Below are positions 1 through 64,000 of a stretch of DNA of 64,000 bases, in pieces. Each line of letters opens with the position of its first letter. Within the stretch, counting starts at the first letter, position 1. The notes below the pieces were generated by a model. It searched no databases and was not told the origin of the DNA. It worked only from the letters and a program-made list of their open reading frames with translations. The position numbers and the translations under genes are program-made. Source of the stretch: Azoarcus sp. (GTDB taxonomy: Bacteria > Pseudomonadota > Gammaproteobacteria > Burkholderiales > Rhodocyclaceae); the NCBI GenBank assembly GCA_030604735.1, contig JAUVVG010000002.1, positions 62,001-126,000 of the forward strand, given 5' to 3'.

Positions 1-668
1 GCCACCGGCGCGCTGGCGATCTTCCGCATCACTGCCTGCGGATCGCTGCCACCGAAGACCCTGCGTCCGGTCGCAAGCTCGATCAGGATCAGGCCGGCTG
101 CGAAGACGTCTGTCTGCGGACCGATCTGGCGGGCGTCGATGTATTCCGGCGCCATGTAGGACGGCGTGCCGGTGAGGCCGGCGCTGGTCGCAGCCAATTC
201 GGAATCTCGTCTGGCGATGCCGAAGTCCATGACCCGCGGCGCGCCGCGCGCGTCCATCAGGATATTGGTCGGCTTGAGATCGCGGTGGATGATGCCTTCG
301 TCGTGGGCAGCCTGGACCGCCTCGAGGATGGCAGCGATCAGGCGTGCGGCCTCTTCTGCCGGCAGCGCGCCGCGACGGCGCATCATCTCCTGCAGGTTCT
401 CGCCCGGGACGTACTCGAAGACCAAGTAAGGATCGCCCCCTTCCTGGCCGACGTCGAAGATCGGAACGATGCCCGGGTGGCGGAGCTTGCTCACCAGACG
501 GGCCTCGCCGAGCAGTGCCTCGCCCAATTGTGGCGTGTTCTTCTCCAGGTGCAAGGTCTTGACTGCGACCTCGCGATCCAGTTGCGGGTCGTGCGCGAGA
601 TAGACCACGCTTTGCGCGCCGCGACCCAGCTCACGCTTGATTTCGTAACGTCCTACGCGCTTGCTCAA
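1..668 (-). CDS. Serine/threonine protein kinase, N-terminal part (3' end outside window)
   Basis: My reverse-strand translation gives a Hanks-type kinase: glycine loop region GRGAQSVVYLAH, catalytic Lys in VAVKTL, HRDLKPTNI catalytic loop, DFGIARR magnesium-binding motif and the GTPSYMAPE activation segment. It phosphorylates Ser/Thr in the cytoplasm; substrate unknown. The only plausible start is TTG at 668 (MSKRVGRYEIK), preceded by GAGG six bases upstream; the frame is closed by TGA further up. The ORF track misses it because the C-terminus lies beyond base 1, so any sensor or membrane segment there is not visible. The ORF is a window-edge partial, not a pseudogene. Confidence 0.9.
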   Translation of the reverse strand, partial: MSKRVGRYEIKRELGRGAQSVVYLAHDPQLDREVAVKTLHLEKNTPQLGEALLGEARLVSKLRHPGIVPIFDVGQEGGDPYLVFEYVPGENLQEMMRRRGALPAEEAARLIAAILEAVQAAHDEGIIHRDLKPTNILMDARGAPRVMDFGIARRDSELAATSAGLTGTPSYMAPEYIDARQIGPQTDVFAAGLILIELATGRRVFGGSDPQAVMRKIASAPV

Positions 669-777
669 GAGGGCCTCGATCGATTGAACCGCCTGTGAAA
701 GGAGCGGAAGTGTAGCAAAAGATCATCCCGGCGGCTGCGGTTGTCGAGCCCCGGCCAGGGCATGTTTCACAGTGCCG

Positions 778-1890
778 CTACAGGCGCTGGATCAATCCCG
801 CCGCAAGGGGGGCTGCAACGCACAGCATGGGCAGTGACCAGGCATGAAAATCACGCCACAGCCCTGGCTGTCGGGCGAGCCGGAGCGCGATCAGGTTGGC
901 CAGTGAACCGATCGCGAGGCCGAAGCCGCCGACGCTCACCCCCCAGGCCAGTGCGCGCATATCCTCGGTGAAGCCGGAGAGGAAGATCGTCGCTGGCACG
1001 TTGGAGATCGCCTGTGACAGCAGCACGCCGGCGGTGAACACCCCTCCCGGTATCGTGTCGATACCGGTGGCGAGGGACTGCATGGCCGGCAGGGTCGCGA
1101 CAAGGCCGAGGTCGACGAACATCAGGAGAAAAACCGCAAGCAGCAACCAGTCGACACCGCGCAATACCTTCGGTCGCAGCACCGCGAACAGTGCGATGAC
1201 CAGGGTGGCCGTCAGGACCGCGTAACCGAGATCCGTGAGCAGCAGAAAAATCGGATACAGGAGCAGCGACAGGCGGAACAGGCGTCGGTCCAGCACCGGT
1301 GGCGCGCTGCCCGGCCGCACGTCGATGGATAGTCGTGGAAATGCGAGCGGAATGGCGACGAGCACCAGCGCGGTGAGCGCGAGGCCGAGCGGCAGCATCA
1401 TCACGACGAAGTCCATGAAACTCAGCGTCGTCGACTGCCAGATGAAAAGATTCTGCGGATTGCCGACCGGGCTCAGCGTCGAGCCGGCATTGACCGCCAG
1501 CGCCTCGAACACCACCAGCCGGCCCACCGGCAGGTCGGCGACCGTGCGCAGGCCGATCGTGAGCGGCACGACGATGAACAAGGCCACGTCGTTGGTGACC
1601 ACTGCCGCGAGCGCGGCCGAAAAGAGCACCAGTGAGGCAGCGAGGGCGCGCTCGCCGTGCACCCGCGGCAGCAACGCGCGTCCGGCGAGAGTCAGATAGC
1701 CACTGTCCTCCAGGCCCCGACTCAGCACCAACAGGCCGGCGAGCGCGCCGATGGTCTTCCAGTCGACCAGTCGGTGCAGTGAATGCGCCGCTTCCGGCTG
1801 CGCCAGCAGCAACGGCACCAGCGCGACCAGCAGCACCACCAGCAAGCGGTCTTCGGCGACACGGGACAGGAGGTGGCGCAGCAGGCGCAT
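778..1890 (-). CDS. SLC13/CitMHS/ArsB-type anion permease
   Basis: A 370-aa polytopic inner membrane protein with about ten hydrophobic segments. The hallmark is VNAGSTLSPVGNPQNLFIW, the conserved loop of the ion-transporter superfamily (DASS/NhaD/ArsB) that lines the substrate and sodium site. VTNDVALFIVVPL in the first half is the corresponding symmetric element. It probably moves an anion (dicarboxylate, sulfate or similar) or exchanges cations; the sequence does not decide. It lies 109 bp upstream of the kinase in the same direction, so co-transcription is possible. The ATG start MRLLRHLL gives a short basic N-terminus before the first helix, as expected. Confidence 0.8.
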   Translation of the reverse strand: MRLLRHLLSRVAEDRLLVVLLVALVPLLLAQPEAAHSLHRLVDWKTIGALAGLLVLSRGLEDSGYLTLAGRALLPRVHGERALAASLVLFSAALAAVVTNDVALFIVVPLTIGLRTVADLPVGRLVVFEALAVNAGSTLSPVGNPQNLFIWQSTTLSFMDFVVMMLPLGLALTALVLVAIPLAFPRLSIDVRPGSAPPVLDRRLFRLSLLLYPIFLLLTDLGYAVLTATLVIALFAVLRPKVLRGVDWLLLAVFLLMFVDLGLVATLPAMQSLATGIDTIPGGVFTAGVLLSQAISNVPATIFLSGFTEDMRALAWGVSVGGFGLAIGSLANLIALRLARQPGLWRDFHAWSLPMLCVAAPLAAGLIQRL

Positions 1891-1930
1891 GAGTCAGCAT
1901 TCGTGCGAGTCGGGAAAGCGTGATCATGAA

Positions 1931-1957
1931 CGAAAACCCCTCCACGAGAGAGGGGGC
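1931..1957 (-). terminator. Rho-independent terminator after the TonB-dependent receptor
   Basis: Read on the minus strand, CCCCTC and GAGGGG form a stem with a seven-base loop, followed by TTTTCGTT. It lies about 100 bp past the receptor stop codon, between it and the permease, so the permease probably has its own promoter. Confidence 0.6.
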
Positions 1958-2055
1958 GTCTTCGATGCGAACGCGTTCGCGATGCCGCAAGGTTGGATCT
2001 GCTCGATCGAGGGCCTCGGCAATGCGGTCCAGCCAAGCCCCGCCGCCGTGCGTCG

Positions 2056-4260
2056 TCAGAAGCTCATGTTCGCCGAGATCCAGTAGGTCCGGCCCGCTGG
2101 CGTCATGCCCTTGGTGGCCGCCGTGGACTTGAAGTAGGCGCTACCCCAGACCTCCTCGCCGGCTGTGTTGGTCCAGCGTTTGAAATCGCGGAAGTCCTTG
2201 TCGAGCAGGTTGAAGATGCTCGCATTCAGCGTCAGCGCGTCAGACACGCGGTGCGAACCACCGAGGCTGAGCAGCGTGTAGGCCTTCAGAGCGCCGAGGG
2301 TCTCATGCTCCAGCAAGGTATTGCCAGTGAAGTTCTTCGGGTCGCCGTCGAAGCGGCGGCTCTGGCCGCGATACTCGGCTCGCAGCCATAGATGGGTCTT
2401 CTCGCTCGCCTGCCAGCGCAGTTGGGCATTGGCCATGTGTTTGGCGGTGTCGCTCAGCTTGCCATTCCTGGCGCCGGCTTCGACCACCTCGCTATCGGTC
2501 CAGGTGTAGTTGAGACTGAGGTCCCACCCGGTGGCCAACGGAATCCGGGTGGACAGTTCCAGGCCCCAGGTCTTGGCTTCGTCGTTGTTGATCGAGTAAG
2601 TGGCGGACGGGTTGGCAGCGCAGCTTGAGATGAAGTTGGTCGCACAATCTCCGCCGCTGCCGATCTTGTCCTCGATGCGGTTATGGAAGAGCGTGGCCGA
2701 ACCGGTCAGTCCGCGCCCGCCGTCGAAAAGCAGGGCCAGTTCGCGGCTGGTGCTGATTTCGGGTTTCAGCTTGGGGTTGCCGATGCTGATCGTCACGCCC
2801 TGACCGCTGATGCCGCTGACGCCGTCGATGAGTTGCTCGAGGCGCGGCGCACGGAAGCCACGGCTGATCCCTCCCTTGACGGTCCAGGTGTCGGTGGCGT
2901 TCCAGACCAGATAGGCGCGTGGGCTGGTGTGGCCGCCGAAGGCGTCGTGGCGGTCGTGACGCAGGCCCAGCGTCGCGGTCAGCGAATCGGTGAGTTGCCA
3001 TTCGTCCTCGCCGAACACCGACCACATGCGCTGGCTGTGATGGTCGGGCAACAGACCGTCTTCCAGTCTGGCTTCCCACCATTGGGCGCCGATGGTGGCC
3101 ACATGGGCCTCGCCGAGCGGTGCGATCAGTTTGGTGTCGAAGACCGTGTTGGTGGTTTCGAGCGTGCGGTCGGTGCCGACCGATGGATCATCGGCGGGGC
3201 GCGAGGCAGTCGGAATCGTGCGGCCTATGGTTTCGGTCTCGCTGCGCATCAGGCTGGATTCGATCATGCCGAAGTCCAGTCGGGCGGTATGGCCGATCGC
3301 GAGCTGGTCACGGTTGAAGCTCATGAAATCCTTGTAGCCCGATGCGGTAGTCGTGGTTGCGCCGGTCGCGCAGTTCAGGAAGTCGCGGGTGCCGAGCCGA
3401 CATTCCTCGTTGTCGTACCAGGTCCGGTTCTGCTCGATGTCCAGCCAGAGATCGTGACTGGCGGTCGGGGTGAGACTGAATCTCGCGCCCAGGCTGTGCT
3501 GGCGACTTTCGCCCGGTGCCGGGTTCCGTCCCCCGGTCGCGGTGGCGCCCGGTGCGAGGACCAGAGCTGACTCGGGACGGCGATATATACTGCCGCGGAC
3601 AGCAATGCCGAGCATATCTTCGGCCAGCGGACCGTTCGCGTAGAGGTTGATCTTTTGCTCTTTGCCATAGTCGCCGCTCTCGGGGATGCCGGCTTCCAGG
3701 CCCACCGACCCGCCCCACTCGCGGGCGACACGTCGGGTGATGATGTTGATGACGCCCCCCATCGCGTCCGAACCGTAAAGCGTGGACATCGGCCCACGAA
3801 TGACTTCGATACGTTCGATCGCGGACAGCGGCGGAATGAAGCTGGTGAGCGCGTGATTGAAGCCGTTCGGGGTGACGTTCCCGGCGACGTTCTGTCGACG
3901 TCCGTCGATCAGCACCAGGGTGTAGTCGCTCGGCATGCCACGGATGCTGATGTCCATGCCGCCAGCCTTGCCAGTCGAACTTCGGACGTCGAGCCCTTCG
4001 ATACCCTGCAAGGCTTCTCCGAGGTCACGAAACGGCGTCTGCTCGAGCGCCTCGCGGGTGATGACGGAGATCGAAGCCGGTGCCTGGCGGATTTCCTGTT
4101 CGAAACCGGAAGCGGTGACGACGACATCGGCCAGTCTTGGCGTATCTCTGGTTCCTTGCGCAAACGCCTGGCCGGCAATTGCAGACAGGCCGAGGGCGAG
4201 CGCGAGGGTGAGGGGGGTAGGGCGGAAGAAGGGCGCGGCGGCCCGCTGGAACGGTGACAT
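2056..4260 (-). CDS. TonB-dependent outer membrane receptor, ferric-siderophore type
   Basis: A 734-aa outer membrane gated channel. A signal peptide ends near AIAGQAFAQ, a TonB box (DVVVTAS) follows, then the plug (SVITREALE...IRGMPSDYTLVLIDGRR...ERIEVIRGPMSTLYGSDAMGGVINIIT) and a 22-strand barrel ending in the canonical terminal Phe (ISANMSF). Paired cysteines in two extracellular-loop regions (CRLGTRDFLNC, CATNFISSC) resemble FepA/IrgA-type ferric-catechol receptors, but substrate specificity is inference. A strong Fur-type box lies 114 bp upstream of the start. Energy would come from the TonB-ExbB-ExbD encoded at 13.2-15.3 kb. Length is normal for the family. Confidence 0.92.
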   Translation of the reverse strand: MSPFQRAAAPFFRPTPLTLALALGLSAIAGQAFAQGTRDTPRLADVVVTASGFEQEIRQAPASISVITREALEQTPFRDLGEALQGIEGLDVRSSTGKAGGMDISIRGMPSDYTLVLIDGRRQNVAGNVTPNGFNHALTSFIPPLSAIERIEVIRGPMSTLYGSDAMGGVINIITRRVAREWGGSVGLEAGIPESGDYGKEQKINLYANGPLAEDMLGIAVRGSIYRRPESALVLAPGATATGGRNPAPGESRQHSLGARFSLTPTASHDLWLDIEQNRTWYDNEECRLGTRDFLNCATGATTTTASGYKDFMSFNRDQLAIGHTARLDFGMIESSLMRSETETIGRTIPTASRPADDPSVGTDRTLETTNTVFDTKLIAPLGEAHVATIGAQWWEARLEDGLLPDHHSQRMWSVFGEDEWQLTDSLTATLGLRHDRHDAFGGHTSPRAYLVWNATDTWTVKGGISRGFRAPRLEQLIDGVSGISGQGVTISIGNPKLKPEISTSRELALLFDGGRGLTGSATLFHNRIEDKIGSGGDCATNFISSCAANPSATYSINNDEAKTWGLELSTRIPLATGWDLSLNYTWTDSEVVEAGARNGKLSDTAKHMANAQLRWQASEKTHLWLRAEYRGQSRRFDGDPKNFTGNTLLEHETLGALKAYTLLSLGGSHRVSDALTLNASIFNLLDKDFRDFKRWTNTAGEEVWGSAYFKSTAATKGMTPAGRTYWISANMSF

Positions 4261-4373
4261 TCCCTGGATTCCTGATCAGTAGCGTTGTGTATTGATGGCT
4301 GGCTGACTGGCAGAAACCCGGGCATGCGCGGCATGCCTTTCCGCAGGTGGCTGGCTAGGTGAATGTGATTATA

Positions 4374-4392
4374 TATGAGAATAAGTCTCGTT
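4374..4392. promoter_or_regulatory. Fur-type operator upstream of the TonB-dependent receptor
   Basis: TATGAGAATAAGTCTCGTT matches the symmetric Fur consensus AATGAGAATCATTCTCATT at 15 of 19 positions by my count. It sits in an AT-rich stretch 114-132 bp upstream of the receptor ATG, a position compatible with iron-dependent repression. Confidence 0.65.
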
Positions 4393-4487
4393 TGTGTCCT
4401 AATGTATATTGCTGCGATCAATCGGTACTCGTAGCGCATATCAGGGCCGTGCGACTGGACGGTCTTTGCGGGAGCGGCGCGACGATG

Positions 4488-6119
4488 TCACCAGCTTTCT
4501 TGAAAAGCCTGGTCGTCCTGTCCGGGGTCCTGCCAGCCGCCGCCTAGCGCCTTGTACAAGTCCAGCGAGGCAGTCAGCCTCGCCAGGCGTATCTGGATCA
4601 ACTGGTCCTGGGCCGAGAACAGGCTGCGTTGGGTGTCGAGCAGAGTGCCCAGGCTGTCGCTGCCTTCGCGATAGCGCAGCTCGGACAAGCGTAGCGCGCG
4701 TTCAGCCTCGCGCACCAGCTCGCGCTGCGTGTTTTCCTGGAGGCGGTTGCGTTCGACCGCGGCGATGGCGTCCTCGGTTTCCTTCAGTGCGGTCAGGATC
4801 GCGCGGCGGTATTCCTCTAGCAACTGGCGTTGTTGCGATTCGGTCAGCGCGACCTGGTTGCGCAGCCGGCCGCCGTCGAAGATGGCCTGTACCAGCGACA
4901 GCGCCAGGGTGGCGCTGCCGGCGGGAGAGCCCAGGCCAAGCAGGCCGAACTCGGTGCCGGACAAGCCGGCGGTGGCGCCGATCGCGAGCCGGGCCGGGAA
5001 CAGTGCGGCTCGGGCGACCGCGATGTTCGCCTCCGATGCGAGCAGGCGTGCTTCGGTGGCGGCGAGGTCCGGGCGACGGGTGAGCAGTTCGGCCGGCAGC
5101 AGCGGTGCGAGCGTCGGTATGGCCAGCATGTCGAAGCGTTCGTCACCGATGTCGAAGCCCTGCGGCGTCTGGCCTATCAGCAGGGCCAGGGCCCGTCGGC
5201 TCTGGCGCTCCTGCGCCTGTAGCGGCAATAGCGCGTCGCGCTGCGCGAGTACGGTCGAACGCTGGCGGCTGACGTCCAGCGCCGAGGCCGCCCCGTGCCG
5301 GAAGCGGGCCTGGACGATCTCGAACAAGCGCTCGGCGATCGCGAGATTGTCCTCCGCGATCGCGAGCCGGGCGCGCTGCGCCAACACCTGGGTGTAGGTA
5401 TTGGCGACACTGGCGGTCAGCGACAGGCGCGCCGCGGCGAAGTCGTGGCGGCTCGCGGCGAACTGGGCCTCGCTGCCGCGCAGGCTGGACAGGCGGCTGT
5501 TCCACAAGTCGATTTCGTAGGCGACCGCAAGCCCGATCGACGAGGCCTCGACGGTGCTGGCGCTGACGCCGCTGGCGTCGCTCGCGCGGACACTGGTGGC
5601 GGCGTTCAGGTCCAGCGTGGGCAGCAGCGAGGCGCCGGCATTGCGCAGCGCAAGCTCGGCCTGCACCAGCCGTTCGGCCGCGATGCCGAGATCCGGGCTG
5701 GCGACGAGCGCTGTGTCGATCCAGCCAGGCAGCTCGGCCGAGCCAAAGCCCTGCCACCAGTCACTGTCGAGCGAAGTGATCGCTCCCCCAAGGGTCAGCG
5801 TTTCCTCCCATTCGGTCGGGGTCGCGACCGGGCGCTCGGGGGCGACCAGGGTCGGTGCGCAGCCAGCCAGCAGCAGCGCCGCGATGGCTGCGGCCGCAAC
5901 GAGGGACAGGCGAGCTGCCCTTCCCCGGGGCGCAGACGAGGCCGAGACCGGAACGGAGCGAGCCTCGCGCGATGGAAGTGAATTCGAATTCGCGGGTGCC
6001 GTCGACGGTGAAGGTGAGCGGCGGGCCTGCGGCCCGGAATCCGGTGCCGGGGTATGTGCGCGTGGGGCGTGCCCGTGCGATGGCGGGGCCAGGTCGAGGT
6101 CTGTCATCGAAGAGGTCAT
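4488..6119 (-). CDS. Outer membrane efflux lipoprotein (NodT/OprM family)
   Basis: An outer membrane factor of 543 aa that would form the TolC-like exit duct for the MacAB pump encoded just upstream. The lipobox ALLLAGC (Cys 87) is followed by the usual RND-OMF fold, including [30 protein letters not shown], the second repeat with [27 protein letters not shown], and the terminal [15 protein letters not shown] helix. The start ATG overlaps the macB stop (ATGA). Oddly, about 65 residues rich in Pro, Ser and Arg precede the hydrophobic signal segment, and no in-frame ATG, GTG or TTG start lies closer to the lipobox. Confidence 0.88.
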
Positions 6120-8089
6120 TCGGAGGCGAGGGCGGTGACGGGGTCCAGCCGCGCCGCCTTGCGCGCCGGCAGGAAACCGAAGATCAGACCGGTCGCGAAG
6201 GCGCAGCCGAAGGCGAGCGCGACCGGGGTGACCGAGTACTGGATAGGCGTGCCGAAGTGCTCGATCAGGGCGGCGACGCCTAGGCCGGCCGCGACGCCGA
6301 TCAGGCCGCCGACCGCGGACACGGTCAGCGCCTCGATCAGGAACTGCTGCAGGATGTTCCTCTCGCGGGCGCCGGTGGCCATGCGGATGCCGATCTCGCG
6401 GGTACGCTCGGTGACCGACACCAGCATGATGTTCATCACCCCGATGCCGCCGACCAGCAGCGAGATCGCTGCGATCGAACCGAGCAGGATGGTCATCGTG
6501 TTCTGGGTGGCCGACACGTTGTCTATGATCGAGGCCATGTTGCGGATCTGGAAGTCCTCGACGCCGTGACGCGCGAGCAGCACTGCGTGGACCTCGGCTT
6601 GGGTGTCGTCGATGCGGGCGACATCCTCGACCGCGACGGTCGCGTTGCGCAGGAAACGCTGGCCGGACAGGCGCAGGCTGCCGGTGGAGTAGGGCACGAA
6701 GATCACGTCGTCCTGGTCCTGGCCCCAGCTGGTCGCCCCCATGGGCGCCATCACGCCGATGACCTGGAACAGGATGTTATTGACCATCACGTATTCGCCG
6801 ATCGGGTCGTGGCCAGGGTCGAACAAGGCGTTGCGAACGGTCTGTCCCAGCACCGCGACCGCGGCATAGCGTTGCTCGTCCTCATGGCTGATGAAGATGC
6901 CGCTCGCCACCGGCCAGTTGCGTGCGATCACGTAATCGGCCGAGGTCGCATTGGCCGAGGTGCGATGGTCGGCGTTGCCGGCGCGGATCGTCACCGTCGT
7001 GCTCTGCTCCGGCACCGCGGCGAGTATGTTCGGCAGTTCGGCGATCGCCTGCACGTCCTCGACCACCAGGGTCGCGGTGGTGTCGCGACCGCGCATGTTC
7101 GGTGCACCCGGCCGTATGGTGAGCAGATTGGAGCCCATTGCGCTGATGCGGTCGACCACCGCCTGGGTGGCGCCGTCTCCGATGGCAAGCATCGCAATCA
7201 CCGAGGCGACGCCGATCACGATGCCGAGCAGGGTCAGGATGGTACGGAATATGTTCGCGGTCAGCGCGCGCACCGCGGTGCGGGTGGCTTCGACCAGATC
7301 GGCCAACGGTGAATTGTGTGATACCCGCGGTGTGGTGTCGGGCAAGGCCCGGCGCTGCGGTGACGGGCCTGGATCGGCCACGATCACGCCGTCGCGAATT
7401 TCGATCACCCGCTGCGCATGGTCGGCGACCTCGCGTTCATGGGTGATGAGGATGATGGTGTGGCCCTGTACCGACAGTTCGGTCAGCAGGCGCATCACAT
7501 CGGCGCCGCTCTTGCTGTCCAGTGCGCCGGTCGGTTCGTCGGCGAGGATCACGCGGCCGCCGTTCATCAGTGCGCGCGCAATCGACACCCGTTGCTGTTG
7601 GCCACCGGAAAGCTGGCTGGGGCGGTGGTCCAGGCGCTCACCCAGGCCGAGCTCGGTCAGCAGTTCGGTTGCGCGGGCGCGCCGCTGGTCCGGGGGGACG
7701 CCGGCATAGACCGCCGGGACCTCGACATTCTCGGCGGCGGTGGCGGTGCCGATCAGGTTGTAGCTCTGGAATACGAAGCCGAACTCCTCGCGCCTGAGTC
7801 GGGCCAGTTCGTCCCGGTCCAGCGTGGCGACATCGTGCCCCATGAAGCGGTACTCGCCGTCGCTGGGGCGGTCCAGGCAGCCGAGGAGATTCATCAGGGT
7901 CGATTTGCCCGACCCGGAGGTGCCGACGATCGCAACGAACTCGCCGGCGTGGATGCTCAGGTCGATCCCGTGCAGCACCTCGACTTCGAGGTCGCCGTTG
8001 ACGAAGCGGCGGCGCACCCCCTTCATCTCGATCAGCGGCATATCGCGCCCGGCACCGGCCAGGCGTGCGATCTCGGTTTCGACCTTCAT
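6116..8089 (-). CDS. macB: MacB-type ABC transporter (ATPase plus permease)
   Basis: This 657-aa inner membrane protein fuses an N-terminal ATPase to a FtsX-like permease. Walker A is GTSGSGKST, the signature is [15 protein letters not shown], and Walker B is [13 protein letters not shown] first transmembrane helix ([22 protein letters not shown]) comes next, then a large periplasmic domain and three C-terminal helices around [31 protein letters not shown]. Family knowledge: MacB drives efflux of macrolides, peptides or haem-like molecules through a periplasmic adaptor and an outer membrane factor. Its ATG overlaps the macA stop, and its stop overlaps the next start, so all three genes are translationally coupled. 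An alternative start is M17 (MPLIEMKG). Confidence 0.93.
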
Positions 8090-9420
8090 CGCCCCGGCAA
8101 CCTCGGCGTCTGCCCGGCCTGGGCCTGTCCCGGCGCACCACCCGGGCGCAGCCCCGCGACGACCTGCTCGCCTTCGGTCAGGCCTTCACGCACCTCGGCC
8201 ACGATCCGGCTGGTCACGCCTATCGTGACCTTGCGCTCCTCGAGCCTGCCTTCGGAGCCTAGCACCCTGACGGTGGCACTGCGGGTCGACGCCTGCCGCG
8301 CCGGACCTTCGGGTTCGGCCGCTCCGCTCTGCGTCGAAGCCCGGTCCGCGCGCATGCCGCGCCCGCTGCTCACGGCCCCGGATTGGCTCGGGCCCGCACT
8401 GCCGGATGGGCGGCGAGTGCCGCTCGCCAGCCCTGACACTGCAGCCATCGGGACTGTCAACACATCCTCGGCCCGGGCGACGACGAAGAAGACCTGCGCG
8501 GTCATCTGGGTCATCAGGCGCCGATTGGCGTTCGGGACGTCGAAGATCGCGTTGTACAGCACCACGTTGTTGGTGACGGTCGGCGTCGGCTCGATCTTGC
8601 GCAGGGTGCTGTTCCAGCGCTGGCTGGCATTGCCCAGTGTGGTGAAGTACACCTCCATGCCGGGTCGGATTCGGGTGACGTCGGCCTCGGAAACCTGCGA
8701 CTGCACGGTCATCGTCGACAGGTCGGCGATGCGCAGAATGGTCGGGGCCTGCTGGTTGGCATTGAGGGTCTGGCCCTGACGTGCGGTGATCGACACCACC
8801 GTGCCGGTCATCGGTGCGTAGATGCGGGTGTATTCCAGGTTGGCTTCGTCGGCCCGCAGGTTGGACTCGGTCTGGTCGATCTGAGCCTTCAGGGCCTCGA
8901 TCTGCGCCCGGGCCGAGCGCAAGCCGGCCTCGGCGGTCTGCAAGGCTTCTTCGGTGGTCGCGTCCTCGGCCATCAGATTTTGCTGCCGCCGCAACTGGAT
9001 CTGGGCGAGCTGTAGGCTGGATTCTCGATCGGTCAGTTGGGCGCGTTGGTTACGCAGCTGGGCCCGGGTCGCATCCACCCGGCTCTGGAGCACGGTGGGA
9101 TCGATCTCGGCGAGCAGGTCGCCGGCCTGCACTTCGGAGCCGACCTCGACCAGGATGCGTGTCAACACGCCGGACACCTGGGCGCCGACATCGACATAGT
9201 CGCGCGGCTGCAAGGTGCCGGTCGCGGTCACCACGTCTTCCACCGAGCCCCGGCTCACGGGCAGAAACTGGTAGCCGGCGGTCTCGTCGACCGGCCTGAA
9301 GTAGCGGTCCCAGGCGATGTAGCTCCCGCCGGCGACGAGGGCGAGCAAGATTGACATCAGGATGAAGCGCGACCGCCGACGGGGCTTGCCGATTCGGCTG
9401 GGAGTGGGTGGTGGGGGCAT
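8086..9420 (-). CDS. macA: MacA-type periplasmic adaptor (membrane fusion) protein
   Basis: A 444-aa HlyD/MacA-family adaptor. An N-terminal membrane anchor ([19 protein letters not shown]) is followed by a lipoyl half-motif ([35 protein letters not shown]), a long helical hairpin of about 100 residues ([18 protein letters not shown]...), the second lipoyl half ([24 protein letters not shown]) and a beta-barrel domain. A low-complexity Ser/Gly/Arg stretch near residues 335-380 interrupts the C-terminal domain and is unusual. First gene of macA-macB-OMF; no obvious regulator is adjacent. It is divergent from the cytochrome c peroxidase gene. Confidence 0.9.
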
Positions 9421-9635
9421 GGGGGCGATTCAGCGAGGTCTGTTATTGGGTAAAGAATACGTTTTTCGGGCAGCCGGTTTGTATCGTATTGCAGAGGCTG
9501 GCAGGGGAAGCGAGGCAACGCAACCGGCCCCGGCGGGCTCGGCGGTTCGAGTGAATGCTGGTTGGAGGTGGCAAGCCTGTGGGAGTTCAGCGTGGAGGCC
9601 GGTCGTTCCCGGATGTCGGGAAATCGGCGCATTTC

Positions 9636-9649
9636 ATGATCTGGATCAA
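9636..9649. promoter_or_regulatory. FNR/ANR-type box in the cytochrome c peroxidase promoter
   Basis: ATGATCTGGATCAA matches TTGAT-N4-ATCAA at 9 of 10 specified positions. A TTTAAT hexamer at 9672-9677 is correctly placed as a -10 element. If transcription starts near 9684, the box is centred at about -41.5, the class II FNR position. The rest of the 314-bp interval 9421-9734 must also hold the macA promoter, which I could not pinpoint. Confidence 0.65.
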
Positions 9650-9688
9650 AAGCCCCTTTTCCGGGTGGGTGTTTAATCGGTCCCAGTT

Positions 9689-9705
9689 TTTAGACACAGT
9701 CTAAA
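9689..9705. promoter_or_regulatory. Perfect dyad TTTAGAC-ACA-GTCTAAA in the ccp leader
   Basis: A perfect 7-bp inverted repeat with a 3-bp spacer, 29 bp before the peroxidase ATG. With the inferred start near 9684 it would cover about +5 to +21, a repressor position. Its TTTAGA...TCTAAA half-sites resemble the iron control element bound by Irr. The Fur-family gene downstream of ccp (10917-11336) looks Irr-like, so autoregion binding is a reasonable inference. Confidence 0.5.
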
Positions 9706-9734
9706 TCACCGATTTCTCACTCAAGGAGTGCACC

Positions 9735-10739
9735 ATGAAAGTCGAGTTGAAGCATCTTGCGATGGCCGTGGCGGTTGCCGTTGCCAGCACCGCTGCATGG
9801 AGTTCCACCGTTCGCGACGAACCGATCACCCCGATCGAGCCTTATGTTTCGGACAAGCCCGAGATGGTCGAGCTGGGCAAGAAGCTGTTCTTCGAGCCGC
9901 GCCTGTCGATGTCCGGCATCATCTCCTGCAACACTTGCCACAATCTGTCGCGGGGCGGTACCGACAACATCGTGACTTCGATCGGTCACGGCTGGAAGGC
10001 TGGGCCGGTGAACTCGCCGACCGTGTTGAACTCCAGCCTCGCTATCGCCCAGTTCTGGGACGGCCGCGCAGCCAACCTGCAGGAGCAGGCCGGTGGACCG
10101 ATCCAGGCCGATGTCGAAATGAACATGCCGCACACGCTGGCGTTGGATGTACTCAACTCCATCCCGGGTTACCAGGACGAGTTCGAACAGGTTTTTGGCA
10201 AGCGCGAAATCGACATGGACATGGTGACCGCCGCGATCGCCGAGTTCGAGGAGACGCTGGTCACGCCGAATTCACGCTTCGACCAGTGGCTCAAGGGCGA
10301 TGACAACGCAATCACCGCGGTCGAGCTCGAAGGCTACAAGCTCTTCAAGGATAGTGGCTGCACCGCCTGCCACAACGGCGCTGCCGCCGGGGGCACCTCG
10401 TTCCAGCGCATGGGTATCGTCCGCGCCTACGAGAGCACCTCGCCGGTCGAAGGTCGCTACTCGATCACCGGTGATGATGCCGACCGCTTCAGCTTCAAGG
10501 TCCCGACCTTGCGCAATGTGGAATACACCTATCCGTACTTCCACGATGGTCAGGCAAACACCCTCGAAGAGTCGGTCGACATCATGGGCCAGATCCAGTT
10601 GGGCCGTCATTACACCGAGGAGGAAATCGACAAGATCGTGGCCTTCCTGAAGACGCTCAATGGCGACATGCCGAACCTGACGTTGCCCATCCTGCCGCCG
10701 TCCTCCAACGACACGCCGCGTCCGAACCCGTTCCAGTAA
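9735..10739 (+). CDS. ccpA: Di-haem cytochrome c peroxidase
   Basis: This periplasmic enzyme reduces hydrogen peroxide to water with electrons from small c-type cytochromes. The 334-aa protein has a signal peptide (AMAVAVAVASTAAWS) and two haem motifs, CNTCH (C65, C68, H69) in the N-terminal electron-transfer or peroxidatic half and CTACH (C209, C212, H213) in the C-terminal half. It also has the family segments KLFFEPRLSMSG, SPTVLNSSLAIAQFWDGRA and KVPTLRNVEYTYPYFHDG. AAGGAG lies nine bases before the ATG. The FNR-type promoter agrees with the low-oxygen induction known for pseudomonad ccpA. The next gene encodes a Fur-family regulator, suggesting a peroxide/iron response module. Confidence 0.93.
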   Translation: MKVELKHLAMAVAVAVASTAAWSSTVRDEPITPIEPYVSDKPEMVELGKKLFFEPRLSMSGIISCNTCHNLSRGGTDNIVTSIGHGWKAGPVNSPTVLNSSLAIAQFWDGRAANLQEQAGGPIQADVEMNMPHTLALDVLNSIPGYQDEFEQVFGKREIDMDMVTAAIAEFEETLVTPNSRFDQWLKGDDNAITAVELEGYKLFKDSGCTACHNGAAAGGTSFQRMGIVRAYESTSPVEGRYSITGDDADRFSFKVPTLRNVEYTYPYFHDGQANTLEESVDIMGQIQLGRHYTEEEIDKIVAFLKTLNGDMPNLTLPILPPSSNDTPRPNPFQ

Positions 10740-10774
10740 AGCGTATTCGCCTCGAATACGGACGTGATTGCGAG

Positions 10775-10800
10775 ACCCGCGCTTGCGCGGGTTTCGTGTT
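10775..10800 (+). terminator. Rho-independent terminator after ccp
   Basis: ACCCGCGC-TT-GCGCGGGT forms an eight-base-pair stem followed by TTCGTGTTT, starting 36 bp after the ccp stop. It would separate ccp from the Fur-family gene. Confidence 0.65.
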
Positions 10801-10916
10801 TGTACTTAAGCGATATCAATCCCTCTTTGGCCACAACGGTTCATGATGTCCAAAGGGAGGGTAGATCAGACTGCCCCGCGTCGCCGACCGAGGGCCGGCA
10901 TTCAAGGAGACAGGCC

Positions 10917-11336
10917 ATGGTGTCAGCCCGTTTTACCGGCCCCGCCGAGCGCCTGCGACGAGCAGGCATCCCGCCCACCCGTCAGCGCATGGCGATCGCC
11001 GAAGTATTGTTTGCCCGGCCAGTCCATCTCTCCGCCGATCAGGTCCTCGCCCGGGTGCGCGAGCAGATGCCCGAAATGTCGCGTGCCACGGTTTACAACA
11101 CCCTCAAGCTCTTTCGCGAGAAGAACATGGTCAGGGAACTCGTCGTCGATCCCGAGCGGGTGTTCTACGATTCGAACACCGACCCGCATTACCACCTTTT
11201 CGATGTCCGCACTGGAGAACTGTCGGATGTTTCTGCGGACGAGTTGCAGGTTGTCGGTACGCCGGTTCTCCCGGCTGGCCTCGAACTTGAAGAAGTCGAC
11301 GTCATCATCCGGGTGAGAAGCCGCGAGCCGGCCTGA
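10917..11336 (+). CDS. Fur-family transcriptional regulator, Irr-like
   Basis: The track ORF starts at 10764, but AAGGAG lies directly upstream of ATG 10917, giving 139 aa. The winged-helix DNA-binding domain (RRAGIPPTRQRMAIAEVLF, then SRATVYNTLKLFREKNMVREL) is followed by a dimerisation domain with FYDSNTDPHYHLFDVRTGEL. The protein contains no cysteine at all, so the CxxC structural zinc sites of Fur, Zur and PerR are missing. The YDSNT.PHYH segment resembles Irr (YDTNT..HHHF), the haem- and iron-responsive member. Proposed role: control of ccp and perhaps iron genes, via the dyad at 9689. Irr versus PerR-like assignment is inference. Confidence 0.8.
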   Translation: MVSARFTGPAERLRRAGIPPTRQRMAIAEVLFARPVHLSADQVLARVREQMPEMSRATVYNTLKLFREKNMVRELVVDPERVFYDSNTDPHYHLFDVRTGELSDVSADELQVVGTPVLPAGLELEEVDVIIRVRSREPA

Positions 11337-11431
11337 ACCTGTTCTTGCGGCTGGCGCCGCTTATAGGGATGTGTTTCTGCAGGCGAAGGCGCCGCGAGCG
11401 TTCCCGAACAATGCTTGCGTCTTTGACGCGC

Positions 11432-12982
11432 CTACTGCCGCCTGGCCGTAATCAAGGCCCCTGTATCGATACCCAGCGTGTAGCCAAGCGACACATGGTG
11501 GAAACGGCCTGCGGTGTGGCCGTCATGGATGGCGAAGCCGAAGTTGTAGGTTTCCCCCTGCACAAGCCTGATGTCGCCATCGCCGCCTGCAAGCCGGCGG
11601 ATGAAGGCCACGGTCCAGGTATCCCCTTCTCGCACGCCCGTGGCTTCGACCAGCGCGCTGCCGCCCTCCATCACCCGCGTGTCGGCGACATGGCCGTCAT
11701 GGCCGCGGTTCCCGCCGCTGCGCCACTGCACCAGGTCGTAGAAGACGCCCCCTTGCAGCGAGCCGCCCTTGACGTACTTGGTTCGCTCCTCATCGGCGCC
11801 CGGCATGCCGCGCGAGTCGGCATGGCAGCTGGCCCAGCAGCCATTGCGCTCGGCGCCCTCGACCTTGCCGGCGTCGAGCATGAAGGCAAGCTTGACCGGA
11901 TTGTCGACGTCCATCTTCTCGCCTTCCGCAGCCGGGGGCTGGGTCCAGCTGAAGCGCAGATGCAGATGCTCGTCGTCAAGTGCCGCCTGGACCTGGACCG
12001 GGACGGCCGGCACCTTGCCCGGGATCGGCGTGGGTTCGAGCTTGGCGCCGGTGACGATGCGTCCGCCCATGCGCTCGGTTTCGTCGACATGGCAGGCGTA
12101 GCAGGTTTCGCCATTCTTGAATGCCCAGCCGCCACCATGGCGGTCGCGCCCGATGCGCAGGTCGCCGGTGATCCATTCGGTGTGCGCGATGCCCGGGTAG
12201 AGCAGCACGACTTCCAGTGCCTGGACCTGGCTCCAGTCGATGGTGGGCACCTGTGCGGCTTGCGCCGGGACCGGTGCCGCCCCGGGGGCGGCTGCGGTTG
12301 GCGAAGCAGTGTCGAGGATCGTACCCACGGTCGTGCTGCCGGCGTCGGCTTGAGCTTTTGCAGCGGTCGGCGCTGGGCGCAAGGTGTCGAGATAATCCTC
12401 GTCGGCCATGTCGTCCGGCAAATGGTGGGCGATGCCCTGGTGGCAGACGATGCAGGTGATGCCCTCGTCGCGTGCCCGCTGGTGCTGGCGCGATGACCGG
12501 GTCGCCTGTTTCGCCATGTCCATGCTCTCCAGTCCATGGCAGTTACGGCACTCCAGCGAATCATTGGCAAGCATGCGTTTCCACTCTCGGCGCGCCAGCG
12601 TCAGCCGCTTGTCCTCGAATTTCTCGCGGGTATCGATGCTGCCGGTGAGCTTGCCCCACAGTTCGCGCGAAGCCTGTACCTTGCGCACCATCTTTGGACC
12701 CCATTCACGCGGCACATGGCAATCCGCGCAGGTCGCCCTCACCCCGGTGCGGTTGTTGAAATGGATGGTTTCCTGATATTCGACGTAGACGTTGTCGTAC
12801 ATCTCGTGGCAGGAGATGCAGAACTTCTCGGAGTTGGTCCATTCCATGGCGGTGTTGAAACCGCCCCAGAAAATGACGCCGGCAATGATTCCGATGGCGA
12901 GAAGCGCACCGGCCGAATACTCCGCGCTGGGGCGGGTCAGCCTGCGCCAGAGGGCGCCTCGGGACGAATCGGGTGAGCTCAT
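11432..12982 (-). CDS. NapC/NirT-type multihaem cytochrome c fused to an EB_dh-like haem domain
   Basis: A 516-aa membrane-anchored cytochrome. An N-terminal helix (LLAIGIIAGVIFWGGFNTAMEW) leads into a NapC/NirT tetrahaem domain with CISCH (55-59), CADCH (85-89), CRNCH (145-149) and CIVCH (177-181). An Ala/Pro linker follows (about 203-246), then a C-terminal domain with CYACH (294-298) and CWASCH (382-387), the latter a CX3CH spacing. The C-terminal part resembles the EB_dh/cytochrome c-552 (DMSO reductase-like) haem-binding fold (DEHLHLRFSW, NYGFAIHDG-like end). It probably takes quinol electrons to a periplasmic terminal reductase, as TorC does. No reductase is adjacent. A candidate FNR-like box lies upstream. 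Confidence 0.82.
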   Translation of the reverse strand: MSSPDSSRGALWRRLTRPSAEYSAGALLAIGIIAGVIFWGGFNTAMEWTNSEKFCISCHEMYDNVYVEYQETIHFNNRTGVRATCADCHVPREWGPKMVRKVQASRELWGKLTGSIDTREKFEDKRLTLARREWKRMLANDSLECRNCHGLESMDMAKQATRSSRQHQRARDEGITCIVCHQGIAHHLPDDMADEDYLDTLRPAPTAAKAQADAGSTTVGTILDTASPTAAAPGAAPVPAQAAQVPTIDWSQVQALEVVLLYPGIAHTEWITGDLRIGRDRHGGGWAFKNGETCYACHVDETERMGGRIVTGAKLEPTPIPGKVPAVPVQVQAALDDEHLHLRFSWTQPPAAEGEKMDVDNPVKLAFMLDAGKVEGAERNGCWASCHADSRGMPGADEERTKYVKGGSLQGGVFYDLVQWRSGGNRGHDGHVADTRVMEGGSALVEATGVREGDTWTVAFIRRLAGGDGDIRLVQGETYNFGFAIHDGHTAGRFHHVSLGYTLGIDTGALITARRQ

Positions 12983-13065
12983 TATCGTTCTGCGGATCGT
13001 TTCGGGGTGTTCAGCCCGTCATTATCCATCGCAGAATCAATGATTTCGGAATAAACGGTGTTTTC

Positions 13066-13079
13066 TTGTCCGAGATCAA
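13066..13079. promoter_or_regulatory. Candidate FNR-like box upstream of the multihaem cytochrome
   Basis: Reading the minus strand, TTGAT-CTCG-GACAA matches the FNR/ANR consensus at 8 of 10 positions, 84 bp upstream of the cytochrome ATG. The expected -10 region is poor (TCATTG), so support is modest. Confidence 0.35.
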
Positions 13080-13170
13080 CAAGCTGTCGTGCAAGCGGTC
13101 ATTCTAGAAGCCGCAGCTGGACGCGCCAGAAGTGCAATCGGGTAGGGTGCGGGTTCATCTTGTGGGGCCA

Positions 13171-13584
13171 TTATTGCGGGTTGGTGATGAAGCCGAGATT
13201 GCGAATCCCCGCCTGGCGCGCCTGGGCCATGATCTCCGCGAGGCGCTGATAACGGGTATCGCGGTCAGCGCGCAGGTGGAGGTCGGGTTGCGGGTCGGCC
13301 AGCGCCGCCTCGGCGAGGCGGGCGCCGAGCTCGGCGTCGTCGAGTGCCTGGTCGTTCCAGTAGGTCCGGCCGTCATGGTCTATCGCAAGCGTGATCGTGT
13401 CCGGCTTTTCATTGGTGCTTTGCGACTCGGCGGTCGGCAAGGTGATCTGGATCGAGTGGGTCAGCAAGGGCGCGGTGATCATGAATACGATCAGCAGCAC
13501 CAGCATCACGTCGATCAACGGCACCATGTTGATCTCGCTCATCGGGGCGCCGCGCCCCTCCTGACTGAATCCGCCGAATGTCAT
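13171..13584 (-). CDS. exbD: ExbD biopolymer transport protein
   Basis: ExbD forms the proton channel with ExbB that energises TonB. The track ORF begins at 13704, but the conserved start is MTFGGFSQEGRGAPMSEINMVPLIDVMLVLLIVFMITAPLL, giving 137 aa from ATG 13584, which overlaps the exbB stop (ATGA). The single helix carries the essential Asp in PLIDVMLVLLIVF. The periplasmic domain ends at ITNPQ. It is the third gene of tonB-exbB-exbD. Confidence 0.93.
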   Translation of the reverse strand: MTFGGFSQEGRGAPMSEINMVPLIDVMLVLLIVFMITAPLLTHSIQITLPTAESQSTNEKPDTITLAIDHDGRTYWNDQALDDAELGARLAEAALADPQPDLHLRADRDTRYQRLAEIMAQARQAGIRNLGFITNPQ

Positions 13585-14369
13585 CAGGCCGCTCCGGAGG
13601 TGGCCGGCGAGAGCGTGCCGCCGTCGTCGCTGCGACGGGTTCCGCTCTGGCGACCATCCGCTGCGGCGGGGCCGCTGGCGAGCCGGGTTCCGGTGGTGAA
13701 CCACGCGTGCAGGTCATGCGCGAAGGCGTCCAGCTCGGACAGTTCGAGGCGGTTGGCGCGGGTAAAGGCGTTGAAGCCGAGCACCGCTGGAATCGCGACG
13801 AACAGGCCGAAGGCAGTCATGATCAGGGCTTCGCCGACCGGCCCGGCGACCGCATCCAGCGTGGCGGTGCCGGAGGCGCTGATTCCGATCAACGCGCCGT
13901 AAATGCCCCAGACTGTACCGAACAGCCCGACGAATGGCGCGGTAGACCCGATCGAGGCCAGTACGGTCAGGCCGGATTCGAGTTGCGCGGTCGACAGTGC
14001 GATCGACTTGCGCATCGCACGGGTGATGAATTCATCGGCGTCGAGTTTTCCGCCAAGGGTGTCGGCATGGTTGTGTCGACGCAGATGCTCGGTCGCCGCG
14101 ACGCCCTGCCTGGCCAGGGCCTCGAACGGGGAGTGAGGGGCCTGCCTGGACAGCCGTGCGAGCCCGTCCGTGAGGCTTGGGGCATTCCAGAATGCCTCCA
14201 CGGCCCCTTCATGCTGGCGCGCGCGCAGCTGTCGCACGCTACGCACCAGGATCAGATACCAGCTCGCCACCGACATGACGACCAGCATGAAGGCGACCAG
14301 TTTGATGATCAGATCGGATTGCGCCCACAGGTGGGCCAGGCCGAATGCTTCGGTACTGCTCATGCTCAT
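13584..14369 (-). CDS. exbB: ExbB/TolQ-family proton channel protein
   Basis: Three transmembrane segments (LIIKLVAFMLVVMSVASWYLI; LTVLASIGSTAPFVGLFGTVWGIYGAL; PVGEALIMTAFGLFVAIPAVLGFNAF) and the signature GSTAPFVGLFGTVWGI identify ExbB. ATG 14369 overlaps the tonB stop as ATGA and matches the coupling at exbB-exbD; ATG 14363 (MSSTEAFG) has better spacing from the GGAAGG ribosome site. The track ORF start at 14453 lies inside tonB and is not credible. Works with ExbD and TonB in the inner membrane. Confidence 0.92.
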   Translation of the reverse strand: MSMSSTEAFGLAHLWAQSDLIIKLVAFMLVVMSVASWYLILVRSVRQLRARQHEGAVEAFWNAPSLTDGLARLSRQAPHSPFEALARQGVAATEHLRRHNHADTLGGKLDADEFITRAMRKSIALSTAQLESGLTVLASIGSTAPFVGLFGTVWGIYGALIGISASGTATLDAVAGPVGEALIMTAFGLFVAIPAVLGFNAFTRANRLELSELDAFAHDLHAWFTTGTRLASGPAAADGRQSGTRRSDDGGTLSPATSGAA

Positions 14370-15307
14370 CTTCCTTCCAGTTTGAATACGATGGGGACGG
14401 TGACCCAGGCTTCGACCGGCCGTTCGCCCTGCTTTGCCGGCGCGAAACGCCACTTGCCGACAGCCGACTCCGCGGCCCTGTCGAGCCGGGGATGACCGGA
14501 ACCCTGTTGGATCTCGACCCGCTTGGCCTGCCCTTGAGGTGAGACCTGTACCCGTAACAGGACCCGACCCTCTTCGCGCATTCTGCGCGATAAAGGGGGA
14601 TAGGGGGGCGGCGGATTGCTCAGGTAGGCGGCATCGAAGCGGGCGTCCGAGAAGGCATGGTCGGGCGCGCTGCCGCTGGCAAGGCCTCGGGCGCGTGGAG
14701 AACTGGCCGGCTCGGTCGCTGTCGGTGCTGTGGACGTGGTGGGGGCGCTCAGCGAGGGCTTGCCGGCCGACGCAACCGGGGACGGTGGTGTCACGGCCGG
14801 GACCGCGACGGGAGGCGCCGGCCTCGGCCGCGGCGGTTCCGGTTTTGGCTCAGGCTCAGGCTTCGGCTCAGGCTTCGGCTCAGGCTTCGGCTCAGGCTTC
14901 GGCTCAGGCTTCGGCTCAGGCTTCGGCTCAGGCTTCGGCTCAGGTCTGGGGGGTGGAAGGGGGGCTTCGGCAGGCGTGGGTTGCGGCGGTGTGGCCGGCT
15001 CCTCGGGCGGAGGCGGGGGCGTCTGTGGTGGAGCGGCTTCGAGCGGGGGAGGGGCGTTCGACTGCGGCGTTGCGGCGGCCAGGGCGGATTGTTCCAGGAC
15101 AGTCGCATTGGCCGCTGCGGCATTGGTCTCGGCCGAGCTGGCCTGTTCGATCAAGGTGATCGCGATCGGAGCAATCACGACTGGCGTCAAATCCCTTTGC
15201 CAATGTGCGATGGCGCTTGCCAGCGTGACATGGCCGGCAATCACCAGTGCGAGCAGCAGCCTGTTCTCGCGTCCACCGGGTGCCAGTGTCTTGCTCCGGC
15301 CATCCAT
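14366..15307 (-). CDS. tonB: TonB energy transducer with long KPEP linker
   Basis: TonB links the proton motive force to outer membrane receptors such as the one at 2056-4260. Visible parts are the N-terminal anchor (RLLLALVIAGHVTLASAIAHW), a Pro-rich region with perfect KPEP repeats that spans the periplasm, and the C-terminal domain (YPPLSRRMREEGRVLLRVQVSPQGQAKRVEIQQGSGHPRLDRAAESAVGKWRF) ending in VFKLEGR. The track ORF extends to GTG 15451, but the added 48 residues are unlike TonB and neither site has a good ribosome site. I prefer ATG 15307 (MDGRSKTLAPGG, 313 aa). Confidence 0.88.
   Translation of the reverse strand: MDGRSKTLAPGGRENRLLLALVIAGHVTLASAIAHWQRDLTPVVIAPIAITLIEQASSAETNAAAANATVLEQSALAAATPQSNAPPPLEAAPPQTPPPPPEEPATPPQPTPAEAPLPPPRPEPKPEPKPEPKPEPKPEPKPEPKPEPKPEPEPKPEPPRPRPAPPVAVPAVTPPSPVASAGKPSLSAPTTSTAPTATEPASSPRARGLASGSAPDHAFSDARFDAAYLSNPPPPYPPLSRRMREEGRVLLRVQVSPQGQAKRVEIQQGSGHPRLDRAAESAVGKWRFAPAKQGERPVEAWVTVPIVFKLEGR
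14857..14940. repeat. Seven perfect 12-bp tandem repeats inside tonB
   Basis: CAGGCTTCGGCT is repeated seven times without mismatch, encoding (KPEP)n in TonB, with degenerate copies flanking it. The unit is a multiple of three, so copy-number change would alter the length of the periplasmic spacer without a frameshift. Confidence 0.9.
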
Positions 15308-15454
15308 CCGGCGCCGGCGTGGTCTGGCGGAGCCGGCGCCAGTCGGATGGGTGGCGGTGGGCCAAGAGGCCGCTTCCGGCGCTTGCACCAGTGACGAGGA
15401 CGAGAAAGAAAACACCGTGTCGATGAGCGGGGGTGACAGTGGCTGTTGCACTGG

Positions 15455-15583
15455 TCAGCGCAGCAGCAGTTCGAACAGGGCGGCGCAGGCGAGCAGGTGG
15501 GTCAGAACCCGTATGGGCGCGAACGCACGGGCGGCACTTCTGGCCGAATCGAAGGGTGGAGTGGGCGATTCTCGCTGAGGCAT
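15455..15583 (-). CDS. Possible small hydrophobic protein upstream of tonB (uncertain)
   Basis: A 42-aa ORF too short for the track reads MPQRESPTPPFDSARSAARAFAPIRVLTHLLACAALFELLLR, with a hydrophobic C-terminal helix. It fills part of the 362-bp interval 15308-15669 between bfr and tonB, in the same direction as both. No ribosome binding site is visible, and its stop lies just ahead of the alternative GTG start of tonB. Equally likely it is a chance ORF or part of a tonB leader. I see no convincing promoter or Fur box in the rest of the interval. Confidence 0.25.
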   Translation of the reverse strand: MPQRESPTPPFDSARSAARAFAPIRVLTHLLACAALFELLLR

Positions 15584-15669
15584 GTTTGTTCAGATTCCCG
15601 TTCAATCCATGATGGTCGGCCTGTCAGGGCCGGCCTGCCCACATCCGCTCGCTGGCCACTCAGCAGCCC

Positions 15670-16146
15670 TCAGCTGCCATGACCCATTTGCGACTGCAGA
15701 TAGTTCTGCAAGCCGACCTGATCGAGCAGGCCGAGCTGGGTTTCCAGATAGTCGATATGTTCCTCGGTGTCTTCCAGGATCTCCTCGAAGATTTCTCGCG
15801 AGACATAGTCCTGACACGATTCGCAGTGGGCGATGGCTTCGATCAGTTGGGTGCGTCCGCCGAGTTCGAGCTCGAGGTCGCCCTGCAGACATTCCGGCAC
15901 GTTCTCGCCGATCATCAGCTTGTCCAGGTTCTGGAGGTTGGGGAGGCCCTCGAGAAACAGGATGCGCTCTATCAGCTTGTCGGCATGCTTCATCTCCTCG
16001 ATCGACTCTTCGTACTCATGTCTCCCGAGTTTGTCGAGACCCCAGTTCTTGTACATGCGCGCATGCAGGAAGTACTGGTTGATCGCGGTCAGTTCGATCG
16101 TCAGCTGCTTGTTGAGATGCTGAATGACTTTCTTGTCGCCTTTCAT
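15670..16146 (-). CDS. bfr: Bacterioferritin
   Basis: A 158-aa iron-storage protein that forms 24-mer cages, oxidising Fe(II) at a dinuclear centre and storing Fe(III). [36 protein letters not shown] is almost identical to the canonical start, so ATG 16146 is chosen over the track start at 16284. Ferroxidase ligands are visible in [17 protein letters not shown] and [11 protein letters not shown], and the haem-ligating Met is in [23 protein letters not shown]. Its ATG overlaps the bfd stop, coupling it to its own iron-release partner. Confidence 0.95.
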
Positions 16147-16394
16147 ACGGCCTCCATGTCTGGCATGTTGAGGGCGGGCAAACTTTGCACCGCCTGCGCA
16201 GCAAGCTGGGTCCAGGAACCATTCTTGCCTTCGGCCAGTGCCGACTTCAGGCACTGATGAGCGCAGTTCGCGCATCGGCCGCATTCGGCCGTGACGCCCA
16301 ACTGCTTGTGAAGATCCCGCATCCGCCGGGCGCCTTGCCGAACTGCCTCTTCAATATGGTTCTCCGTGACCGCATTGCAAATACAAATGTACAT
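16143..16394 (-). CDS. bfd: Bacterioferritin-associated ferredoxin Bfd
   Basis: Bfd is a [2Fe-2S] protein that docks on bacterioferritin and reduces the core to release iron. The 83-aa product starts [24 protein letters not shown] with the first two cluster cysteines (C4, C6), and AECGRCANC supplies the second pair. A longer track ORF (16463) adds an unrelated N-terminus; ATG 16394 fits the family. The C-terminal tail after the cluster domain is about 20 residues longer than E. coli Bfd. Coupled to bfr by a 4-bp overlap and 65 bp downstream of hemP. Confidence 0.93.
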
Positions 16395-16459
16395 CGTGGA
16401 ACCCTTCAGGAAATCATTCGATTCATTAATCCACCGAACCCGAGCCGGCCGCGGCGGTG

Positions 16460-16666
16460 TCATTTCGTCAGAATCAGCTTGCCAGTCCGGGTTGCGCTGA
16501 GTACGTAGGCTACCCCGTCGTGGTCTATGGTGACCTTGCCGCGGCCTTGCAGAAGTTGCTCGCTCGACAATCTGCCCGTTACCAGCGATCTTGGCAGGGT
16601 AGAGGTCGATCGGGCGCTGTCGTCCGGCGCCGCGGTTTCGTAGGGTTTCATGGGCGAAGCAGTCAT
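16460..16666 (-). CDS. hemP: Hemin uptake protein HemP
   Basis: A 68-aa protein whose C-terminal half (SEQLLQGRGKVTIDHDGVAYVLSATRTGKLILTK) is the HemP/HmuP signature. In Bradyrhizobium and Burkholderia, HmuP is needed for haem-uptake gene expression. No haem receptor or hmuTUV genes are adjacent; here it leads into bfd-bfr. A Fur-type box lies 19-37 bp upstream of the ATG, placing the gene under iron control. Confidence 0.9.
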   Translation of the reverse strand: MTASPMKPYETAAPDDSARSTSTLPRSLVTGRLSSEQLLQGRGKVTIDHDGVAYVLSATRTGKLILTK

Positions 16667-16684
16667 GATGAGTTGCTTAATGCA

Positions 16685-16703
16685 AATAGAAACGATTCCT
16701 ATT
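16685..16703. promoter_or_regulatory. Fur-type operator upstream of hemP
   Basis: AATAGAAACGATTCCTATT lies in an AT-rich interval immediately upstream of hemP and matches the 19-bp symmetric Fur consensus at 12 positions, with the outer AAATAG/CTATTT arms inverted. It probably represses hemP-bfd(-bfr) under iron sufficiency. Confidence 0.5.
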
Positions 16704-16815
16704 TAACTTTATTTCAGCTTGACGGTCAAGCGTGCCATCGAAGTTTGCGCCCCCCGGTTTGGCGTCACAGGGGGAAGGCGAATCGACGGACGGGCGAGGT
16801 GACCTCTGCCTCGGC

Positions 16816-17259
16816 TCAATCCAGCGTCAGCAAAACCCTCATGTCGGCGGTGACCGACTGGGCCGGGAGGTAGCCCATCGCATGCGGGTCCGCAGCAAGA
16901 GTCGTGCGCAACTGTTCCGGACCGGAGACTTCGCGGGGTGGTCGGGCGCGCCCGGTGAAGACGATTCGGGACCAGTAGGCGCGGGTCTGGATCGGATTCT
17001 TGCCGGTCAGACGGAAATAGAAACTGTCCCGGGTTGGCCCCGGAGGCAGGTCATGCAGCCTGACCGGGGTGCCGTCGCGAAGTGCGTTGAGACGGCCCAG
17101 ATAGAGCTGCTCGGCTTCGACCCGGCCGAGTTGCGTGATGACGCCATCCTGGCCGGTCACTACCACCACTTGTGCCAGCGCGCCCGGCGGGAGGCAGGCA
17201 CAGACCATGATGACCACGACATTGAAGAGGAAGGCCGTCGTCCGGCGTGCGTACTGCAT
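16816..17259 (-). CDS. Small PstS-like periplasmic substrate-binding protein
   Basis: A 147-aa exported protein with signal peptide MQYARRTTAFLFNVVVIMVCACLPPGALA. The mature part (EAEQLYLGRLNALRDGTPVRLHDLPPGPTRDSFYFRLTGKNPIQTRAYWSRIVFTGRARPPREV...DPHAMGYLPAQSV) resembles the phosphate-ABC-transporter-like PBP family of single-domain proteins. These are often encoded beside sensors rather than transporters, and no permease is present here. It starts seven bases after the porin-like gene and is the third gene of a sensor-porin-binding protein operon. It may feed ligand information to the GGDEF-EAL sensor, which is inference. Confidence 0.65.
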   Translation of the reverse strand: MQYARRTTAFLFNVVVIMVCACLPPGALAQVVVVTGQDGVITQLGRVEAEQLYLGRLNALRDGTPVRLHDLPPGPTRDSFYFRLTGKNPIQTRAYWSRIVFTGRARPPREVSGPEQLRTTLAADPHAMGYLPAQSVTADMRVLLTLD

Positions 17260-17265
17260 GATCGC

Positions 17266-18438
17266 TCAGAACACGAAGTCCAGCGACAGCGAGAGCATGT
17301 CGATGCGCTCGCCAGCGGGTGTCGTCGCACCGGTCGCGTTCCTCGGGAAATAGGCCCCCCATGCGTTGCGACCCACCCGGACCCGGCTCCACTCACCCTT
17401 GAGAGCCAGATTCGGGTGCAGATCCCAGCGCGCACCCAGGGTGATGCTGCGTTGCGCGTTGTCGCGCGAGGCCAGATAGGCGTCGATCCCGGAAATCGAT
17501 GGGTTGCGTGGTGCCGCGTCGCTCACGCTACGCTGCCGGGCGACGGTCAGATAGGGGCTGACCGCACCCATCCGGTAGATTCCGGTCAGGTGCCAGCCAT
17601 CGGCATCGGTGATGTACCGGTCCACCCGGCGACGGGCGTACTCGCCGATGAGCTGGAATCGGCCATCAACCCATTCGAATCCGGCAGATGTGAATCCGGC
17701 ATGGGCGCCACTGCCGCTGAGGGCGTCCCGGCCGGCCTGGGAAGCGACCAGCGCGAAAAGTGGATCGCCGTAGCGAATCGAAAGTTTCCCCCGACCATAG
17801 CCCAGATGCGCACTGAAACGGTCGTAAGCGAAGCTGAATCTCGCGCCGGCAATCCGGGTCAACTCGACCCGACCGTCGGGGAAAGCATGCTTCGCCTTGT
17901 GGCCGATGTAGGGCTGGAACTCCAGATCGACGGAACCAGCGCGGCGCGTATAGAGCATGTCGATACCGTCCATCGCATCGAACGGGTTCAGACCGTAGAC
18001 CTCCACGGGTGACCGGATCCAGGGGTGCGCGAAACCCACATCCATGCTGTCCGAATTCATGAAGAACGGCGTCCTGAGACGACCGGCCCGCAGCATGAGG
18101 CCCGGAGTCGGGCTGTGATGCACGAACGCCCAGCTGATACGAGGCATGAACGGTCTGAGGTGGGTCCCGGAGAACAGGGCCTGCACCGTCACGCCACTGC
18201 GATCGGCAAGAGGCATCGATGCCTGAATGCCGAGCCGGGTGTCGCTATCGAAATCCGGCCTGTCGGCTCGGCCGCGCGTCTTCGCCGGGTGATTGAAGAA
18301 GTGATCGCTGGTATCGAGCCAGAGCAAGCCGGTGGTGCCAAATCCCGACACGTGCAGGCTGTCGCTGGCGTTGGCGGTGGAGCCTGTGGCAAGCGTCGTC
18401 AGCACGACCAGGCAAGATACGGCGAAGTGACGGGTCAC
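17266..18438 (-). CDS. Porin-like outer membrane beta-barrel protein
   Basis: A 390-aa protein with a signal peptide (AVSCLVVLTTLATGSTANA) and alternating-residue strands throughout. It ends in the aromatic LSLSLDFVF signature recognised by the BAM complex. I see no TonB box, plug or named porin motif, so substrate is unknown. Its ATG overlaps the stop of the upstream GGDEF-EAL gene by four bases and the small binding protein follows directly. The arrangement suggests a surface pore whose cargo is sensed by the other two products. Confidence 0.7.
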   Translation of the reverse strand: MTRHFAVSCLVVLTTLATGSTANASDSLHVSGFGTTGLLWLDTSDHFFNHPAKTRGRADRPDFDSDTRLGIQASMPLADRSGVTVQALFSGTHLRPFMPRISWAFVHHSPTPGLMLRAGRLRTPFFMNSDSMDVGFAHPWIRSPVEVYGLNPFDAMDGIDMLYTRRAGSVDLEFQPYIGHKAKHAFPDGRVELTRIAGARFSFAYDRFSAHLGYGRGKLSIRYGDPLFALVASQAGRDALSGSGAHAGFTSAGFEWVDGRFQLIGEYARRRVDRYITDADGWHLTGIYRMGAVSPYLTVARQRSVSDAAPRNPSISGIDAYLASRDNAQRSITLGARWDLHPNLALKGEWSRVRVGRNAWGAYFPRNATGATTPAGERIDMLSLSLDFVF

Positions 18439-20477
18439 GAATGTATCTCCGGACGTGGCATGTCGAAAACCTGGCGTTCCATGTCTTGCGGTGAGGAGGG
18501 TCTGCCGAAGAGATAACCCTGGCCGTAGTCGCAGCCCAAGGCGAGCAATACGTCAGCCTGAGACCGGGTCTCTATGCATTCGGCGACCACGGCCATACCC
18601 AGGTCGTGGGCCAGTTCTATGCTTCGGCGAACAATGGCCTCGAGGCGCGCGTCCTTGTCGATGCGTCGCACGAAGGTGCCATCGAACTTGATCAGATCGC
18701 AAGGAATGGTGTGCAGATAGCTCAACGCGGAAAACCCGGTTCCGAAGTCGTCGATCAGTATCTTGAATCCTGCGGCGCGAAGCGCGCCGAGCGTGAGGAC
18801 CGCCGGTCCGTCGGTTTTGGCCAGAATACTCTCCGTGATCTCGAACCGGATCATGTCTGCCCGAAGGCCATTTGCGCTGACCCGTTCGATCAGCTCCGGC
18901 GCAAGCGGGGCGTAAGACAACTGCGTGGCCGACAGGTTGACGCTGACCGGCGGGATCGTGTTGCCGGGGAAACGCCTCTGCCAGTCCCGCATGCTTGTGC
19001 AGACTTGATCAAGGATCAGCAGGCCGACCTCGTGAATCAGGCCGAGCGACTCGGCCAGCGGGATGAATTCGGTCGGCGACAGCAGGCCTCGCCGCGGATG
19101 AGGCCAACGCGCCAGGGCTTCGAAACTGCTGATCTGGCCGGTCTCGAGCGAGACGATGGGTTGAAGGAAGGCGACCAGCCCCTTGGTCTCGATGGCCGTG
19201 CGCAGCTCGGCTTCCAGCTCCAGCGTATAGACGGCGCGCTTGTGCATGGACGCGTGAAACACCGTCACTTCGGCTGCACCCGAATGTTTGGCTTGATGCA
19301 GTGCGTTGTCCGAGTCGCGCAGCAGGGCCTCGCCATCGACGACCTCGGGGTCGCTGAGCGCCAGCCCGACCCGGGTCTTGGGGAAAAAGACATGATCTTC
19401 GGCAACCAGGATCTGCTGCTCGACGGTTTCACGCAGCCTTTCTGCGATGCGCAGGCCTTCCGCGGTCGAGTCGAGTCCATCGAGCAGAATCGCGAACTGG
19501 TCACCGCCGACCCGGGCTGCGATGTCGCCTTCGCGAATCATCTTGTCGATTCGGGCGGCGATGGTGCGTAGCACCGCGTCGCCGGCGGCGTGGCCGAAGC
19601 TGTCGTTGACCAGGTGGAAGCGTTCCAGGTTGATGGTCAGGACCGCGAAGCTGAAGATCTCGCTGCGGTGCTGTCGGCCAAGGGCGCTGTTGAGGTGTTC
19701 GACGAACAATGCGCGGTTGGGCAGATCGGTGAGGCGATCGTGCAGGGCATCATGCTCGAGTTCGCGTATGCGCTCCTGGAGCCGGCTCGCCATGATGTTG
19801 AAGCGTCGGGCGAGATGAGCCAGTTCATCATTGCCTTGCTCCGGGATGCGGTGATCGAGACGACCCTCGGCGATCGCGCGACTTCCGGCGAGCAGGTGAC
19901 CGAGGTTGCGCGTGAGCAGGTAGCCGATGATCGAGAGTAGCGCAACCGTGAGCGCGATCTCGGCGATCGCGATGGCTGCGCCTTGCTGCAGGATCGCGTT
20001 GCGTGCGGCCGCGAGGACGGAGGCCGATACGCCGAACTGCAGGAATCCGACTTCGTTGCGCTCGAGCAGCAGGGGCGCTCGGACATGGATGATCTGTTGG
20101 CCGGCGCCAAAGGCTGGGCGCTCCAGGTTCGAGATCGCGTCCGGCAGGGTCGTCATCTCCGGCAGACCGGCCTGGACCAGGGCGGGACCTTCCTCACGTC
20201 CGATGCGGACATAGATCAGTCCTTCGTTCGCATCGGTCAGCAGCTCGCCCAGGACGTCCTGCATGGCGTCGTACTGGCCTTGCTCGCCATAAGCTGTCGC
20301 CATCGCATGCAGCATGGTCGCGTTCTGTCCGACCATGGTTTGCAGGCTCGCGTTGGTTGCGTCGTTCATCAGGCGCGCACTATTGATCAGCAATAGACTC
20401 AGGAGTACGACCTGCACGAGGGTACTCGCCAAAAGCAGGCGGATACGGATCGACGAACCGGGTGTCGGCAGTTTCAA
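18435..20477 (-). CDS. Membrane GGDEF-EAL protein with HAMP; GGDEF site degenerate
   Basis: An inner membrane c-di-GMP enzyme: helix (IRIRLLLASTLVQVVLLSLLLINSA), periplasmic sensor of about 130 residues, second helix (IAIAEIALTVALLSIIGYLL), HAMP (RNLGHLLAGSRAIAEGRLDHRIPEQGNDELAHLARRFN), GGDEF and EAL. The GGDEF signature reads GGDQF, so cyclase activity is doubtful. The EAL side keeps FEALARW, a NLSA strand, FEITES and IDDFGTGFSAL, so it is probably a phosphodiesterase. The track start at 20567 is TTG; TTG 20477 (MKLPTPGSSIRIRLLL) gives a more typical N-terminus. First gene of an operon with a porin and a binding protein. Confidence 0.87.
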   Translation of the reverse strand: MKLPTPGSSIRIRLLLASTLVQVVLLSLLLINSARLMNDATNASLQTMVGQNATMLHAMATAYGEQGQYDAMQDVLGELLTDANEGLIYVRIGREEGPALVQAGLPEMTTLPDAISNLERPAFGAGQQIIHVRAPLLLERNEVGFLQFGVSASVLAAARNAILQQGAAIAIAEIALTVALLSIIGYLLTRNLGHLLAGSRAIAEGRLDHRIPEQGNDELAHLARRFNIMASRLQERIRELEHDALHDRLTDLPNRALFVEHLNSALGRQHRSEIFSFAVLTINLERFHLVNDSFGHAAGDAVLRTIAARIDKMIREGDIAARVGGDQFAILLDGLDSTAEGLRIAERLRETVEQQILVAEDHVFFPKTRVGLALSDPEVVDGEALLRDSDNALHQAKHSGAAEVTVFHASMHKRAVYTLELEAELRTAIETKGLVAFLQPIVSLETGQISSFEALARWPHPRRGLLSPTEFIPLAESLGLIHEVGLLILDQVCTSMRDWQRRFPGNTIPPVSVNLSATQLSYAPLAPELIERVSANGLRADMIRFEITESILAKTDGPAVLTLGALRAAGFKILIDDFGTGFSALSYLHTIPCDLIKFDGTFVRRIDKDARLEAIVRRSIELAHDLGMAVVAECIETRSQADVLLALGCDYGQGYLFGRPSSPQDMERQVFDMPRPEIHS

Positions 20478-20713
20478 GCGTGTTGTCCGAAGAGGGTTAC
20501 GGAAAAGGGCACAGCCGGAACGTGACGAGGTCGATCGGTCCGCGCCACCATTGCCATCATGGCGCAATCATTCTCCGTCGTCGCTGCGGAGCGCTTGCGG
20601 TGGGATGCGATGGTGCATGGCGTATCCTGCGAGAATCGCTTTATCATAAGGCAGCCAGGCCCCAAATGCATCACCGAGCCGACCGGCCGGCAGGTGTGAG
20701 ATGTGGAGAGCGG

Positions 20714-22111
20714 TCAGCGTTCCGCCAACCGCCTGACGGAAGAGGCGGCATCGACCTCGCCATTGCGGGCGAAGCGTTCGACGTTATCCTCGATCCGGTC
20801 GGGGTCGTAAAGGTAGTTCACCATGATGCCCCAGGACTGACCGATGCCCTTTGCCGAGGTGTCGGCGAGCCAGTTCAGGCGTTCGACCCGCGCGCCGTTG
20901 CCAAGGTGGAAGCGTGCCACCGGGTCGGTCGGTCGTTCCTTGTCGCGGGCGCCGAGCAGGTAGCGCGCGGCGATGCGCAGCAAAGGATCACGCAATGCGC
21001 GGGCCATCGACGAGTCTGCATCCAGCGGTGTTTCACCGGTCAGCAGCGAGTTCAGATGCGAATCCTCCGCGCCTTCCACGCCTGTCTCGGCAAGGCGCTT
21101 CCAGTCTGTCGGGCTGAACGAGGCGAGCGCTTCCTCCCGGTTGCGCGTTACCCAGCGGGTGAGGCCCGGAATCGGCGACAGCGTGGCGAAGGTCTTCAGC
21201 CGCGGGAAATCCCGCTGCAGGTCGTCCACGACCCGCTTGAGCAGGAAGTTGCCGAAGGACACGCCGCGCAGACCCGCCTGGGTGGCGCTGATGGAGTAGA
21301 AGATGGCGGTGGTCGCGCGGCTGGCGTCCGATACCGGTGCGTGTTCGTCGAGCAGGGCCTGTACATTGTCGGCGAGTCCTTCCAGCAAGGCGACCTCGAC
21401 GAAGATCAGCGGTTCGAGCGGCATGCGGGGATGGAAGAAGCCGTAGCAGCGACGGTCGGAGTCGAGCCGGTTCTTGAGGTCGCTCCAGGACGAGATCTCG
21501 TGGACCGCTTCGTACTCGACGATCTTCTCCAGCAGGGCTGCTGGCGAACGCCAGGTCAGCCGTGACAATTCGAGAAAGCCGACGTCGAACCAGGCCGACA
21601 GGCGGGCCTCGAGTTCGCGGTCCAGCGGCTTCAGCTCCGGGTCGTCGCGCAGGTAACCGATCAGGTCGGCACGCAGGTCGACCAGGAACTTCACACCCTG
21701 GGGGATCGCATTGAACTGGGTCAGGATGCGAATCCGGGACGAGCGCATCGCGGCGCGCAGTTCGGCCTCGGCATCCCATTGCCCGGACGTGCCGACCGAG
21801 CTCTGGTAGCGCGTGTGCGCCTCGGCAATCCGGGCCGGGTCCGGTCCGAATTCGAGCGCGATCATCTTGAGGAAGCTGTGGCGTCCCTCGTCATCGAGGT
21901 CGAGGTAGGTCTGGGCCAGACGGGCGGCGCGTTGACGAGTCGATACCTCGCCGCCGAGGCCTTCTGCACACTCCTGAAGCTGCTGCCGTATCCGGGCCTG
22001 CGTCTTCTCCGGTGTTTCCGAACCGAGGCCGGTCGCATTGGCGACGATTTCGCGCACTTTCGACAGGCTGCGCGCAACGAGTCCGGTTGGCATGATCGAC
22101 ACTCCTGGCAA
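20714..22111 (-). CDS. Malonyl-CoA decarboxylase
   Basis: A single-chain MCD of 465 aa that decarboxylates malonyl-CoA to acetyl-CoA. Family segments include FHPRMPLEPLIFVEVALLEGLA, the catalytic-Ser region FYSISATQAGLRGVSFGNFLLKRV, LSPIPGLTRW, and the C-terminal RFHLGNGARVERLNWLADTSAKGIGQSWGIMVNYLYD. It supplies acetyl-CoA from malonate or detoxifies malonyl-CoA. No malonate transporter or malonyl-CoA synthetase is adjacent. A start at M7 (MPTGLVARS) is an alternative. Divergent from the two-component pair across 45 bp. Confidence 0.93.
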   Translation of the reverse strand: MPGVSIMPTGLVARSLSKVREIVANATGLGSETPEKTQARIRQQLQECAEGLGGEVSTRQRAARLAQTYLDLDDEGRHSFLKMIALEFGPDPARIAEAHTRYQSSVGTSGQWDAEAELRAAMRSSRIRILTQFNAIPQGVKFLVDLRADLIGYLRDDPELKPLDRELEARLSAWFDVGFLELSRLTWRSPAALLEKIVEYEAVHEISSWSDLKNRLDSDRRCYGFFHPRMPLEPLIFVEVALLEGLADNVQALLDEHAPVSDASRATTAIFYSISATQAGLRGVSFGNFLLKRVVDDLQRDFPRLKTFATLSPIPGLTRWVTRNREEALASFSPTDWKRLAETGVEGAEDSHLNSLLTGETPLDADSSMARALRDPLLRIAARYLLGARDKERPTDPVARFHLGNGARVERLNWLADTSAKGIGQSWGIMVNYLYDPDRIEDNVERFARNGEVDAASSVRRLAER

Positions 22112-22156
22112 CGATGCTGCGGTCTGACGCTGTGTGTATGATCATGCCAGACAGGC

Positions 22157-23287
22157 ATGAAACGAGTAAGTTGCAGAATGGTTATTCAGCGGAACAAGGA
22201 TTCTGAGCCCGCGGCACGCGCGGATGCGCTGGCGGCGGCCGAGCAGGCATTGCGCGACAGTGAGACCCGCCTGCGCCTGGCCATGCACGCGACCGGCCTG
22301 GGTTTGTGGGATTATCGGCCCGGGCAGGAGCGAGTCGGAAGCAATGAGGAATTCGCGGTCTTGCTAGGCTACGAGCCGGACAGTTTCGAGGAGACCCGTG
22401 CCGCCTTCGTGGAGCGCCTGCATCCCGACGATCGTGCGGCCGTGCGGGCTCGATTCCGGGATTACCTGGACGGCCAGTGTGCCGACTATGCGGTCGAGTT
22501 CCGGATGCGGACCCGCAGCGGGGAATACCGCTGGTTCCGCTCGGTCGGCCAGATCGTCGATCGCGACCCCGCGGGCAAACCGACCCGGGTGGTCGGCACC
22601 TACCTCGACATCACTGCGCAGGTGAATGCGATGCGCCGCCTGTCCGAACTGTCGGCCCGCCTCCTCCAGGTGCAGGAGGCGGAGCGGAGCAAGGTCGCGC
22701 GGGAACTGCACGACGAGATCGGGCAGCAGCTCACCGCGATCAGGCTGAACCTGCACGCGATCGCGCGAGAAGGCGGATTGTCGGCCAGGGTGGAGGACTG
22801 CCTGAGTATCGTAGACGACACCCTTGGACGGGTGCGCGCCCAGGTGCTCGATCTACGACCACCGATGCTGGACGACATGGGGCTGGGTGCGGCGCTGGAC
22901 TGGTACTGTCGGCGCCAGGAGGAGCGTGCCGGCGTCAGCATTCTTATAGAGGGCGTCGAGGGCCTGGCGCGCTATGGCGAGGAGGTCGAGATCACGGTAT
23001 TCAGGCTGGTGCAGGAAGCGGTCAATAATGCCCTGCGCCATGGTCGGGCCGACGAGATCCGGGTGACCCTTCACGACGTCGATGGACTTCGGGTCGTGGT
23101 CGAAGACAACGGCGTCGGCTTCGATCCGGACGACCAGGTGCAGCGGGCGCACCACGAGGGCTATGGCTTGAGCGCGATGCGCGAGCGGGTAGCCCTGGCC
23201 GGCGGGCGCTTCGACTTGTCCTCCGCGCCCGGTGCGGGAACCCGGATCACCGTGTTTCTGCCCCGTCAGGCGGGGAGGCGATCATGA
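22157..23287 (+). CDS. PAS-domain sensor histidine kinase (NarX/DegS type)
   Basis: A 376-aa cytoplasmic kinase without membrane segments. A PAS/PAC domain occupies about residues 35-160 (TRLRLAMHATGLGLWDY...RMRTRSGEYRWFRSVGQIVDRDPAGKPTRVVGTYLDIT). The HisKA_3 phosphoacceptor helix follows (EAERSKVARELHDEIGQQLTAIRLNLHAI), then a HATPase domain (FRLVQEAVNNALRHGRA, VEDNGVGFD, GLSAMRERV). Its stop overlaps the ATG of the cognate response regulator. Ligand unknown; the PAS core could bind a small molecule or sense redox state. Confidence 0.9.
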   Translation: MKRVSCRMVIQRNKDSEPAARADALAAAEQALRDSETRLRLAMHATGLGLWDYRPGQERVGSNEEFAVLLGYEPDSFEETRAAFVERLHPDDRAAVRARFRDYLDGQCADYAVEFRMRTRSGEYRWFRSVGQIVDRDPAGKPTRVVGTYLDITAQVNAMRRLSELSARLLQVQEAERSKVARELHDEIGQQLTAIRLNLHAIAREGGLSARVEDCLSIVDDTLGRVRAQVLDLRPPMLDDMGLGAALDWYCRRQEERAGVSILIEGVEGLARYGEEVEITVFRLVQEAVNNALRHGRADEIRVTLHDVDGLRVVVEDNGVGFDPDDQVQRAHHEGYGLSAMRERVALAGGRFDLSSAPGAGTRITVFLPRQAGRRS

Positions 23288-23937
23288 CGCGCAAGGTGTT
23301 GCTGGCCGATGATCATGCCCTGGTTCGTCGTGGCCTGCGGGCCTTGATCGACAGCTACGATGGATTCGAAGTGGTCGGCGAGGCCTCAGACGGTCGTGAG
23401 GCGCTCGCGCTGTGCCGGCAGCTCGAACCGGATCTGGCCGTCATGGACCTGAGCATGCCGGGCCTGAATGGGCTCGACGCCATGCGCCGCATCGTCAAGG
23501 CAGTGCCGACCTGCAACGTGGTGATGCTGTCCATGCACGCTGCCGAGCATTACGTCATCGAGGCCTTGCGCGCCGGCGCGTGCGCTTACGTGATCAAGGA
23601 TGCCGCCCCGGAAGCGCTCGAAGTGGCGCTGGTCAGGGCTGGCAAGGGCTTGCGTTACCTGTCGCCCCCCTTGCCGGCGAGCTTGCTGGAGCAGGCGGCC
23701 CGGATGGATAACGCGTCCATCGACCCGGCCGGCTCCTATCTGACCAGCCGGCAGCGCGAGATCCTGCAACTCATCGCCGAGGGACATTCGACCCGCGAGA
23801 TCGCTGATCGCCTGCACATCAGCATCAAGACCGTGGAAACACATCGGGCCCAGTTGATGCAGCGGCTCGGAATCCACGACGTGGCTGGCCTGACCCGGCA
23901 CGCGATACGCTGCGGCCTGATCTCTCCAGATACCTGA
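23284..23937 (+). CDS. NarL/LuxR-family response regulator
   Basis: A 217-aa regulator partnered with the kinase before it (ATGA overlap). The receiver has LLADDHALVRRGL, the phosphoacceptor Asp in PDLAVMDLSMPGLNG, MLSMHAAEHYV and the YVIKDAAPEALE switch lysine. The C-terminal LuxR helix-turn-helix is SYLTSRQREILQLIAEGHSTREIADRLHISIKTVETHRAQLMQRLGI. Targets are unknown; the divergent malonyl-CoA decarboxylase is an obvious candidate by position only. Confidence 0.92.
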   Translation: MTRKVLLADDHALVRRGLRALIDSYDGFEVVGEASDGREALALCRQLEPDLAVMDLSMPGLNGLDAMRRIVKAVPTCNVVMLSMHAAEHYVIEALRAGACAYVIKDAAPEALEVALVRAGKGLRYLSPPLPASLLEQAARMDNASIDPAGSYLTSRQREILQLIAEGHSTREIADRLHISIKTVETHRAQLMQRLGIHDVAGLTRHAIRCGLISPDT

Positions 23938-24029
23938 GCGGGCGTATTTCACGCATCCGGGGTATTTTCCCATGTCATTTTTGCGGCGCTTGGGGCATTA
24001 TCTTCAGGTATCTCGCGAGGATATGCGAA

Positions 24030-24440
24030 ATGGTCGTCACCGCGCCGAATCTCGAAGCCGAAATCTCCGCCTGCCCTGGTTTGCTGATCATGATCGCAGC
24101 GCCTGAAGGCGCCTGTACCTGGCTGGACAGCGCGCTGGCCCGGATCGCGCCTTCGGTGCAGATCGTCGGGCGTGCTGAATCGGAGAGCGCGGCCATGCAG
24201 CTTTATTTTCGTGTGCGTCCGGATGTGGCCGTGCTCGATACGCGCCTGGTGGCCAATGAACCGGCCAGATTGATCGGTCTGTTGACCCGGGTCGCGCCCG
24301 GACTCAGGATCATTTCCGTGGTGCCTGCGCTCGATTCGATGCCTGCGCGTGCAGCCCAAGCCCTGGGTGCCGATATGATCACGGTCGAGGCCGACCTGCC
24401 TGCCGCGATTGCCGCAATGGCAAAGAGCCCATCGTCCTGA
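24030..24440 (+). CDS. Stand-alone receiver-like protein
   Basis: A 136-aa protein that looks like a divergent single receiver domain: GLLIMIAAPEGACTWLDSALARIAP (first strand/helix), RPDVAVLDTRLVANEPARL (Asp at the phosphoacceptor strand), IISVVPALDS and GADMITVEADLPAAIAAM. The acidic pair of the first strand is absent, so phosphorylation is uncertain. ANTAR-regulator N-termini look similar, but no ANTAR helix follows. It lies 92 bp after the response regulator in the same direction. GCGAGGA precedes the start. Confidence 0.5.
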   Translation: MVVTAPNLEAEISACPGLLIMIAAPEGACTWLDSALARIAPSVQIVGRAESESAAMQLYFRVRPDVAVLDTRLVANEPARLIGLLTRVAPGLRIISVVPALDSMPARAAQALGADMITVEADLPAAIAAMAKSPSS

Positions 24441-24465
24441 CAGGCTCTGCCGGGGCAAGTACGGC

Positions 24466-25260
24466 TTACCCCTTGGTTGAACCTCGAACTCGCGCCAGCA
24501 GCCAGCCCCCTGCGATGATCATCGGAATGCACAGCCATTGCGCGGTCGATAGCCCTAGCGACAAAGTGCCGAAGATGCCGGGATCCGGGGTGCGGAAGAA
24601 TTCCGCAATGAAGCGCAGGCTCCCGTAGCCGATCAGAAAAACGGCCGAGACCGCTCCTGTCGGGCGTGGCTTGGCCGAATAGATCCACAGGGTCAGGAAC
24701 AGCGCCAGGCCCTCGCCGGCCGCTTGGTAAAGCTGCGAGGGATGACGCGGGAGTGCATCCACCCACGGAAAGACCATTCCCCACGGCAAGTCCATCGTGA
24801 CCGGTCGGCCCCACAGTTCGCCATTGATGAAGTTCCCTACCCGGCCTGCCGCCAGTCCGGTCGGAACCAGCGGTGCGATGAAGTCGGTGACCTGCCAGAA
24901 GCCCTTGCCGTGCTTGCGTCCGTATAGCCACATCGCGACCAGAACGCCGAGGAAGCCCCCGTGGAAGCTCATGCCCCCTTTCCAGATCGCCGGAATCTCG
25001 AGCGGATTGGCAAGGTAGTAGCCCGGCTGAAAAAAGATCACCTCGCCCAGGCGGCCGCCGACCACGACTCCCAGCATCCCGTAAAGCAACAGGTCGTCGA
25101 TGGCCTTGGCATCCCAGCCCAGTTCGGGCCGACGTCGCGCATGCTGTCGTCCGAGCACGACGAACAACACGAAGGCGATCAGGTACATCAGCCCGTACCA
25201 GTGAATGGTCAGTGGGCCGAGCGAGATCGCGACAGGGTCGAACTGCGGGTGGGTCAGCAT
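24466..25260 (-). CDS. lgt: Prolipoprotein diacylglyceryl transferase
   Basis: Lgt transfers diacylglycerol from phosphatidylglycerol to the lipobox cysteine of prolipoproteins in the inner membrane. The 264-aa protein starts [30 protein letters not shown]. It contains [17 protein letters not shown] and the Lgt signature [15 protein letters not shown] with the catalytic Arg, plus [13 protein letters not shown] and seven helices. ATG 25260 is favoured over the track start 25374, which would overlap yceH. Its targets include the lipoprotein at 4488-6119. Confidence 0.95.
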
Positions 25261-25261
25261 G

Positions 25262-25960
25262 TCAGTCGAATTGGGCACGGAACTGATCGAACTCGGCGCG
25301 CAGCGCAGCAAGCTCTTCGCGAAGGTGCCTGACCTCTTCTTCGAGTTCGGAAGTCCGCCCTCGTGATGCCCCACCGCCGGTCAAGGCGCCGCTTCCGACC
25401 GACTCGGCCAGGGCCTGGAACTGGGCTTCGCCGGCGAGCAGGTGCGCGAACCGGGTCTCCTTGGTCCCCGGTGCCCGCGGCAAGGCCGCCACCATGGGGG
25501 GGTACTTGTCGGTCAGGTGCTCGATCACCGCCTCGACCGCTGCGATGTCTGCAAAACCATGCATGCGTTCGCTGCGCTGGCGGATCTCGCCCGCGGTCTG
25601 GGGGCCGCGCAGCATCAGGGTTGCCAGCACCGCCTGTTCGGCCGGCGGGAGGGAGTGGCGCAGCCGCACCAGATGTTCGTACTTCGCCACCCGCGCGCTG
25701 GCCGAGTCCCTGCGCGACACCAGCTTGCGCGCGATCAGGCTGTCGATCGCATCCTGGACCGCGGATTCGCCCAGATTCATCACCGGTTCGCGTCCGGTGA
25801 GCTGATTGCAGCCGGTCATGATCGCGTTGACCGACATCGGGTAGTTGTCCGGCGTGACAAAAGCCTTCTCGATCATCACGCCGAGCACCCGGATCTCCTC
25901 CTGGGTGAAGTCGAATCCATCGGCGCTGTCGGTTTCCGGGGGCGATTGGGTTTCGGTCAT
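25262..25960 (-). CDS. yceH: YceH/DUF480 family protein
   Basis: A 232-aa protein of the DUF480 family. Two winged-helix-like halves are seen ([44 protein letters not shown]...; [33 protein letters not shown]), followed by a C-terminal coiled coil ([30 protein letters not shown]). Function is not firmly established. The start is ATG 25960 (MTETQSPP), preceded by AAGAGGG; the track start lies seven codons upstream. The stop is one base away from the lgt start. Confidence 0.88.
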
Positions 25961-26073
25961 GATCCCTCTTGTGGTGTGCAATGTCTGCCGCAGTTCCCCG
26001 ATGATAGCCGAGTCCGGTTAGAATTCCCGGCTCTGCCAGCTGATTCCAGCATCTAGAAAGCGTCGAGGTAAGC

Positions 26074-27924
26074 ATGCCCCAGTATCGTTCACGTACGTCC
26101 ACCGCCGGTCGCAACATGGCCGGCGCCCGCGCCCTGTGGCGCGCCACCGGCATGAAGGATGGCGACTTCGAGAAGCCGATCATCGCGGTCGCAAACAGTT
26201 TCACCCAGTTCGTGCCCGGCCATGTGCACCTGAAGGACCTCGGTCAGCTGGTCGCGCGCGAGATCGAGGCGGCCGGTGGCGTCGCCAAGGAGTTCAATAC
26301 CATCGCGGTCGATGACGGCATTGCGATGGGACACGGCGGCATGCTGTATTCCCTGCCGTCGCGCGAGCTGATCGCCGACAGCGTCGAGTACATGGTCAAC
26401 GCCCACACCGCGGACGCCCTGGTCTGCATCTCGAACTGCGACAAGATCACCCCGGGCATGCTGATGGCCGCGCTACGGCTGAACATCCCGGCGATCTTCG
26501 TGTCCGGCGGTCCGATGGAGGCCGGCAAGGTCAAGTGGGAGAACAAGGTCATCGCGATCGACCTGGTCGATGCGATGGTCAAGGCGGCCGACAGCAGTTG
26601 CTCGGACGAGGAACTGGCCGAGATCGAACGCTCTGCCTGCCCGACTTGCGGTTCGTGCTCCGGCATGTTTACCGCGAACTCGATGAACTGCCTGACCGAA
26701 GCGCTCGGCCTGTCGCTACCGGGCAATGGCACGGTACTCGCGACCCATGCCGATCGCGAGCAATTGTTCCGCCGCGCCGGGCGCACCATCGTCGATATGG
26801 CCCGTCGCTACTACGAGCAGGACGACGTCTCGGCGCTGCCACGCTCGATCGCCAATTTCAAGGCCTTTGAGAACGCGATTAGCCTCGACGTGTCGATGGG
26901 CGGCTCGACCAATACCGTGCTGCATCTGCTCGCCGCCGCGCGCGAGGGCGAAGTCGACTTCACGATGAAGGACATCGACCGGATCTCGCGCAAGGTGCCG
27001 TGTCTGTGCAAGGTCGCCCCGGCGGTGCCGGATGTGCACATCGAGGACGTCCATCGCGCCGGTGGCATCATGGGCATCCTGGGCGAGCTCGACCGGGCCG
27101 GCCTGATCCACCGCGATGTGCCGACCGTGCATGCCAAGTCGCTTGGCGAAGCGCTGCACCGCTGGGACGTGATGCAGGCGCACGACAATTCGGTGTTCGA
27201 GTTCTACCGCGCGGCGCCGGGCGGGGTGCCGACCCAGCAGCCGTTCTCGCAGAGTCGTCGCTGGAACGAGCTCGACATGGATCGTACAGGCGGCGTGATC
27301 CGGGACAAGTCCAACGCCTTCAGCGAGGACGGCGGCCTGGCCGTGCTGTACGGCAACATCGCCGAGAACGGCTGCATCGTCAAGACGGCCGGGGTGGACG
27401 AGTCGATCTGGACCTACTCTGGTCGGGCGCGGGTTTTCGAGAGCCAGGAAGACGCGGTCGAGGGCATTCTGGCCGACAAGGTCGTGGCCGGGGATGTGGT
27501 CGTGATCCGCTACGAAGGCCCCAAGGGCGGCCCCGGCATGCAGGAAATGCTGTACCCGACCAGCTACCTCAAGTCCAAGGGTCTGGGCAAGGTGTGTGCG
27601 TTGCTGACCGATGGCCGTTTCTCCGGGGCGACCTCCGGGCTGTCGATCGGTCACGCGTCGCCCGAGGCGGCCTGTGGCGGTGCGATCGGTCTGGTCGAGG
27701 AAGGTGACACGATCGAGATCGACATCCCGAAGCGCAGAATCCACCTGGCGGTGAGTGACGAAGTGCTCGCCCAGCGCCGTGCCGCGATGGAGGCACGCGG
27801 CGCCAAGGCCTGGAAGCCCGCGGCGCGCGAACGCGTGGTATCGGCGGCGCTACAGGCCTATGCCGCGTTGACCACCAGCGCCGATACCGGTGCGGTGCGC
27901 GACGTGACCCAGGTTCAACGCTGA
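26074..27924 (+). CDS. ilvD: Dihydroxy-acid dehydratase
   Basis: IlvD catalyses dehydration of 2,3-dihydroxy-3-methylbutanoate or -pentanoate to 2-oxo acids, the third common step of valine, isoleucine and leucine/pantothenate synthesis. The 616-aa protein shows the Fe-S cysteine segments [32 protein letters not shown] and [33 protein letters not shown], then [26 protein letters not shown] and the C-terminal [27 protein letters not shown] lies seven bases before the ATG. Full length for the family. Confidence 0.97.
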
Positions 27925-27997
27925 TCCGTGTCGGGCGTCGTCGGTTCGCGCGGCCTGTTTGTTGACCGCCGCCAGCGGCGCCCACTACTATCCTGTC

Positions 27998-28192
27998 ATG
28001 GACACTGAACTTTCCGATCTCGAGAACCGGCTCGAGCAACTGATAGGGCTGTATACCTCGGGCAAGAGCGAGGTGCGCAGCCTGCGCGAGCGGGTGGCCG
28101 CACTCGAAGCTGACAACCGCCGGCTGGCGGAGAAGCTGACTTTCGCGACCGAGAAGCTCGAATCCCTCCTCGACCGATTGCCGGAAGCCTGA
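27998..28192 (+). CDS. Small coiled-coil protein upstream of zapA (TIGR02449-like)
   Basis: A 64-aa acidic coiled coil: MDTELSDLENRLEQLIGLYTSGKSEVRSLRERVAALEADNRRLAEKLTFATEKLESLLDRLPEA. Its heptad pattern and position directly before zapA (stop two bases before the zapA start) match the TIGR02449/ZapB-like small proteins. A role in Z-ring organisation is inferred from the neighbour. The track start at 27959 adds 13 residues without a ribosome site. Confidence 0.75.
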   Translation: MDTELSDLENRLEQLIGLYTSGKSEVRSLRERVAALEADNRRLAEKLTFATEKLESLLDRLPEA

Positions 28193-28193
28193 C

Positions 28194-28496
28194 ATGCAAA
28201 ACGACATGCTGGACATCAAGCTGTTCGGGCGCGAATACCGGGTCGCCTGCAAGCCGGAAGACCGCGACAGTCTGCTCGAATCGGTGGCCTATCTGGACGC
28301 CAAGCTGCGTGACGTGGCGGTCAAGACCAACGCGGCGGGCGAGAAGCTGGCGATCATGACCGCGCTGAACGTGACCCACGAGTTTCTGGCTTTTCAGCGG
28401 TCCGGCGGGTTTGACATGCCGGCACTGAAGCGTAGAATTGGGCTCATCAATGCACGCCTCGACGGGGTGCTCGCCCAACAGGAAAAGCTGTTCTGA
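28194..28496 (+). CDS. zapA: Cell division protein ZapA
   Basis: ZapA cross-links FtsZ protofilaments at midcell. The 100-aa protein has the ZapA globular head (LDIKLFGREYRVACKPEDRDSLLESVAYLDAKLRDV) and a C-terminal helix. The usual proteobacterial order, zapA followed by 6S RNA, is kept here and supports both calls. Confidence 0.92.
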   Translation: MQNDMLDIKLFGREYRVACKPEDRDSLLESVAYLDAKLRDVAVKTNAAGEKLAIMTALNVTHEFLAFQRSGGFDMPALKRRIGLINARLDGVLAQQEKLF

Positions 28497-28532
28497 AAGG
28501 CCGTTGAGTGGGTCACGAAGTGTGCAAAATCA

Positions 28533-28715
28533 ATCCCCTGCAGTGTTCGTTGAAGCCGTAGATTCCTTGAACCAATGTCGAGAGACATGGTTGCGGACCG
28601 TTTAAACCGTTGGTGTGCACGCCCCTAGTCGGGTGAGCCTGATACGGAAGGGAAGCGACCACCCTGAACCACCGGTTCAGGATGCCCGGTGGAAGCGGCA
28701 CAGGCGGGGGGCCAG
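28533..28715 (+). ncRNA. ssrS: 6S RNA
   Basis: 6S RNA mimics an open promoter, sequesters sigma-70 RNA polymerase and templates product RNAs. Evidence: location just downstream of zapA; a GTGTTCG 5' element; the conserved 3' segment CACCCTGAACCACCGGTTCAGG (E. coli has ACCTTGAACCAAGGGTTCAAGG); and complementary ends (CCCCTG...GTG with CAC.AGGCGGGGG) forming the closing stem. CCGTTGGTGTGCACGCCCC matches the E. coli CGGTTGGTGAGCATGCTCGG arm. TTGAGT at 28504 and CAAAAT at 28525 are a possible promoter. Ends are approximate to about five bases. Confidence 0.88.
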
Positions 28716-28732
28716 ATTGGGTGTTTCAACCC

Positions 28733-28773
28733 AAAGACTAAGGCGCGGAGGATTCCGCGCCTTAGTCTTTTTT
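28733..28773 (+). terminator. Strong Rho-independent terminator after 6S RNA
   Basis: AAAGACTAAGGCGCGGA pairs perfectly with TCCGCGCCTTAGTCTTT (17 bp) across a GGAT loop, followed by TTTATT. The stem is exceptionally long and lies just past the 3' end of 6S RNA. Confidence 0.9.
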
Positions 28774-28783
28774 ATTGTCGACA

Positions 28784-28812
28784 TCGGCCCAAGGCGATTG
28801 GGCCGATTTCTG
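28784..28812 (+). terminator. Second tandem terminator before the TauE/SafE gene
   Basis: TCGGCCCAA and TTGGGCCGA form a nine-base-pair stem around GGCGA, followed by TTTCTGTG. It backs up the terminator 11 bp upstream and insulates the transporter gene. Confidence 0.65.
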
Positions 28813-28829
28813 TGTGGGCATGCAAGCAT

Positions 28830-29636
28830 ATGGCGTTCGACCTGTGGTGGCTGAGTTATCTTGCGCTCGGCGCGTTCATCGGGTTTTTCTCGGGACTGCT
28901 GGGCGTGGGCGGCGGCGGCATGATGGTGCCGGTGCTGGCCACGCTGTTCGTCGCCCAGGGTTTTCCGGTCGAGAAGGTGGTGCACCTGGCGCTGGGCACC
29001 TCGATGGCGACCATCGTGATGACCTCGATCGCGAGTCTGCGCGCTCATCATGGCCACGGCGCGGTGCGTTGGGACATCGTCAAGTCGATCACGCCGGGCG
29101 TCGTGCTGGGCACTTTCGCCGCGACCTTTCTCGCGTCCAGGGTGCCCTCCGAGCCTCTGGCCATTTTCTTCGCCTGTTTCATGGCCTATGTGTCGATCCA
29201 GATGCTGGCGAACATCAAGCCCAAGCCTTCGCGCGACTTGCCCGGGCCGGTCGGCATGTCGGCGGTCGGTGGCGGGATCGGGGTCGTCTCGGCGCTGGTC
29301 GCGATCGGCGGCGGCTCGCTGTCGGTCCCGTTCATGACCTGGTGCAACGTCAAGGTCCATCATGCGATCGGCACCTCGGCCGCGATCGGTCTGCCGATCG
29401 CATTGGCCGGCACGGTCGGTTATCTGGTCAATGGCTGGGGCGCGCAAGACATGCCCGAGCTGAGCTTCGGCTTCATCTATCTGCCGGCCTTGGTGCTGGT
29501 CGGCCTGGGCAGTGTTTTCGTCGTGCCGGTCGGCGCCGGGCTGGCGCACAAGCTGCCGGTGGCGACGCTGAAGCGGGTGTTTGCCGGTGCGCTGATGTTG
29601 CTGTGTGCAAAGATGTTGCACACGATTTTCTATTGA
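28830..29636 (+). CDS. TauE/SafE (TSUP) family permease
   Basis: A 268-aa inner membrane protein of the sulfite/organosulfonate exporter family with eight or so helices. Duplicated signature loops are visible: [19 protein letters not shown] in the first half and VSALVAIGGGSLSVPFMTW in the second. Substrate probably a small sulfur or organic anion; not determinable. The track ORF from 28689 would run through 6S RNA and both terminators; ATG 28830 (MAFDLWWLSYLALGAF) is the realistic start. Confidence 0.85.
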   Translation: MAFDLWWLSYLALGAFIGFFSGLLGVGGGGMMVPVLATLFVAQGFPVEKVVHLALGTSMATIVMTSIASLRAHHGHGAVRWDIVKSITPGVVLGTFAATFLASRVPSEPLAIFFACFMAYVSIQMLANIKPKPSRDLPGPVGMSAVGGGIGVVSALVAIGGGSLSVPFMTWCNVKVHHAIGTSAAIGLPIALAGTVGYLVNGWGAQDMPELSFGFIYLPALVLVGLGSVFVVPVGAGLAHKLPVATLKRVFAGALMLLCAKMLHTIFY

Positions 29637-29675
29637 TGAAGCGTCCGAGTTCCGGATTGTGAGAGGTAGTCCAAC

Positions 29676-30293
29676 GTGAGCTGGAATGTCTGGTTGGCCT
29701 TTCTGGTGGCGTCGATCGTGATCGCGGTCAGTCCCGGTCCGGGTGCGGTCTTGAGTATTTCCACCGGCATGCGGCATGGTTATTCGACTGCGATTCGCTC
29801 TATCGCCGGGCTGGAGACCGCCTTGTTGATCCAGTTGGGCGTGGTCGCACTCGGCCTCGGGGCGCTGCTGGCGACGTCCAGTACCGCTTTCATGGTGCTG
29901 AAATTGATCGGAGCCGGCTATCTGGTGTGGCTGGGTATCAAGAAGTGGCGTGCGCCTATCGAGGAAATCGACGAGCGCGCGATCGCATCGCGACCCGGCG
30001 GCGGATTCTTCATGCAAGGCGTGCTGGTGAACCTGACCAATCCGAAGGCACTGGTCTTCATGGTCGCCCTGGTGCCGCAATTCGTGAACCCACAGCTACC
30101 GCAGTGGCCACAGTTCCTGATCATAGGTGTGACCATGGTGGTGATCGACACCATCGTGATGTCCATGTATGCGCTGTTGGCCGGGCGCTGCCGGGCCTGG
30201 TTCCACAGCCCGCGCATGATTGGTTTGCAGAACCGGGTGTTCGGCGGCATGTTCGTGTCGGCCGGTGCCTGGCTGGCTGCCTCCTCTCAATAG
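29676..30293 (+). CDS. LysE/RhtB family amino-acid exporter
   Basis: A 205-aa polytopic protein with the family N-terminus NVWLAFLVASIVIAVSPGPGAVLSISTGMRHGY and the internal FFMQGVLVNLTNPKALVFMVALVPQFVNP. Family members export amino acids or related metabolites (lysine, homoserine, threonine, leucine). Substrate unknown. The start is GTG 29676 with GAGAGGT eleven bases upstream. Lies 39 bp after the TSUP gene, so probably co-transcribed. Confidence 0.87.
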   Translation: MSWNVWLAFLVASIVIAVSPGPGAVLSISTGMRHGYSTAIRSIAGLETALLIQLGVVALGLGALLATSSTAFMVLKLIGAGYLVWLGIKKWRAPIEEIDERAIASRPGGGFFMQGVLVNLTNPKALVFMVALVPQFVNPQLPQWPQFLIIGVTMVVIDTIVMSMYALLAGRCRAWFHSPRMIGLQNRVFGGMFVSAGAWLAASSQ

Positions 30294-30449
30294 CGAGATC
30301 GGTGCCTCTCGAGCAATCGTTCCGCAATCCGTCGCTTTCATTTGCGAACGTCGCGGTCGCCGGGCTCGGCGATCTGAACGCTCACATCGATTGCACGGCT
30401 CGCAGCCGGCGCGGTGTGCGCCTGGTCAACTCCCGTGGCTGGCGGTGGT

Positions 30450-31385
30450 TCAGTCCGCGGTGGCCAGGCCGGCCATGATCTGGCCTAGGTTGTGGCGCAT
30501 CATCGCGACATAAGTCGGGGCCGGGCCGTCCGCGGCCGACAAGGCATCCGAGTAAAGTTTGCCCCCCAGCTTCGCGCCGCTTTCGCGGGCGATGCGTTCC
30601 ACCAGGCGGGGGTCGCTGATGTTCTCGACGAAGATGACCGGTACGTTCTCGCGGCGTAGCTGCCTGATCAGGCGCGCGATGCCGGCGGCCGAGGGCTCGG
30701 ATTCATAGCTGATGCCGGCGGCGGCGATCACGGTCATGCCGTAGGCCTTGCCGAAGTAGGCGAAGGCGTCGTGCGAAGTCACCAGCTTGCGGCGTGAAAG
30801 CGGGAGCATCGACAGCGAGCTGCGGATCTCGGCGTCGAGCTCCACCAGGGTCCGGTCGTATTCCTCGGCGCGCAGGCGATAAGCCTCGGCCTTGCCGGGG
30901 TCGGCGGCCGCGAGCGCAGCGGCGATATTGCGGGCATAGATCCGGGCGTTGCCGACGTTCTGCCAGGCATGCGGATCCAGCGCGCCGTGGTCGTGTCCGT
31001 GCTGATGGCCATGAGTGTGATCGTGTCCGGCTTCATTCTCGAGCGTGGCGACGCCCTCGCTCGCGATCACGAGCCGGGTCGGGCCGGCCGACGCGGCGAG
31101 CCGTTCTATCCAGGTGTCGAAACCGAGACCGTTGGCGAACACCAGTCGGGCCTGACCGAGCAGACGGGCATCGGACGGGCGGGGCTGGTAGCCGTGTGCA
31201 TCCTCGTCCGGGCCGATCAGGGTGGTGACCGCGACATCGTCACCACCGATGTGGCGGACGATGTCGGCGAGCAGGCTGAAACTGGCGACGACCGGCAGTG
31301 GTTCGGCGCGGGCGGCGAACGAGGCCGGACCGAGAGACAGTGTCGTCATCAGCAGGAGCAGTTTGGCGAGATTCTTCAGCGTCAT
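30450..31385 (-). CDS. znuA: Zinc ABC transporter, periplasmic zinc-binding protein
   Basis: ZnuA captures Zn(II) in the periplasm. The 311-aa protein starts MTLKNLAKLLLLMTTLSLGPASFAARA (signal peptide), has VVASFSLLADIVRHIGG, DEDAHGYQPRPSDARLL with a zinc-ligand His, the flexible His-rich loop HDHTHGHQHGHDHG, LDPHAWQ, TSHDAFAYFGKAYGM and FVENISDPRLVERIARE. The track start 31757 would lie deep in znuB; ATG 31385 overlaps the znuB stop. Last gene of the znuCBA operon, controlled by the Zur-type dyad at 33264. Confidence 0.93.
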   Translation of the reverse strand: MTLKNLAKLLLLMTTLSLGPASFAARAEPLPVVASFSLLADIVRHIGGDDVAVTTLIGPDEDAHGYQPRPSDARLLGQARLVFANGLGFDTWIERLAASAGPTRLVIASEGVATLENEAGHDHTHGHQHGHDHGALDPHAWQNVGNARIYARNIAAALAAADPGKAEAYRLRAEEYDRTLVELDAEIRSSLSMLPLSRRKLVTSHDAFAYFGKAYGMTVIAAAGISYESEPSAAGIARLIRQLRRENVPVIFVENISDPRLVERIARESGAKLGGKLYSDALSAADGPAPTYVAMMRHNLGQIMAGLATAD

Positions 31386-32206
31386 GATTCGAGGTGTGGC
31401 AGTCGATAGAGTCTGGCGCCGAACAGGCCGCCCGGCGCGAGGAACAGTGAAACAAGGTAGGCGATGCCGGCGCTGAACACGATCGCCGGTCCGGCCGGCA
31501 CATCCGCATGAAAGGAGCTGAGTAGCCCGACCACACCACTGCCGAAGGCGATCGCGACCGCGAGCGCGAGCATCGCCGTCAGACGTCGTGCCCACAGCCT
31601 GGCCGAAGCTGCGGGCAGGATCATGATGCCGACCGCCATCAGCGTGCCGAGCGCGTGAAAGCCGCTGACCAGGTTGAGCACGACCAGGATCAGAAAGCCG
31701 TAATGCGCGACCGGACTGAGCCGGCTGACCCCGCGCAGATAGGACGGGTCGAAGCATTCGAGCACCAAGGGCCGGTAGAGCAGGGCGAGTGCGAACAGGG
31801 TCAGTGTGGTGATGCCGGCGATCAGCAGCAGGGAGTTGTCGTCCAGACCCAGCACCGAGCCGAACAGCACATGCAGCAAGTCGAGGTTGCGCCCGCGCAG
31901 GGAGACAATCAGCACCCCGGCGGCGAGCGACATCAGGTAGAAGGCGGCCAGGCTGGCGTCTTCCTTCAGGATGGACGACCGTGCGACCAGACCGGCCGCC
32001 ATCGCCACGACCACGCCGGCAACGATGCCGCCCACCGTCATCGCGCCCAGCGACAGGCCGAAGGCCAGATAGCCCAGGGCCGCGCCGGGCAGGATGGCGT
32101 GCGACATCGCGTCGCCCATCAGGCTCATCCGCCGCAGCAGCAGAAAAAGGCCGATCGGCGTGGCACCCAGCGCCAGCGCGAGACAGCCCGCCAGCGCCCG
32201 ACGCAT
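31382..32206 (-). CDS. znuB: Zinc ABC transporter permease
   Basis: An ABC-3 family permease with eight or nine helices: MRRALAGCLALALGATPIGLFLLLRRMSLMGDAMSHAILPGAALGYL, ILKEDASLAAFYLMSLAAGVLIV, NLVSGFHALGTLMAVGIMILPAASARLWA. The only ATG in frame near the start is 32206. Homologues usually begin about 15 residues earlier (..GPFFEFEFMRRAL), and the frame is open there with CTG codons at 32251, 32245 and 32236, so a non-canonical start coupled to the znuC stop is possible. Works with ZnuC and ZnuA. Confidence 0.9.
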   Translation of the reverse strand: MRRALAGCLALALGATPIGLFLLLRRMSLMGDAMSHAILPGAALGYLAFGLSLGAMTVGGIVAGVVVAMAAGLVARSSILKEDASLAAFYLMSLAAGVLIVSLRGRNLDLLHVLFGSVLGLDDNSLLLIAGITTLTLFALALLYRPLVLECFDPSYLRGVSRLSPVAHYGFLILVVLNLVSGFHALGTLMAVGIMILPAASARLWARRLTAMLALAVAIAFGSGVVGLLSSFHADVPAGPAIVFSAGIAYLVSLFLAPGGLFGARLYRLPHLES

Positions 32207-32247
32207 GAACTCGAACTCGAAGAAGGGGCCGATCAGCCCCTCCAGGA

Positions 32248-33015
32248 TCAGACCGCCTCCTGTTCTGGGTGCCGATGGCAGACCGGCGCGTCCTCGTCGA
32301 AGGTCTCGGTGACGGCGCGGGCCCGGGCGAGCCGCTCTGCGGTGAGGACCTCCGGAGTCGGGCCGTAAGCGATCACTTCCCGCGCCAGCAGCAGACAATC
32401 CGGAAAATAACGCCGGATCCGTTCCAGATCGTGGAGTACCGCGAGAATAGTCCGCCCCTGGGCATGCCAGTCCAGGATGAGCGCGATCAGGTCGTCGGTG
32501 GTGCGGCTGTCGATCGCGTTGAAAGGCTCGTCGAGCAGCAGCAACTCGCAATCCTGCAAAATCAGCCGCGCGAAGCGTGCCCGCTGGAGTTGCCCGCCCG
32601 AGAGGGTGCCTATCGGTCTGTGCTCCAGGCCGGTCAGGCCGACCTGTTCGATCGTGGCCTTGACCTCGTCACGCTGGCTGCGGCTGAGTCCGCCAAATCC
32701 GCCGACCCGGCGCCACAGCCCCATCGCGACCATGTCGAATACGCTGACCGGGAAGCTGGTGTCGATCTCGCTTTGCTGCGGCAGGTAGGCGATCCGCTCA
32801 TGTGCTACGGCCAGGCGGAACTCGCCCTGTAGCGGGCGGTTCTCTCCGATCAAGGCTTTCAGCAGCGTCGATTTGCCGGCTCCATTCGGCCCGGCGACGG
32901 CGACCAGCGCCCCGCGGGGGATCGCGCCATGCAGGTGATGGACCGCCGGGTGCCGATCGTAGCCAAGGGTGAGATTGCGGAACTGGATCGCCAGCGTCGT
33001 TTCGGCCTGTTTCAT
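32248..33015 (-). CDS. znuC: Zinc ABC transporter ATP-binding protein
   Basis: The 255-aa ATPase from ATG 33015 (MKQAETTLAIQFRNLTLGYDRHPAVHHL) has Walker A GPNGAGKST, Q-loop YLPQQSEID, signature LSGGQLQRARFARLIL, Walker B LLLLDEPFNAID and the switch His in AVLHDLE. The C-terminus carries HRHPEQEAV, a modest His tail typical of ZnuC. The track ORF extends 89 codons upstream in unlikely sequence. Its ATG overlaps the stop of a 50-aa ORF (ATGA). Confidence 0.93.
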   Translation of the reverse strand: MKQAETTLAIQFRNLTLGYDRHPAVHHLHGAIPRGALVAVAGPNGAGKSTLLKALIGENRPLQGEFRLAVAHERIAYLPQQSEIDTSFPVSVFDMVAMGLWRRVGGFGGLSRSQRDEVKATIEQVGLTGLEHRPIGTLSGGQLQRARFARLILQDCELLLLDEPFNAIDSRTTDDLIALILDWHAQGRTILAVLHDLERIRRYFPDCLLLAREVIAYGPTPEVLTAERLARARAVTETFDEDAPVCHRHPEQEAV

Positions 33016-33164
33016 GACAGCGCCCAGGCAACGGTGAGCCACAGCGCCGTGGCTGCGATAAAGGCGATCAGCACGCGATGTCCGATGCCGCCAGTGAGCG
33101 CCGAGAGGTGGGTCTTGAGGCGGGCAGCGGGTGTCGGGTGCGATGGATGATGATGCGAAGGCAT
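33012..33164 (-). CDS. Small His-rich single-helix membrane protein, first ORF of the znu operon
   Basis: An ORF below the track threshold: MPSHHHPSHPTPAARLKTHLSA then LTGGIGHRVLIAFIAATALWLTVAWALS, 50 aa. The N-terminus has five His in its first nine residues and the C-terminal half is one transmembrane helix. Its TGA overlaps the znuC ATG in the same ATGA arrangement as znuB/znuA, and it begins about 100 bp downstream of the Zur dyad, so it would be zinc-regulated and translationally coupled to the ATPase. The ribosome site is weak (GGAA). I recognise no family; CbtB-like cobalt proteins are similar in size but carry His at the other end. Confidence 0.6.
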   Translation of the reverse strand: MPSHHHPSHPTPAARLKTHLSALTGGIGHRVLIAFIAATALWLTVAWALS

Positions 33165-33263
33165 CGTGTTCGATTCCGTTCGGTGAGCTGCTGTCTCGGG
33201 ACAGCCCCGGCCGGTGCGCGATGACCGGGTGAGCCAGGACGGCAGCTTCGTGTTTGTGTTTGA

Positions 33264-33284
33264 GAATGCAACATTGTAGCATTC
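33264..33284. promoter_or_regulatory. Zur-type operator shared by divergent zinc operons
   Basis: GAATGCAACATTGTAGCATTC is a palindrome with 18 of 21 positions symmetric, resembling proteobacterial Zur boxes (AATGTTATA-ACATT type). It lies between the divergent znu and zrgA operons, 100 bp from the small ORF start and 82 bp from the zrgA start. Confidence 0.7.
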
Positions 33285-33365
33285 TGCCCGGATGTGTCGA
33301 ACGAAGTGGCTGCGTAAGGACGCACGATTCGACGCGACGAGAATGACCTGATGCAGGAGTGATGG

Positions 33366-34181
33366 ATGATTGCCTTGACTGGATTGTTAGCCCCGACTCG
33401 CCAGCGCCGTGCGTTTGGGGTTCGCCCTTTGCTGGCCTGTGCGACGCTTGCGACCGCGATGTCCGCCGGCGCGCAGCAGCACGCCCATGAGCATGGCGTC
33501 GCCGACCTGCGGGTGGCCATCGACGGATCGACCTTGCTGATCGAGTTCGAGAGCCCGCTGGACAACTTGGTCGGCTTCGAGCATGCGCCGCGGGACGAGG
33601 CCCAGTTCGAGGCCCTGCACCGTCTCGGCTATGTGCTGCGTGGCCACGAGGGCCTCTTTGGGTTGCCTCAGGCGGCGAACTGCGTGCTGACAGACCTGCA
33701 GATCGAGTCGCCGTATTCTCTGCACCATGGTCACGATCATGAGCACGGCCATGATCACCCCAGCGAACACGGTCACCACGAACACCATGATCACGGCAAT
33801 ACTGCCAGCCAGCAACCCGATCAGGCTGAAGCGAGGTCCGAGGCGCACGACCATGGGCATGACCACAAGCACGCCGAGATGCACGACCACGACCACGATC
33901 ACAAGCATGAGGACAAACATGATCGAACGCACGATCATGGTCACGCCGCGGGCGGGGCGCATGCGCATCATGCCGGTGCCGAGTCGGCGCAGGGTCATGA
34001 TCATGCCGACCTTTACGCGGTGTACCAGTTCGAGTGCGAGGCGCCGGCTGCCCTCGACCGGATCGATGTGAATCTGGGCGAGGCCTTCCTGCGCATTCAG
34101 ACGATCCGGGCTGCGACCGCCTCCCAGCGCGGGCAGAGCGCGGTCCGGCTCGATCGTCAGGCGCGTGAATTGAAGTTGTGA
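33366..34181 (+). CDS. zrgA: ZrgA family (DUF2796) zinc-uptake protein
   Basis: A 271-aa exported protein with signal peptide ending ATAMSAGAQ. It has the DUF2796 N-terminus (QHAHEHGVADLRVAIDGSTLLIEFESPLDNLVGFEHAP) and a central region of more than 30 His in HDH/HGH repeats that would bind zinc. The C-terminal domain is DLYAVYQFECEAPAALDRIDVNLGEAFLRIQTIRAA. In Vibrio cholerae ZrgA belongs to the Zur-controlled ZrgABCDE import system. Here it heads an operon with an ABC ATPase, a permease and a DUF3299 protein, facing znuCBA across a shared operator. Confidence 0.9.
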   Translation: MIALTGLLAPTRQRRAFGVRPLLACATLATAMSAGAQQHAHEHGVADLRVAIDGSTLLIEFESPLDNLVGFEHAPRDEAQFEALHRLGYVLRGHEGLFGLPQAANCVLTDLQIESPYSLHHGHDHEHGHDHPSEHGHHEHHDHGNTASQQPDQAEARSEAHDHGHDHKHAEMHDHDHDHKHEDKHDRTHDHGHAAGGAHAHHAGAESAQGHDHADLYAVYQFECEAPAALDRIDVNLGEAFLRIQTIRAATASQRGQSAVRLDRQARELKL

Positions 34182-34275
34182 TGCACGGCCGCGACCGGCC
34201 TCGGTCCCCGTCTCACCGACCATCCCAGTGCCGCAGCCACAAGCGCTTCCGGCCGTGGAGCCCGGACGGGCGACG

Positions 34276-34992
34276 ATGACGATCGTATCCCGCCCGGCTG
34301 CCGTGCACCTTCACGGCGTCCGTTTCGCTTGGTCGACAAAGGGGCCGGACTGTCTCGATGTGCCTGATTTCCGGGTCGAGGCGGGCGAGCGTATCTTCAT
34401 CCAGGGACCGAGCGGCAGCGGTAAATCGACCTTGCTGTCGCTGATCGCCGGGGTGATCTCGCCGCAGCAAGGCCGGGTCGAGGTGCTGGGGCAGGATCTG
34501 GACTTGCTTCGCTCGGCAGCACGTGATCGTTTTCGTGCCCTTCATGTCGGCTTCATCTTCCAGTTGTTCAACCTGATCCCGTACTTGTCCGCGCTGGACA
34601 ACATCCTGCTGCCGTGCCGTTTCGCGCCAGCCAGGGCGGCGCGGCTCGCGGGTCCGCCCAGGGATGAGGCGGTGCGGCTCGCCACCCGGCTCGACCTCGA
34701 TGCAGACCTGCTCGTGCGCCCGGCCTCCGATTTGTCGGTCGGGCAGCAGCAGCGGGTCGCGGCGGCGCGCGCGCTGATCGGGCGGCCTGGTGTGGTGATC
34801 GCCGACGAACCTACCTCGGCGCTGGACGCCGATCGTCAGCGCGCCTTTCTGGATTTGCTGCTTGGCGAATGTGCCGACGCCGGTGCTGCGCTGCTCTTCG
34901 TCAGCCATGACGACAGGCTGCAGGGCCGGTTCGATCGCGCGATCCGCTTGCACGACATCAACCGGGCCGCGAGCGGAGGGGGGGGCGCATGA
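34276..34992 (+). CDS. ABC transporter ATPase of the zrg operon
   Basis: A LolD/MacB-type ATPase: Walker A GPSGSGKST, FIFQLFNLIPYLSALDNILLP after the Q-loop, signature LSVGQQQRVAAARALI, Walker B VVIADEPTSALD, switch His in FVSHDD. ATG 34276 (MTIVSRPAAVHLHGVRFAW) fits the domain start; the track uses GTG 34228. The signature is LSVGQ instead of LSGGQ, a common variant in this subfamily. Its stop overlaps the permease start. With that permease it probably forms the energised part of the Zrg zinc system. Confidence 0.87.
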   Translation: MTIVSRPAAVHLHGVRFAWSTKGPDCLDVPDFRVEAGERIFIQGPSGSGKSTLLSLIAGVISPQQGRVEVLGQDLDLLRSAARDRFRALHVGFIFQLFNLIPYLSALDNILLPCRFAPARAARLAGPPRDEAVRLATRLDLDADLLVRPASDLSVGQQQRVAAARALIGRPGVVIADEPTSALDADRQRAFLDLLLGECADAGAALLFVSHDDRLQGRFDRAIRLHDINRAASGGGGA

Positions 34993-36251
34993 CCCCGCTG
35001 TGGCATCTCACCTGGCGCAGTATCGCCAACCGGCGCATGACGGTCGCGTTGACCGCGCTTGCGGTGGCGCTGGCCGTCGCGATGCTGCTAGGGGTCGAGC
35101 GCCTGCGCCACGACGCCCGGGCTGGCTTTGCACAGACCATCTCCGGCACCGATCTGGTCGTGGGCGCGCGGAGCGGCCCAGTCCAGTTGCTGCTGTATTC
35201 GGTGTTCCACATCGGGGATGCGACCAACAACGTGTCATGGGACAGCATCCGCCAGATCGCCGAGCATCCTCAGGTCGAATGGCTGGTGCCGATCTCGCTT
35301 GGCGACACCCATCGCGGCTTCCGCGTGGTGGGGACCACCCCCGAATTCTTCGCCCGTTATCGTTACGGGCGTGATCGTGCGCTCGTGTTCTCGGACGGTC
35401 GACCCTTCGACGATGTGTTCGACGCCGTGGTCGGCGCCGAAGTCGCGGCACGCTTCGGATATCGAGCCGGTGACGCGATCGTGGTCAGCCATGGCGCGGG
35501 CGACGTGAGCTTCGCCGACCATGACGACAAGCCCTTCCGCATCGTCGGCATCCTCGCCCGTACCGGCACGCCGGTCGACCGCTCGGTGCTGGTCGGCCTC
35601 GAGGCGATCGAGGCCATTCATCTGGACTGGCGCGGTGGCGCACGCATGCCCGGGGTCACCATCCCGGCCGAACAGGTGCAGCGCTTCGACCTGACCCCCA
35701 AGGAAGTCACCGCCGCGCTGGTCGGGCTCAGTTCGCGGGTGGCCGTGTTCCGGGTCCAGCGCTTCGTCAACAGCTTTCCGGACGAACCCTTGCTCGCGAT
35801 TCTTCCCGGTGCAACCCTGCAGCAGTTGTGGGGTCTGATTGGCATCGCCGAAAAGGCCTTGCTGGCCGTGTCGGCGCTGGTGGTGCTGGTCGGCCTGGCC
35901 GGCTTGATCGCGGTGGTGGTGGCCAGTCTGGGTGAGCGCAGGCGGGAACTCGCGATCCTGCGCGCAATGGGTGCGAGCCCACTCCAGGTGTTTGCCTTGC
36001 TGGCGATGGAGAGCCTGATGATCAGCCTGATCGGTTGCCTGGCCGGCTTGTCCATGGTGCAAGGCCTGGCCTGGCTTGTCGGTCCGTGGCTGGAAGCGCA
36101 TCATGGGCTGCTCCTCAGCGCCGGTCTGCCCACCGCAGGGGAGTGGCGTCTGCTTGGCGGGGTGGTCTTCGCCGCGTTCCTGGCCAGCCTGGTGCCAGGC
36201 TTGCGTGCTTACCGCTACTCTCTCGCCGACGGCATGACAATCAGGATTTGA
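34989..36251 (+). CDS. FtsX/MacB-like ABC permease of the zrg operon
   Basis: A 420-aa permease with an N-terminal helix (MTVALTALAVALAVAMLLGVERL), a large periplasmic domain of about 240 residues (ISGTDLVVGARSGPVQLLLYSVF...), and three C-terminal helices (LLAVSALVVLVGLAGLIAVVVASLGERRRELAILRAMGASPLQVFALLAMESLMISLIGCLAGL). The GERRRELAILRAMGA motif is the FtsX/LolC coupling helix. Overlaps the ATPase gene by four bases. Topology suggests mechanotransmission or lipoprotein-type transport instead of a classic channel, so its exact part in zinc handling is unclear. Confidence 0.85.
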   Translation: MTPLWHLTWRSIANRRMTVALTALAVALAVAMLLGVERLRHDARAGFAQTISGTDLVVGARSGPVQLLLYSVFHIGDATNNVSWDSIRQIAEHPQVEWLVPISLGDTHRGFRVVGTTPEFFARYRYGRDRALVFSDGRPFDDVFDAVVGAEVAARFGYRAGDAIVVSHGAGDVSFADHDDKPFRIVGILARTGTPVDRSVLVGLEAIEAIHLDWRGGARMPGVTIPAEQVQRFDLTPKEVTAALVGLSSRVAVFRVQRFVNSFPDEPLLAILPGATLQQLWGLIGIAEKALLAVSALVVLVGLAGLIAVVVASLGERRRELAILRAMGASPLQVFALLAMESLMISLIGCLAGLSMVQGLAWLVGPWLEAHHGLLLSAGLPTAGEWRLLGGVVFAAFLASLVPGLRAYRYSLADGMTIRI

Positions 36252-36253
36252 GA

Positions 36254-36898
36254 ATGAATGATTCAAGAAACAACGGAAAGGGCTGGATTGCGATCATCGC
36301 GTCGGCCTTGCTGGCGACAATGGTGATTGCCACCCCCGCGGTCGCGCAATCGACCGATGGCAACGAAGCCTTCCAGATAGGCGACCGCCTCGCCGGTGGC
36401 GATGGGGGCGGCAGCGACGGTTTCAACGAGATCAGCTGGGACGACCTGATCCCGCCCGACTGGTTGCCGGAGGACTTGTTCCAGAGCATGTTCGATGACG
36501 TCAATATGGACACCATCGACGATTACGATCCTCGTGCCATGGAAATCATGGAGAAGATACGCAAGGTGTGGGATGAAGCGCCGGTGGTCGAGTCGCTCAA
36601 CGGCAAGCGTATCCGCATACCCGGCTTCGTCGTGCCGCTGGAGGGTGACGGCGAATCCATCCATGAATTCCTGCTGGTGCCGTATTTCGGCGCCTGCATT
36701 CATGTCCCGCCACCGCCTGCCAACCAGCTGATCCATGTCATGCCGGACAAGGAGATCCCGGCGCGCTGGAACATGGTGCCGGTCTGGGTCAGCGGCGTAC
36801 TGACCGTCGCTCGTTTCAATTCCGACATGGGCTCGGCCGGGTATCAGCTGCGCGGGATAGAGGTCGAGGAGTACAAGGACGAGCGGCCGGATCGGTGA
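36254..36898 (+). CDS. DUF3299 exported protein of the zrg operon
   Basis: A 214-aa protein with signal peptide (WIAIIASALLATMVIATPAVAQ). The DUF3299 core is NGKRIRIPGFVVPLEGDGESIHEFLLVPYFGACIHVPPPPANQLIHVMP...MVPVWVSGVLTV. A single Cys and two His around GACIHVPPPPANQLIHV could bind metal. The start ATG 36254 is two bases after the permease stop; the track's 36035 start lies inside the permease. DUF3299 proteins recur in Zur-controlled zinc operons; molecular role unproven. Confidence 0.85.
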   Translation: MNDSRNNGKGWIAIIASALLATMVIATPAVAQSTDGNEAFQIGDRLAGGDGGGSDGFNEISWDDLIPPDWLPEDLFQSMFDDVNMDTIDDYDPRAMEIMEKIRKVWDEAPVVESLNGKRIRIPGFVVPLEGDGESIHEFLLVPYFGACIHVPPPPANQLIHVMPDKEIPARWNMVPVWVSGVLTVARFNSDMGSAGYQLRGIEVEEYKDERPDR

Positions 36899-36960
36899 GC
36901 CAGATAGACAGCGGTCGGTCTGGCGGGAAGGCTTGGGTCAGGACCGGCATCGATGACCCT

Positions 36961-37011
36961 AACGGTCATGGAGTCAGACCACCCCAGATCATCAAAGCCG
37001 CCATGACCGTT
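36961..37011. repeat. Perfect 11-bp inverted repeat past the zrg operon
   Basis: AACGGTCATGG (36961-36971) and CCATGACCGTT (37001-37011) are perfectly complementary across 29 bases, followed by TTTCC. A competing smaller hairpin ATGACC-CTAAC-GGTCAT (36952-36968) shares the left arm. Just downstream, CCCTCT...AGAGGG (37025-37050) resembles common intergenic terminator-like repeats. Together these fill most of the 274-bp interval between convergent DUF3299 and PilZ genes and probably act as terminators. Confidence 0.55.
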
Positions 37012-37172
37012 TTCCTTACCCCCGGCCCCTCTGCCGCAAGCAGGAGAGGGAGCCTGGTGAGTCGCCGAGGTGACTTTCGCTCAATCATGAAGGTTTGAAT
37101 CATGACCTGGCCGGGGTGAGCGCGAGTTGCAATTCGTGCGAAAGACCGCTGTGATCCGGTTCTTTCAGTCGC

Positions 37173-37541
37173 TTACGGCACAATCAAGCCAGAGAGTTCC
37201 CGCTCGAGCAAGCTCGCGTCGCCGAGGTTGAGTTCGAGCAAGCGCCGCAAATGGGTGATGCTGTCCAGATCGATATCCAGGCAGGCCAGGCCGATGTGGG
37301 TTGCCTCCAGATGGGCGACTCGGCAAGTCATCGTGACTTGGGTCTGGCCGTCGTCCAGTGGAAGGCTCAATTCGACCTTTTCATCGAGCTTTGGATGCGC
37401 TGAACCTGCTCCCATGCTCACCAGCGCTCCCTTCAGCGAGAGGTCCAGCACTTCGCAGGATGCCTGTGCATCGTGCGTCCTCAACAAGGCGGTGCCGACG
37501 AAATGCACCCGGGAAAAATGTCTTCTTTGCGGGTCGGCCAT
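37173..37541 (-). CDS. PilZ-domain c-di-GMP receptor
   Basis: A single-domain 122-aa PilZ protein. The RxxxR-type motif is QRRHFSRVHF and the second ligand motif is DLSLKGALV; a beta-barrel and a C-terminal helix (HLRRLLELNLGDASLLERE) follow. Cytoplasmic c-di-GMP effector. It lies divergent from the Lap secretion genes and could tie c-di-GMP to adhesion or pilus behaviour. I see nothing definite in the 237 bp between it and lapB. Confidence 0.9.
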   Translation of the reverse strand: MADPQRRHFSRVHFVGTALLRTHDAQASCEVLDLSLKGALVSMGAGSAHPKLDEKVELSLPLDDGQTQVTMTCRVAHLEATHIGLACLDIDLDSITHLRRLLELNLGDASLLERELSGLIVP

Positions 37542-37778
37542 TTAACCCTCCAGTGAGTGTGACCAAATTACTTGCGGTATGAAGCAATTTCGTTGATTCT
37601 CGCTGTTCTTTCATGTCAAGCATAGCACCCGGCGCCGATCTGCTGCGATAGGTTGGCATGGTCGGCCGGCAGCTTGCATAGAAGGCTTGTTTCTTTATGT
37701 TGCATTGATTGTCCGTCAGGGTGTCTTCCATTCGCGACGAATGCGACGATGTTCAGCGTATGACCACGGAGTTCCGCC

Positions 37779-39953
37779 TTGGATCGTCTGGAAACCTCTG
37801 CTACCGAACTCTCAGGCGCCGGAACCGCGCCGGCAGGAAGTATGGATAGTTTGCTCGAGTGCCTTATCCTGGTCGCTCGTGCCCATGGTGGGGCATTGAC
37901 CCGCGATGCAGCCTTGGCGGGGCTCCCCATAGAAGGAGGAGCGCTGACGCCGTCGTTGTTCGGACGGGCGGCGAAACGGGCCGGGTTGTCGGCGCGCAAT
38001 GTCGCGCAGCCATTGGTACGGCTCAATGAGGCCTTGTTTCCCGCGATCCTTTTGCTCAAGGGTAATCAGGCCTGTGTTCTGGTGGGATGGAAGGAGCATC
38101 GAAAGCTCGCGATCGTGATTTTTCCCGAGCTGGGAGAAGCCACGGTCGAGATGCCTGCAACCGAATTGGCTGCACGCTATACCGGTCGTGCCCTCTATGT
38201 ACGACCCAAGTTCCGCTTCGATGCCCGCACCCCGGTGGTCAAGTCGTCCAAGCGTGACCATTGGTTCTGGGGTGTCATTTCCGAGAACAGCCGGCTGTAC
38301 CGGGATATCCTTTTCGCGGCGGCGATGATCAACATCTTCGCCGTTGCGATGCCTTTGTTCGTTATGAACGTCTATGACCGGGTCGTGCCGAACAACGCGA
38401 TTGAAACGCTATGGGTGCTGGCGGCCGGTGTCGGTCTGGTGCTGCTGGCTGACTTCGTGCTGCGGACGATGCGTGGCTACTTCGTCGATCTGGCGGGCAG
38501 TCGCGCCGATGTCAAGTTGTCGGCCTATGTGATGGAGCGGGTGCTCGGCATGCGCATGGAAACGCGACCGGCCTCGGTCGGCTCGTTTGCCGCCAATCTG
38601 CGCGCCTTCGAATCGGTACGTGACTTCATCAGTTCGGCCACCATCATCGCCTTCATCGACCTGCCGTTCGCATTCCTGTTCCTGGTGGTGATCGCCTGGA
38701 TCTCGCCAACCCTGGTGATTCCATTCGTCGTCGGTATCGCCGCGCTGCTGATCTATTCGATCGCAGTGCAAGGCAAGATGCGCGATCTGGCTAAAACCAC
38801 TTATCGTGCCAGCGCCCAACGCAACGCCACCCTGGTCGAAGGTCTGGTGGGTATCGAAACGGTGAAGACGCTCGGCGCCGAGCATGCCATCCAGCGCAAG
38901 TGGGAGCAGACCGCGGCCTTGCTGTCGTCGGTCGGATCCAAGCTGCGGTTGCTGTCGGCTTCGACCTCTAACTTTGCGCTCTGGATCCAGCATACCGTCA
39001 GCGTGGTGGTGATCGTGATGGGGGTCTATCTGATCGGCGCCAACGAACTGACCATGGGCGGCCTGATCGCCTGCTACCTGTTGTCTTCGCGTGCGATGGC
39101 GCCGGTGAGCCAGACCTCCGGCCTGCTGGTCCAGTATCACAACGCCTCGACCGCGCTGACTGCGCTCGACGGGATGATGGCGCAGGAAGTCGAGCGTCCG
39201 GACGAGGCCGCGTTTATCAGTCGCGGCAAGCTCGAAGGTGGAATCGAGCTGCGCGATGTGAGTTTCGCCTATCCCGGCCAGACCCAACCTGCATTGCGCA
39301 ATGTGAACCTGAAGGTCAAGCCGGGCGAGCATATCGGCATTCTCGGTCGGGTTGGATCGGGCAAGACCACGCTTGAAAAGCTCATTCTCGGACTGTACCG
39401 ACCCACTGGCGGTGCGGTGCTGGTTGACGGCATCGACTTGCGCCAGCTCGATCCTGCCGAACTGCGCAGGAACATCGGCCATGTCGCGCAGGATTTGCTG
39501 CTGTTCTACGGGTCGCTGCGCGAGAATCTGACCCTCGGCGCCCCCTTCGCGGATGACGAACAGGTGGTGCAGGCTGCCAGAACCGCCGGCATCCTGGAAC
39601 TGGTGAATGGCCACCCGCAGGGTTTCGACATGCAGGTCGGGGAGCGCGGTGCCTCGCTCTCCGGTGGACAACGTCAGGCAGTCGCGCTTGCGCGGGCATT
39701 GATCAGCGATCCGTCCATCCTGCTGCTAGACGAGCCGACCTCGTCGATGGACCATTCGACCGAGGAAGAGGTCAAGCGTCAGCTCAAGACCTACGCAGAA
39801 GGCCGCACCATGATTGTGGTGACTCATCGCACCTCATTGCTCGATCTGGTCGATCGCATCGTCGTCATCGATGCCGGGAGAGTCGTTGCGGATGGGCCCA
39901 AGGCACAGGTCGTCGAGGCCTTGCGTCAAGGTCGGGTTGGGAGGGGCGCGTGA
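37779..39953 (+). CDS. lapB: Type I secretion ABC exporter (LapB-like)
   Basis: The 724-aa inner membrane exporter for the large-adhesin system. A C39-like domain without protease motifs (SLLECLILVARAHGGALTRDAALAGLP...) occupies residues 20-135 and is used for substrate docking. Six transmembrane segments follow, then the ATPase with Walker A GRVGSGKTT, signature LSGGQRQAVALARALI, Walker B ILLLDEPTSSMD and His in VVTHRT. The start is TTG 37779 with CGGAG upstream; ATG 37842 (MDSLLECL, AGGAAG nearby) is a good alternative. The stop overlaps the lapC start. Confidence 0.92.
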   Translation: MDRLETSATELSGAGTAPAGSMDSLLECLILVARAHGGALTRDAALAGLPIEGGALTPSLFGRAAKRAGLSARNVAQPLVRLNEALFPAILLLKGNQACVLVGWKEHRKLAIVIFPELGEATVEMPATELAARYTGRALYVRPKFRFDARTPVVKSSKRDHWFWGVISENSRLYRDILFAAAMINIFAVAMPLFVMNVYDRVVPNNAIETLWVLAAGVGLVLLADFVLRTMRGYFVDLAGSRADVKLSAYVMERVLGMRMETRPASVGSFAANLRAFESVRDFISSATIIAFIDLPFAFLFLVVIAWISPTLVIPFVVGIAALLIYSIAVQGKMRDLAKTTYRASAQRNATLVEGLVGIETVKTLGAEHAIQRKWEQTAALLSSVGSKLRLLSASTSNFALWIQHTVSVVVIVMGVYLIGANELTMGGLIACYLLSSRAMAPVSQTSGLLVQYHNASTALTALDGMMAQEVERPDEAAFISRGKLEGGIELRDVSFAYPGQTQPALRNVNLKVKPGEHIGILGRVGSGKTTLEKLILGLYRPTGGAVLVDGIDLRQLDPAELRRNIGHVAQDLLLFYGSLRENLTLGAPFADDEQVVQAARTAGILELVNGHPQGFDMQVGERGASLSGGQRQAVALARALISDPSILLLDEPTSSMDHSTEEEVKRQLKTYAEGRTMIVVTHRTSLLDLVDRIVVIDAGRVVADGPKAQVVEALRQGRVGRGA

Positions 39954-41371
39954 TGTCCAAGAGCGCACAGCAGCAGTTGTTCGAAGGGATCGGCGGTGTG
40001 TCGGCCGGCATGGAGCGGGTCAGCAAGCCGGTTTCCAAGGGTTTGTTTTCCGGGCTCAGGGGGGCGGACGACGATCGAGCTCTGGATTGGGCGACCGATG
40101 CCGATTGGGCGCGGCTGCAGGAAGAGCCTTTACGCGCTCGTTCCATACTGTTGATGATCATCCTGGTGTTCATCGCGTTGGTGATGTGGGCCGGCATTGC
40201 CGAAGTGGATGAGGTCACCCGGGGCGAGGGCCGGGTGATCCCGTCGCGTCAGTTGCAGATCGTGCAATCGGTGGACGGCGGGGTGGTGAGCGAGATCCAT
40301 GTGACCGAAGGCCAGATCGTCGAAGCAGGCGAGCTGCTGCTGCGGGTCGATCCGACCCGTTTCGTCTCGTCGCTGCGTGAGAACCAGGCCCAGTTCCTGA
40401 CCTTGCAGGTTCGGGCTGCCCGCCTGACCGCGCTGACTCAGGGTACGGAGTTTGTCGTGCCGGAGGAAGTCATGCGCGATGCACCAGAGCTCGTCGCGCA
40501 TGAGCAACGGTTGTACCTGTCGAACAAGGCAGAGGTCTCGGCACAGCTGCAGGGTGCAGGAGAACAGGTTTCGCAACGTCGCCAGGAACTCAACGAGGCG
40601 CGCTCGCGTCGGGCCGAGGCGATCAGTGCGATGGGATTGATCGAGAAGGAACTTGAAGTCACGCGGCCCTTGCTGCGCTCGGGCGCGGTGTCCGAAGTCG
40701 AGATCCTGCGCCTGGAGCGCGACCTGGGGCGCTATCGCGGCGAACGCGACCAGGCCGGGGCCCAGATCGCGCGGATCCAGGCTGCGATCGCCGAGGCGGA
40801 ACAGAAGATACAGGAGGTCGAACTCAACTCGCGCAACATCTGGCGCGCCGAGCTCTCGGAGACGCTCGGGCGGCTCGCTGCGCTGACCGAGACCAGCACC
40901 GCGCTGGAAGACCGGGTCAGACATGCCGAAGTGCGCTCGCCGGTGCGCGGCACGGTGTCCCGCCTGCTCGTCAATACCGTGGGTGGCGTGGTGCAGCCCG
41001 GTCGCGAGGTGGTCGAAGTCGTACCGCTGGATGATGCCTTGATTCTCGAGGCGCGCATTCTGCCCAAGGACATCGCTTTCCTGCGTCCGGGGCAGGAAGC
41101 CGTCATCAAGTTTTCGGCTTACGATTTTGCGATCTACGGTGGTCTAGACGCGGTGCTGGAGCATATCAGCGCCGATACCGTCACCGACGACAAAGGCAAT
41201 GCCTTCTATGTGGTGCGTTTGCGTACTCTTGAGACTTCGTTGGGTGACAATCTGCCCATCATCCCGGGTATGGTCGCCACTGTTGACATTCTGACCGGCA
41301 AGAAAACGGTTCTTTCCTACCTGCTAAAGCCCGTCCTGCGGGCCAAGTCCAACGCATTGAGTGAACGATGA
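39953..41371 (+). CDS. lapC: HlyD-family adaptor of the Lap secretion system (LapC-like)
   Basis: A 472-aa membrane fusion protein connecting LapB to the outer membrane pore. N-terminal cytoplasmic tail, helix RSILLMIILVFIALVMWAGIAEVDEVTRGEGRVIPS, lipoyl half VQSVDGGVVSEIHVTEGQIVEAGELLLRVDP, long coiled coils, second lipoyl half HAEVRSPVRGTVSRLLVNTVGGVVQPGREVVEVVP, and the HlyD C-terminal LRPGQEAVIKFSAYDFAIYGGLDAVLEHISADT. ATG 39953 overlaps the lapB stop; GTG 39950 is also in frame. Its own stop overlaps the LuxR gene. Confidence 0.92.
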   Translation: MSKSAQQQLFEGIGGVSAGMERVSKPVSKGLFSGLRGADDDRALDWATDADWARLQEEPLRARSILLMIILVFIALVMWAGIAEVDEVTRGEGRVIPSRQLQIVQSVDGGVVSEIHVTEGQIVEAGELLLRVDPTRFVSSLRENQAQFLTLQVRAARLTALTQGTEFVVPEEVMRDAPELVAHEQRLYLSNKAEVSAQLQGAGEQVSQRRQELNEARSRRAEAISAMGLIEKELEVTRPLLRSGAVSEVEILRLERDLGRYRGERDQAGAQIARIQAAIAEAEQKIQEVELNSRNIWRAELSETLGRLAALTETSTALEDRVRHAEVRSPVRGTVSRLLVNTVGGVVQPGREVVEVVPLDDALILEARILPKDIAFLRPGQEAVIKFSAYDFAIYGGLDAVLEHISADTVTDDKGNAFYVVRLRTLETSLGDNLPIIPGMVATVDILTGKKTVLSYLLKPVLRAKSNALSER

Positions 41372-42000
41372 GCGCACATTACTTTTTCGCCCCGTCGTCT
41401 TTCCCGACGCTTCGCTGGGGGCAAGCTTTTCCCGACGCCTGCTTCCTGCATACCGCCGAAGTGCCGGCTAACATGCAAGCCGGCGATATCGCCTGGGTGT
41501 GCGACAATCTCACGGAATGGCAGGTGCTGGTCGCGCGGTTGCGTGTGGACAAACCGGATTGCCCGGTGGTCGTGCTGACCACGGTGCCGAGCCAGGCCTT
41601 TGCCCTGGCCGCCCTGGAACTGGGCGCCCGTGGTGTATGCCATGCCCTGGCCGTGCCCGGCGTGCTGACGGAAGTCGCCGCGGTCGTCAGTCACGGTGGC
41701 CTGTGGGTCGGCCCCGAACTGGTCCAGCGCATGCTCGCAGCGGTGAATGGGCGCCTGGGGGCGACAGACGAAATCAACGGAGATGTCTTGTCCGAGCTTT
41801 CCGATCGGGAAGCCGCGGTCGCTCGTCTGGTGGTGGCCGGTCACTCGAACAAGGAAGTCGCGCAGCGGCTGGTGATCACCGAGCGCACGGTCAAGGCTCA
41901 CCTGTCGTCGATTTTCAACAAGCTTGGCGTGCGGGATCGGCTGCAGCTCATGCTGCGCTGCCGACCCACCTCGGTCCAATCCCCGCCCGCCACAGTCTGA
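41368..42000 (+). CDS. LuxR-family regulator with pseudo-receiver, in the lap operon
   Basis: A 210-aa protein. The C-terminus is a LuxR helix-turn-helix (DVLSELSDREAAVARLVVAGHSNKEVAQRLVITERTVKAHLSSIFNKLGVRDRLQLML). The first 130 residues fold like a receiver by pattern (VVVLTTVPSQAFALAALELGARGVCHALAVPGVL), but lack the acidic pair and a clear phosphoacceptor motif, so control may not be by phosphorylation. Overlaps lapC by four bases, so it is probably made together with the secretion apparatus and may regulate it. Confidence 0.85.
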   Translation: MSAHYFFAPSSFPTLRWGQAFPDACFLHTAEVPANMQAGDIAWVCDNLTEWQVLVARLRVDKPDCPVVVLTTVPSQAFALAALELGARGVCHALAVPGVLTEVAAVVSHGGLWVGPELVQRMLAAVNGRLGATDEINGDVLSELSDREAAVARLVVAGHSNKEVAQRLVITERTVKAHLSSIFNKLGVRDRLQLMLRCRPTSVQSPPATV

Positions 42001-42024
42001 AACCACTCAACTCCGGAGTCTGTC

Positions 42025-42351
42025 ATGCCCTATATCAAGAGGGATGCCCAAGGTGCCGTCTTGGCAGTCAGTCTGACGCAAGAGACCGAGGAGTGGATCG
42101 AGGTGCCAGTCGACTTCCCGGCTCTGGTCTCGTTCAACAAATCCCTGAGCGATGCCGAATCCCCGTTCGCCAGCAGTGACCTAGCCATGGCCCGGGTGCT
42201 GGAGGATCTCATCGACTTGCTGGTCGATAAATCGGTGATCCGCTTTACCGACTTGCCCGACGCCGCCCAGAAAAAACTGACCCAGCGTCGCAGTGTGCGG
42301 GCGTCCATGCTCAAGCTGAATCTGCTGGATTCGGAGCATGATGTGATCTAA
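42025..42351 (+). CDS. Small conserved protein at the end of the lapBC operon
   Basis: A 108-aa protein (MPYIKRDAQGAVLAVSLTQETEEWIEVPVDFPALVSFNKSL...DLAMARVLEDLIDLLVDKSVIRFTDLPDAAQKKLTQRRSVRASML). It resembles small proteins automatically annotated as tryptophan synthase beta-like, a name with no functional support. No signal or membrane segment. It lies 24 bp after the LuxR gene. The charged C-terminal helices suggest a regulatory or chaperone-like partner, but no function can be assigned. Confidence 0.7.
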   Translation: MPYIKRDAQGAVLAVSLTQETEEWIEVPVDFPALVSFNKSLSDAESPFASSDLAMARVLEDLIDLLVDKSVIRFTDLPDAAQKKLTQRRSVRASMLKLNLLDSEHDVI

Positions 42352-42496
42352 CGGTTGGGTCAGGAGGTGGGATGGATCTGGATATACGCCGCTAGCCGAG
42401 GCTTGAAAGTTATGTGCTAGCGCTTGCCCGACTTCAATCGGCGGAGTGCTTCACCAAGATGTACGCATCCATGCGAATCGAGCGTATGCACAACCT

Positions 42497-44062
42497 TCAT
42501 TTCGTTCGATGATCGCCGGACCATGAGCCTATCGACCATAGCCCAAGAGACTTTCCTGCTGAATCGGCCACCACTGCTTCTGGCATCGGAAGTCGGTGTG
42601 GATCAGCGGTCAGATCTAGGCTGGGACTCACTTTGGCTGGGTCACCAGAGTTCCCTGCGGTAGCAGAAAATGGTGCGATCAGGAATTTTGCCCCGGACCG
42701 GGCAATATTTCGCAGGATCAGCGCTTGTTCAGACTGCGTACAGTATTCCAAGACCTCTCGACATAGCACCGCATCACAGCGTGGGAGTTTGTCCCGGGCG
42801 ATATCGGCGACGCAGAAAGTCATCATGGGACGATACGCAAGTCGCTCGATGTTGCATCTGATGACTTCCTCCAGAAGGTCAACCCCGATGTACAGATCCA
42901 GTCCGTCTGCAATGGAAACGATCAAGTCGGAATCACCGCACCCGGCGTCAAGCAAGGATCTGACCTGGAACTGATCCAATAGCACCGGCAAACTACGACG
43001 TAACTCTCGTGTCTGTTTGGCCGTGGACGCCAAGCCACTTCGCGTGTCGTGCTGACCAGCGGGCTGCTCCTGTCTTGCATGCCTGAGCCCGGACTTTCTT
43101 GCAGTGGTCTCGACAGAGGCTGGCATTGGAAAGCGCCCGTCCAAGGCACGCTCACCCAGGACTCTTGCCTGAAAATCGATCCCTGAGTATTCCTGATAGT
43201 CGAAAAGAGAGCGAAGCTTGCCCAGGCCAAAACGATCCAGTTCGCGAAGTGCTTCGACCTCAGGACATCCAATCCCAGAAAGCAAAAAGCTCAATCTACT
43301 GTAGGAGCGCTGGTTCATGACACTCCAGTCACGCTGATCTGACCAGTGCCTCGTTCTGCCCCGTACAGATGAATAGTCGTGATAAAGCAAAACATCATTT
43401 GGCGTAAAAAGATCCCAACCCGCCGTCCACAACCTGACCGCCAGCGAGATCTCTTCTCCGATAAAGTACAGATAAGGGTCGTACGGCACCTCTTCAAATG
43501 CAGTCGCGGGCGCAAAAATACAGCCTGCCCCCACAAAGGCGGAAGGGCTGGGCACTTCTGGTCTATCCTCGTAAGAGAGGATACGTGACCCTAACCTGAC
43601 CACCTTATTGTCCAGAAATTCACGGGCAACCAGCACCGGGATGCGTTTACTGCCAAGTATATCGGGAGGCGTGTAGTCCACAGGGTAGGATGAAAGGATG
43701 GCCTTCTTGGACGGGCAAGACTCCAGCATTGAGATGAAACGTTCATCCCAGCCAGCCTCGAAGCGCATATGGCTGTCGATCTGAAGTACGTACTCCTCAT
43801 CCTTGCGCAGCTCAGTCAGTATCCGCGAACGCGCCCAGCAGACGCCACGAGATTCGCCTGCATGAACGAGGAGGGTACGGAGATGCCCTTTGGGCGCTTT
43901 TCCTCCGACGAACTCCATGTCGAGTTCAGGCACGATTTGCCAGAGTACCCCTGCGAAAACACGATCCGGGTAGCGTGCCTTTGCGAACAGATCACTAATT
44001 GTTGCAGGACACTCGCTGTCTCTGTAACTCGCAATCGATACGAATATTCGTGGGCGCTTCAT
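42497..44062 (-). CDS. Fusion: Skp1-type GlcNAc-transferase domain plus class I methyltransferase domain
   Basis: From ATG 44062 (MKRPRIFVSIASYRD) the product is 521 aa. The N-terminal 290 residues match the GlcNAc (Skp1 hydroxyproline GlcNAc-transferase-like) family: SIASYRDSECPATISDLF, RGVCWARSRIL, the metal-binding QIDSHMRFEAGWDERFI, FVGAGCIFAPATAFEEVPYDPYLYFIGEEISLAVRLWTAGWDLF. The C-terminal part is a SAM methyltransferase (SLLDAGCGDSDLIVSIADGLDLYIGVDL; CREVLEYC). Base composition is visibly lower in GC than the flanks, and no ribosome site is seen. It lies between the lapBC operon and the adhesin gene, 96 bp past the adhesin stop and its terminator. Target unknown; the adhesin linker is a candidate. 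Confidence 0.8.
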   Translation of the reverse strand: MKRPRIFVSIASYRDSECPATISDLFAKARYPDRVFAGVLWQIVPELDMEFVGGKAPKGHLRTLLVHAGESRGVCWARSRILTELRKDEEYVLQIDSHMRFEAGWDERFISMLESCPSKKAILSSYPVDYTPPDILGSKRIPVLVAREFLDNKVVRLGSRILSYEDRPEVPSPSAFVGAGCIFAPATAFEEVPYDPYLYFIGEEISLAVRLWTAGWDLFTPNDVLLYHDYSSVRGRTRHWSDQRDWSVMNQRSYSRLSFLLSGIGCPEVEALRELDRFGLGKLRSLFDYQEYSGIDFQARVLGERALDGRFPMPASVETTARKSGLRHARQEQPAGQHDTRSGLASTAKQTRELRRSLPVLLDQFQVRSLLDAGCGDSDLIVSIADGLDLYIGVDLLEEVIRCNIERLAYRPMMTFCVADIARDKLPRCDAVLCREVLEYCTQSEQALILRNIARSGAKFLIAPFSATAGNSGDPAKVSPSLDLTADPHRLPMPEAVVADSAGKSLGLWSIGSWSGDHRTK

Positions 44063-44087
44063 TGGAGTAGGTACTTGTTTTGCGCAG

Positions 44088-44120
44088 TAAAAAAATGTGG
44101 CAGGACTAGCCTGCCACATT
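44088..44120 (-). terminator. Rho-independent terminator after the adhesin gene
   Basis: On the minus strand AATGTGGCAGG-CTAGT-CCTGCCACATT forms an 11-bp perfect stem followed by seven T. It starts 38 bp past the adhesin stop, so the glycosyltransferase gene downstream relies on read-through or its own promoter within about 25 bp. Confidence 0.88.
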
Positions 44121-44158
44121 AGTGCGCTTCGTTTTATTAACGGGAGCCGTCTGAAAAC

Positions 44159-46213
44159 TTACTCGGGGCCGTTCGCTTTATCAATCAGTTGTCCGATCGC
44201 ATCATTTGTGAATGTGATGCTAAATGAGTCAGAAGCCCAGTCGCCGTCGAAGTCAGTTGCTTTCACGTCGACATTTACAAGGACGTCTGCCAGTTCGGTA
44301 GAGGTTTCAATGAATTTCCCGCTGAAATTCTCTATCCGGTAACCATTGCTGCCTCCTGTCGAAATATCCTGGAACTCGATCCGGACGAAATTATCCGTCA
44401 AATTGATCGAGATCAGCTGATCCGCATTTGCATTTGACCCGTTCCCTATCCCAGCAACATCGCTTGTGCCAGCAACACTTCCATCAGCACGGTAAGCCGT
44501 CCAGCGCAGCGCTTCTCCATTGTCTAGATGGTCCGCAGTGAAGCTAAACGAGGAAATCGGCAGCGGATTGCCTCCTGCATCCTGAATCTCCAGGACCAGA
44601 GTCTCACCTGGGTCAATCTTGGCTCCTGTTCCTACGCCGATGCCTTGAGTGGAGTAGTTCACGGAATTGCCATCGTTCGCAGTAAACACCATTTCGGCAT
44701 CACTACCGTTGATGGGTAGCTTAACCACGTTGCCGCCCCCATTGCTTGACCCGGACCACGAGAACCCAGTTTCGGTGGTCGTGATCGCTTGATCAAGAAT
44801 GTCAAGCAACTCTACCTGGTAACCACCTTCTGCATTCGGCAGTACATAGAACACGGTAGAACCATCACCTGTCTCGGCTACCAGTTTGCCGGCATCGGCG
44901 TCCCAACGGTACGACAACGCCTGGTCGTTAGAAGTCAGTGCTACGGACTCACCGTTGACAGTGCCAAACACAGTTCCGGAATTGGTCATGGCCAATCCGC
45001 CAAAACCATCGCCGCCGAAGCTGATATCCAGCTCACCGAAACCGAGAAGGCCTTCAAGCGTGATGTTATTCGCGTCGATAATGGGCGAGTCATCTTCCAC
45101 CATGACCGTCAAAGCCGTCGAAGTGGTCAGTTCTCCGTCTGACACGGTGACACCGAACACCAGAGACAGTATGTCCTCTTGGCCTTCGCCTTTCACCGGA
45201 TGATCCAGAGGCCCGCTCAACTCGACGGCGTACTCGCCAGCATTATTGATGGTGACACGAATCACATCGGAACCACCTGCGCGACCGATCAGTTCACCGC
45301 TACCGGCGCCAAACCACTCGATCTCTACCCCGCCTGAGTAGAACTCGCCTTCCGGCGCAGAGAGCGTGACCGCGAGAGGATCACCGTCTGGATCACTGAT
45401 CACCAATGTTCCAGTAACAGTTTTAGCATTGGTTGTGTCGGTCGGGACGCCAGTCGTGTCGGGATTCCCCCCTGGCAGCCCTTCTTCTGAAACACTTGTA
45501 GTCGCTGGCTGTGCTTGCGGCTCACGATTCGGCGGCTCGGTCACAGGCGGCTCGGTCACCGGCGGCTCGGTCACAGGCGGCTCGGTCACAGGGGGCTCGG
45601 TCGCAGGCGGCTCGGTCACCGGCGGCTCGGTTACAGGGGGCTCGGTCACCGGCGGCTCGGTCACAGGCGGCTCGGTCACAGGCGGTTCGGTCACAGGCGG
45701 TTCGGTCGCAGGCGGTTCGGTCGCAGGCGGTTCGTCGCCAGGTAACCCATCCACCGACACCAGTTCCCCCTGGGCTAACGGCGCGTACTCGAATTCGACG
45801 CCGGTCGTATCCTCATCCACCCGTAGGAGACGAATGAACTCAGTCCCACCACCGCCACCGCCATCGCCACCGCCGGCTGCGGCAGCTTCGAGCTCTTCGG
45901 TGAGGTCGGCGCCTTCCTCAAGGAGCTGCAGAATCTCATTGACTTCGGCGACGGTGCTCTGCTGTACGGCGGCTTCAGCGGCGTCGGGCAGGGCGTCGCC
46001 TTGGGCGACGGTCTCGTCCAGGCGCAGAACTTGATCTGGGGCCATGCCGATGACCTGGCCGTCTTCGAGCAGGAGCTCGACCCGGGCGCCGGCTTCGGTG
46101 CGGATGGTTTCGCCGCGCTGGATCACGTCGTTTGCCTGCAGCGGGCGGGTGGAGCCGTCGGTGGCGACGACGAAGGCGTTGCCGGTGACGGACAGTACGG
46201 TGGCGGTGGCCAT
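44159..46213 (-). CDS. Small LapA-like retention-module adhesin
   Basis: A 684-aa surface protein. Residues 1-105 form the retention module (MATATVLSVTGNAFVVATDGSTRPLQANDVIQRGETIRTEAGARVELLLEDGQ) that plugs the outer membrane pore. A LapG-type di-alanine site (AAAAG, 110-114) is followed by a Gly run. Next come 13 TEPP repeats, a T1SS-143/VCBS-like domain (LVISDPDGDPLAVTLSAPEGEFYSGGVEIEWFGAGSGELIGR...), and a unique C-terminal region ending FDGDWASDSFSITFTNDAIGQLIDKANGPE. No GGxGxD RTX repeats are present, and the length is far below the thousands of residues usual for LapA, so it may be a minimal adhesin or a collapsed form. Genes for every partner (lapB, C, D, E, G) flank it. Confidence 0.82.
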   Translation of the reverse strand: MATATVLSVTGNAFVVATDGSTRPLQANDVIQRGETIRTEAGARVELLLEDGQVIGMAPDQVLRLDETVAQGDALPDAAEAAVQQSTVAEVNEILQLLEEGADLTEELEAAAAGGGDGGGGGGTEFIRLLRVDEDTTGVEFEYAPLAQGELVSVDGLPGDEPPATEPPATEPPVTEPPVTEPPVTEPPVTEPPVTEPPVTEPPATEPPVTEPPVTEPPVTEPPVTEPPNREPQAQPATTSVSEEGLPGGNPDTTGVPTDTTNAKTVTGTLVISDPDGDPLAVTLSAPEGEFYSGGVEIEWFGAGSGELIGRAGGSDVIRVTINNAGEYAVELSGPLDHPVKGEGQEDILSLVFGVTVSDGELTTSTALTVMVEDDSPIIDANNITLEGLLGFGELDISFGGDGFGGLAMTNSGTVFGTVNGESVALTSNDQALSYRWDADAGKLVAETGDGSTVFYVLPNAEGGYQVELLDILDQAITTTETGFSWSGSSNGGGNVVKLPINGSDAEMVFTANDGNSVNYSTQGIGVGTGAKIDPGETLVLEIQDAGGNPLPISSFSFTADHLDNGEALRWTAYRADGSVAGTSDVAGIGNGSNANADQLISINLTDNFVRIEFQDISTGGSNGYRIENFSGKFIETSTELADVLVNVDVKATDFDGDWASDSFSITFTNDAIGQLIDKANGPE
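45531..45725. repeat. Thirteen 15-bp tandem repeats in the adhesin gene
   Basis: Units of GGCGGCTCGGTCACA and close variants run without interruption, encoding 13 copies of [VA]TEPP on the minus strand. Unit length is a multiple of three, so expansion or contraction changes linker length without a frameshift. The array falls between the LapG site and the T1SS-143-like domain, making it an extended stalk. Confidence 0.92.
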
Positions 46214-46421
46214 GATGAGACTCCTGTGACAGTGGTCAGATTATGGACTCAGGGTACGGCGGCCTCTTGGCTGCCGCCATTGGACTACGGTACAGGTCGT
46301 GACGGATAGCCGGCCGCGAACGTGATCTGTGTCACGCTCGGGCTCGGATTCGATGTGATTCGTGGTCGCTCTTGGCGAAGTGAGCGTGCGGCCGAATGGC
46401 TGGCGATGGCCGGGCCGGCGG

Positions 46422-48353
46422 TCAGCGGGCGGTCGGCTCCATGACCGCCGGGCCAGTAGCGCCGTCGAAGCCGAGGGTGACAATGGTGTCGACTTCCTGC
46501 TGGTTGCGCACGCCGACGGCGATCACCAGGATGCCTATGCTATGCACCATCTTGCACAGGCCCTTGAGGAATTCCTGGTTGCCCTCGTTCTGGTCGATGC
46601 CGCGGATGAAACCGCTGTCGACCTTGACGTAGTCGACGCCGATGTCGGCGAGCTTGTTGACCTCCGACAGCTTGCGGCCGAAGTATTCGATGCCGATCCG
46701 GCAGCCCAGTGGCTTGAGGGTGGAGCACAGCTCGCGGAAGGCTTCGAAATGGGTGAAGACGCCATGCTCGGGGACCTCGACCCACAAGCGCGAGCACAGG
46801 CCGGATTCGTTGCGCAGCAAGGCCAGTAGTGCATTATGGAAATTCCAGTTGGCGATGGCTTCGGCGGTGAGGTTGACTGCGAAATCGCCTTCCTGGCCGC
46901 GCAAGTGGTTCAAGGCGAGCCGCACCACGCTCAGGTCCAGGTTAGTTGTCAGGTCCAGGCGTACCGCGTAGTGCATGAAGTCGCCCGCCGGCCGCCATGG
47001 GCCGTCGACTTCGGTCTGCATCCGGACCAGTCCTTCGTGATGGATGGCGCGGCCGTCCGAGGTGACGACCGGGAAGGCGACCAGCTTGATGCGGTCTTCG
47101 TTAAGCGCTTCGGTGATCAGGGTGCGCCAGGTTTCCGATGGCAGGGCGACGATATCTGAGGCTAAGCCTTCGTGGACGGTGAAGCCATTGCCTCGGGCCG
47201 CTTCGGCCTGGGCCAGGACCTGGTCGGTGGCTGACAGTACTGCGCTCATTGCGTCACCGCGGCTGTAGCGTACCGCACCGACATGGAAGAACTCGTCCAG
47301 CTCGGGGGCATTGTTCAATCGCAGCGCCTCTATGCGTTTGGCGAGTTCGGTCGCGAGCGAGAGAACGTCCACCTGGTTCTGCGCGAGGATGGCAAAGTCC
47401 GGGCCGTTGAGTCGCGCGGGAAGCCATCTGTCGTGATCTCCGCAAATGGCTTTGAGCTGGTCGCCGATGTCGCGCAGCAAAGCGTCGGTTTGGATGCGGC
47501 CAAGCGTGCGGTTGATTGCGACCAGGTCCTTCATGCGCAGGAAGGCCAGGGCACCATAGGGGGCCGACTCTTCGCTTTCGAGTGCCTCGCGCAGCCGGCT
47601 CATGAAATAGTCGCGGTTGGGAAGGCCGCTGACCGGCTCGTGGTTGAGTTTCTTGCGCATCGCGTCCAGGCGGGAGGCCTCTTCCGCGAACATCTGCTTG
47701 ACCCGGGCGACCATGTCGTTCATTGCAGAGACCACGCTCTTGAGTTCGGGTACGCCGGGTTCGGTGACCGAGATGAAGCGGCGCTCGGTGATTGCGTGGG
47801 CCTGCGCGACCACGTCATCGAGTGGCCGGGTGATCAGGCGCAGGATCAGGGTCCCGAGGAAGCCCGCAGCGAGTCCGCCGACGATGAACCAAGCGGTCAG
47901 TCGCAGCGTGCCCTGCCAGAGATCCTGGTAGGCGAACTTGCTGTGGCTGGCGAGCGTGATGGTGCCGTATTGCTGCCAGCCGTCCTGGATGAAGGCACTG
48001 CCGGGCTCTGCATCGATTGGCAGCAAGGCCATGAACCAGGCCGGCGCGCCGATATCGATATCGTCGTCGGCGACCCTTTCGACGATGATTCGTCCTTCAG
48101 GGTCGGCCAGCACGATGGATTGGTAATGGCCGTTGTCGAACAGCGCGCTGAGCAGCAGCTGCATCATCACCTCGTCCTTGTCCTGCTGCTGCGACATCGA
48201 GAGCGCCAGCGCGGTGGCGTTGTCCTTGTTCTTGATGAACAGCTGCTTTTCGAGGTAGCCCCGGGCGGTGAGGGTATTGACGGTGAGGCTGCCAATGAAG
48301 GCGGCCAGCGTCAGTCCGATGACCATGAGCCAGATGCGTCGGAACAGGGACAT
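46422..48353 (-). CDS. lapD: LapD-type c-di-GMP receptor with degenerate GGDEF and EAL domains
   Basis: This 643-aa inner membrane receptor sequesters LapG when c-di-GMP is high. Helix 1 (IWLMVIGLTLAAFIGSLTVN), a periplasmic LapD/MoxY domain (with DGWQQYGTITLASHSKFAYQDLWQ for LapG binding), helix 2 (LTAWFIVGGLAAGFLGTLIL), HAMP, then a GGDEF domain reading LNGPDFAIL in place of GGDEF, and an EAL domain reading HHEGLVRMQ in place of EAL. Both enzyme sites are therefore lost, as in the Pseudomonas receptor. Located between the adhesin and lapG, same strand. Confidence 0.93.
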   Translation of the reverse strand: MSLFRRIWLMVIGLTLAAFIGSLTVNTLTARGYLEKQLFIKNKDNATALALSMSQQQDKDEVMMQLLLSALFDNGHYQSIVLADPEGRIIVERVADDDIDIGAPAWFMALLPIDAEPGSAFIQDGWQQYGTITLASHSKFAYQDLWQGTLRLTAWFIVGGLAAGFLGTLILRLITRPLDDVVAQAHAITERRFISVTEPGVPELKSVVSAMNDMVARVKQMFAEEASRLDAMRKKLNHEPVSGLPNRDYFMSRLREALESEESAPYGALAFLRMKDLVAINRTLGRIQTDALLRDIGDQLKAICGDHDRWLPARLNGPDFAILAQNQVDVLSLATELAKRIEALRLNNAPELDEFFHVGAVRYSRGDAMSAVLSATDQVLAQAEAARGNGFTVHEGLASDIVALPSETWRTLITEALNEDRIKLVAFPVVTSDGRAIHHEGLVRMQTEVDGPWRPAGDFMHYAVRLDLTTNLDLSVVRLALNHLRGQEGDFAVNLTAEAIANWNFHNALLALLRNESGLCSRLWVEVPEHGVFTHFEAFRELCSTLKPLGCRIGIEYFGRKLSEVNKLADIGVDYVKVDSGFIRGIDQNEGNQEFLKGLCKMVHSIGILVIAVGVRNQQEVDTIVTLGFDGATGPAVMEPTAR

Positions 48354-48422
48354 GTTTTCAAGCTCCAGAAAATTCGGGGCGGGTCGAAACCCGGTGCTGC
48401 GGTTGAGGTTGATGAGCGCGCG

Positions 48423-49169
48423 TCATGACAGCCCTTCCTGGTGCATGCGTTCGAGTACCTCGCGCCATCGCGACAGACGTGCTGTCGGGTCGGCGGCCGA
48501 AGTGGTGGCGCCGCCAGCCCACAGACCTTCGCTGTTGAACGAGAACACCGGTGACAGGTCTCGCCGTCGCGAAGCCGGGCGGATGTCGCCGATGATGTTG
48601 TCGAGAATCAATGGTTCGGCGGTGGGAGTGGCGTAGTAGCCCAGCACCATGTGCGCCTCGTCGATGCCGCTGGCCGCGCCACCGGTTCGTGCGCGGACGT
48701 AGATCATGCGCATCCTGTCGTTTGCCACGCCGCCCAGGCGCAGGCTCATGTACTTTGCGATCGCGTAATCTTCACAGTCGCCCGCAGCCCGGCCCAGGGT
48801 TTCGAGCGGTGTGGCCCAGTAGTCGTTCACCTTCCAGTTGGCGATGTCGGTCATGTAGCGAACGCGTCGGTTGAAAAAGGTGTTGACGGTTGTGAGCTTC
48901 TGGCGCTCTTCCTGGTCCAGGATCAGGGCGATCATGTCGCGCCATGCAATGACCGCCTCCGTACCGGCTGGACCGTATCGCTCACCGGCAATCCGCTGCA
49001 TCCGGTCGAAATCGGCCCTGAGGCCATGTGCGGGGCGGCGCAGAAGTAACAGCGGTACAAAGGCCGCTGCGCCGAACAAGAAGCGTCTTCGATTGAAACG
49101 ACCATTCCCCGCCGGGCAGTCGGCGCCGGAGGTGACGCCGGTGGAGGGGGGGCGGTAGGGGGCGGTCAT
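48423..49169 (-). CDS. lapG: LapG-type periplasmic cysteine protease
   Basis: A 248-aa transglutaminase-like protease (DUF920) that cleaves LapA-family adhesins after the retention module when c-di-GMP falls. The catalytic triad is visible as C132 (GDCEDYAIAKY), H173 (EAHMVLGYY) and D190 (LILDN). The N-terminus has RRRFLFGAAAFVPLLLL, an export signal with twin arginines that could use Tat or Sec. The Trp-containing NWKVNDYWATPLE segment is conserved for adhesin recognition. Its start is 380 bp from lapE on the opposite strand. Confidence 0.93.
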   Translation of the reverse strand: MTAPYRPPSTGVTSGADCPAGNGRFNRRRFLFGAAAFVPLLLLRRPAHGLRADFDRMQRIAGERYGPAGTEAVIAWRDMIALILDQEERQKLTTVNTFFNRRVRYMTDIANWKVNDYWATPLETLGRAAGDCEDYAIAKYMSLRLGGVANDRMRMIYVRARTGGAASGIDEAHMVLGYYATPTAEPLILDNIIGDIRPASRRRDLSPVFSFNSEGLWAGGATTSAADPTARLSRWREVLERMHQEGLS

Positions 49170-49207
49170 GTCACGAGTAGTATCTCGATTTGTCCCGCAC
49201 TGTAAAG

Positions 49208-49266
49208 CCCCTGCCGGCGCTTCCGGTCTCGCCGGTGAAATTCGTCACGATGCTTGAAGGCAGGGG
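49208..49266. other. Structured element in the lapG-lapE intergenic region
   Basis: Within the 380-bp non-coding interval 49170-49549, CCCCTGCC and GGCAGGGG are perfectly complementary over 8 bp and enclose a second hairpin CCGGCG...CGCCGG that shares two bases with the outer arm. The two folds compete. To its right is an AT-rich stretch (49318-49350) that probably holds the lapE promoter. I found no clear operator. Confidence 0.35.
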
Positions 49267-49549
49267 GGCAGACTTGAAAAAACGTGCGATATTCCGCGAT
49301 TCGTCAACGATTCGGATCAATTTTTATGTAAAACGTGTTAATTTCTCTTCGCCAGAATATCGAGGCTTAAAGTAATTTTGGAGGCAGCTATACTCGCCTG
49401 CCAATTTTGCTCTCCGGCATCGTGGATTGACATGGGCTGCAGTCGCATCGTAGTCCTCCAGGCGGCATATTGAATTGAACCGGGGGCGTGGGCGTCGCTG
49501 CGACGTCAGGATCAGCTCGACAAGAACTTTCGCAGGATTGATTTTTATC

Positions 49550-50998
49550 ATGACATTCATAAGAAAAATGATCGCGGTTGCCGTCGTTACGGCAGTGGTT
49601 GGCTCTGCTGCCAACGCCCAGGTGCCAGACTCCTTGCTCACCGCCGTTCAGCAGGCAGTGAATGCGAACCCGGACGTTCAGGCGCGCTGGCATGCGTTCC
49701 GCTCGGCCCAGGAAGATCAGCAGAATGCGCGCGCCGGCTTCCGCCCTACCCTCGATCTCGAGGGTTCGGTTGGTCGTCAGCGTCAGGATCCTCCTAATGG
49801 ACCGTCCGACACGTTCAATGTCCGCAGCGCCCAGGTGACCTTGAATCAAATCATCTATGACGGTTTCTTCACCCGCAGCGAAGTTTCCCGCTTCGGCCAC
49901 GCCCGCATGACCCGTTACTTCGAGCTGCTCAACGAGGTCGAGGCGGTGGCGCTGGAGGCGACCCGAGCTTATGCCGATGTCCTCAAGTTTCGCGAGATGG
50001 TCGAGTTCGCCAAGGAAAACTACTTAGAGCACAGGATGGTCTACGATCAGATCGTGGATCGGACACGGTCTGGCGTAGGACGTGGAGTCGATCTTGAGCT
50101 GGCGACCGGTCGTCTCGCTTTGGCCGAATCCAATCTGCTGACCGAGCTGACCAACCTCCACGATGTGAGTGCCCGTTATCTGCGCATCATTGGAGAGGAG
50201 CCGTCCGAGGACATGGGCGAGCTGTACGCCAGCGTGATGGGCGAGCGGATGCCGGAATCACTGGTTCAGGCAATCGAGTCTGCCTACAGCGGCAACCCGG
50301 TGCTGAAGGCGGCCGTCGCCGATATCCGTGCTGGACAGGATTTGATCGAAAGCCGCCGTGCCGCATTCCGGCCGCGTGTCGATGTCCGTGCCCGGCAGAA
50401 TGTCATCCACAGCGGTGGGGGCCAGGACGATGGTACCTCGCGAACCGGCGCTATCGAAGTGTTGTTCAAGTACAACCTGTATCGAGGCGGTGGCGATCAG
50501 GCCTTGCTGCGCAAGGCCGCAGAGGACCTTAACGGTGCACGCGATACCCGTGAGAAGGTCTGTCGCGATATCCGTCAGAACGTCACGATCGCGTACAACG
50601 AGGTCAATACCATCGAGGAACAACTGGTTTACCTGGATCAGCACCAGTTGTCGATGTCGAAGGCCCGTGAGGCTTATCGTCAACAGTTCGACATCGGCGA
50701 GCGGACCCTGCTTGACTTGCTGGATGGCGAAAACGAATACTTCGACTCCCGCCGGGCCTACAAGAACGCGGAGTATGCTCAAATCGTTGCTCAGGCGCGT
50801 ACGCTGGCCAGCATGGGTCAATTGCTGCCTGCCATCGGCGCGGTTCGCGAGGAGTTGCCGATGATCGCCGAGTTGTCGCAGGACGAGGATTACCTGGATC
50901 CAACTTCGGTGTGCCCTCCGCTCGCGCCGGAGATGCTGCAGGTAGACAAGGACGCTTTGCTGCAGGAAACTCTACAGTCGATGGGCTTCTCTCGCTGA
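49550..50998 (+). CDS. lapE: TolC-family outer membrane pore of the Lap system (LapE-like)
   Basis: A 482-aa outer membrane channel from ATG 49550 ([24 protein letters not shown], signal peptide). It contains two OEP repeats, [42 protein letters not shown] and [42 protein letters not shown], and the [47 protein letters not shown] tail region. The adhesin retention module would be held inside this pore. The track ORF starts 25 codons upstream; no strong ribosome site is seen at either. A terminator follows. Confidence 0.9.
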
Positions 50999-51026
50999 TC
51001 GCTGTTTCGTTAAAACGTGGTTCGAT

Positions 51027-51062
51027 GCCCCCGAAGTTTTTCTCGGGGGCTTTTGCTTTTTT
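51027..51062 (+). terminator. Rho-independent terminator after lapE
   Basis: GCCCCCGA and TCGGGGGC form an eight-base-pair stem with an eight-base loop, followed by TTTTGCTTTTTT. It begins 29 bp past lapE and its T-run ends within three bases of the queF start codon. Confidence 0.85.
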
Positions 51063-51065
51063 GTG

Positions 51066-51923
51066 ATGACTCCAACCGATTCGACAATTAATGCCCGGGA
51101 GGGCATGCCCCTGGGCCGGCCGGTCGCGTATCGCGATACCTATGCCCCCGAGTTGCTTTTCCCGATTCCGCGCCAACAAAAACGCGACGAGATCGGTGTG
51201 CGCGCCGATGCCTTGCCTTTTGCCGGGTTCGACATCTGGAATGCGTACGAGGTGTCCTGGCTCAACCTCAGAGGCAAACCAGTGGTGGCGCTGGCACGAT
51301 TTATCGTGCCGGCCGACTCGCCTTGTTTGATCGAGTCCAAGTCGCTGAAGCTGTATCTGAATTCGCTGAATCAGAGTCGTTATGCCAGTCTCGACGAGGT
51401 CCGGGCGCAGATCGCGCGCGATCTGTCGGCGGCCAATGCCGCAGCGGTCGAGGTAGAGCTCGTCTCGCTGTCGGTCGGGCCGGCCCGTCACTTTGGCGTA
51501 CCCCAGGGCGTATTGCTCGACGAGCTCGACATCGACATCGATACCTATCAACCGGCACCGGACCTGCTGGCCTGTCGCCCGGGCGAGGCCGAGGTCGGTG
51601 AGACGCTTTATTCGCATTTGCTCAAGTCGAACTGTCTGGTGACTGGGCAGCCCGATTGGGGCACGGTGGTCGTCCGCTACCAGGGGGCGCCGATCGATCG
51701 TGCCGGTTTGCTTAGATACATCGTATCGTTTCGCAAGCATGACGAGTTCCACGAGCAGTGCGTAGAGCGGATATTTTCCGACATCCTCCGCCAGTGCCAG
51801 CCCCGGCAATTGAGTGTATGGGCGCGCTACACCCGGCGCGGTGGCCTGGACATCAATCCGTATCGAGCCACTCACGGTGCACAATGGCTGATGCAGGATC
51901 AGGTGTTCGAGGTTCGCCAGTAA
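51066..51923 (+). CDS. queF: NADPH-dependent 7-cyano-7-deazaguanine (preQ0) reductase, long type
   Basis: QueF reduces the nitrile of preQ0 to preQ1 in queuosine biosynthesis. The 285-aa protein is the two-domain type: [18 protein letters not shown], the substrate motif [14 protein letters not shown], the active-site Cys in [15 protein letters not shown], and [17 protein letters not shown]...[19 protein letters not shown]. Alignment to the E. coli N-terminus supports ATG 51066 (GTG 51063 is adjacent). The start codon follows the lapE terminator almost directly and no ribosome site is visible, so expression may be leaderless or from read-through. Confidence 0.93.
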
Positions 51924-52127
51924 TACTCGTCGGTCGGTGCCGATCCTCTCTTTTGTGGGTGGTCCCGGTCAACCGGATGAGCGCTTGGTGCGTTGTTCAA
52001 TCAAGCCGCGACGTGTGAAGTTGCCCAGACATGGGATCGCATCTCGGTCGGGCTGGCCCGGGTAGGCAAACCTTCGGGCTTGGTTTAGTATCACGCGCTT
52101 GTAACACCACCATTGAGAGGAAAAAGC

Positions 52128-52436
52128 ATGAAGGTTCTCGTTACTGTTGCTGTCGCTGCCGGACTGCTGTCCGCAGCCCCCGCTTTCGCCGCCGAAGATC
52201 TGGCCAAGGCCAAGAACTGCATGGCCTGTCATGCGGTCGAGCGCAAACTGGTGGGCCCGTCCTATCAGGAAGTGGCTGCCAAGCGTGGCGACCAGGCTGA
52301 CGCGGTCGAGTATCTGGCCAAGAAGATCAAGGCAGGGGGTTCCGGCGTCTATGGTCCGGTCCCGATGCCGCCCAACCCGCAAGTCAGCGACGACGAAGCG
52401 CTCAAGCTGGCCGAGTGGGTCATGACGTTCAAGTAA
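52128..52436 (+). CDS. Small class I cytochrome c (c8/c551 type)
   Basis: A 102-aa periplasmic electron carrier with signal peptide MKVLVTVAVAAGLLSAAPAFA, one haem motif CMACH, and the distal Met in YGPVPMPPNPQVS, ending in the helix DDEALKLAEWVMTFK. It can donate electrons to cytochrome c peroxidase (9735-10739) or to terminal oxidases. GAGGAAAAAG precedes ATG 52128; the track start is five codons upstream. TAGTAT at about 52087 could be its -10 element. Confidence 0.92.
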   Translation: MKVLVTVAVAAGLLSAAPAFAAEDLAKAKNCMACHAVERKLVGPSYQEVAAKRGDQADAVEYLAKKIKAGGSGVYGPVPMPPNPQVSDDEALKLAEWVMTFK

Positions 52437-52460
52437 TCCGCAGCTGCTCGAGTACAACAA

Positions 52461-52483
52461 AGCCGGCCTTGTGCCGGTTTTTT
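52461..52483 (+). terminator. Rho-independent terminator after cytochrome c
   Basis: CCGGC-CTTGT-GCCGG stem followed by six T, 27 bp after the cytochrome stop codon. Confidence 0.8.
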
Positions 52484-52609
52484 GCTGAAGCGCGCGTGTT
52501 CTTTTGTTCGCCATCGACCTGTGCTCGATGGCGAATCGGTTGCGACTAAAGCAATGGTCTCGAGCCGTGTCGTACGAAGAAGCAAGCGCGCGGGAGGAAG
52601 CCCGCCTTC

Positions 52610-54778
52610 TCAGACGGCGCGAGGCGCCATGCTGATCAGCGCGCCGGCGTCGCCGGCCTGGGCAGGGCGGGCGAAGTAGTAGCCCTGCATGATGTCGCAA
52701 CCAAGGGTTCTCAGGGTTTTCGCCTGCTGGGCGTGTTCCACGCCTTCTGCAATCAGTTCCAGGCCGAAGCCCTTCGCGATGCCGGTGATGGCGGAGATGA
52801 TCGGATTCGTCATCAGGCCGTCCAGGTCGCGCACGAAGCTGCGATCGATCTTCAGCACGCTGACCGGAAGTTTCTGCAGATAGGCCAGCGCCGAGTAGCC
52901 GGTGCCGAAATCGTCGATGGCAACACCGATGCCGGCCTTGCGCAGTTCGCGGACCTTGGCTGCAACGCCGGCGGTGTCCTGCATCATCATGCTCTCTGTG
53001 ATCTCGAGCTCGACCTTGTCGGCCGGGAGCTCGTAGCGCGCGATGCAATCGGTGACCATGCCGACGATGTCCTCGCGATCGAAATCGTGCGGTGCGAGGT
53101 TGAGCGACATCTTCAGGTCGTTGAATCCGTTGCGCCGCCAACTGGCCAGCTGGCGGCAGGCGCTTTCCAGCACCCAACGGCTGATGTCGCCGATCAGGCC
53201 CACCTCTTCGGCCACCGGGATGAAGGCGTCCGGTCCGATCAGGCCGTTTTCGGGGTGATTCCAGCGCAGCAGGGCTTCCATGCCCACCACACGCTGACGT
53301 GACAGGCTGATCTGCGGCTGGTAGTAGAGTTCGAGCTGATTGCGGTCTATCGCATGACGCAGATCGTTCTCGATCGCGATCCGGCTCTGGTGGTGGGTGT
53401 TGAGTTCGGGGGCGAAAAAGCGGAACCCGTTCTTGCCCGAGCGCTTGACCTGATACATCGCGATATCGGCATGCTGGGTCAGGGCCTCCGCCGTCTGTCC
53501 GTCTTGCGGGTAGATCGCGATACCGACACTGGCGGTCGCGCGGAAATTGCCGTGGTCGAGCGCGAACGGCTCCTCGAGCGCGGACAGGATCTTGCGCGCG
53601 ATCACCTCTGCGTCTTCCGGGCTCGAGATGTCCGGCAGCAGTATCGTGAACTCGTCACCGCCCAGGCGCGCGAGCGTGTCGCCGCGTCTCAGACTGTTGC
53701 TGAGGCGGGTCGCGATGCCGCGCAGCAGGGTATCGCCTTCGGCGTGGCCGTAGGTGTCATTGACCAGCTTGAAGCGATCGACATCGACGAACATCACCGC
53801 CAGCGACCCGCTTCGACGTTGCGCCTGCGCGATCGCGAGTTCCAGTCTGTCCTTGAATAAAACCCGGTTGGGTAACCGGGTTAGCTGGTCGTGATAGGCC
53901 TGAAAGCTGATGATCTCCTCGGCGCGCTTTCGGTCCGAGATGTCGCGTGCGACACCATACAGCCCGACATAGCGACCGCCACCGCTGTCGCGCCCCAGCA
54001 TCGGGATGCCCTGCATCGCGACCGTGATGAACCCGGTGCCGCCGCCATCGGGCGATGGACGACGCAAGCGCAATTCGACGCTGAAGCTCGCAGCTGGGTT
54101 CTCGTGCTGGGCCTTGAGCAGGCTCTGTATACGGTCCAGATCCTCCGGCATCACCAAGGACAGAAAAGGACGTTTAAGCAACTGATTGCGCTGGTATCCG
54201 AGCAAGCCTTCGATACGCGGGTTGAGGTAACTGAATCTGGCCTGGGCGTCCAGCGTGAAGATCAGGTCGGGCGAACTTTCGACGAGGTAGCGATGCAGCC
54301 GTTCGGAGGCGCGAAGCTTGTCGCCCATGACCTTATTGGCGCGCTCCAGTGCGGATTTGTGCAAGGTGCTCTGCACCGCACGCTGGAGTTGTGCCACATG
54401 ATAGGGCTTGCGGACGAAATCGTCAGCGCCGCGACGCAAGGCACCCACCGCAGCATCGATCGCATCTTCGCCGCTGATCACGATGATCGACTCTTCCCGC
54501 CCGGCATTGCTGAGCCAGTCGAGCACGGCTAGGCCCGTGCCGTCGGGCAGGCGGTAGTCCAGCAGGATCAGATCGAAACCTTCGCGCTCGAGCAAGGCGA
54601 TGGCCTCGGCGACGCTGCCACACAACTCGAAGCTGCGACCTTCCTGGGCCAGAACGTGCGGAAGGCTGCGACGCAGGGCCGCGTCGTCATCGACGACCAG
54701 GATGCGCGCAACAGCGCCAGTGTCCGAGACGGGCTCGGAAAGCTGGCTGTAGAAAGGCGCCTCACCTGGAATGACCAT
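52610..54778 (-). CDS. Response regulator with PAS, GGDEF and EAL domains
   Basis: From ATG 54778 the protein is 722 aa; the track TTG start overlaps the upstream gene and lacks a ribosome site. Order: receiver (ILVVDDDAALRRSL, phosphoacceptor in FDLILLDYRLPDGTG, VRKPYH), PAS (HRYLVESSPDLIFTLDAQARFSYLNPRIEGLLGY), intact GGDEF (LARLGGDEFTILL) and intact EAL (GMEALLRWNHPENG, SLNLAPHDF, LEITESMMM, IDDFGTGYSAL, AEGVE). Both c-di-GMP synthesis and hydrolysis look possible. The histidine kinase gene ends 85 bp upstream, so the two probably form a two-component c-di-GMP switch. Confidence 0.92.
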   Translation of the reverse strand: MVIPGEAPFYSQLSEPVSDTGAVARILVVDDDAALRRSLPHVLAQEGRSFELCGSVAEAIALLEREGFDLILLDYRLPDGTGLAVLDWLSNAGREESIIVISGEDAIDAAVGALRRGADDFVRKPYHVAQLQRAVQSTLHKSALERANKVMGDKLRASERLHRYLVESSPDLIFTLDAQARFSYLNPRIEGLLGYQRNQLLKRPFLSLVMPEDLDRIQSLLKAQHENPAASFSVELRLRRPSPDGGGTGFITVAMQGIPMLGRDSGGGRYVGLYGVARDISDRKRAEEIISFQAYHDQLTRLPNRVLFKDRLELAIAQAQRRSGSLAVMFVDVDRFKLVNDTYGHAEGDTLLRGIATRLSNSLRRGDTLARLGGDEFTILLPDISSPEDAEVIARKILSALEEPFALDHGNFRATASVGIAIYPQDGQTAEALTQHADIAMYQVKRSGKNGFRFFAPELNTHHQSRIAIENDLRHAIDRNQLELYYQPQISLSRQRVVGMEALLRWNHPENGLIGPDAFIPVAEEVGLIGDISRWVLESACRQLASWRRNGFNDLKMSLNLAPHDFDREDIVGMVTDCIARYELPADKVELEITESMMMQDTAGVAAKVRELRKAGIGVAIDDFGTGYSALAYLQKLPVSVLKIDRSFVRDLDGLMTNPIISAITGIAKGFGLELIAEGVEHAQQAKTLRTLGCDIMQGYYFARPAQAGDAGALISMAPRAV

Positions 54779-54863
54779 GACCCCCCGATTCCTGCGACGC
54801 GAAAGTTGGCTGACCGAGTTGGCCAACTGAGTTGTCTGACTAATTTGAATGCGCGTCGCTAAT

Positions 54864-57026
54864 TTAACTTGATTCGACTGCAGGAACAAGCAATTGGAAA
54901 CTGGTGCCGGTTCCGGGTTGACTACGACAAAGGATAGAAGAGCGCCATTGGGAGAGCAAGTCGTTTACGATGGCGAGGCCCAGCCCCTGATGATCGCCGC
55001 CTTTGTCGCTGGCTCGCTGGCTGAACAGCTGGCTCATGCGCTCCGCAGGCAGGCCGGGGCCGTTGTCGATGACACGTATCTCGACGCAACGGGCACCATT
55101 GACCATCAGCAAGCCGGGCACGACCACAGAGAAGCGTTTTCCGGGTTGCAAGGCCTCGGCCGCGTTGCGGAAAAGGTTGAGCAAAACCTGCTTCAGCACC
55201 GACGCCGGAATACCCACGGCGGGGAGTCCGGGCGTGACTCTAAGGTCGAACTGGATGCCACGGCGGGCGAACAGGGTTTCGCCGTAGAGCGACTGCATGT
55301 CTTGCATCAGGTCGTGAACATGACAAGACGTGGGCTCGTTCGCTTCGTCCGGCGGATAGGCCGCCTGCTTGAACAACTGGCCGAGCCGTTCCAGTTCACT
55401 CCTGAGAAACTTGAGCTCATCGCCAAGGCCGCGCGCTTCAGGGTGCTTTTCCGGCATGACCTCCAGATAGGCCTTGATCACGGTCAGCGGGTTGCTGGCT
55501 TCGTGGACGACCTTGCGCGCATGATCCCGGAAGCGTGATTCGATCTCGGATTTCAAACGTGACTCGAGGGCGCTTTCCCGAGCCTGCAACGACCAGGTCG
55601 TGAGTGCCTCGTGACACAGTTCGACCAGCGTTTCGGTCGCGTCCGGCATCGGAGGGTCATTTCGGTTTACCCCCAACAGCACGATCGTTGCCCGCGATGT
55701 GCCATGGAGCGGAAGGCAGACCAGTCCGCTACCGCCCAGCCACTGCTGGACATGCCAGTCGGAGACCGTTCGACCCGGGTTCATCTCCTCGTGGGTGCTC
55801 GACACCGGTTTGCCGGTTCTGAGTGCAAGCGCGATCACGCTGGTTTCATCGTCGAGCCGGAGATTCAGTTCGTTGAAATAACTGTGGATCCCGTGCTTGT
55901 CGCCCAGCGGCAGGGCCTTCAGACACTCTTCGTCATCCACGCTGACAAAAAGTGGTGAGCGGATTCGGCAGACGAGCCAGCATGAAGCGTCGAGGCGGGC
56001 ACCAATCCGGTCCGGACCAATCGCTGCGAAGGCGTTGCGGATACATCCGGCCAACGCGGCTCGCTTCAGGAACTGTTCCGACAGGCCGACATGGGCCGGG
56101 AGCGAGAGGTGAGCGGCCTTAGGGCGCGGCGAGGGCAAGCCGCCGCTTGAAGGAGCGGTCGGTGCAAGTGCGCCGTGTTCGGCCTGTGGCTGGGCGATGT
56201 AGGCGACGTCGGTACGCAGGCTGACGATCGTCGCCGGCGACAGGGCGCACAAATCGGCGACCCGGCCGCTGCGCTTCTGCCAGTCGTCCGCGCCCAGGTC
56301 CAGCGCCGCTCTGAGCAGGCGTGAGAGGGGATGAGCGAGGCGCAACTGTTCCTCGAGTGCGCTGCCGAAGGCGAACACGTCGAGCATGGGCCCGGTGAAA
56401 CCACACCATTCCAGCAGTGTCGAACGGATCCGCGCGGCCTCCTCGAGGTTGGGTGGGGACGACGCCTGCTTACCCGAGGGCATTGCATCGTCGGAGACGA
56501 GCAACTGATCGAGTCCATGCCACAGACCGACGAGATAGGCTTCGTCGGGGTGGGGGTAGCGCGATTCGAGCGCAAGGTGCAGGGCGCACTCGGCGGTGAA
56601 CAAGGCACGCGCGTGCGCCTCGTGCAGGCCTGCCTCGACTTGTCCGGGCTGGGTCCAGCTCTCCTGGAGCAGCCAGGCCCGCAGCAATTCCACACCGACT
56701 GTTTCGAGCCGTTCTACGGCGCGTTCCTTCAGGTCGCGGCCGAGTCTGCTGCCGTCATGGGGAAGGGCGTTGAATAACGTACACAGCAGACCGGGCGACC
56801 GCAGTACCGATTCGGCGACAGCGACCCAATCCACCGGATTCGTGCCGAGCAGGCGCAGCATCTCGTTCGCCTGCTCGGGTAGCAAGGCGAAGCGGACCGT
56901 ACCGGACAGGCAGCGAGAATCGGCAGGGGACGGCATCGGGCGATCGAAGGGCCTCTGGGAAAGTGCCCCGATTCTATGAGCGCGCCGGGAGCGGCCTGCG
57001 TGACCGAATACGCGGAAACGATCCAT
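54864..57026 (-). CDS. HDOD-domain sensor histidine kinase
   Basis: About 720 aa. The N-terminal half resembles an HDOD domain (MLRLLGTNPVDWVAVAESVLRSPGLLCTLFNAL...YLVGLWHGLDQLL). A GAF-like region follows (near LDDETSVIALALRTGKPVSSTHEEMNPG...LVCLPLHG), then a HisKA helix (HARKVVHEASNPLTVIKAYLEVM) and an ATPase domain (LNLFRNAAEAL, DNGPGLP, GLGLAIVNDLL). No membrane segment is seen. ATG 57026, GTG 57062 and ATG 56936 (MPSPADSRCLS) are all possible starts. The adjacent downstream GGDEF-EAL response regulator is the likely partner. Confidence 0.82.
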   Translation of the reverse strand: MDRFRVFGHAGRSRRAHRIGALSQRPFDRPMPSPADSRCLSGTVRFALLPEQANEMLRLLGTNPVDWVAVAESVLRSPGLLCTLFNALPHDGSRLGRDLKERAVERLETVGVELLRAWLLQESWTQPGQVEAGLHEAHARALFTAECALHLALESRYPHPDEAYLVGLWHGLDQLLVSDDAMPSGKQASSPPNLEEAARIRSTLLEWCGFTGPMLDVFAFGSALEEQLRLAHPLSRLLRAALDLGADDWQKRSGRVADLCALSPATIVSLRTDVAYIAQPQAEHGALAPTAPSSGGLPSPRPKAAHLSLPAHVGLSEQFLKRAALAGCIRNAFAAIGPDRIGARLDASCWLVCRIRSPLFVSVDDEECLKALPLGDKHGIHSYFNELNLRLDDETSVIALALRTGKPVSSTHEEMNPGRTVSDWHVQQWLGGSGLVCLPLHGTSRATIVLLGVNRNDPPMPDATETLVELCHEALTTWSLQARESALESRLKSEIESRFRDHARKVVHEASNPLTVIKAYLEVMPEKHPEARGLGDELKFLRSELERLGQLFKQAAYPPDEANEPTSCHVHDLMQDMQSLYGETLFARRGIQFDLRVTPGLPAVGIPASVLKQVLLNLFRNAAEALQPGKRFSVVVPGLLMVNGARCVEIRVIDNGPGLPAERMSQLFSQRASDKGGDHQGLGLAIVNDLLSQWRSSILCRSQPGTGTSFQLLVPAVESS

Positions 57027-57096
57027 TATTGAACTATCTTCGATCGTCCGTGAAAAATGCACTCATCGCCGTCGTGCCATGCCGGCCTGTCCCCGC

Positions 57097-58233
57097 TTAG
57101 CTTTGAAGACTGTCTGCGAATCCCAGCGCGCCAAGCAGCGCCGTATTGATCTTCTCGTGCGTCAGCTGCAACTCGGTGGCCTGCTTCAGCAGCGCGGTAG
57201 GGTCGAAACTTTCGCTGGCCTTGGCGAGCTTGAGGAAGGGGGCGAACTCCCCTTCTTCATGGAGCAAGGCGTCGGTCACGCTGTCCGGGAGGTGCATCTC
57301 GTCCAGCACGCTCTGCATCGAGGTGCCGAGCAGGACCGGCAGCAGGGAGAACGCGCCGGTGATGAACAGGTTGTCGAGTTCGGACTTGTCGAAGAAACCC
57401 GCCCCGATCTCCTCCATGAAGCGGCCGCGGGCGATCGAGGTCTGCATCATTGCCTGGGCGCCTGGATCGCGGGTGGCGGTCACCAGCAGCAGCGACAGCC
57501 ATTTGTTCAGGTTCGAATAGCCGAGAATGGTGACCGCGTGACGGAAGGACTGGATCTCGCACATCAGGCCGAAACCGGCCGAGTTGATGTAGCGCAGCAG
57601 CTTGTAGGAGATTGCTACATCCTGTTTGAGCAGGGCCTCGATCTCCTTGATGTCGGCATTGTTGCGGACCAGATTGAGCAGCCGGACGATCTGGGCGTGA
57701 CCGGGCGTCAGTGCTTTCGGCGGCGGGTTGCCGTGCAGGAAGAACCATCCCGATGCGCCGTCGTAACCATTGCGCACCGCGCCCTGGAAGGTGTCGATAT
57801 CGGGCAGGCCCCAGGCCAGCGCGATGCCGGGCGAGCCGGCCGGCGTCGGGTGCTTGCGCGCGTCCATCAGCACGAAGCGCCAGTCGGCGTCCAGCGGCAT
57901 CTCGATGCCGGGCGAAAACCAGCTCAGGCAGGTGCTGATGTCGGCGTCCCGCAACTGGGGCAGTAGCTGGCGGGTCTTGGCGTGAGCCAGCGCCTGCGCC
58001 GGAATCTCGATCATCGTGTTGGGTGCGATCTGCCAGTTCAACAGGTCGGGCGTCGGCACGAGCCTGGCGAGCGAGACGAACACCGTGTGACGGGAAGGCC
58101 AGACGTCCTGTAGATCGTTGAGTGTCTCGACCACCGATTCGATGCTGGGGCCATGTGCGATCAGCCGGTTGGCGGTGATCGCCCGCTTCTTGTTGACGAC
58201 CGGTTCGCGGGTGAGAATCGTGGTGTGGTTCAT
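57097..58233 (-). CDS. EAL-like/HDOD signalling protein
   Basis: A 378-aa YuxH-type protein from ATG 58233 (MNHTTILTREPVVNKKRAITANRLI). The N-terminal part has an EAL-like fold without catalytic motifs (LLPQLRDADISTCLSWFSPGIEMPLDADWRFVLMDARKHP). The C-terminal HDOD domain begins at LLNLVRNNADIKEIEALLKQDVAISYKLLRYINSAGFGLMCEIQSFRHAVTILGYSNLNKWLSLLLV. HDOD proteins act as non-enzymatic scaffolds in signalling and motility. Same strand as the HDOD kinase but separated by about 70 bp from its 5' end. Confidence 0.85.
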   Translation of the reverse strand: MNHTTILTREPVVNKKRAITANRLIAHGPSIESVVETLNDLQDVWPSRHTVFVSLARLVPTPDLLNWQIAPNTMIEIPAQALAHAKTRQLLPQLRDADISTCLSWFSPGIEMPLDADWRFVLMDARKHPTPAGSPGIALAWGLPDIDTFQGAVRNGYDGASGWFFLHGNPPPKALTPGHAQIVRLLNLVRNNADIKEIEALLKQDVAISYKLLRYINSAGFGLMCEIQSFRHAVTILGYSNLNKWLSLLLVTATRDPGAQAMMQTSIARGRFMEEIGAGFFDKSELDNLFITGAFSLLPVLLGTSMQSVLDEMHLPDSVTDALLHEEGEFAPFLKLAKASESFDPTALLKQATELQLTHEKINTALLGALGFADSLQS

Positions 58234-58251
58234 GATCAGCGTCACCGCCTG

Positions 58252-59271
58252 TCAGGGAGAGGTCGCAAACGTGAAAGCGTCGGCGAAGAATGCGTCTTCA
58301 TCCAGCCTGCACCGGCTGACCAGGTCGCTGCGGGCTGCGGCTATCATGCCTGGCGCGCCGCAGGCATAGACCTCATGGCCCGACAGGTCGGGCAGGTCCG
58401 CGATCACCGCCTGGTGGACCAGACCGGTCCGCCCCGACCATTGGTCCGTTGCGACGGCATCGGACAGGACCGGGATGTAGCGAAAGCCGGGCAGGGCGTC
58501 TTCCCAGGAACGCGCCAGCGCGTCCATGTAGAGCCCTTCGCGATTGCGCGAACCCCAGTACAGGCGGATCGGTCGTTCGCAGCCGGTCTCGATCGCATGC
58601 TCGACGATGCTCTTGATCGGTGCGAAGCCGGTGCCGCCGGCGACCAGTACGATAGGACTCGCGGTGTCTTCCCTGAGGAAGAAGCTGCCGAGCGGACCCT
58701 CGATGCGAAGGATGTCGCGCACCTTCATCGTATCGAAAACGTGGGCGGTGAAGCGTCCGCCGTCCACCCGCCTGACATGAAACTCGAGGTGGTCGGCGCG
58801 GTGGGGCGGATTGGCGATCGAGAAGCTGCGCCGGGCGCCATCGGCCAACAGAAAATCGACATACTGACCGGCGCGGAAACGGAACGGCTCGCTGGCCGGC
58901 AGCTTGACCGACACCACCATCACGTCAGAGGCGGCCAATTCGAGCGACTGGACCCGGCACGGCATCTTCTTGCTCGGGATATCTCCGACCCGCGCCAGCG
59001 TGCGCACGTTCAACACCAGATCGGACTTCGGCCTGGCCTGGCACAGCAGTGCGTAGCCTTCGGTGCGCTCGGCATCGCTGAGCCCGGCGCCGGAAGTCTT
59101 CCCTTGGTCGAACTCGCCACTGATCACCCTGGCCTTGCAGGTTCCGCACGCTCCGTCACGGCAACCATAGGGCAGCAGCAAGCCGGCCGACAACGCGGCC
59201 TCGAGCACGGTTTGATCGGAAGAAGCCTCGAAGTGCTGGGCGCCGGGTTCGGTCGAAATCTGGAACTGCAT
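58252..59271 (-). CDS. Ferredoxin-reductase-type protein (CDP-6-deoxy-delta-3,4-glucoseen reductase-like)
   Basis: A 339-aa protein with an N-terminal plant-type [2Fe-2S] domain (YGCRDGACGTCKARVISG, YALLCQA), an FAD domain (RFRAGQYVDF, RRSFSIANPP) and an NAD(P) domain (IVLVAGGTGFAPIKSIVEHA, VYACGAPGMIAAAR). The family includes AscD/RfbI and oxygenase reductases; no sugar-dehydratase partner is nearby, so the physiological electron acceptor is unknown. ATG 59271 (MQFQISTEPG) replaces the track start at 59343, which overlaps the divergent gene. Confidence 0.88.
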   Translation of the reverse strand: MQFQISTEPGAQHFEASSDQTVLEAALSAGLLLPYGCRDGACGTCKARVISGEFDQGKTSGAGLSDAERTEGYALLCQARPKSDLVLNVRTLARVGDIPSKKMPCRVQSLELAASDVMVVSVKLPASEPFRFRAGQYVDFLLADGARRSFSIANPPHRADHLEFHVRRVDGGRFTAHVFDTMKVRDILRIEGPLGSFFLREDTASPIVLVAGGTGFAPIKSIVEHAIETGCERPIRLYWGSRNREGLYMDALARSWEDALPGFRYIPVLSDAVATDQWSGRTGLVHQAVIADLPDLSGHEVYACGAPGMIAAARSDLVSRCRLDEDAFFADAFTFATSP

Positions 59272-59293
59272 CGGTCGTGAGATAATCCGTCGA

Positions 59294-60199
59294 ATGAAAA
59301 ATGTCTTGATCGTCGGCAGCGGAGACGTCGCCTGCCGTGCCATCCCCTGGCTTGCAAAGCGTTTCCGGGTCTATGCCCTGACGCGTCGCCCGGAGGACAT
59401 GGCCGCACTCAGGGCGATCGGTGCCGTTCCGCTGCTGGCCGATCTCGATGATCGCAAGAGCCTGAGGCGAGTGGCCGGCATAGCGCAGACCGTGCTTCAT
59501 TTCGCGCCGCCCCCCGCAAGCGGTGAGACCGATACCCGAACGGCAAAGTTGCTGGCCGCTCTTGCAAGCCGGCAAAGTCTACCACAGCGCCTCGTATACA
59601 TAAGCACGACAGGGGTTTACGGCGATCGTGGCGGCGCTTGGGTGTCCGAGACGACGCCTTGTCGTCCGGGTACCGGCCGGGCGAAGCGCCGGGTGGATGC
59701 GGAAGCCCGCCTGCGCGCATTCGGTCGGCGACAGGCGTGTGCGGTATCCATTCTGCGTGCGCCGGGGATTTACGCGGCAGACCGCTTGCCGCTCGCCCGG
59801 CTGGAGCGTGGCGACCCGGTGCTGGTGCCCGAGCAGGATGTCCATACCAATCACATCCACGCCGAGGATCTCGCCCGGATGGCCTGTGTCGCTTTATTCA
59901 GGGCGCGAGGCGGCCGGGTCTACAATGCGGTCGATGAAACCGATCTGGCGATGGGCGATTTCTTTGACCTTGCGGCTGACATGTTCGGTCGTCCCCGCCC
60001 GGAGCGGGTCCCGCGCGACATTCTGGCCAGCCGGATTTCGGCCATGGCCTTGTCCTTCATGTCGGAGTCGCGCCGTATCGACGGCGCGCGGGTCCGCAAG
60101 GAGCTGAGGCTACGGCTGTCCTACCCGACCGTGCGCGAAGGCTTTGCCGCCGCGATCGATCAATCCCGTCTTTCACAAGGAGATTCACCTGGATGCTGA
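59294..60199 (+). CDS. NAD(P)-binding epimerase-like protein
   Basis: A 301-aa extended-SDR-like protein. The Rossmann motif is NVLIVGSGDVACRAIPWLAKRF, followed by VLHFAPPPASGE, LVYISTTGVYGDRGG, SILRAPGIYAADRLP and NHIHAEDLARM. The usual YxxxK catalytic pair is not evident; the equivalent region reads RAKRRVDAEARLRAF, so it may be non-catalytic or act as a reductase with another mechanism. Divergent from the ferredoxin-reductase gene by 22 bp; its 3' end overlaps hemJ by seven bases. Confidence 0.8.
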   Translation: MKNVLIVGSGDVACRAIPWLAKRFRVYALTRRPEDMAALRAIGAVPLLADLDDRKSLRRVAGIAQTVLHFAPPPASGETDTRTAKLLAALASRQSLPQRLVYISTTGVYGDRGGAWVSETTPCRPGTGRAKRRVDAEARLRAFGRRQACAVSILRAPGIYAADRLPLARLERGDPVLVPEQDVHTNHIHAEDLARMACVALFRARGGRVYNAVDETDLAMGDFFDLAADMFGRPRPERVPRDILASRISAMALSFMSESRRIDGARVRKELRLRLSYPTVREGFAAAIDQSRLSQGDSPGC

Positions 60200-60603
60200 C
60201 CGTCAAGGCATTGCACATCATTTTCGTCGTCAGCTGGTTCGCCGGCCTGTTCTACCTGCCCCGCATCTTCGTCAACCATGCGATGGTCAAGGACAAGGCG
60301 ACTCAGGACCGGCTGGCGCTGATGGAGCGCAAACTCTATGGTTTCGTGACCCCGATCGGGCTGATCGCGGTGTCACTCGGCCTTTACCTGTGGTTCGGCT
60401 ATGGCTTCGCCGGCGGCTGGCTCCATGTGAAGACGACCCTGGTCGTTTTTCTGATCGCCTACCATCTCTACTGTGGAAAGCTGATGCGCGACTTCGCCGC
60501 GGGTCGGAATACCCATAGTCATGTCTGGTATCGGGTATTCAACGAGGTCCCGGTGTTGATTCTGCTGGTCGTCGTCTTTCTGACCGTACTCAAACCCTTC
60601 TGA
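60193..60603 (+). CDS. hemJ: Protoporphyrinogen oxidase HemJ (CopD/UPF0093 family)
   Basis: A 136-aa inner membrane protein with four helices. The N-terminus MLTVKALHIIFVVSWFAGLFYLPRIFVNHAM, the central KLYGFVTPIGLIAVSLGLYLW, LHVKTTLVVFLIAYHLYCGKLMRDF and the C-terminal YRVFNEVPVLILLVVVFLTVLKPF match HemJ, including the conserved His residues. HemJ oxidises protoporphyrinogen IX in the penultimate step of haem synthesis. AAGGAG lies seven bases before the ATG, within the end of the preceding gene. Consistent with the many haem proteins in this window. Confidence 0.85.
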   Translation: MLTVKALHIIFVVSWFAGLFYLPRIFVNHAMVKDKATQDRLALMERKLYGFVTPIGLIAVSLGLYLWFGYGFAGGWLHVKTTLVVFLIAYHLYCGKLMRDFAAGRNTHSHVWYRVFNEVPVLILLVVVFLTVLKPF

Positions 60604-60626
60604 TAACCCGCAGGCAGGTCGACACG

Positions 60627-61778
60627 ATGTCCGAATTCTTTTTCTCCCCCTGTCCTCGCGGTCTCGAGCCGATGCTGGTCGCCGAGCTGGCCGAGCTCGG
60701 CGCCACCGAGGTCGAGCCCACCCACGGCGGTGTCGGTTTCCGCGGCGACTGGGCGACCTGCTACCGGGTCAATCTCGAGAGCCGGATCGCAACCCGGGTA
60801 TTGTGGCGTATCAACCAGGGACGCTACCGGGCCGAGGAGGACATCTACCGGCTGGCCTACGGCGCCACCTGGGCAAAATGGTTCACCGCCGACGACACCA
60901 TCCGGATCTACGTCACCGCGCGCCATTCGCCGCTGCGTAGCCTGGAGTTCGTGACCTTGCGGATCAAGGATGCGGTTTGTGATCACTTCCGGACCGTCTC
61001 CGGCCGTCGTCCCAGTGTCGACACCGCCAACCCGGATGTCCGCATCCATGCCTTCCTGACAAAGGATACCGTTGCGCTCTATCTCGATACTTCTGGCGAG
61101 CCGCTTTACAAGCGGGGCTTCAAGCAGGCGGCGGTCGAGGCCCCGTTGAAGGAGAATCTCGCGGCCGGCATCCTGCGTATCGCGGGCTGGCAGCCGGGCG
61201 AGGCGTTGATCGATCCGATGTGCGGCAGCGGCACTTTCCTGATCGAGGCGGCGCAGATCGCGCTCGATGTCGCTCCGGGGCTGGGGCGGTCCTTCGCGTT
61301 CGAGCGCTTTCGGCATTTCGACCGCACGACCTGGGCTGGATTGCGCAAGGCGGCCGAGGTGCGGCGAAAGCCGGTCCAGTCGCTGAACATCTTCGGCTCG
61401 GACATCGTCGGCGATCAGGTACGACGGGCACGGGTCAATCTCGAGGCGGCGGGTCTGGCCAACTGCGTCACGCTGGATCGGGCCGATTTTCTGGAGCGCG
61501 AACCTCCCGCGGGTGAGGGCGTGATGGTGACCAATCCACCCTATGGGGTGCGCATCGGTGAGGAAGAGGCGCTGGCCGAGCTTTATCCGAAACTGGGCGA
61601 TACGCTGAAGCAGCGCTGGGCGGGCTGGCGGTGCTATTTCCTGACCGCTGACCCGGCCCTGCCCAAGCTGTTCGGGCTCAAGGCGAGCAAACGCACCCCG
61701 CTGTTCAACGGGGCGCTGGAGTGCAGGGTGTTCGAGTACCGGATCTTCGCCGGCAGCCACCGCAAGCCCAAGGCTTGA
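60627..61778 (+). CDS. THUMP-domain RNA methyltransferase (RlmL N-terminal-like)
   Basis: A 383-aa protein with a ferredoxin-like/THUMP N-terminus (FFFSPCPRGLEPMLVAELAELGATEVEPTHGGVGFRG...VRIHAFLTKDTVALYLDTSGEPLYKRGFK) and a class I methyltransferase domain (LIDPMCGSGTFLIEAAQIALDVAPG; catalytic NPPYGVRIGEE). It is probably a 23S rRNA guanine-N2 methyltransferase equivalent to the N-terminal half of E. coli RlmL (G2445); the RlmK half is absent. A stand-alone enzyme of this type is common outside enterics. The 120 bp to pilU, a convergent gap, holds nothing I can name. Confidence 0.88.
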   Translation: MSEFFFSPCPRGLEPMLVAELAELGATEVEPTHGGVGFRGDWATCYRVNLESRIATRVLWRINQGRYRAEEDIYRLAYGATWAKWFTADDTIRIYVTARHSPLRSLEFVTLRIKDAVCDHFRTVSGRRPSVDTANPDVRIHAFLTKDTVALYLDTSGEPLYKRGFKQAAVEAPLKENLAAGILRIAGWQPGEALIDPMCGSGTFLIEAAQIALDVAPGLGRSFAFERFRHFDRTTWAGLRKAAEVRRKPVQSLNIFGSDIVGDQVRRARVNLEAAGLANCVTLDRADFLEREPPAGEGVMVTNPPYGVRIGEEEALAELYPKLGDTLKQRWAGWRCYFLTADPALPKLFGLKASKRTPLFNGALECRVFEYRIFAGSHRKPKA

Positions 61779-61898
61779 CTACGGTCTGGCAGCGGCGAGT
61801 GCGGGTCAGGATGAATGGCTGACGAATCGTGATGTGACCCGATTGATCACGCCCCTGGCCGTTATTCGGACTTGCCGGCGAGGGGGCTTCGCAAGCGC

Positions 61899-63032
61899 TC
61901 AGACGATGTCCAGATTCTGGGTGCCGGATACGAAGTCCTTTTCGCCATGGCGGCTGTGGAGCTTGATCTGCAGCCGCAGGTCGTTGATCGAATCGGCGTT
62001 GCGCAGCGCATCCTCGTAGCTGATCAGTTCGTCCTCGTAGAGCTGGAACAGGCTCTGGTCGAAGGTCTGCATGCCGAGTTCGCGGGAGCGCTTCATCACT
62101 TCCTTGATGCCCGGGACTTCGCCCTTGAAGATCAGGTCCGAGATCAGCGGTGAGTTGAGCATCACTTCGATCGCCGGTACCCGCCCCTTGCGTTCCTTGA
62201 GCGGCAGCAGGCGTTGTGAGATCAGCGCGCGCAGGTTCAGCGACAAGTCCATCAGCAACTGTTGCCGGCGCTCCTCCGGGAAGAAGTTGATGATCCGGTC
62301 CAGCGCCTGGTTGGAGCTGTTCGCGTGCAGGGTCGCCAGGCACAGGTGGCCGGTTTCGGCGAACGCGATCGCATAGTCCATGGTTTCGCGATCGCGGATT
62401 TCGCCCATCAAGATGACGTCCGGCGCCTGACGCAAGGTGTTCTTCAGCGCGATCTCCCAGCTGTCGGTGTCGATGCCGAGCTCACGCTGGGTCACGATGC
62501 AGTTCTTGTGCTGGTGAACGTACTCGATCGGGTCTTCGACCGTGATGATGTGGCCGTAGGAGTGTTCGTTGCGGTAATCGACCATTGCCGCCAGCGAGGT
62601 GGTCTTGCCGGTCCCGGTGCCGCCGACGAAGATCACCAGGCCGCGCTTGGTCATCGCGATATCCCGTAGCACTGCGGGAAGTCCGAGCTCGTCGAAGGTC
62701 GGGATCTTCGAGGCGATGGTGCGCAGGACCAGGCCGACCCGTCCCTGCTGGATATGCGCGTTGGACCGGAAGCGACCGATTCCGGCTGGAGAGATCGCGA
62801 AGTTGCATTCCTTGGTCGATTCGAACTCCGCCGCCTGGCGGTCGTTCATGATGGCCCGCGCCAGCTCCGCGGTGTGTTGCGGGCTCAGGATCTGGTTGGA
62901 CTGCGGCACGATACGGCCGTCTATCTTGATCGCGGGCGGAAAGCCTGCGCTGATGAACAGGTCGGATCCGTTTTTCTGCACCATCAGCCTGAGCAGATCG
63001 TGCATGAATTTCAGTGCCTGGTCGCGTTCCAT
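61899..63032 (-). CDS. pilU: Type IV pilus ATPase PilU
   Basis: A 377-aa hexameric ATPase that assists PilT in pilus retraction. Walker A is GGTGTGKTTSLAAM, the Asp box is IITVEDPIEYVHQHKNCIVTQRE, Walker B is VILMGEIRDRETM and the His box is GHLCLATLHANSSNQALDRIINFFPEER. The PilU-type C-terminus (FDQSLFQLYEDELISYEDALRNADSINDLRLQIKLHS) is longer than in PilT. Same strand as pilT, 66 bp apart; the usual order pilT-pilU is retained. Confidence 0.95.
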   Translation of the reverse strand: MERDQALKFMHDLLRLMVQKNGSDLFISAGFPPAIKIDGRIVPQSNQILSPQHTAELARAIMNDRQAAEFESTKECNFAISPAGIGRFRSNAHIQQGRVGLVLRTIASKIPTFDELGLPAVLRDIAMTKRGLVIFVGGTGTGKTTSLAAMVDYRNEHSYGHIITVEDPIEYVHQHKNCIVTQRELGIDTDSWEIALKNTLRQAPDVILMGEIRDRETMDYAIAFAETGHLCLATLHANSSNQALDRIINFFPEERRQQLLMDLSLNLRALISQRLLPLKERKGRVPAIEVMLNSPLISDLIFKGEVPGIKEVMKRSRELGMQTFDQSLFQLYEDELISYEDALRNADSINDLRLQIKLHSRHGEKDFVSGTQNLDIV

Positions 63033-63098
63033 TCTTCAATCTCCGGTCGGCGTATGCCTTGTGTGCTCGAGCGATATCCACTCTCTTCGCCGCGGCGC

Positions 63099-64000
63099 TC
63101 AGCTGCCGGCGAAGTTGTCCTTGTTCGCAGCCCGCATTCGCGCTTCGCTCGATGCCACGATGTTGCGCCGGACCAGATCCTGCAGGCACTGGTCCAGGGT
63201 CTGCATGCCCATGCTCTGGCCGGTCTGGATGGCCGAATACATCTGGGCGATCTTGTTCTCGCGGATCAGGTTGCGGATTGCGGGGGTGCCGATCATGATC
63301 TCATGGGCGGCGACCCGTCCTGCACCGTCCTTGGTCTTGAGCAGGGTCTGGGCGATGACGGCGCGCAGCGATTCGGATAGCATCGCGCGGACCATGTCCT
63401 TTTCCTCGGCCGGAAACACGTCGATGATCCGGTCTATGGTTTTTGCCGCGGACGAGGTGTGCAGGGTGCCAAACACCAGGTGGCCGGTTTCGGCGCCGGT
63501 CAGCGCCAGCCGGATCGTTTCGAGGTCGCGCAATTCCCCGACCAGGATGACGTCCGGATCCTCGCGCAGCGCCGAGCGCAAGGCGTTGTTGAACGACAGC
63601 GTGTCGCGATGCACTTCGCGCTGGTTGATCAGGCAGCGCTTGGAGGTATGCACGAATTCGATCGGATCCTCGATCGTCAGCAGGTGGGCATACTGGTTCT
63701 CGTTGATGTAATCGATCATCGCGGCCAGCGTGGTCGATTTGCCCGATCCGGTCGGACCGGTCACCAGCACGATGCCGCGCGGTTGGTCCGAGATTTCCTT
63801 GAAGATCTTGGGCGCGTTCAGTTCTTCCAGCGTCAGCACCTTGGACGGAATCGTCCGGAACACCGCCGCCGCGCCGCGGTTCTGGTTGAACGCATTGACC
63901 CGGAAGCGCGCGAGGTTGGGGATCTCGAACGAGAAGTCGCATTCCAGCACCTCCTCGAACTGCTTGCGCTGCGCGTCGTTCATGATGTCGTACACCATCG
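63099..64000 (-). CDS. pilT: Type IV pilus retraction ATPase PilT, C-terminal part (5' end outside window)
   Basis: About 300 of the usual 345 residues are present; the first in-window Met (MVYDIMNDAQRKQFEE) is internal. Walker A is GPTGSGKSTTLAAM, the Asp box LTIEDPIEFVHTSKRCLINQREV, Walker B VILVGELRDLETI, the His box HLVFGTLHTSSAAKTIDRIID. The retraction-specific AIRNLIRE motif near the C-terminus distinguishes it from PilU. It powers pilus disassembly for twitching motility and DNA uptake. Confidence 0.96.
   Translation of the reverse strand, partial: MVYDIMNDAQRKQFEEVLECDFSFEIPNLARFRVNAFNQNRGAAAVFRTIPSKVLTLEELNAPKIFKEISDQPRGIVLVTGPTGSGKSTTLAAMIDYINENQYAHLLTIEDPIEFVHTSKRCLINQREVHRDTLSFNNALRSALREDPDVILVGELRDLETIRLALTGAETGHLVFGTLHTSSAAKTIDRIIDVFPAEEKDMVRAMLSESLRAVIAQTLLKTKDGAGRVAAHEIMIGTPAIRNLIRENKIAQMYSAIQTGQSMGMQTLDQCLQDLVRRNIVASSEARMRAANKDNFAGS

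Follow-up and report, generated by a model that had tools for sequence, protein, structure and literature searches.

The cytochrome c peroxidase gene (ccp) of an Azoarcus sp. is preceded by an FNR-type box and a perfect inverted repeat, and it is followed by a gene for a Fur-family protein. The question raised by this locus is which signals its promoter combines. The earlier note had proposed an FNR-type activator acting together with a repressor, encoded next to ccp, that is released by an iron/haem or peroxide signal. Below, the window is the whole stretch of 64,000 nt that was analysed, and coordinates refer to it. Judging from sequence comparisons, we consider it probable that the ccp promoter is a two-input gate, low oxygen AND peroxide, in which the neighbouring PerR-like protein serves as a repressor acting on the dyad.

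Layout of the ccp promoter

The region contains the following features.

9636 to 9649, plus strand: FNR-type box ATGATCTGGATCAA, ATGAT and ATCAA around CTGG; predicted centre at −41.5
9672 to 9677, plus strand: −10 element TTTAAT; TNNAAT in most relatives
9684, plus strand: predicted transcription start, placed 7 nt after the −10 element and deduced from it
9689 to 9705, plus strand: candidate operator, the perfect dyad TTTAGACACAGTCTAAA, TTTAGAC and GTCTAAA around ACA; predicted +6 to +22
9723 to 9728, plus strand: ribosome-binding site AAGGAG
9735 to 10739, plus strand: ccp, di-haem cytochrome c peroxidase, with ATG at 9735
10769 to 10798, plus strand: stem-loop resembling a terminator, downstream of ccp and ahead of the regulator gene
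10917 to 11336, plus strand: gene of a Fur-family (PF01475) regulator, Irr/PerRA type; candidate for the repressor that acts on ccp

The ccp product scored 200 bits against PF03150 (CCP_MauG family; cut-off 25.6), it has two CxxCH motifs (CNTCH and CTACH), and the closest structure is 1IQC (442 bits). The number of stem-loops in the region was close to that in shuffled sequence, which leaves the terminator call at 10769–10798 weak; the stem suggests, if weakly, that ccp and the regulator gene form separate transcripts. Beside the regulator gene, the minus strand (11435–12982) encodes a protein in which an N-terminal domain of NapC/NirT-type multihaem cytochromes is joined to a haem-binding domain of the ethylbenzene dehydrogenase type. 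Elsewhere in the window, a perfect 12-bp tandem repeat with 7.7 copies (14853–14944) encodes a Lys/Pro/Glu repeat in a TonB-like protein.

The FNR-type box, the TTTAAT −10 element and the perfect dyad were all found where the earlier note had placed them. The box matches TTGAT-N4-ATCAA at 9 of the 10 specified bases and is conserved in relatives, as is its spacing to the −10 element (a gap of exactly 22 nt in the window promoter). Given this gap and a start taken as 9684 (predicted), the centre of the box falls at −41.5, in agreement with the earlier estimate, and the dyad spans +6 to +22, a correction of the +5 to +21 proposed before. A search for a sigma-70 promoter with −35 and −10 elements in front of ccp found none, as would be expected if the promoter depends on an activator.

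Taken alone, the FNR-type box is a weak signal: 36 sites with no more than two mismatches were found in the window versus 12.5 expected in shuffled sequences. The dyad is the sole match with up to three mismatches in the 64 kb (0.26 expected), and a scan of the whole 4.06 Mb genome revealed no second copy with 0–2 mismatches. With a dyad unique in the genome, the ccp promoter would be the single strong site of the regulator here. A genome-wide iron or haem regulon built on the dyad was rejected for the window genome, just one site having been found. The composite of box and dyad is far from chance; a dyad and a box, each with no more than two mismatches and the box 51–53 nt upstream of the dyad, occurred together in 22 of the 24 promoters of ccp genes that have the regulator gene next to them, versus none of 7200 dinucleotide-shuffled upstream regions.

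Which protein reads the box is a separate matter. The window genome encodes an FNR scoring above its curated cut-off along with six further Crp/FNR-family proteins, and several relatives have TTGAC-N4-GTCAA boxes instead; given these proteins and these boxes, a protein other than FNR may be the activator. The box could be read by a DNR/NnrR-type member of the family; in that case nitric oxide or denitrification, and not low oxygen as such, would be the first input. The same two observations count for this possibility, as does the presence of denitrifiers among this group. However, ATGAT-N4-ATCAA, the box in the window, contains the half-site of FNR, and the FNR of this genome passes its cut-off; we regard a DNR/NnrR-type reader as unlikely.

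The dyad and the regulator gene in relatives

A scan of contigs with the Fur-family protein yielded 29 loci; the window genome belongs to one genus with the genome that has the Azoarcus taiwanensis contig. In all 13 loci where ccp lies just upstream of the regulator gene the dyad was present before ccp; in two close relatives without ccp (L054 and L059) no dyad was seen. Box, −10 element and dyad stay aligned among relatives while the flanking sequences diverge, and this phylogenetic footprint backs the layout proposed initially, FNR-type activation with a repressor site over the start.

We then have a survey of 250 genomes of Rhodocyclaceae, with ccp genes defined by at least 60% identity and the dyad by no more than two mismatches. 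The dyad was present in 24 of 24 promoters of ccp genes with the regulator gene adjacent, in 4 of 9 with the regulator elsewhere in the genome (three of them at one mismatch), and in 1 of 57 in genomes without the regulator. For this comparison the Fisher p value is 3e-17 if relatedness is ignored. Such a near-perfect association across genomes supports the adjacent Fur-family protein as the repressor, as the earlier note had it. The exact sequence TTTAGA-N5-TCTAAA was found in 17 of 45 regulator-bearing genomes versus 0 of 49 ccp-bearing genomes without the regulator. In all 23 promoters of standard spacing, 35–36 nt separate the first base of the box from that of the −10 element. The dyad is closer to the box in five relatives, at just 25–39 nt; at this spacing it would lie over the −10 element or the start, still a position for a repressor.

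Mapped on the CCP tree, the dyad changed 12 times and the regulator 12 times. Among phylogenetically independent pairs, 5.2 of 7 agreed and 0.1 disagreed (median p 0.06); with this correction the association between dyad and regulator is borderline. Two members of one genus (G503 and G332) are sisters in the CCP tree and differ in both regulator and dyad. Three genomes (G343, G386 and G525; loci L105, L087 and L107) have close homologues of the regulator, no recognisable ccp and no good dyad. Another genome, G021, has no regulator homologue, yet it contains 13 near-dyads such as TTTAGAACCTGTCTAAA (L029:1501–1517); these are perhaps a repeat element or sites of a different regulator.

The probable signal at the dyad

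Scores of the regulator against curated family models were highest for IrrA (NF045678; 121.3 bits, cut-off 150), followed by Irr (111.5 bits, cut-off 170) and PerRA (90.5 bits, cut-off 200), the best of the PerR models; every curated Irr and PerR cut-off was thus missed. The nearest solved structure, by sequence as well as by fold, is Leptospira PerR (5NL9), a PerR that responds to peroxide, the fold comparison having been done with an AlphaFold2 model of mean pLDDT 86. The PerR metal ligands H37, D85, H91, H93 and D104, together with N61, are invariant in 65 of 65 homologues. The residue numbering of B. subtilis PerR was checked against the alignment to 2FE3, which is ungapped over residues 9–106. 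The Cys4 structural zinc site of classical PerR is missing: no cysteine occurs at its four positions in the 65 homologues. Going by its targets and ligands, the protein would work like PerR; it is assigned to neither curated family.

The targets were read from dyads in other genomes. In regulator-bearing genomes, dyads that are not at ccp stand mostly before ahpC, katG and rubrerythrin genes (confirmed by Pfam), so that, as for a PerR-type regulon of peroxide-scavenging enzymes, dyads precede ccp, ahpC, katG and rubrerythrin; this is the target set of a peroxide regulator. At the level of the order, a regulator homologue was found in 95 of 300 genomes, and it is over-represented among those that bear a dyad (38 of 66, with an odds ratio of 4.2). 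Among the dyad loci read at this level, 13 of 16 in regulator-positive genomes adjoin rubrerythrin, ahpC or ccp, versus 1 of 14 in regulator-negative ones. The signal is therefore likely to be peroxide rather than iron or haem, as far as sequence features can tell. Thus, from the signals named in the earlier note, peroxide is favoured by the dyad targets, the PerR ligands and the closest structure, and iron/haem is disfavoured.

Several observations outside the main set concern the same regulator. A genus with a divergent regulator (∼50% identity; G304, G363, G408, G443, G473, G497, G517 and G534) has dyads before ahpC and katG, and ccp is without a good dyad in both of the members for which the promoter of this gene was inspected. 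In a Chromatiales MAG (L070:5400–5926) the regulator gene is located ∼2.4 kb from a rubrerythrin gene that lies behind two neighbouring dyads; by this arrangement the regulon may extend past Burkholderiales. In an Acidiferrobacterales MAG a dyad-like sequence TTTATAATTATTCTAAA (L073:2940–2956) is situated just upstream of the regulator gene, which suggests autoregulation; no such site was found upstream of the regulator gene in the window.

A second line of observations came from OxyR. We searched ccp promoters for the OxyR tetramer pattern ATAG-N7-CTAT-N7-ATAG-N7-CTAT. Matches at 14–16 of the 16 positions were present in 23 of 57 ccp promoters (∼40%) in genomes without the regulator, always close upstream of the FNR-type box, at a distance of 45–55 nt; none of 9000 shuffled regions reached the same level. 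The FNR-type box itself (no more than two mismatches) was present in 45 of these 57. No tetramer was seen in the 24 ccp promoters with an adjacent regulator gene. One genome (G325), with the regulator 7 kb away, has both; another (G067) bears the dyad yet groups with OxyR-type ccp genes. OxyR was rejected as a regulator of the window ccp promoter, the tetramer being absent there, and no tetramer with two or fewer mismatches was found in the window genome. On the simplest reading of this pattern, a single FNR-dependent promoter would have traded one peroxide input for another, unrelated one.

It could be argued that the regulator is a true Irr, a sensor of haem or iron status; by repressing ccp during a shortage of iron or haem, it would avoid synthesis of a haem enzyme that lacks its cofactor. 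The dyad half-site, which we take to resemble the Irr box, was counted for this explanation, along with IrrA and Irr as the best family models and the HxH motif of Irr, present as H91-Y-H93. In addition, R. sphaeroides Irr binds the ccpA promoter (PMC3413700). Against it, the protein scores under both Irr cut-offs, and it has no cysteine and hence no haem regulatory motif of the B. japonicum type; the dyad targets that were read are peroxide enzymes, not haem or iron genes; a bacterioferritin gene in the window is without a dyad; and this arm of the promoter alternates with OxyR sites. A true Irr seems to us rather improbable. It is highly improbable that the dyad serves another regulator with the neighbouring Fur-family gene being unrelated: the genome does encode two more Fur-family proteins, but from genome to genome the presence of the dyad tracks this regulator gene, including cases in which the two lie apart. 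Finally, it is hardly credible that the dyad works as an RNA hairpin that stabilises the mRNA from its 5′ end or governs its translation; this reading was rejected, since, even though the dyad is inside the predicted 5′ untranslated region and could form a 7-bp stem, 14 sequences showed no compensatory change (the outermost pair was broken in 5 and the innermost in 6), and the same dyad precedes unrelated genes only in genomes that have the regulator.

A proposed two-input gate and its known counterparts

In the favoured two-input gate, the first input would come from an FNR-type protein that is active when oxygen is low, binds 9636–9649 and activates from about −41.5, as suggested by the box, its spacing and the FNR encoded in the genome. 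A dimer of the regulator (PerR-like, free of the zinc site, of the Irr branch), loaded with Fe or Mn, would occupy the dyad, which spans about +6 to +22 by prediction, and prevent initiation at ccp; the position of the dyad and its co-occurrence with the regulator gene point to repression by the neighbouring protein. Hydrogen peroxide would oxidise the iron-ligand histidines of the regulator, the repressor would leave and ccp would be transcribed. Release by metal-catalysed histidine oxidation, a chemistry described for PerR (PMC8115020), is what the ligands, the relatives and the targets suggest. Such a gate would restrict synthesis of the periplasmic di-haem peroxidase to conditions that combine low oxygen with peroxide.

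Parts of this picture are already known: Irr at ccp in Rhodobacter, repression of ccp by PerRA in Leptospira and FNR–OxyR gating in E. coli. In the literature searched, with subscription papers mostly outside its range, we did not find an FNR-type box paired with an operator of the Irr/PerR type. Neither an exchange of OxyR and dyad within one family nor a peroxide regulon in Burkholderiales was found in the literature searched. The same literature contained no paper on the regulator in Betaproteobacteria, which does not prove that there is none. As for the wider proposition, that Burkholderiales have a peroxide regulon under a PerR-like, zinc-site-free regulator of the Irr branch that was repeatedly swapped with OxyR on an FNR-dependent ccp promoter, we see its chances as evenly balanced.

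If it is true, an upstream activator and a downstream repressor would be interchangeable devices for one AND gate. It would also suggest that the Irr of alphaproteobacteria may have its origin in a peroxide sensor. The two-input gate, for its part, would mean that Rhodocyclaceae, many of them denitrifiers, control a periplasmic peroxidase by a defined oxygen-AND-peroxide switch; Fur-family genes now stuck between ‘Irr’ and ‘PerR’ would gain a recognisable operator, and close species pairs would show one promoter logic built with either an activator or a repressor. It has a bearing on a question that PMC8115020 calls open, why some bacteria have kept OxyR alongside a PerR-type sensor.

The pairing of an Irr-branch Fur-family protein with a cytochrome c peroxidase promoter is shared with the alphaproteobacterium R. 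sphaeroides, whose Irr bound the ccpA promoter in vitro, with only two Irr boxes predicted in that genome (PMC3413700). The Irr box there differs in being located ∼40 nt upstream of the mapped start, and the regulator gene is not described as a neighbour of ccp (PMC3413700). This Irr target, ccpA, goes down, not up, with peroxide (PMC3413700), which counts against the two-input gate as an explanation, as do the missed family cut-offs, the six further Crp/FNR-family proteins, the five promoters of shorter spacing, the three genomes with a regulator and no recognisable ccp, and the borderline result on the CCP tree.

In Leptospira, PerRA represses ccp, ahpC and catalase (PMC8638967, PMC10294975). 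An Irr-box-like autoregulatory sequence is described for PerRA (PMC10294975, PMC8638967), and both PerRA and PerRB are without CxxC zinc motifs (PMC8638967). PerRA (5NL9) thus resembles the window regulator as its nearest solved structure, in the missing CxxC zinc motifs and in having ccp and ahpC as targets; it differs in that its host is a spirochaete without OxyR, its regulon is broad and, in the passages covered, no FNR-type arm is reported.

B. subtilis PerR has the five regulatory-metal ligands and N61 in common with the window regulator and differs in its Cys4 zinc site and its Gram-positive host. Its operator is the PerR box, which is different from the dyad.

A counterpart in logic is E. 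coli yhjA, the ccp gene of that species, which is under control of FNR and OxyR (Partridge 2007, as described in PMC10301912); its expression was proposed to require both low oxygen and peroxide (PMC10301912). As at yhjA, a cytochrome c peroxidase gene would be under double control of an anaerobic activator and a peroxide sensor. Unlike yhjA, the window promoter has no OxyR site, and its second arm is a dyad over the start with a Fur-family protein as the putative repressor. By this analogy, the comparison suggests the logic of yhjA with derepression in place of activation by OxyR.
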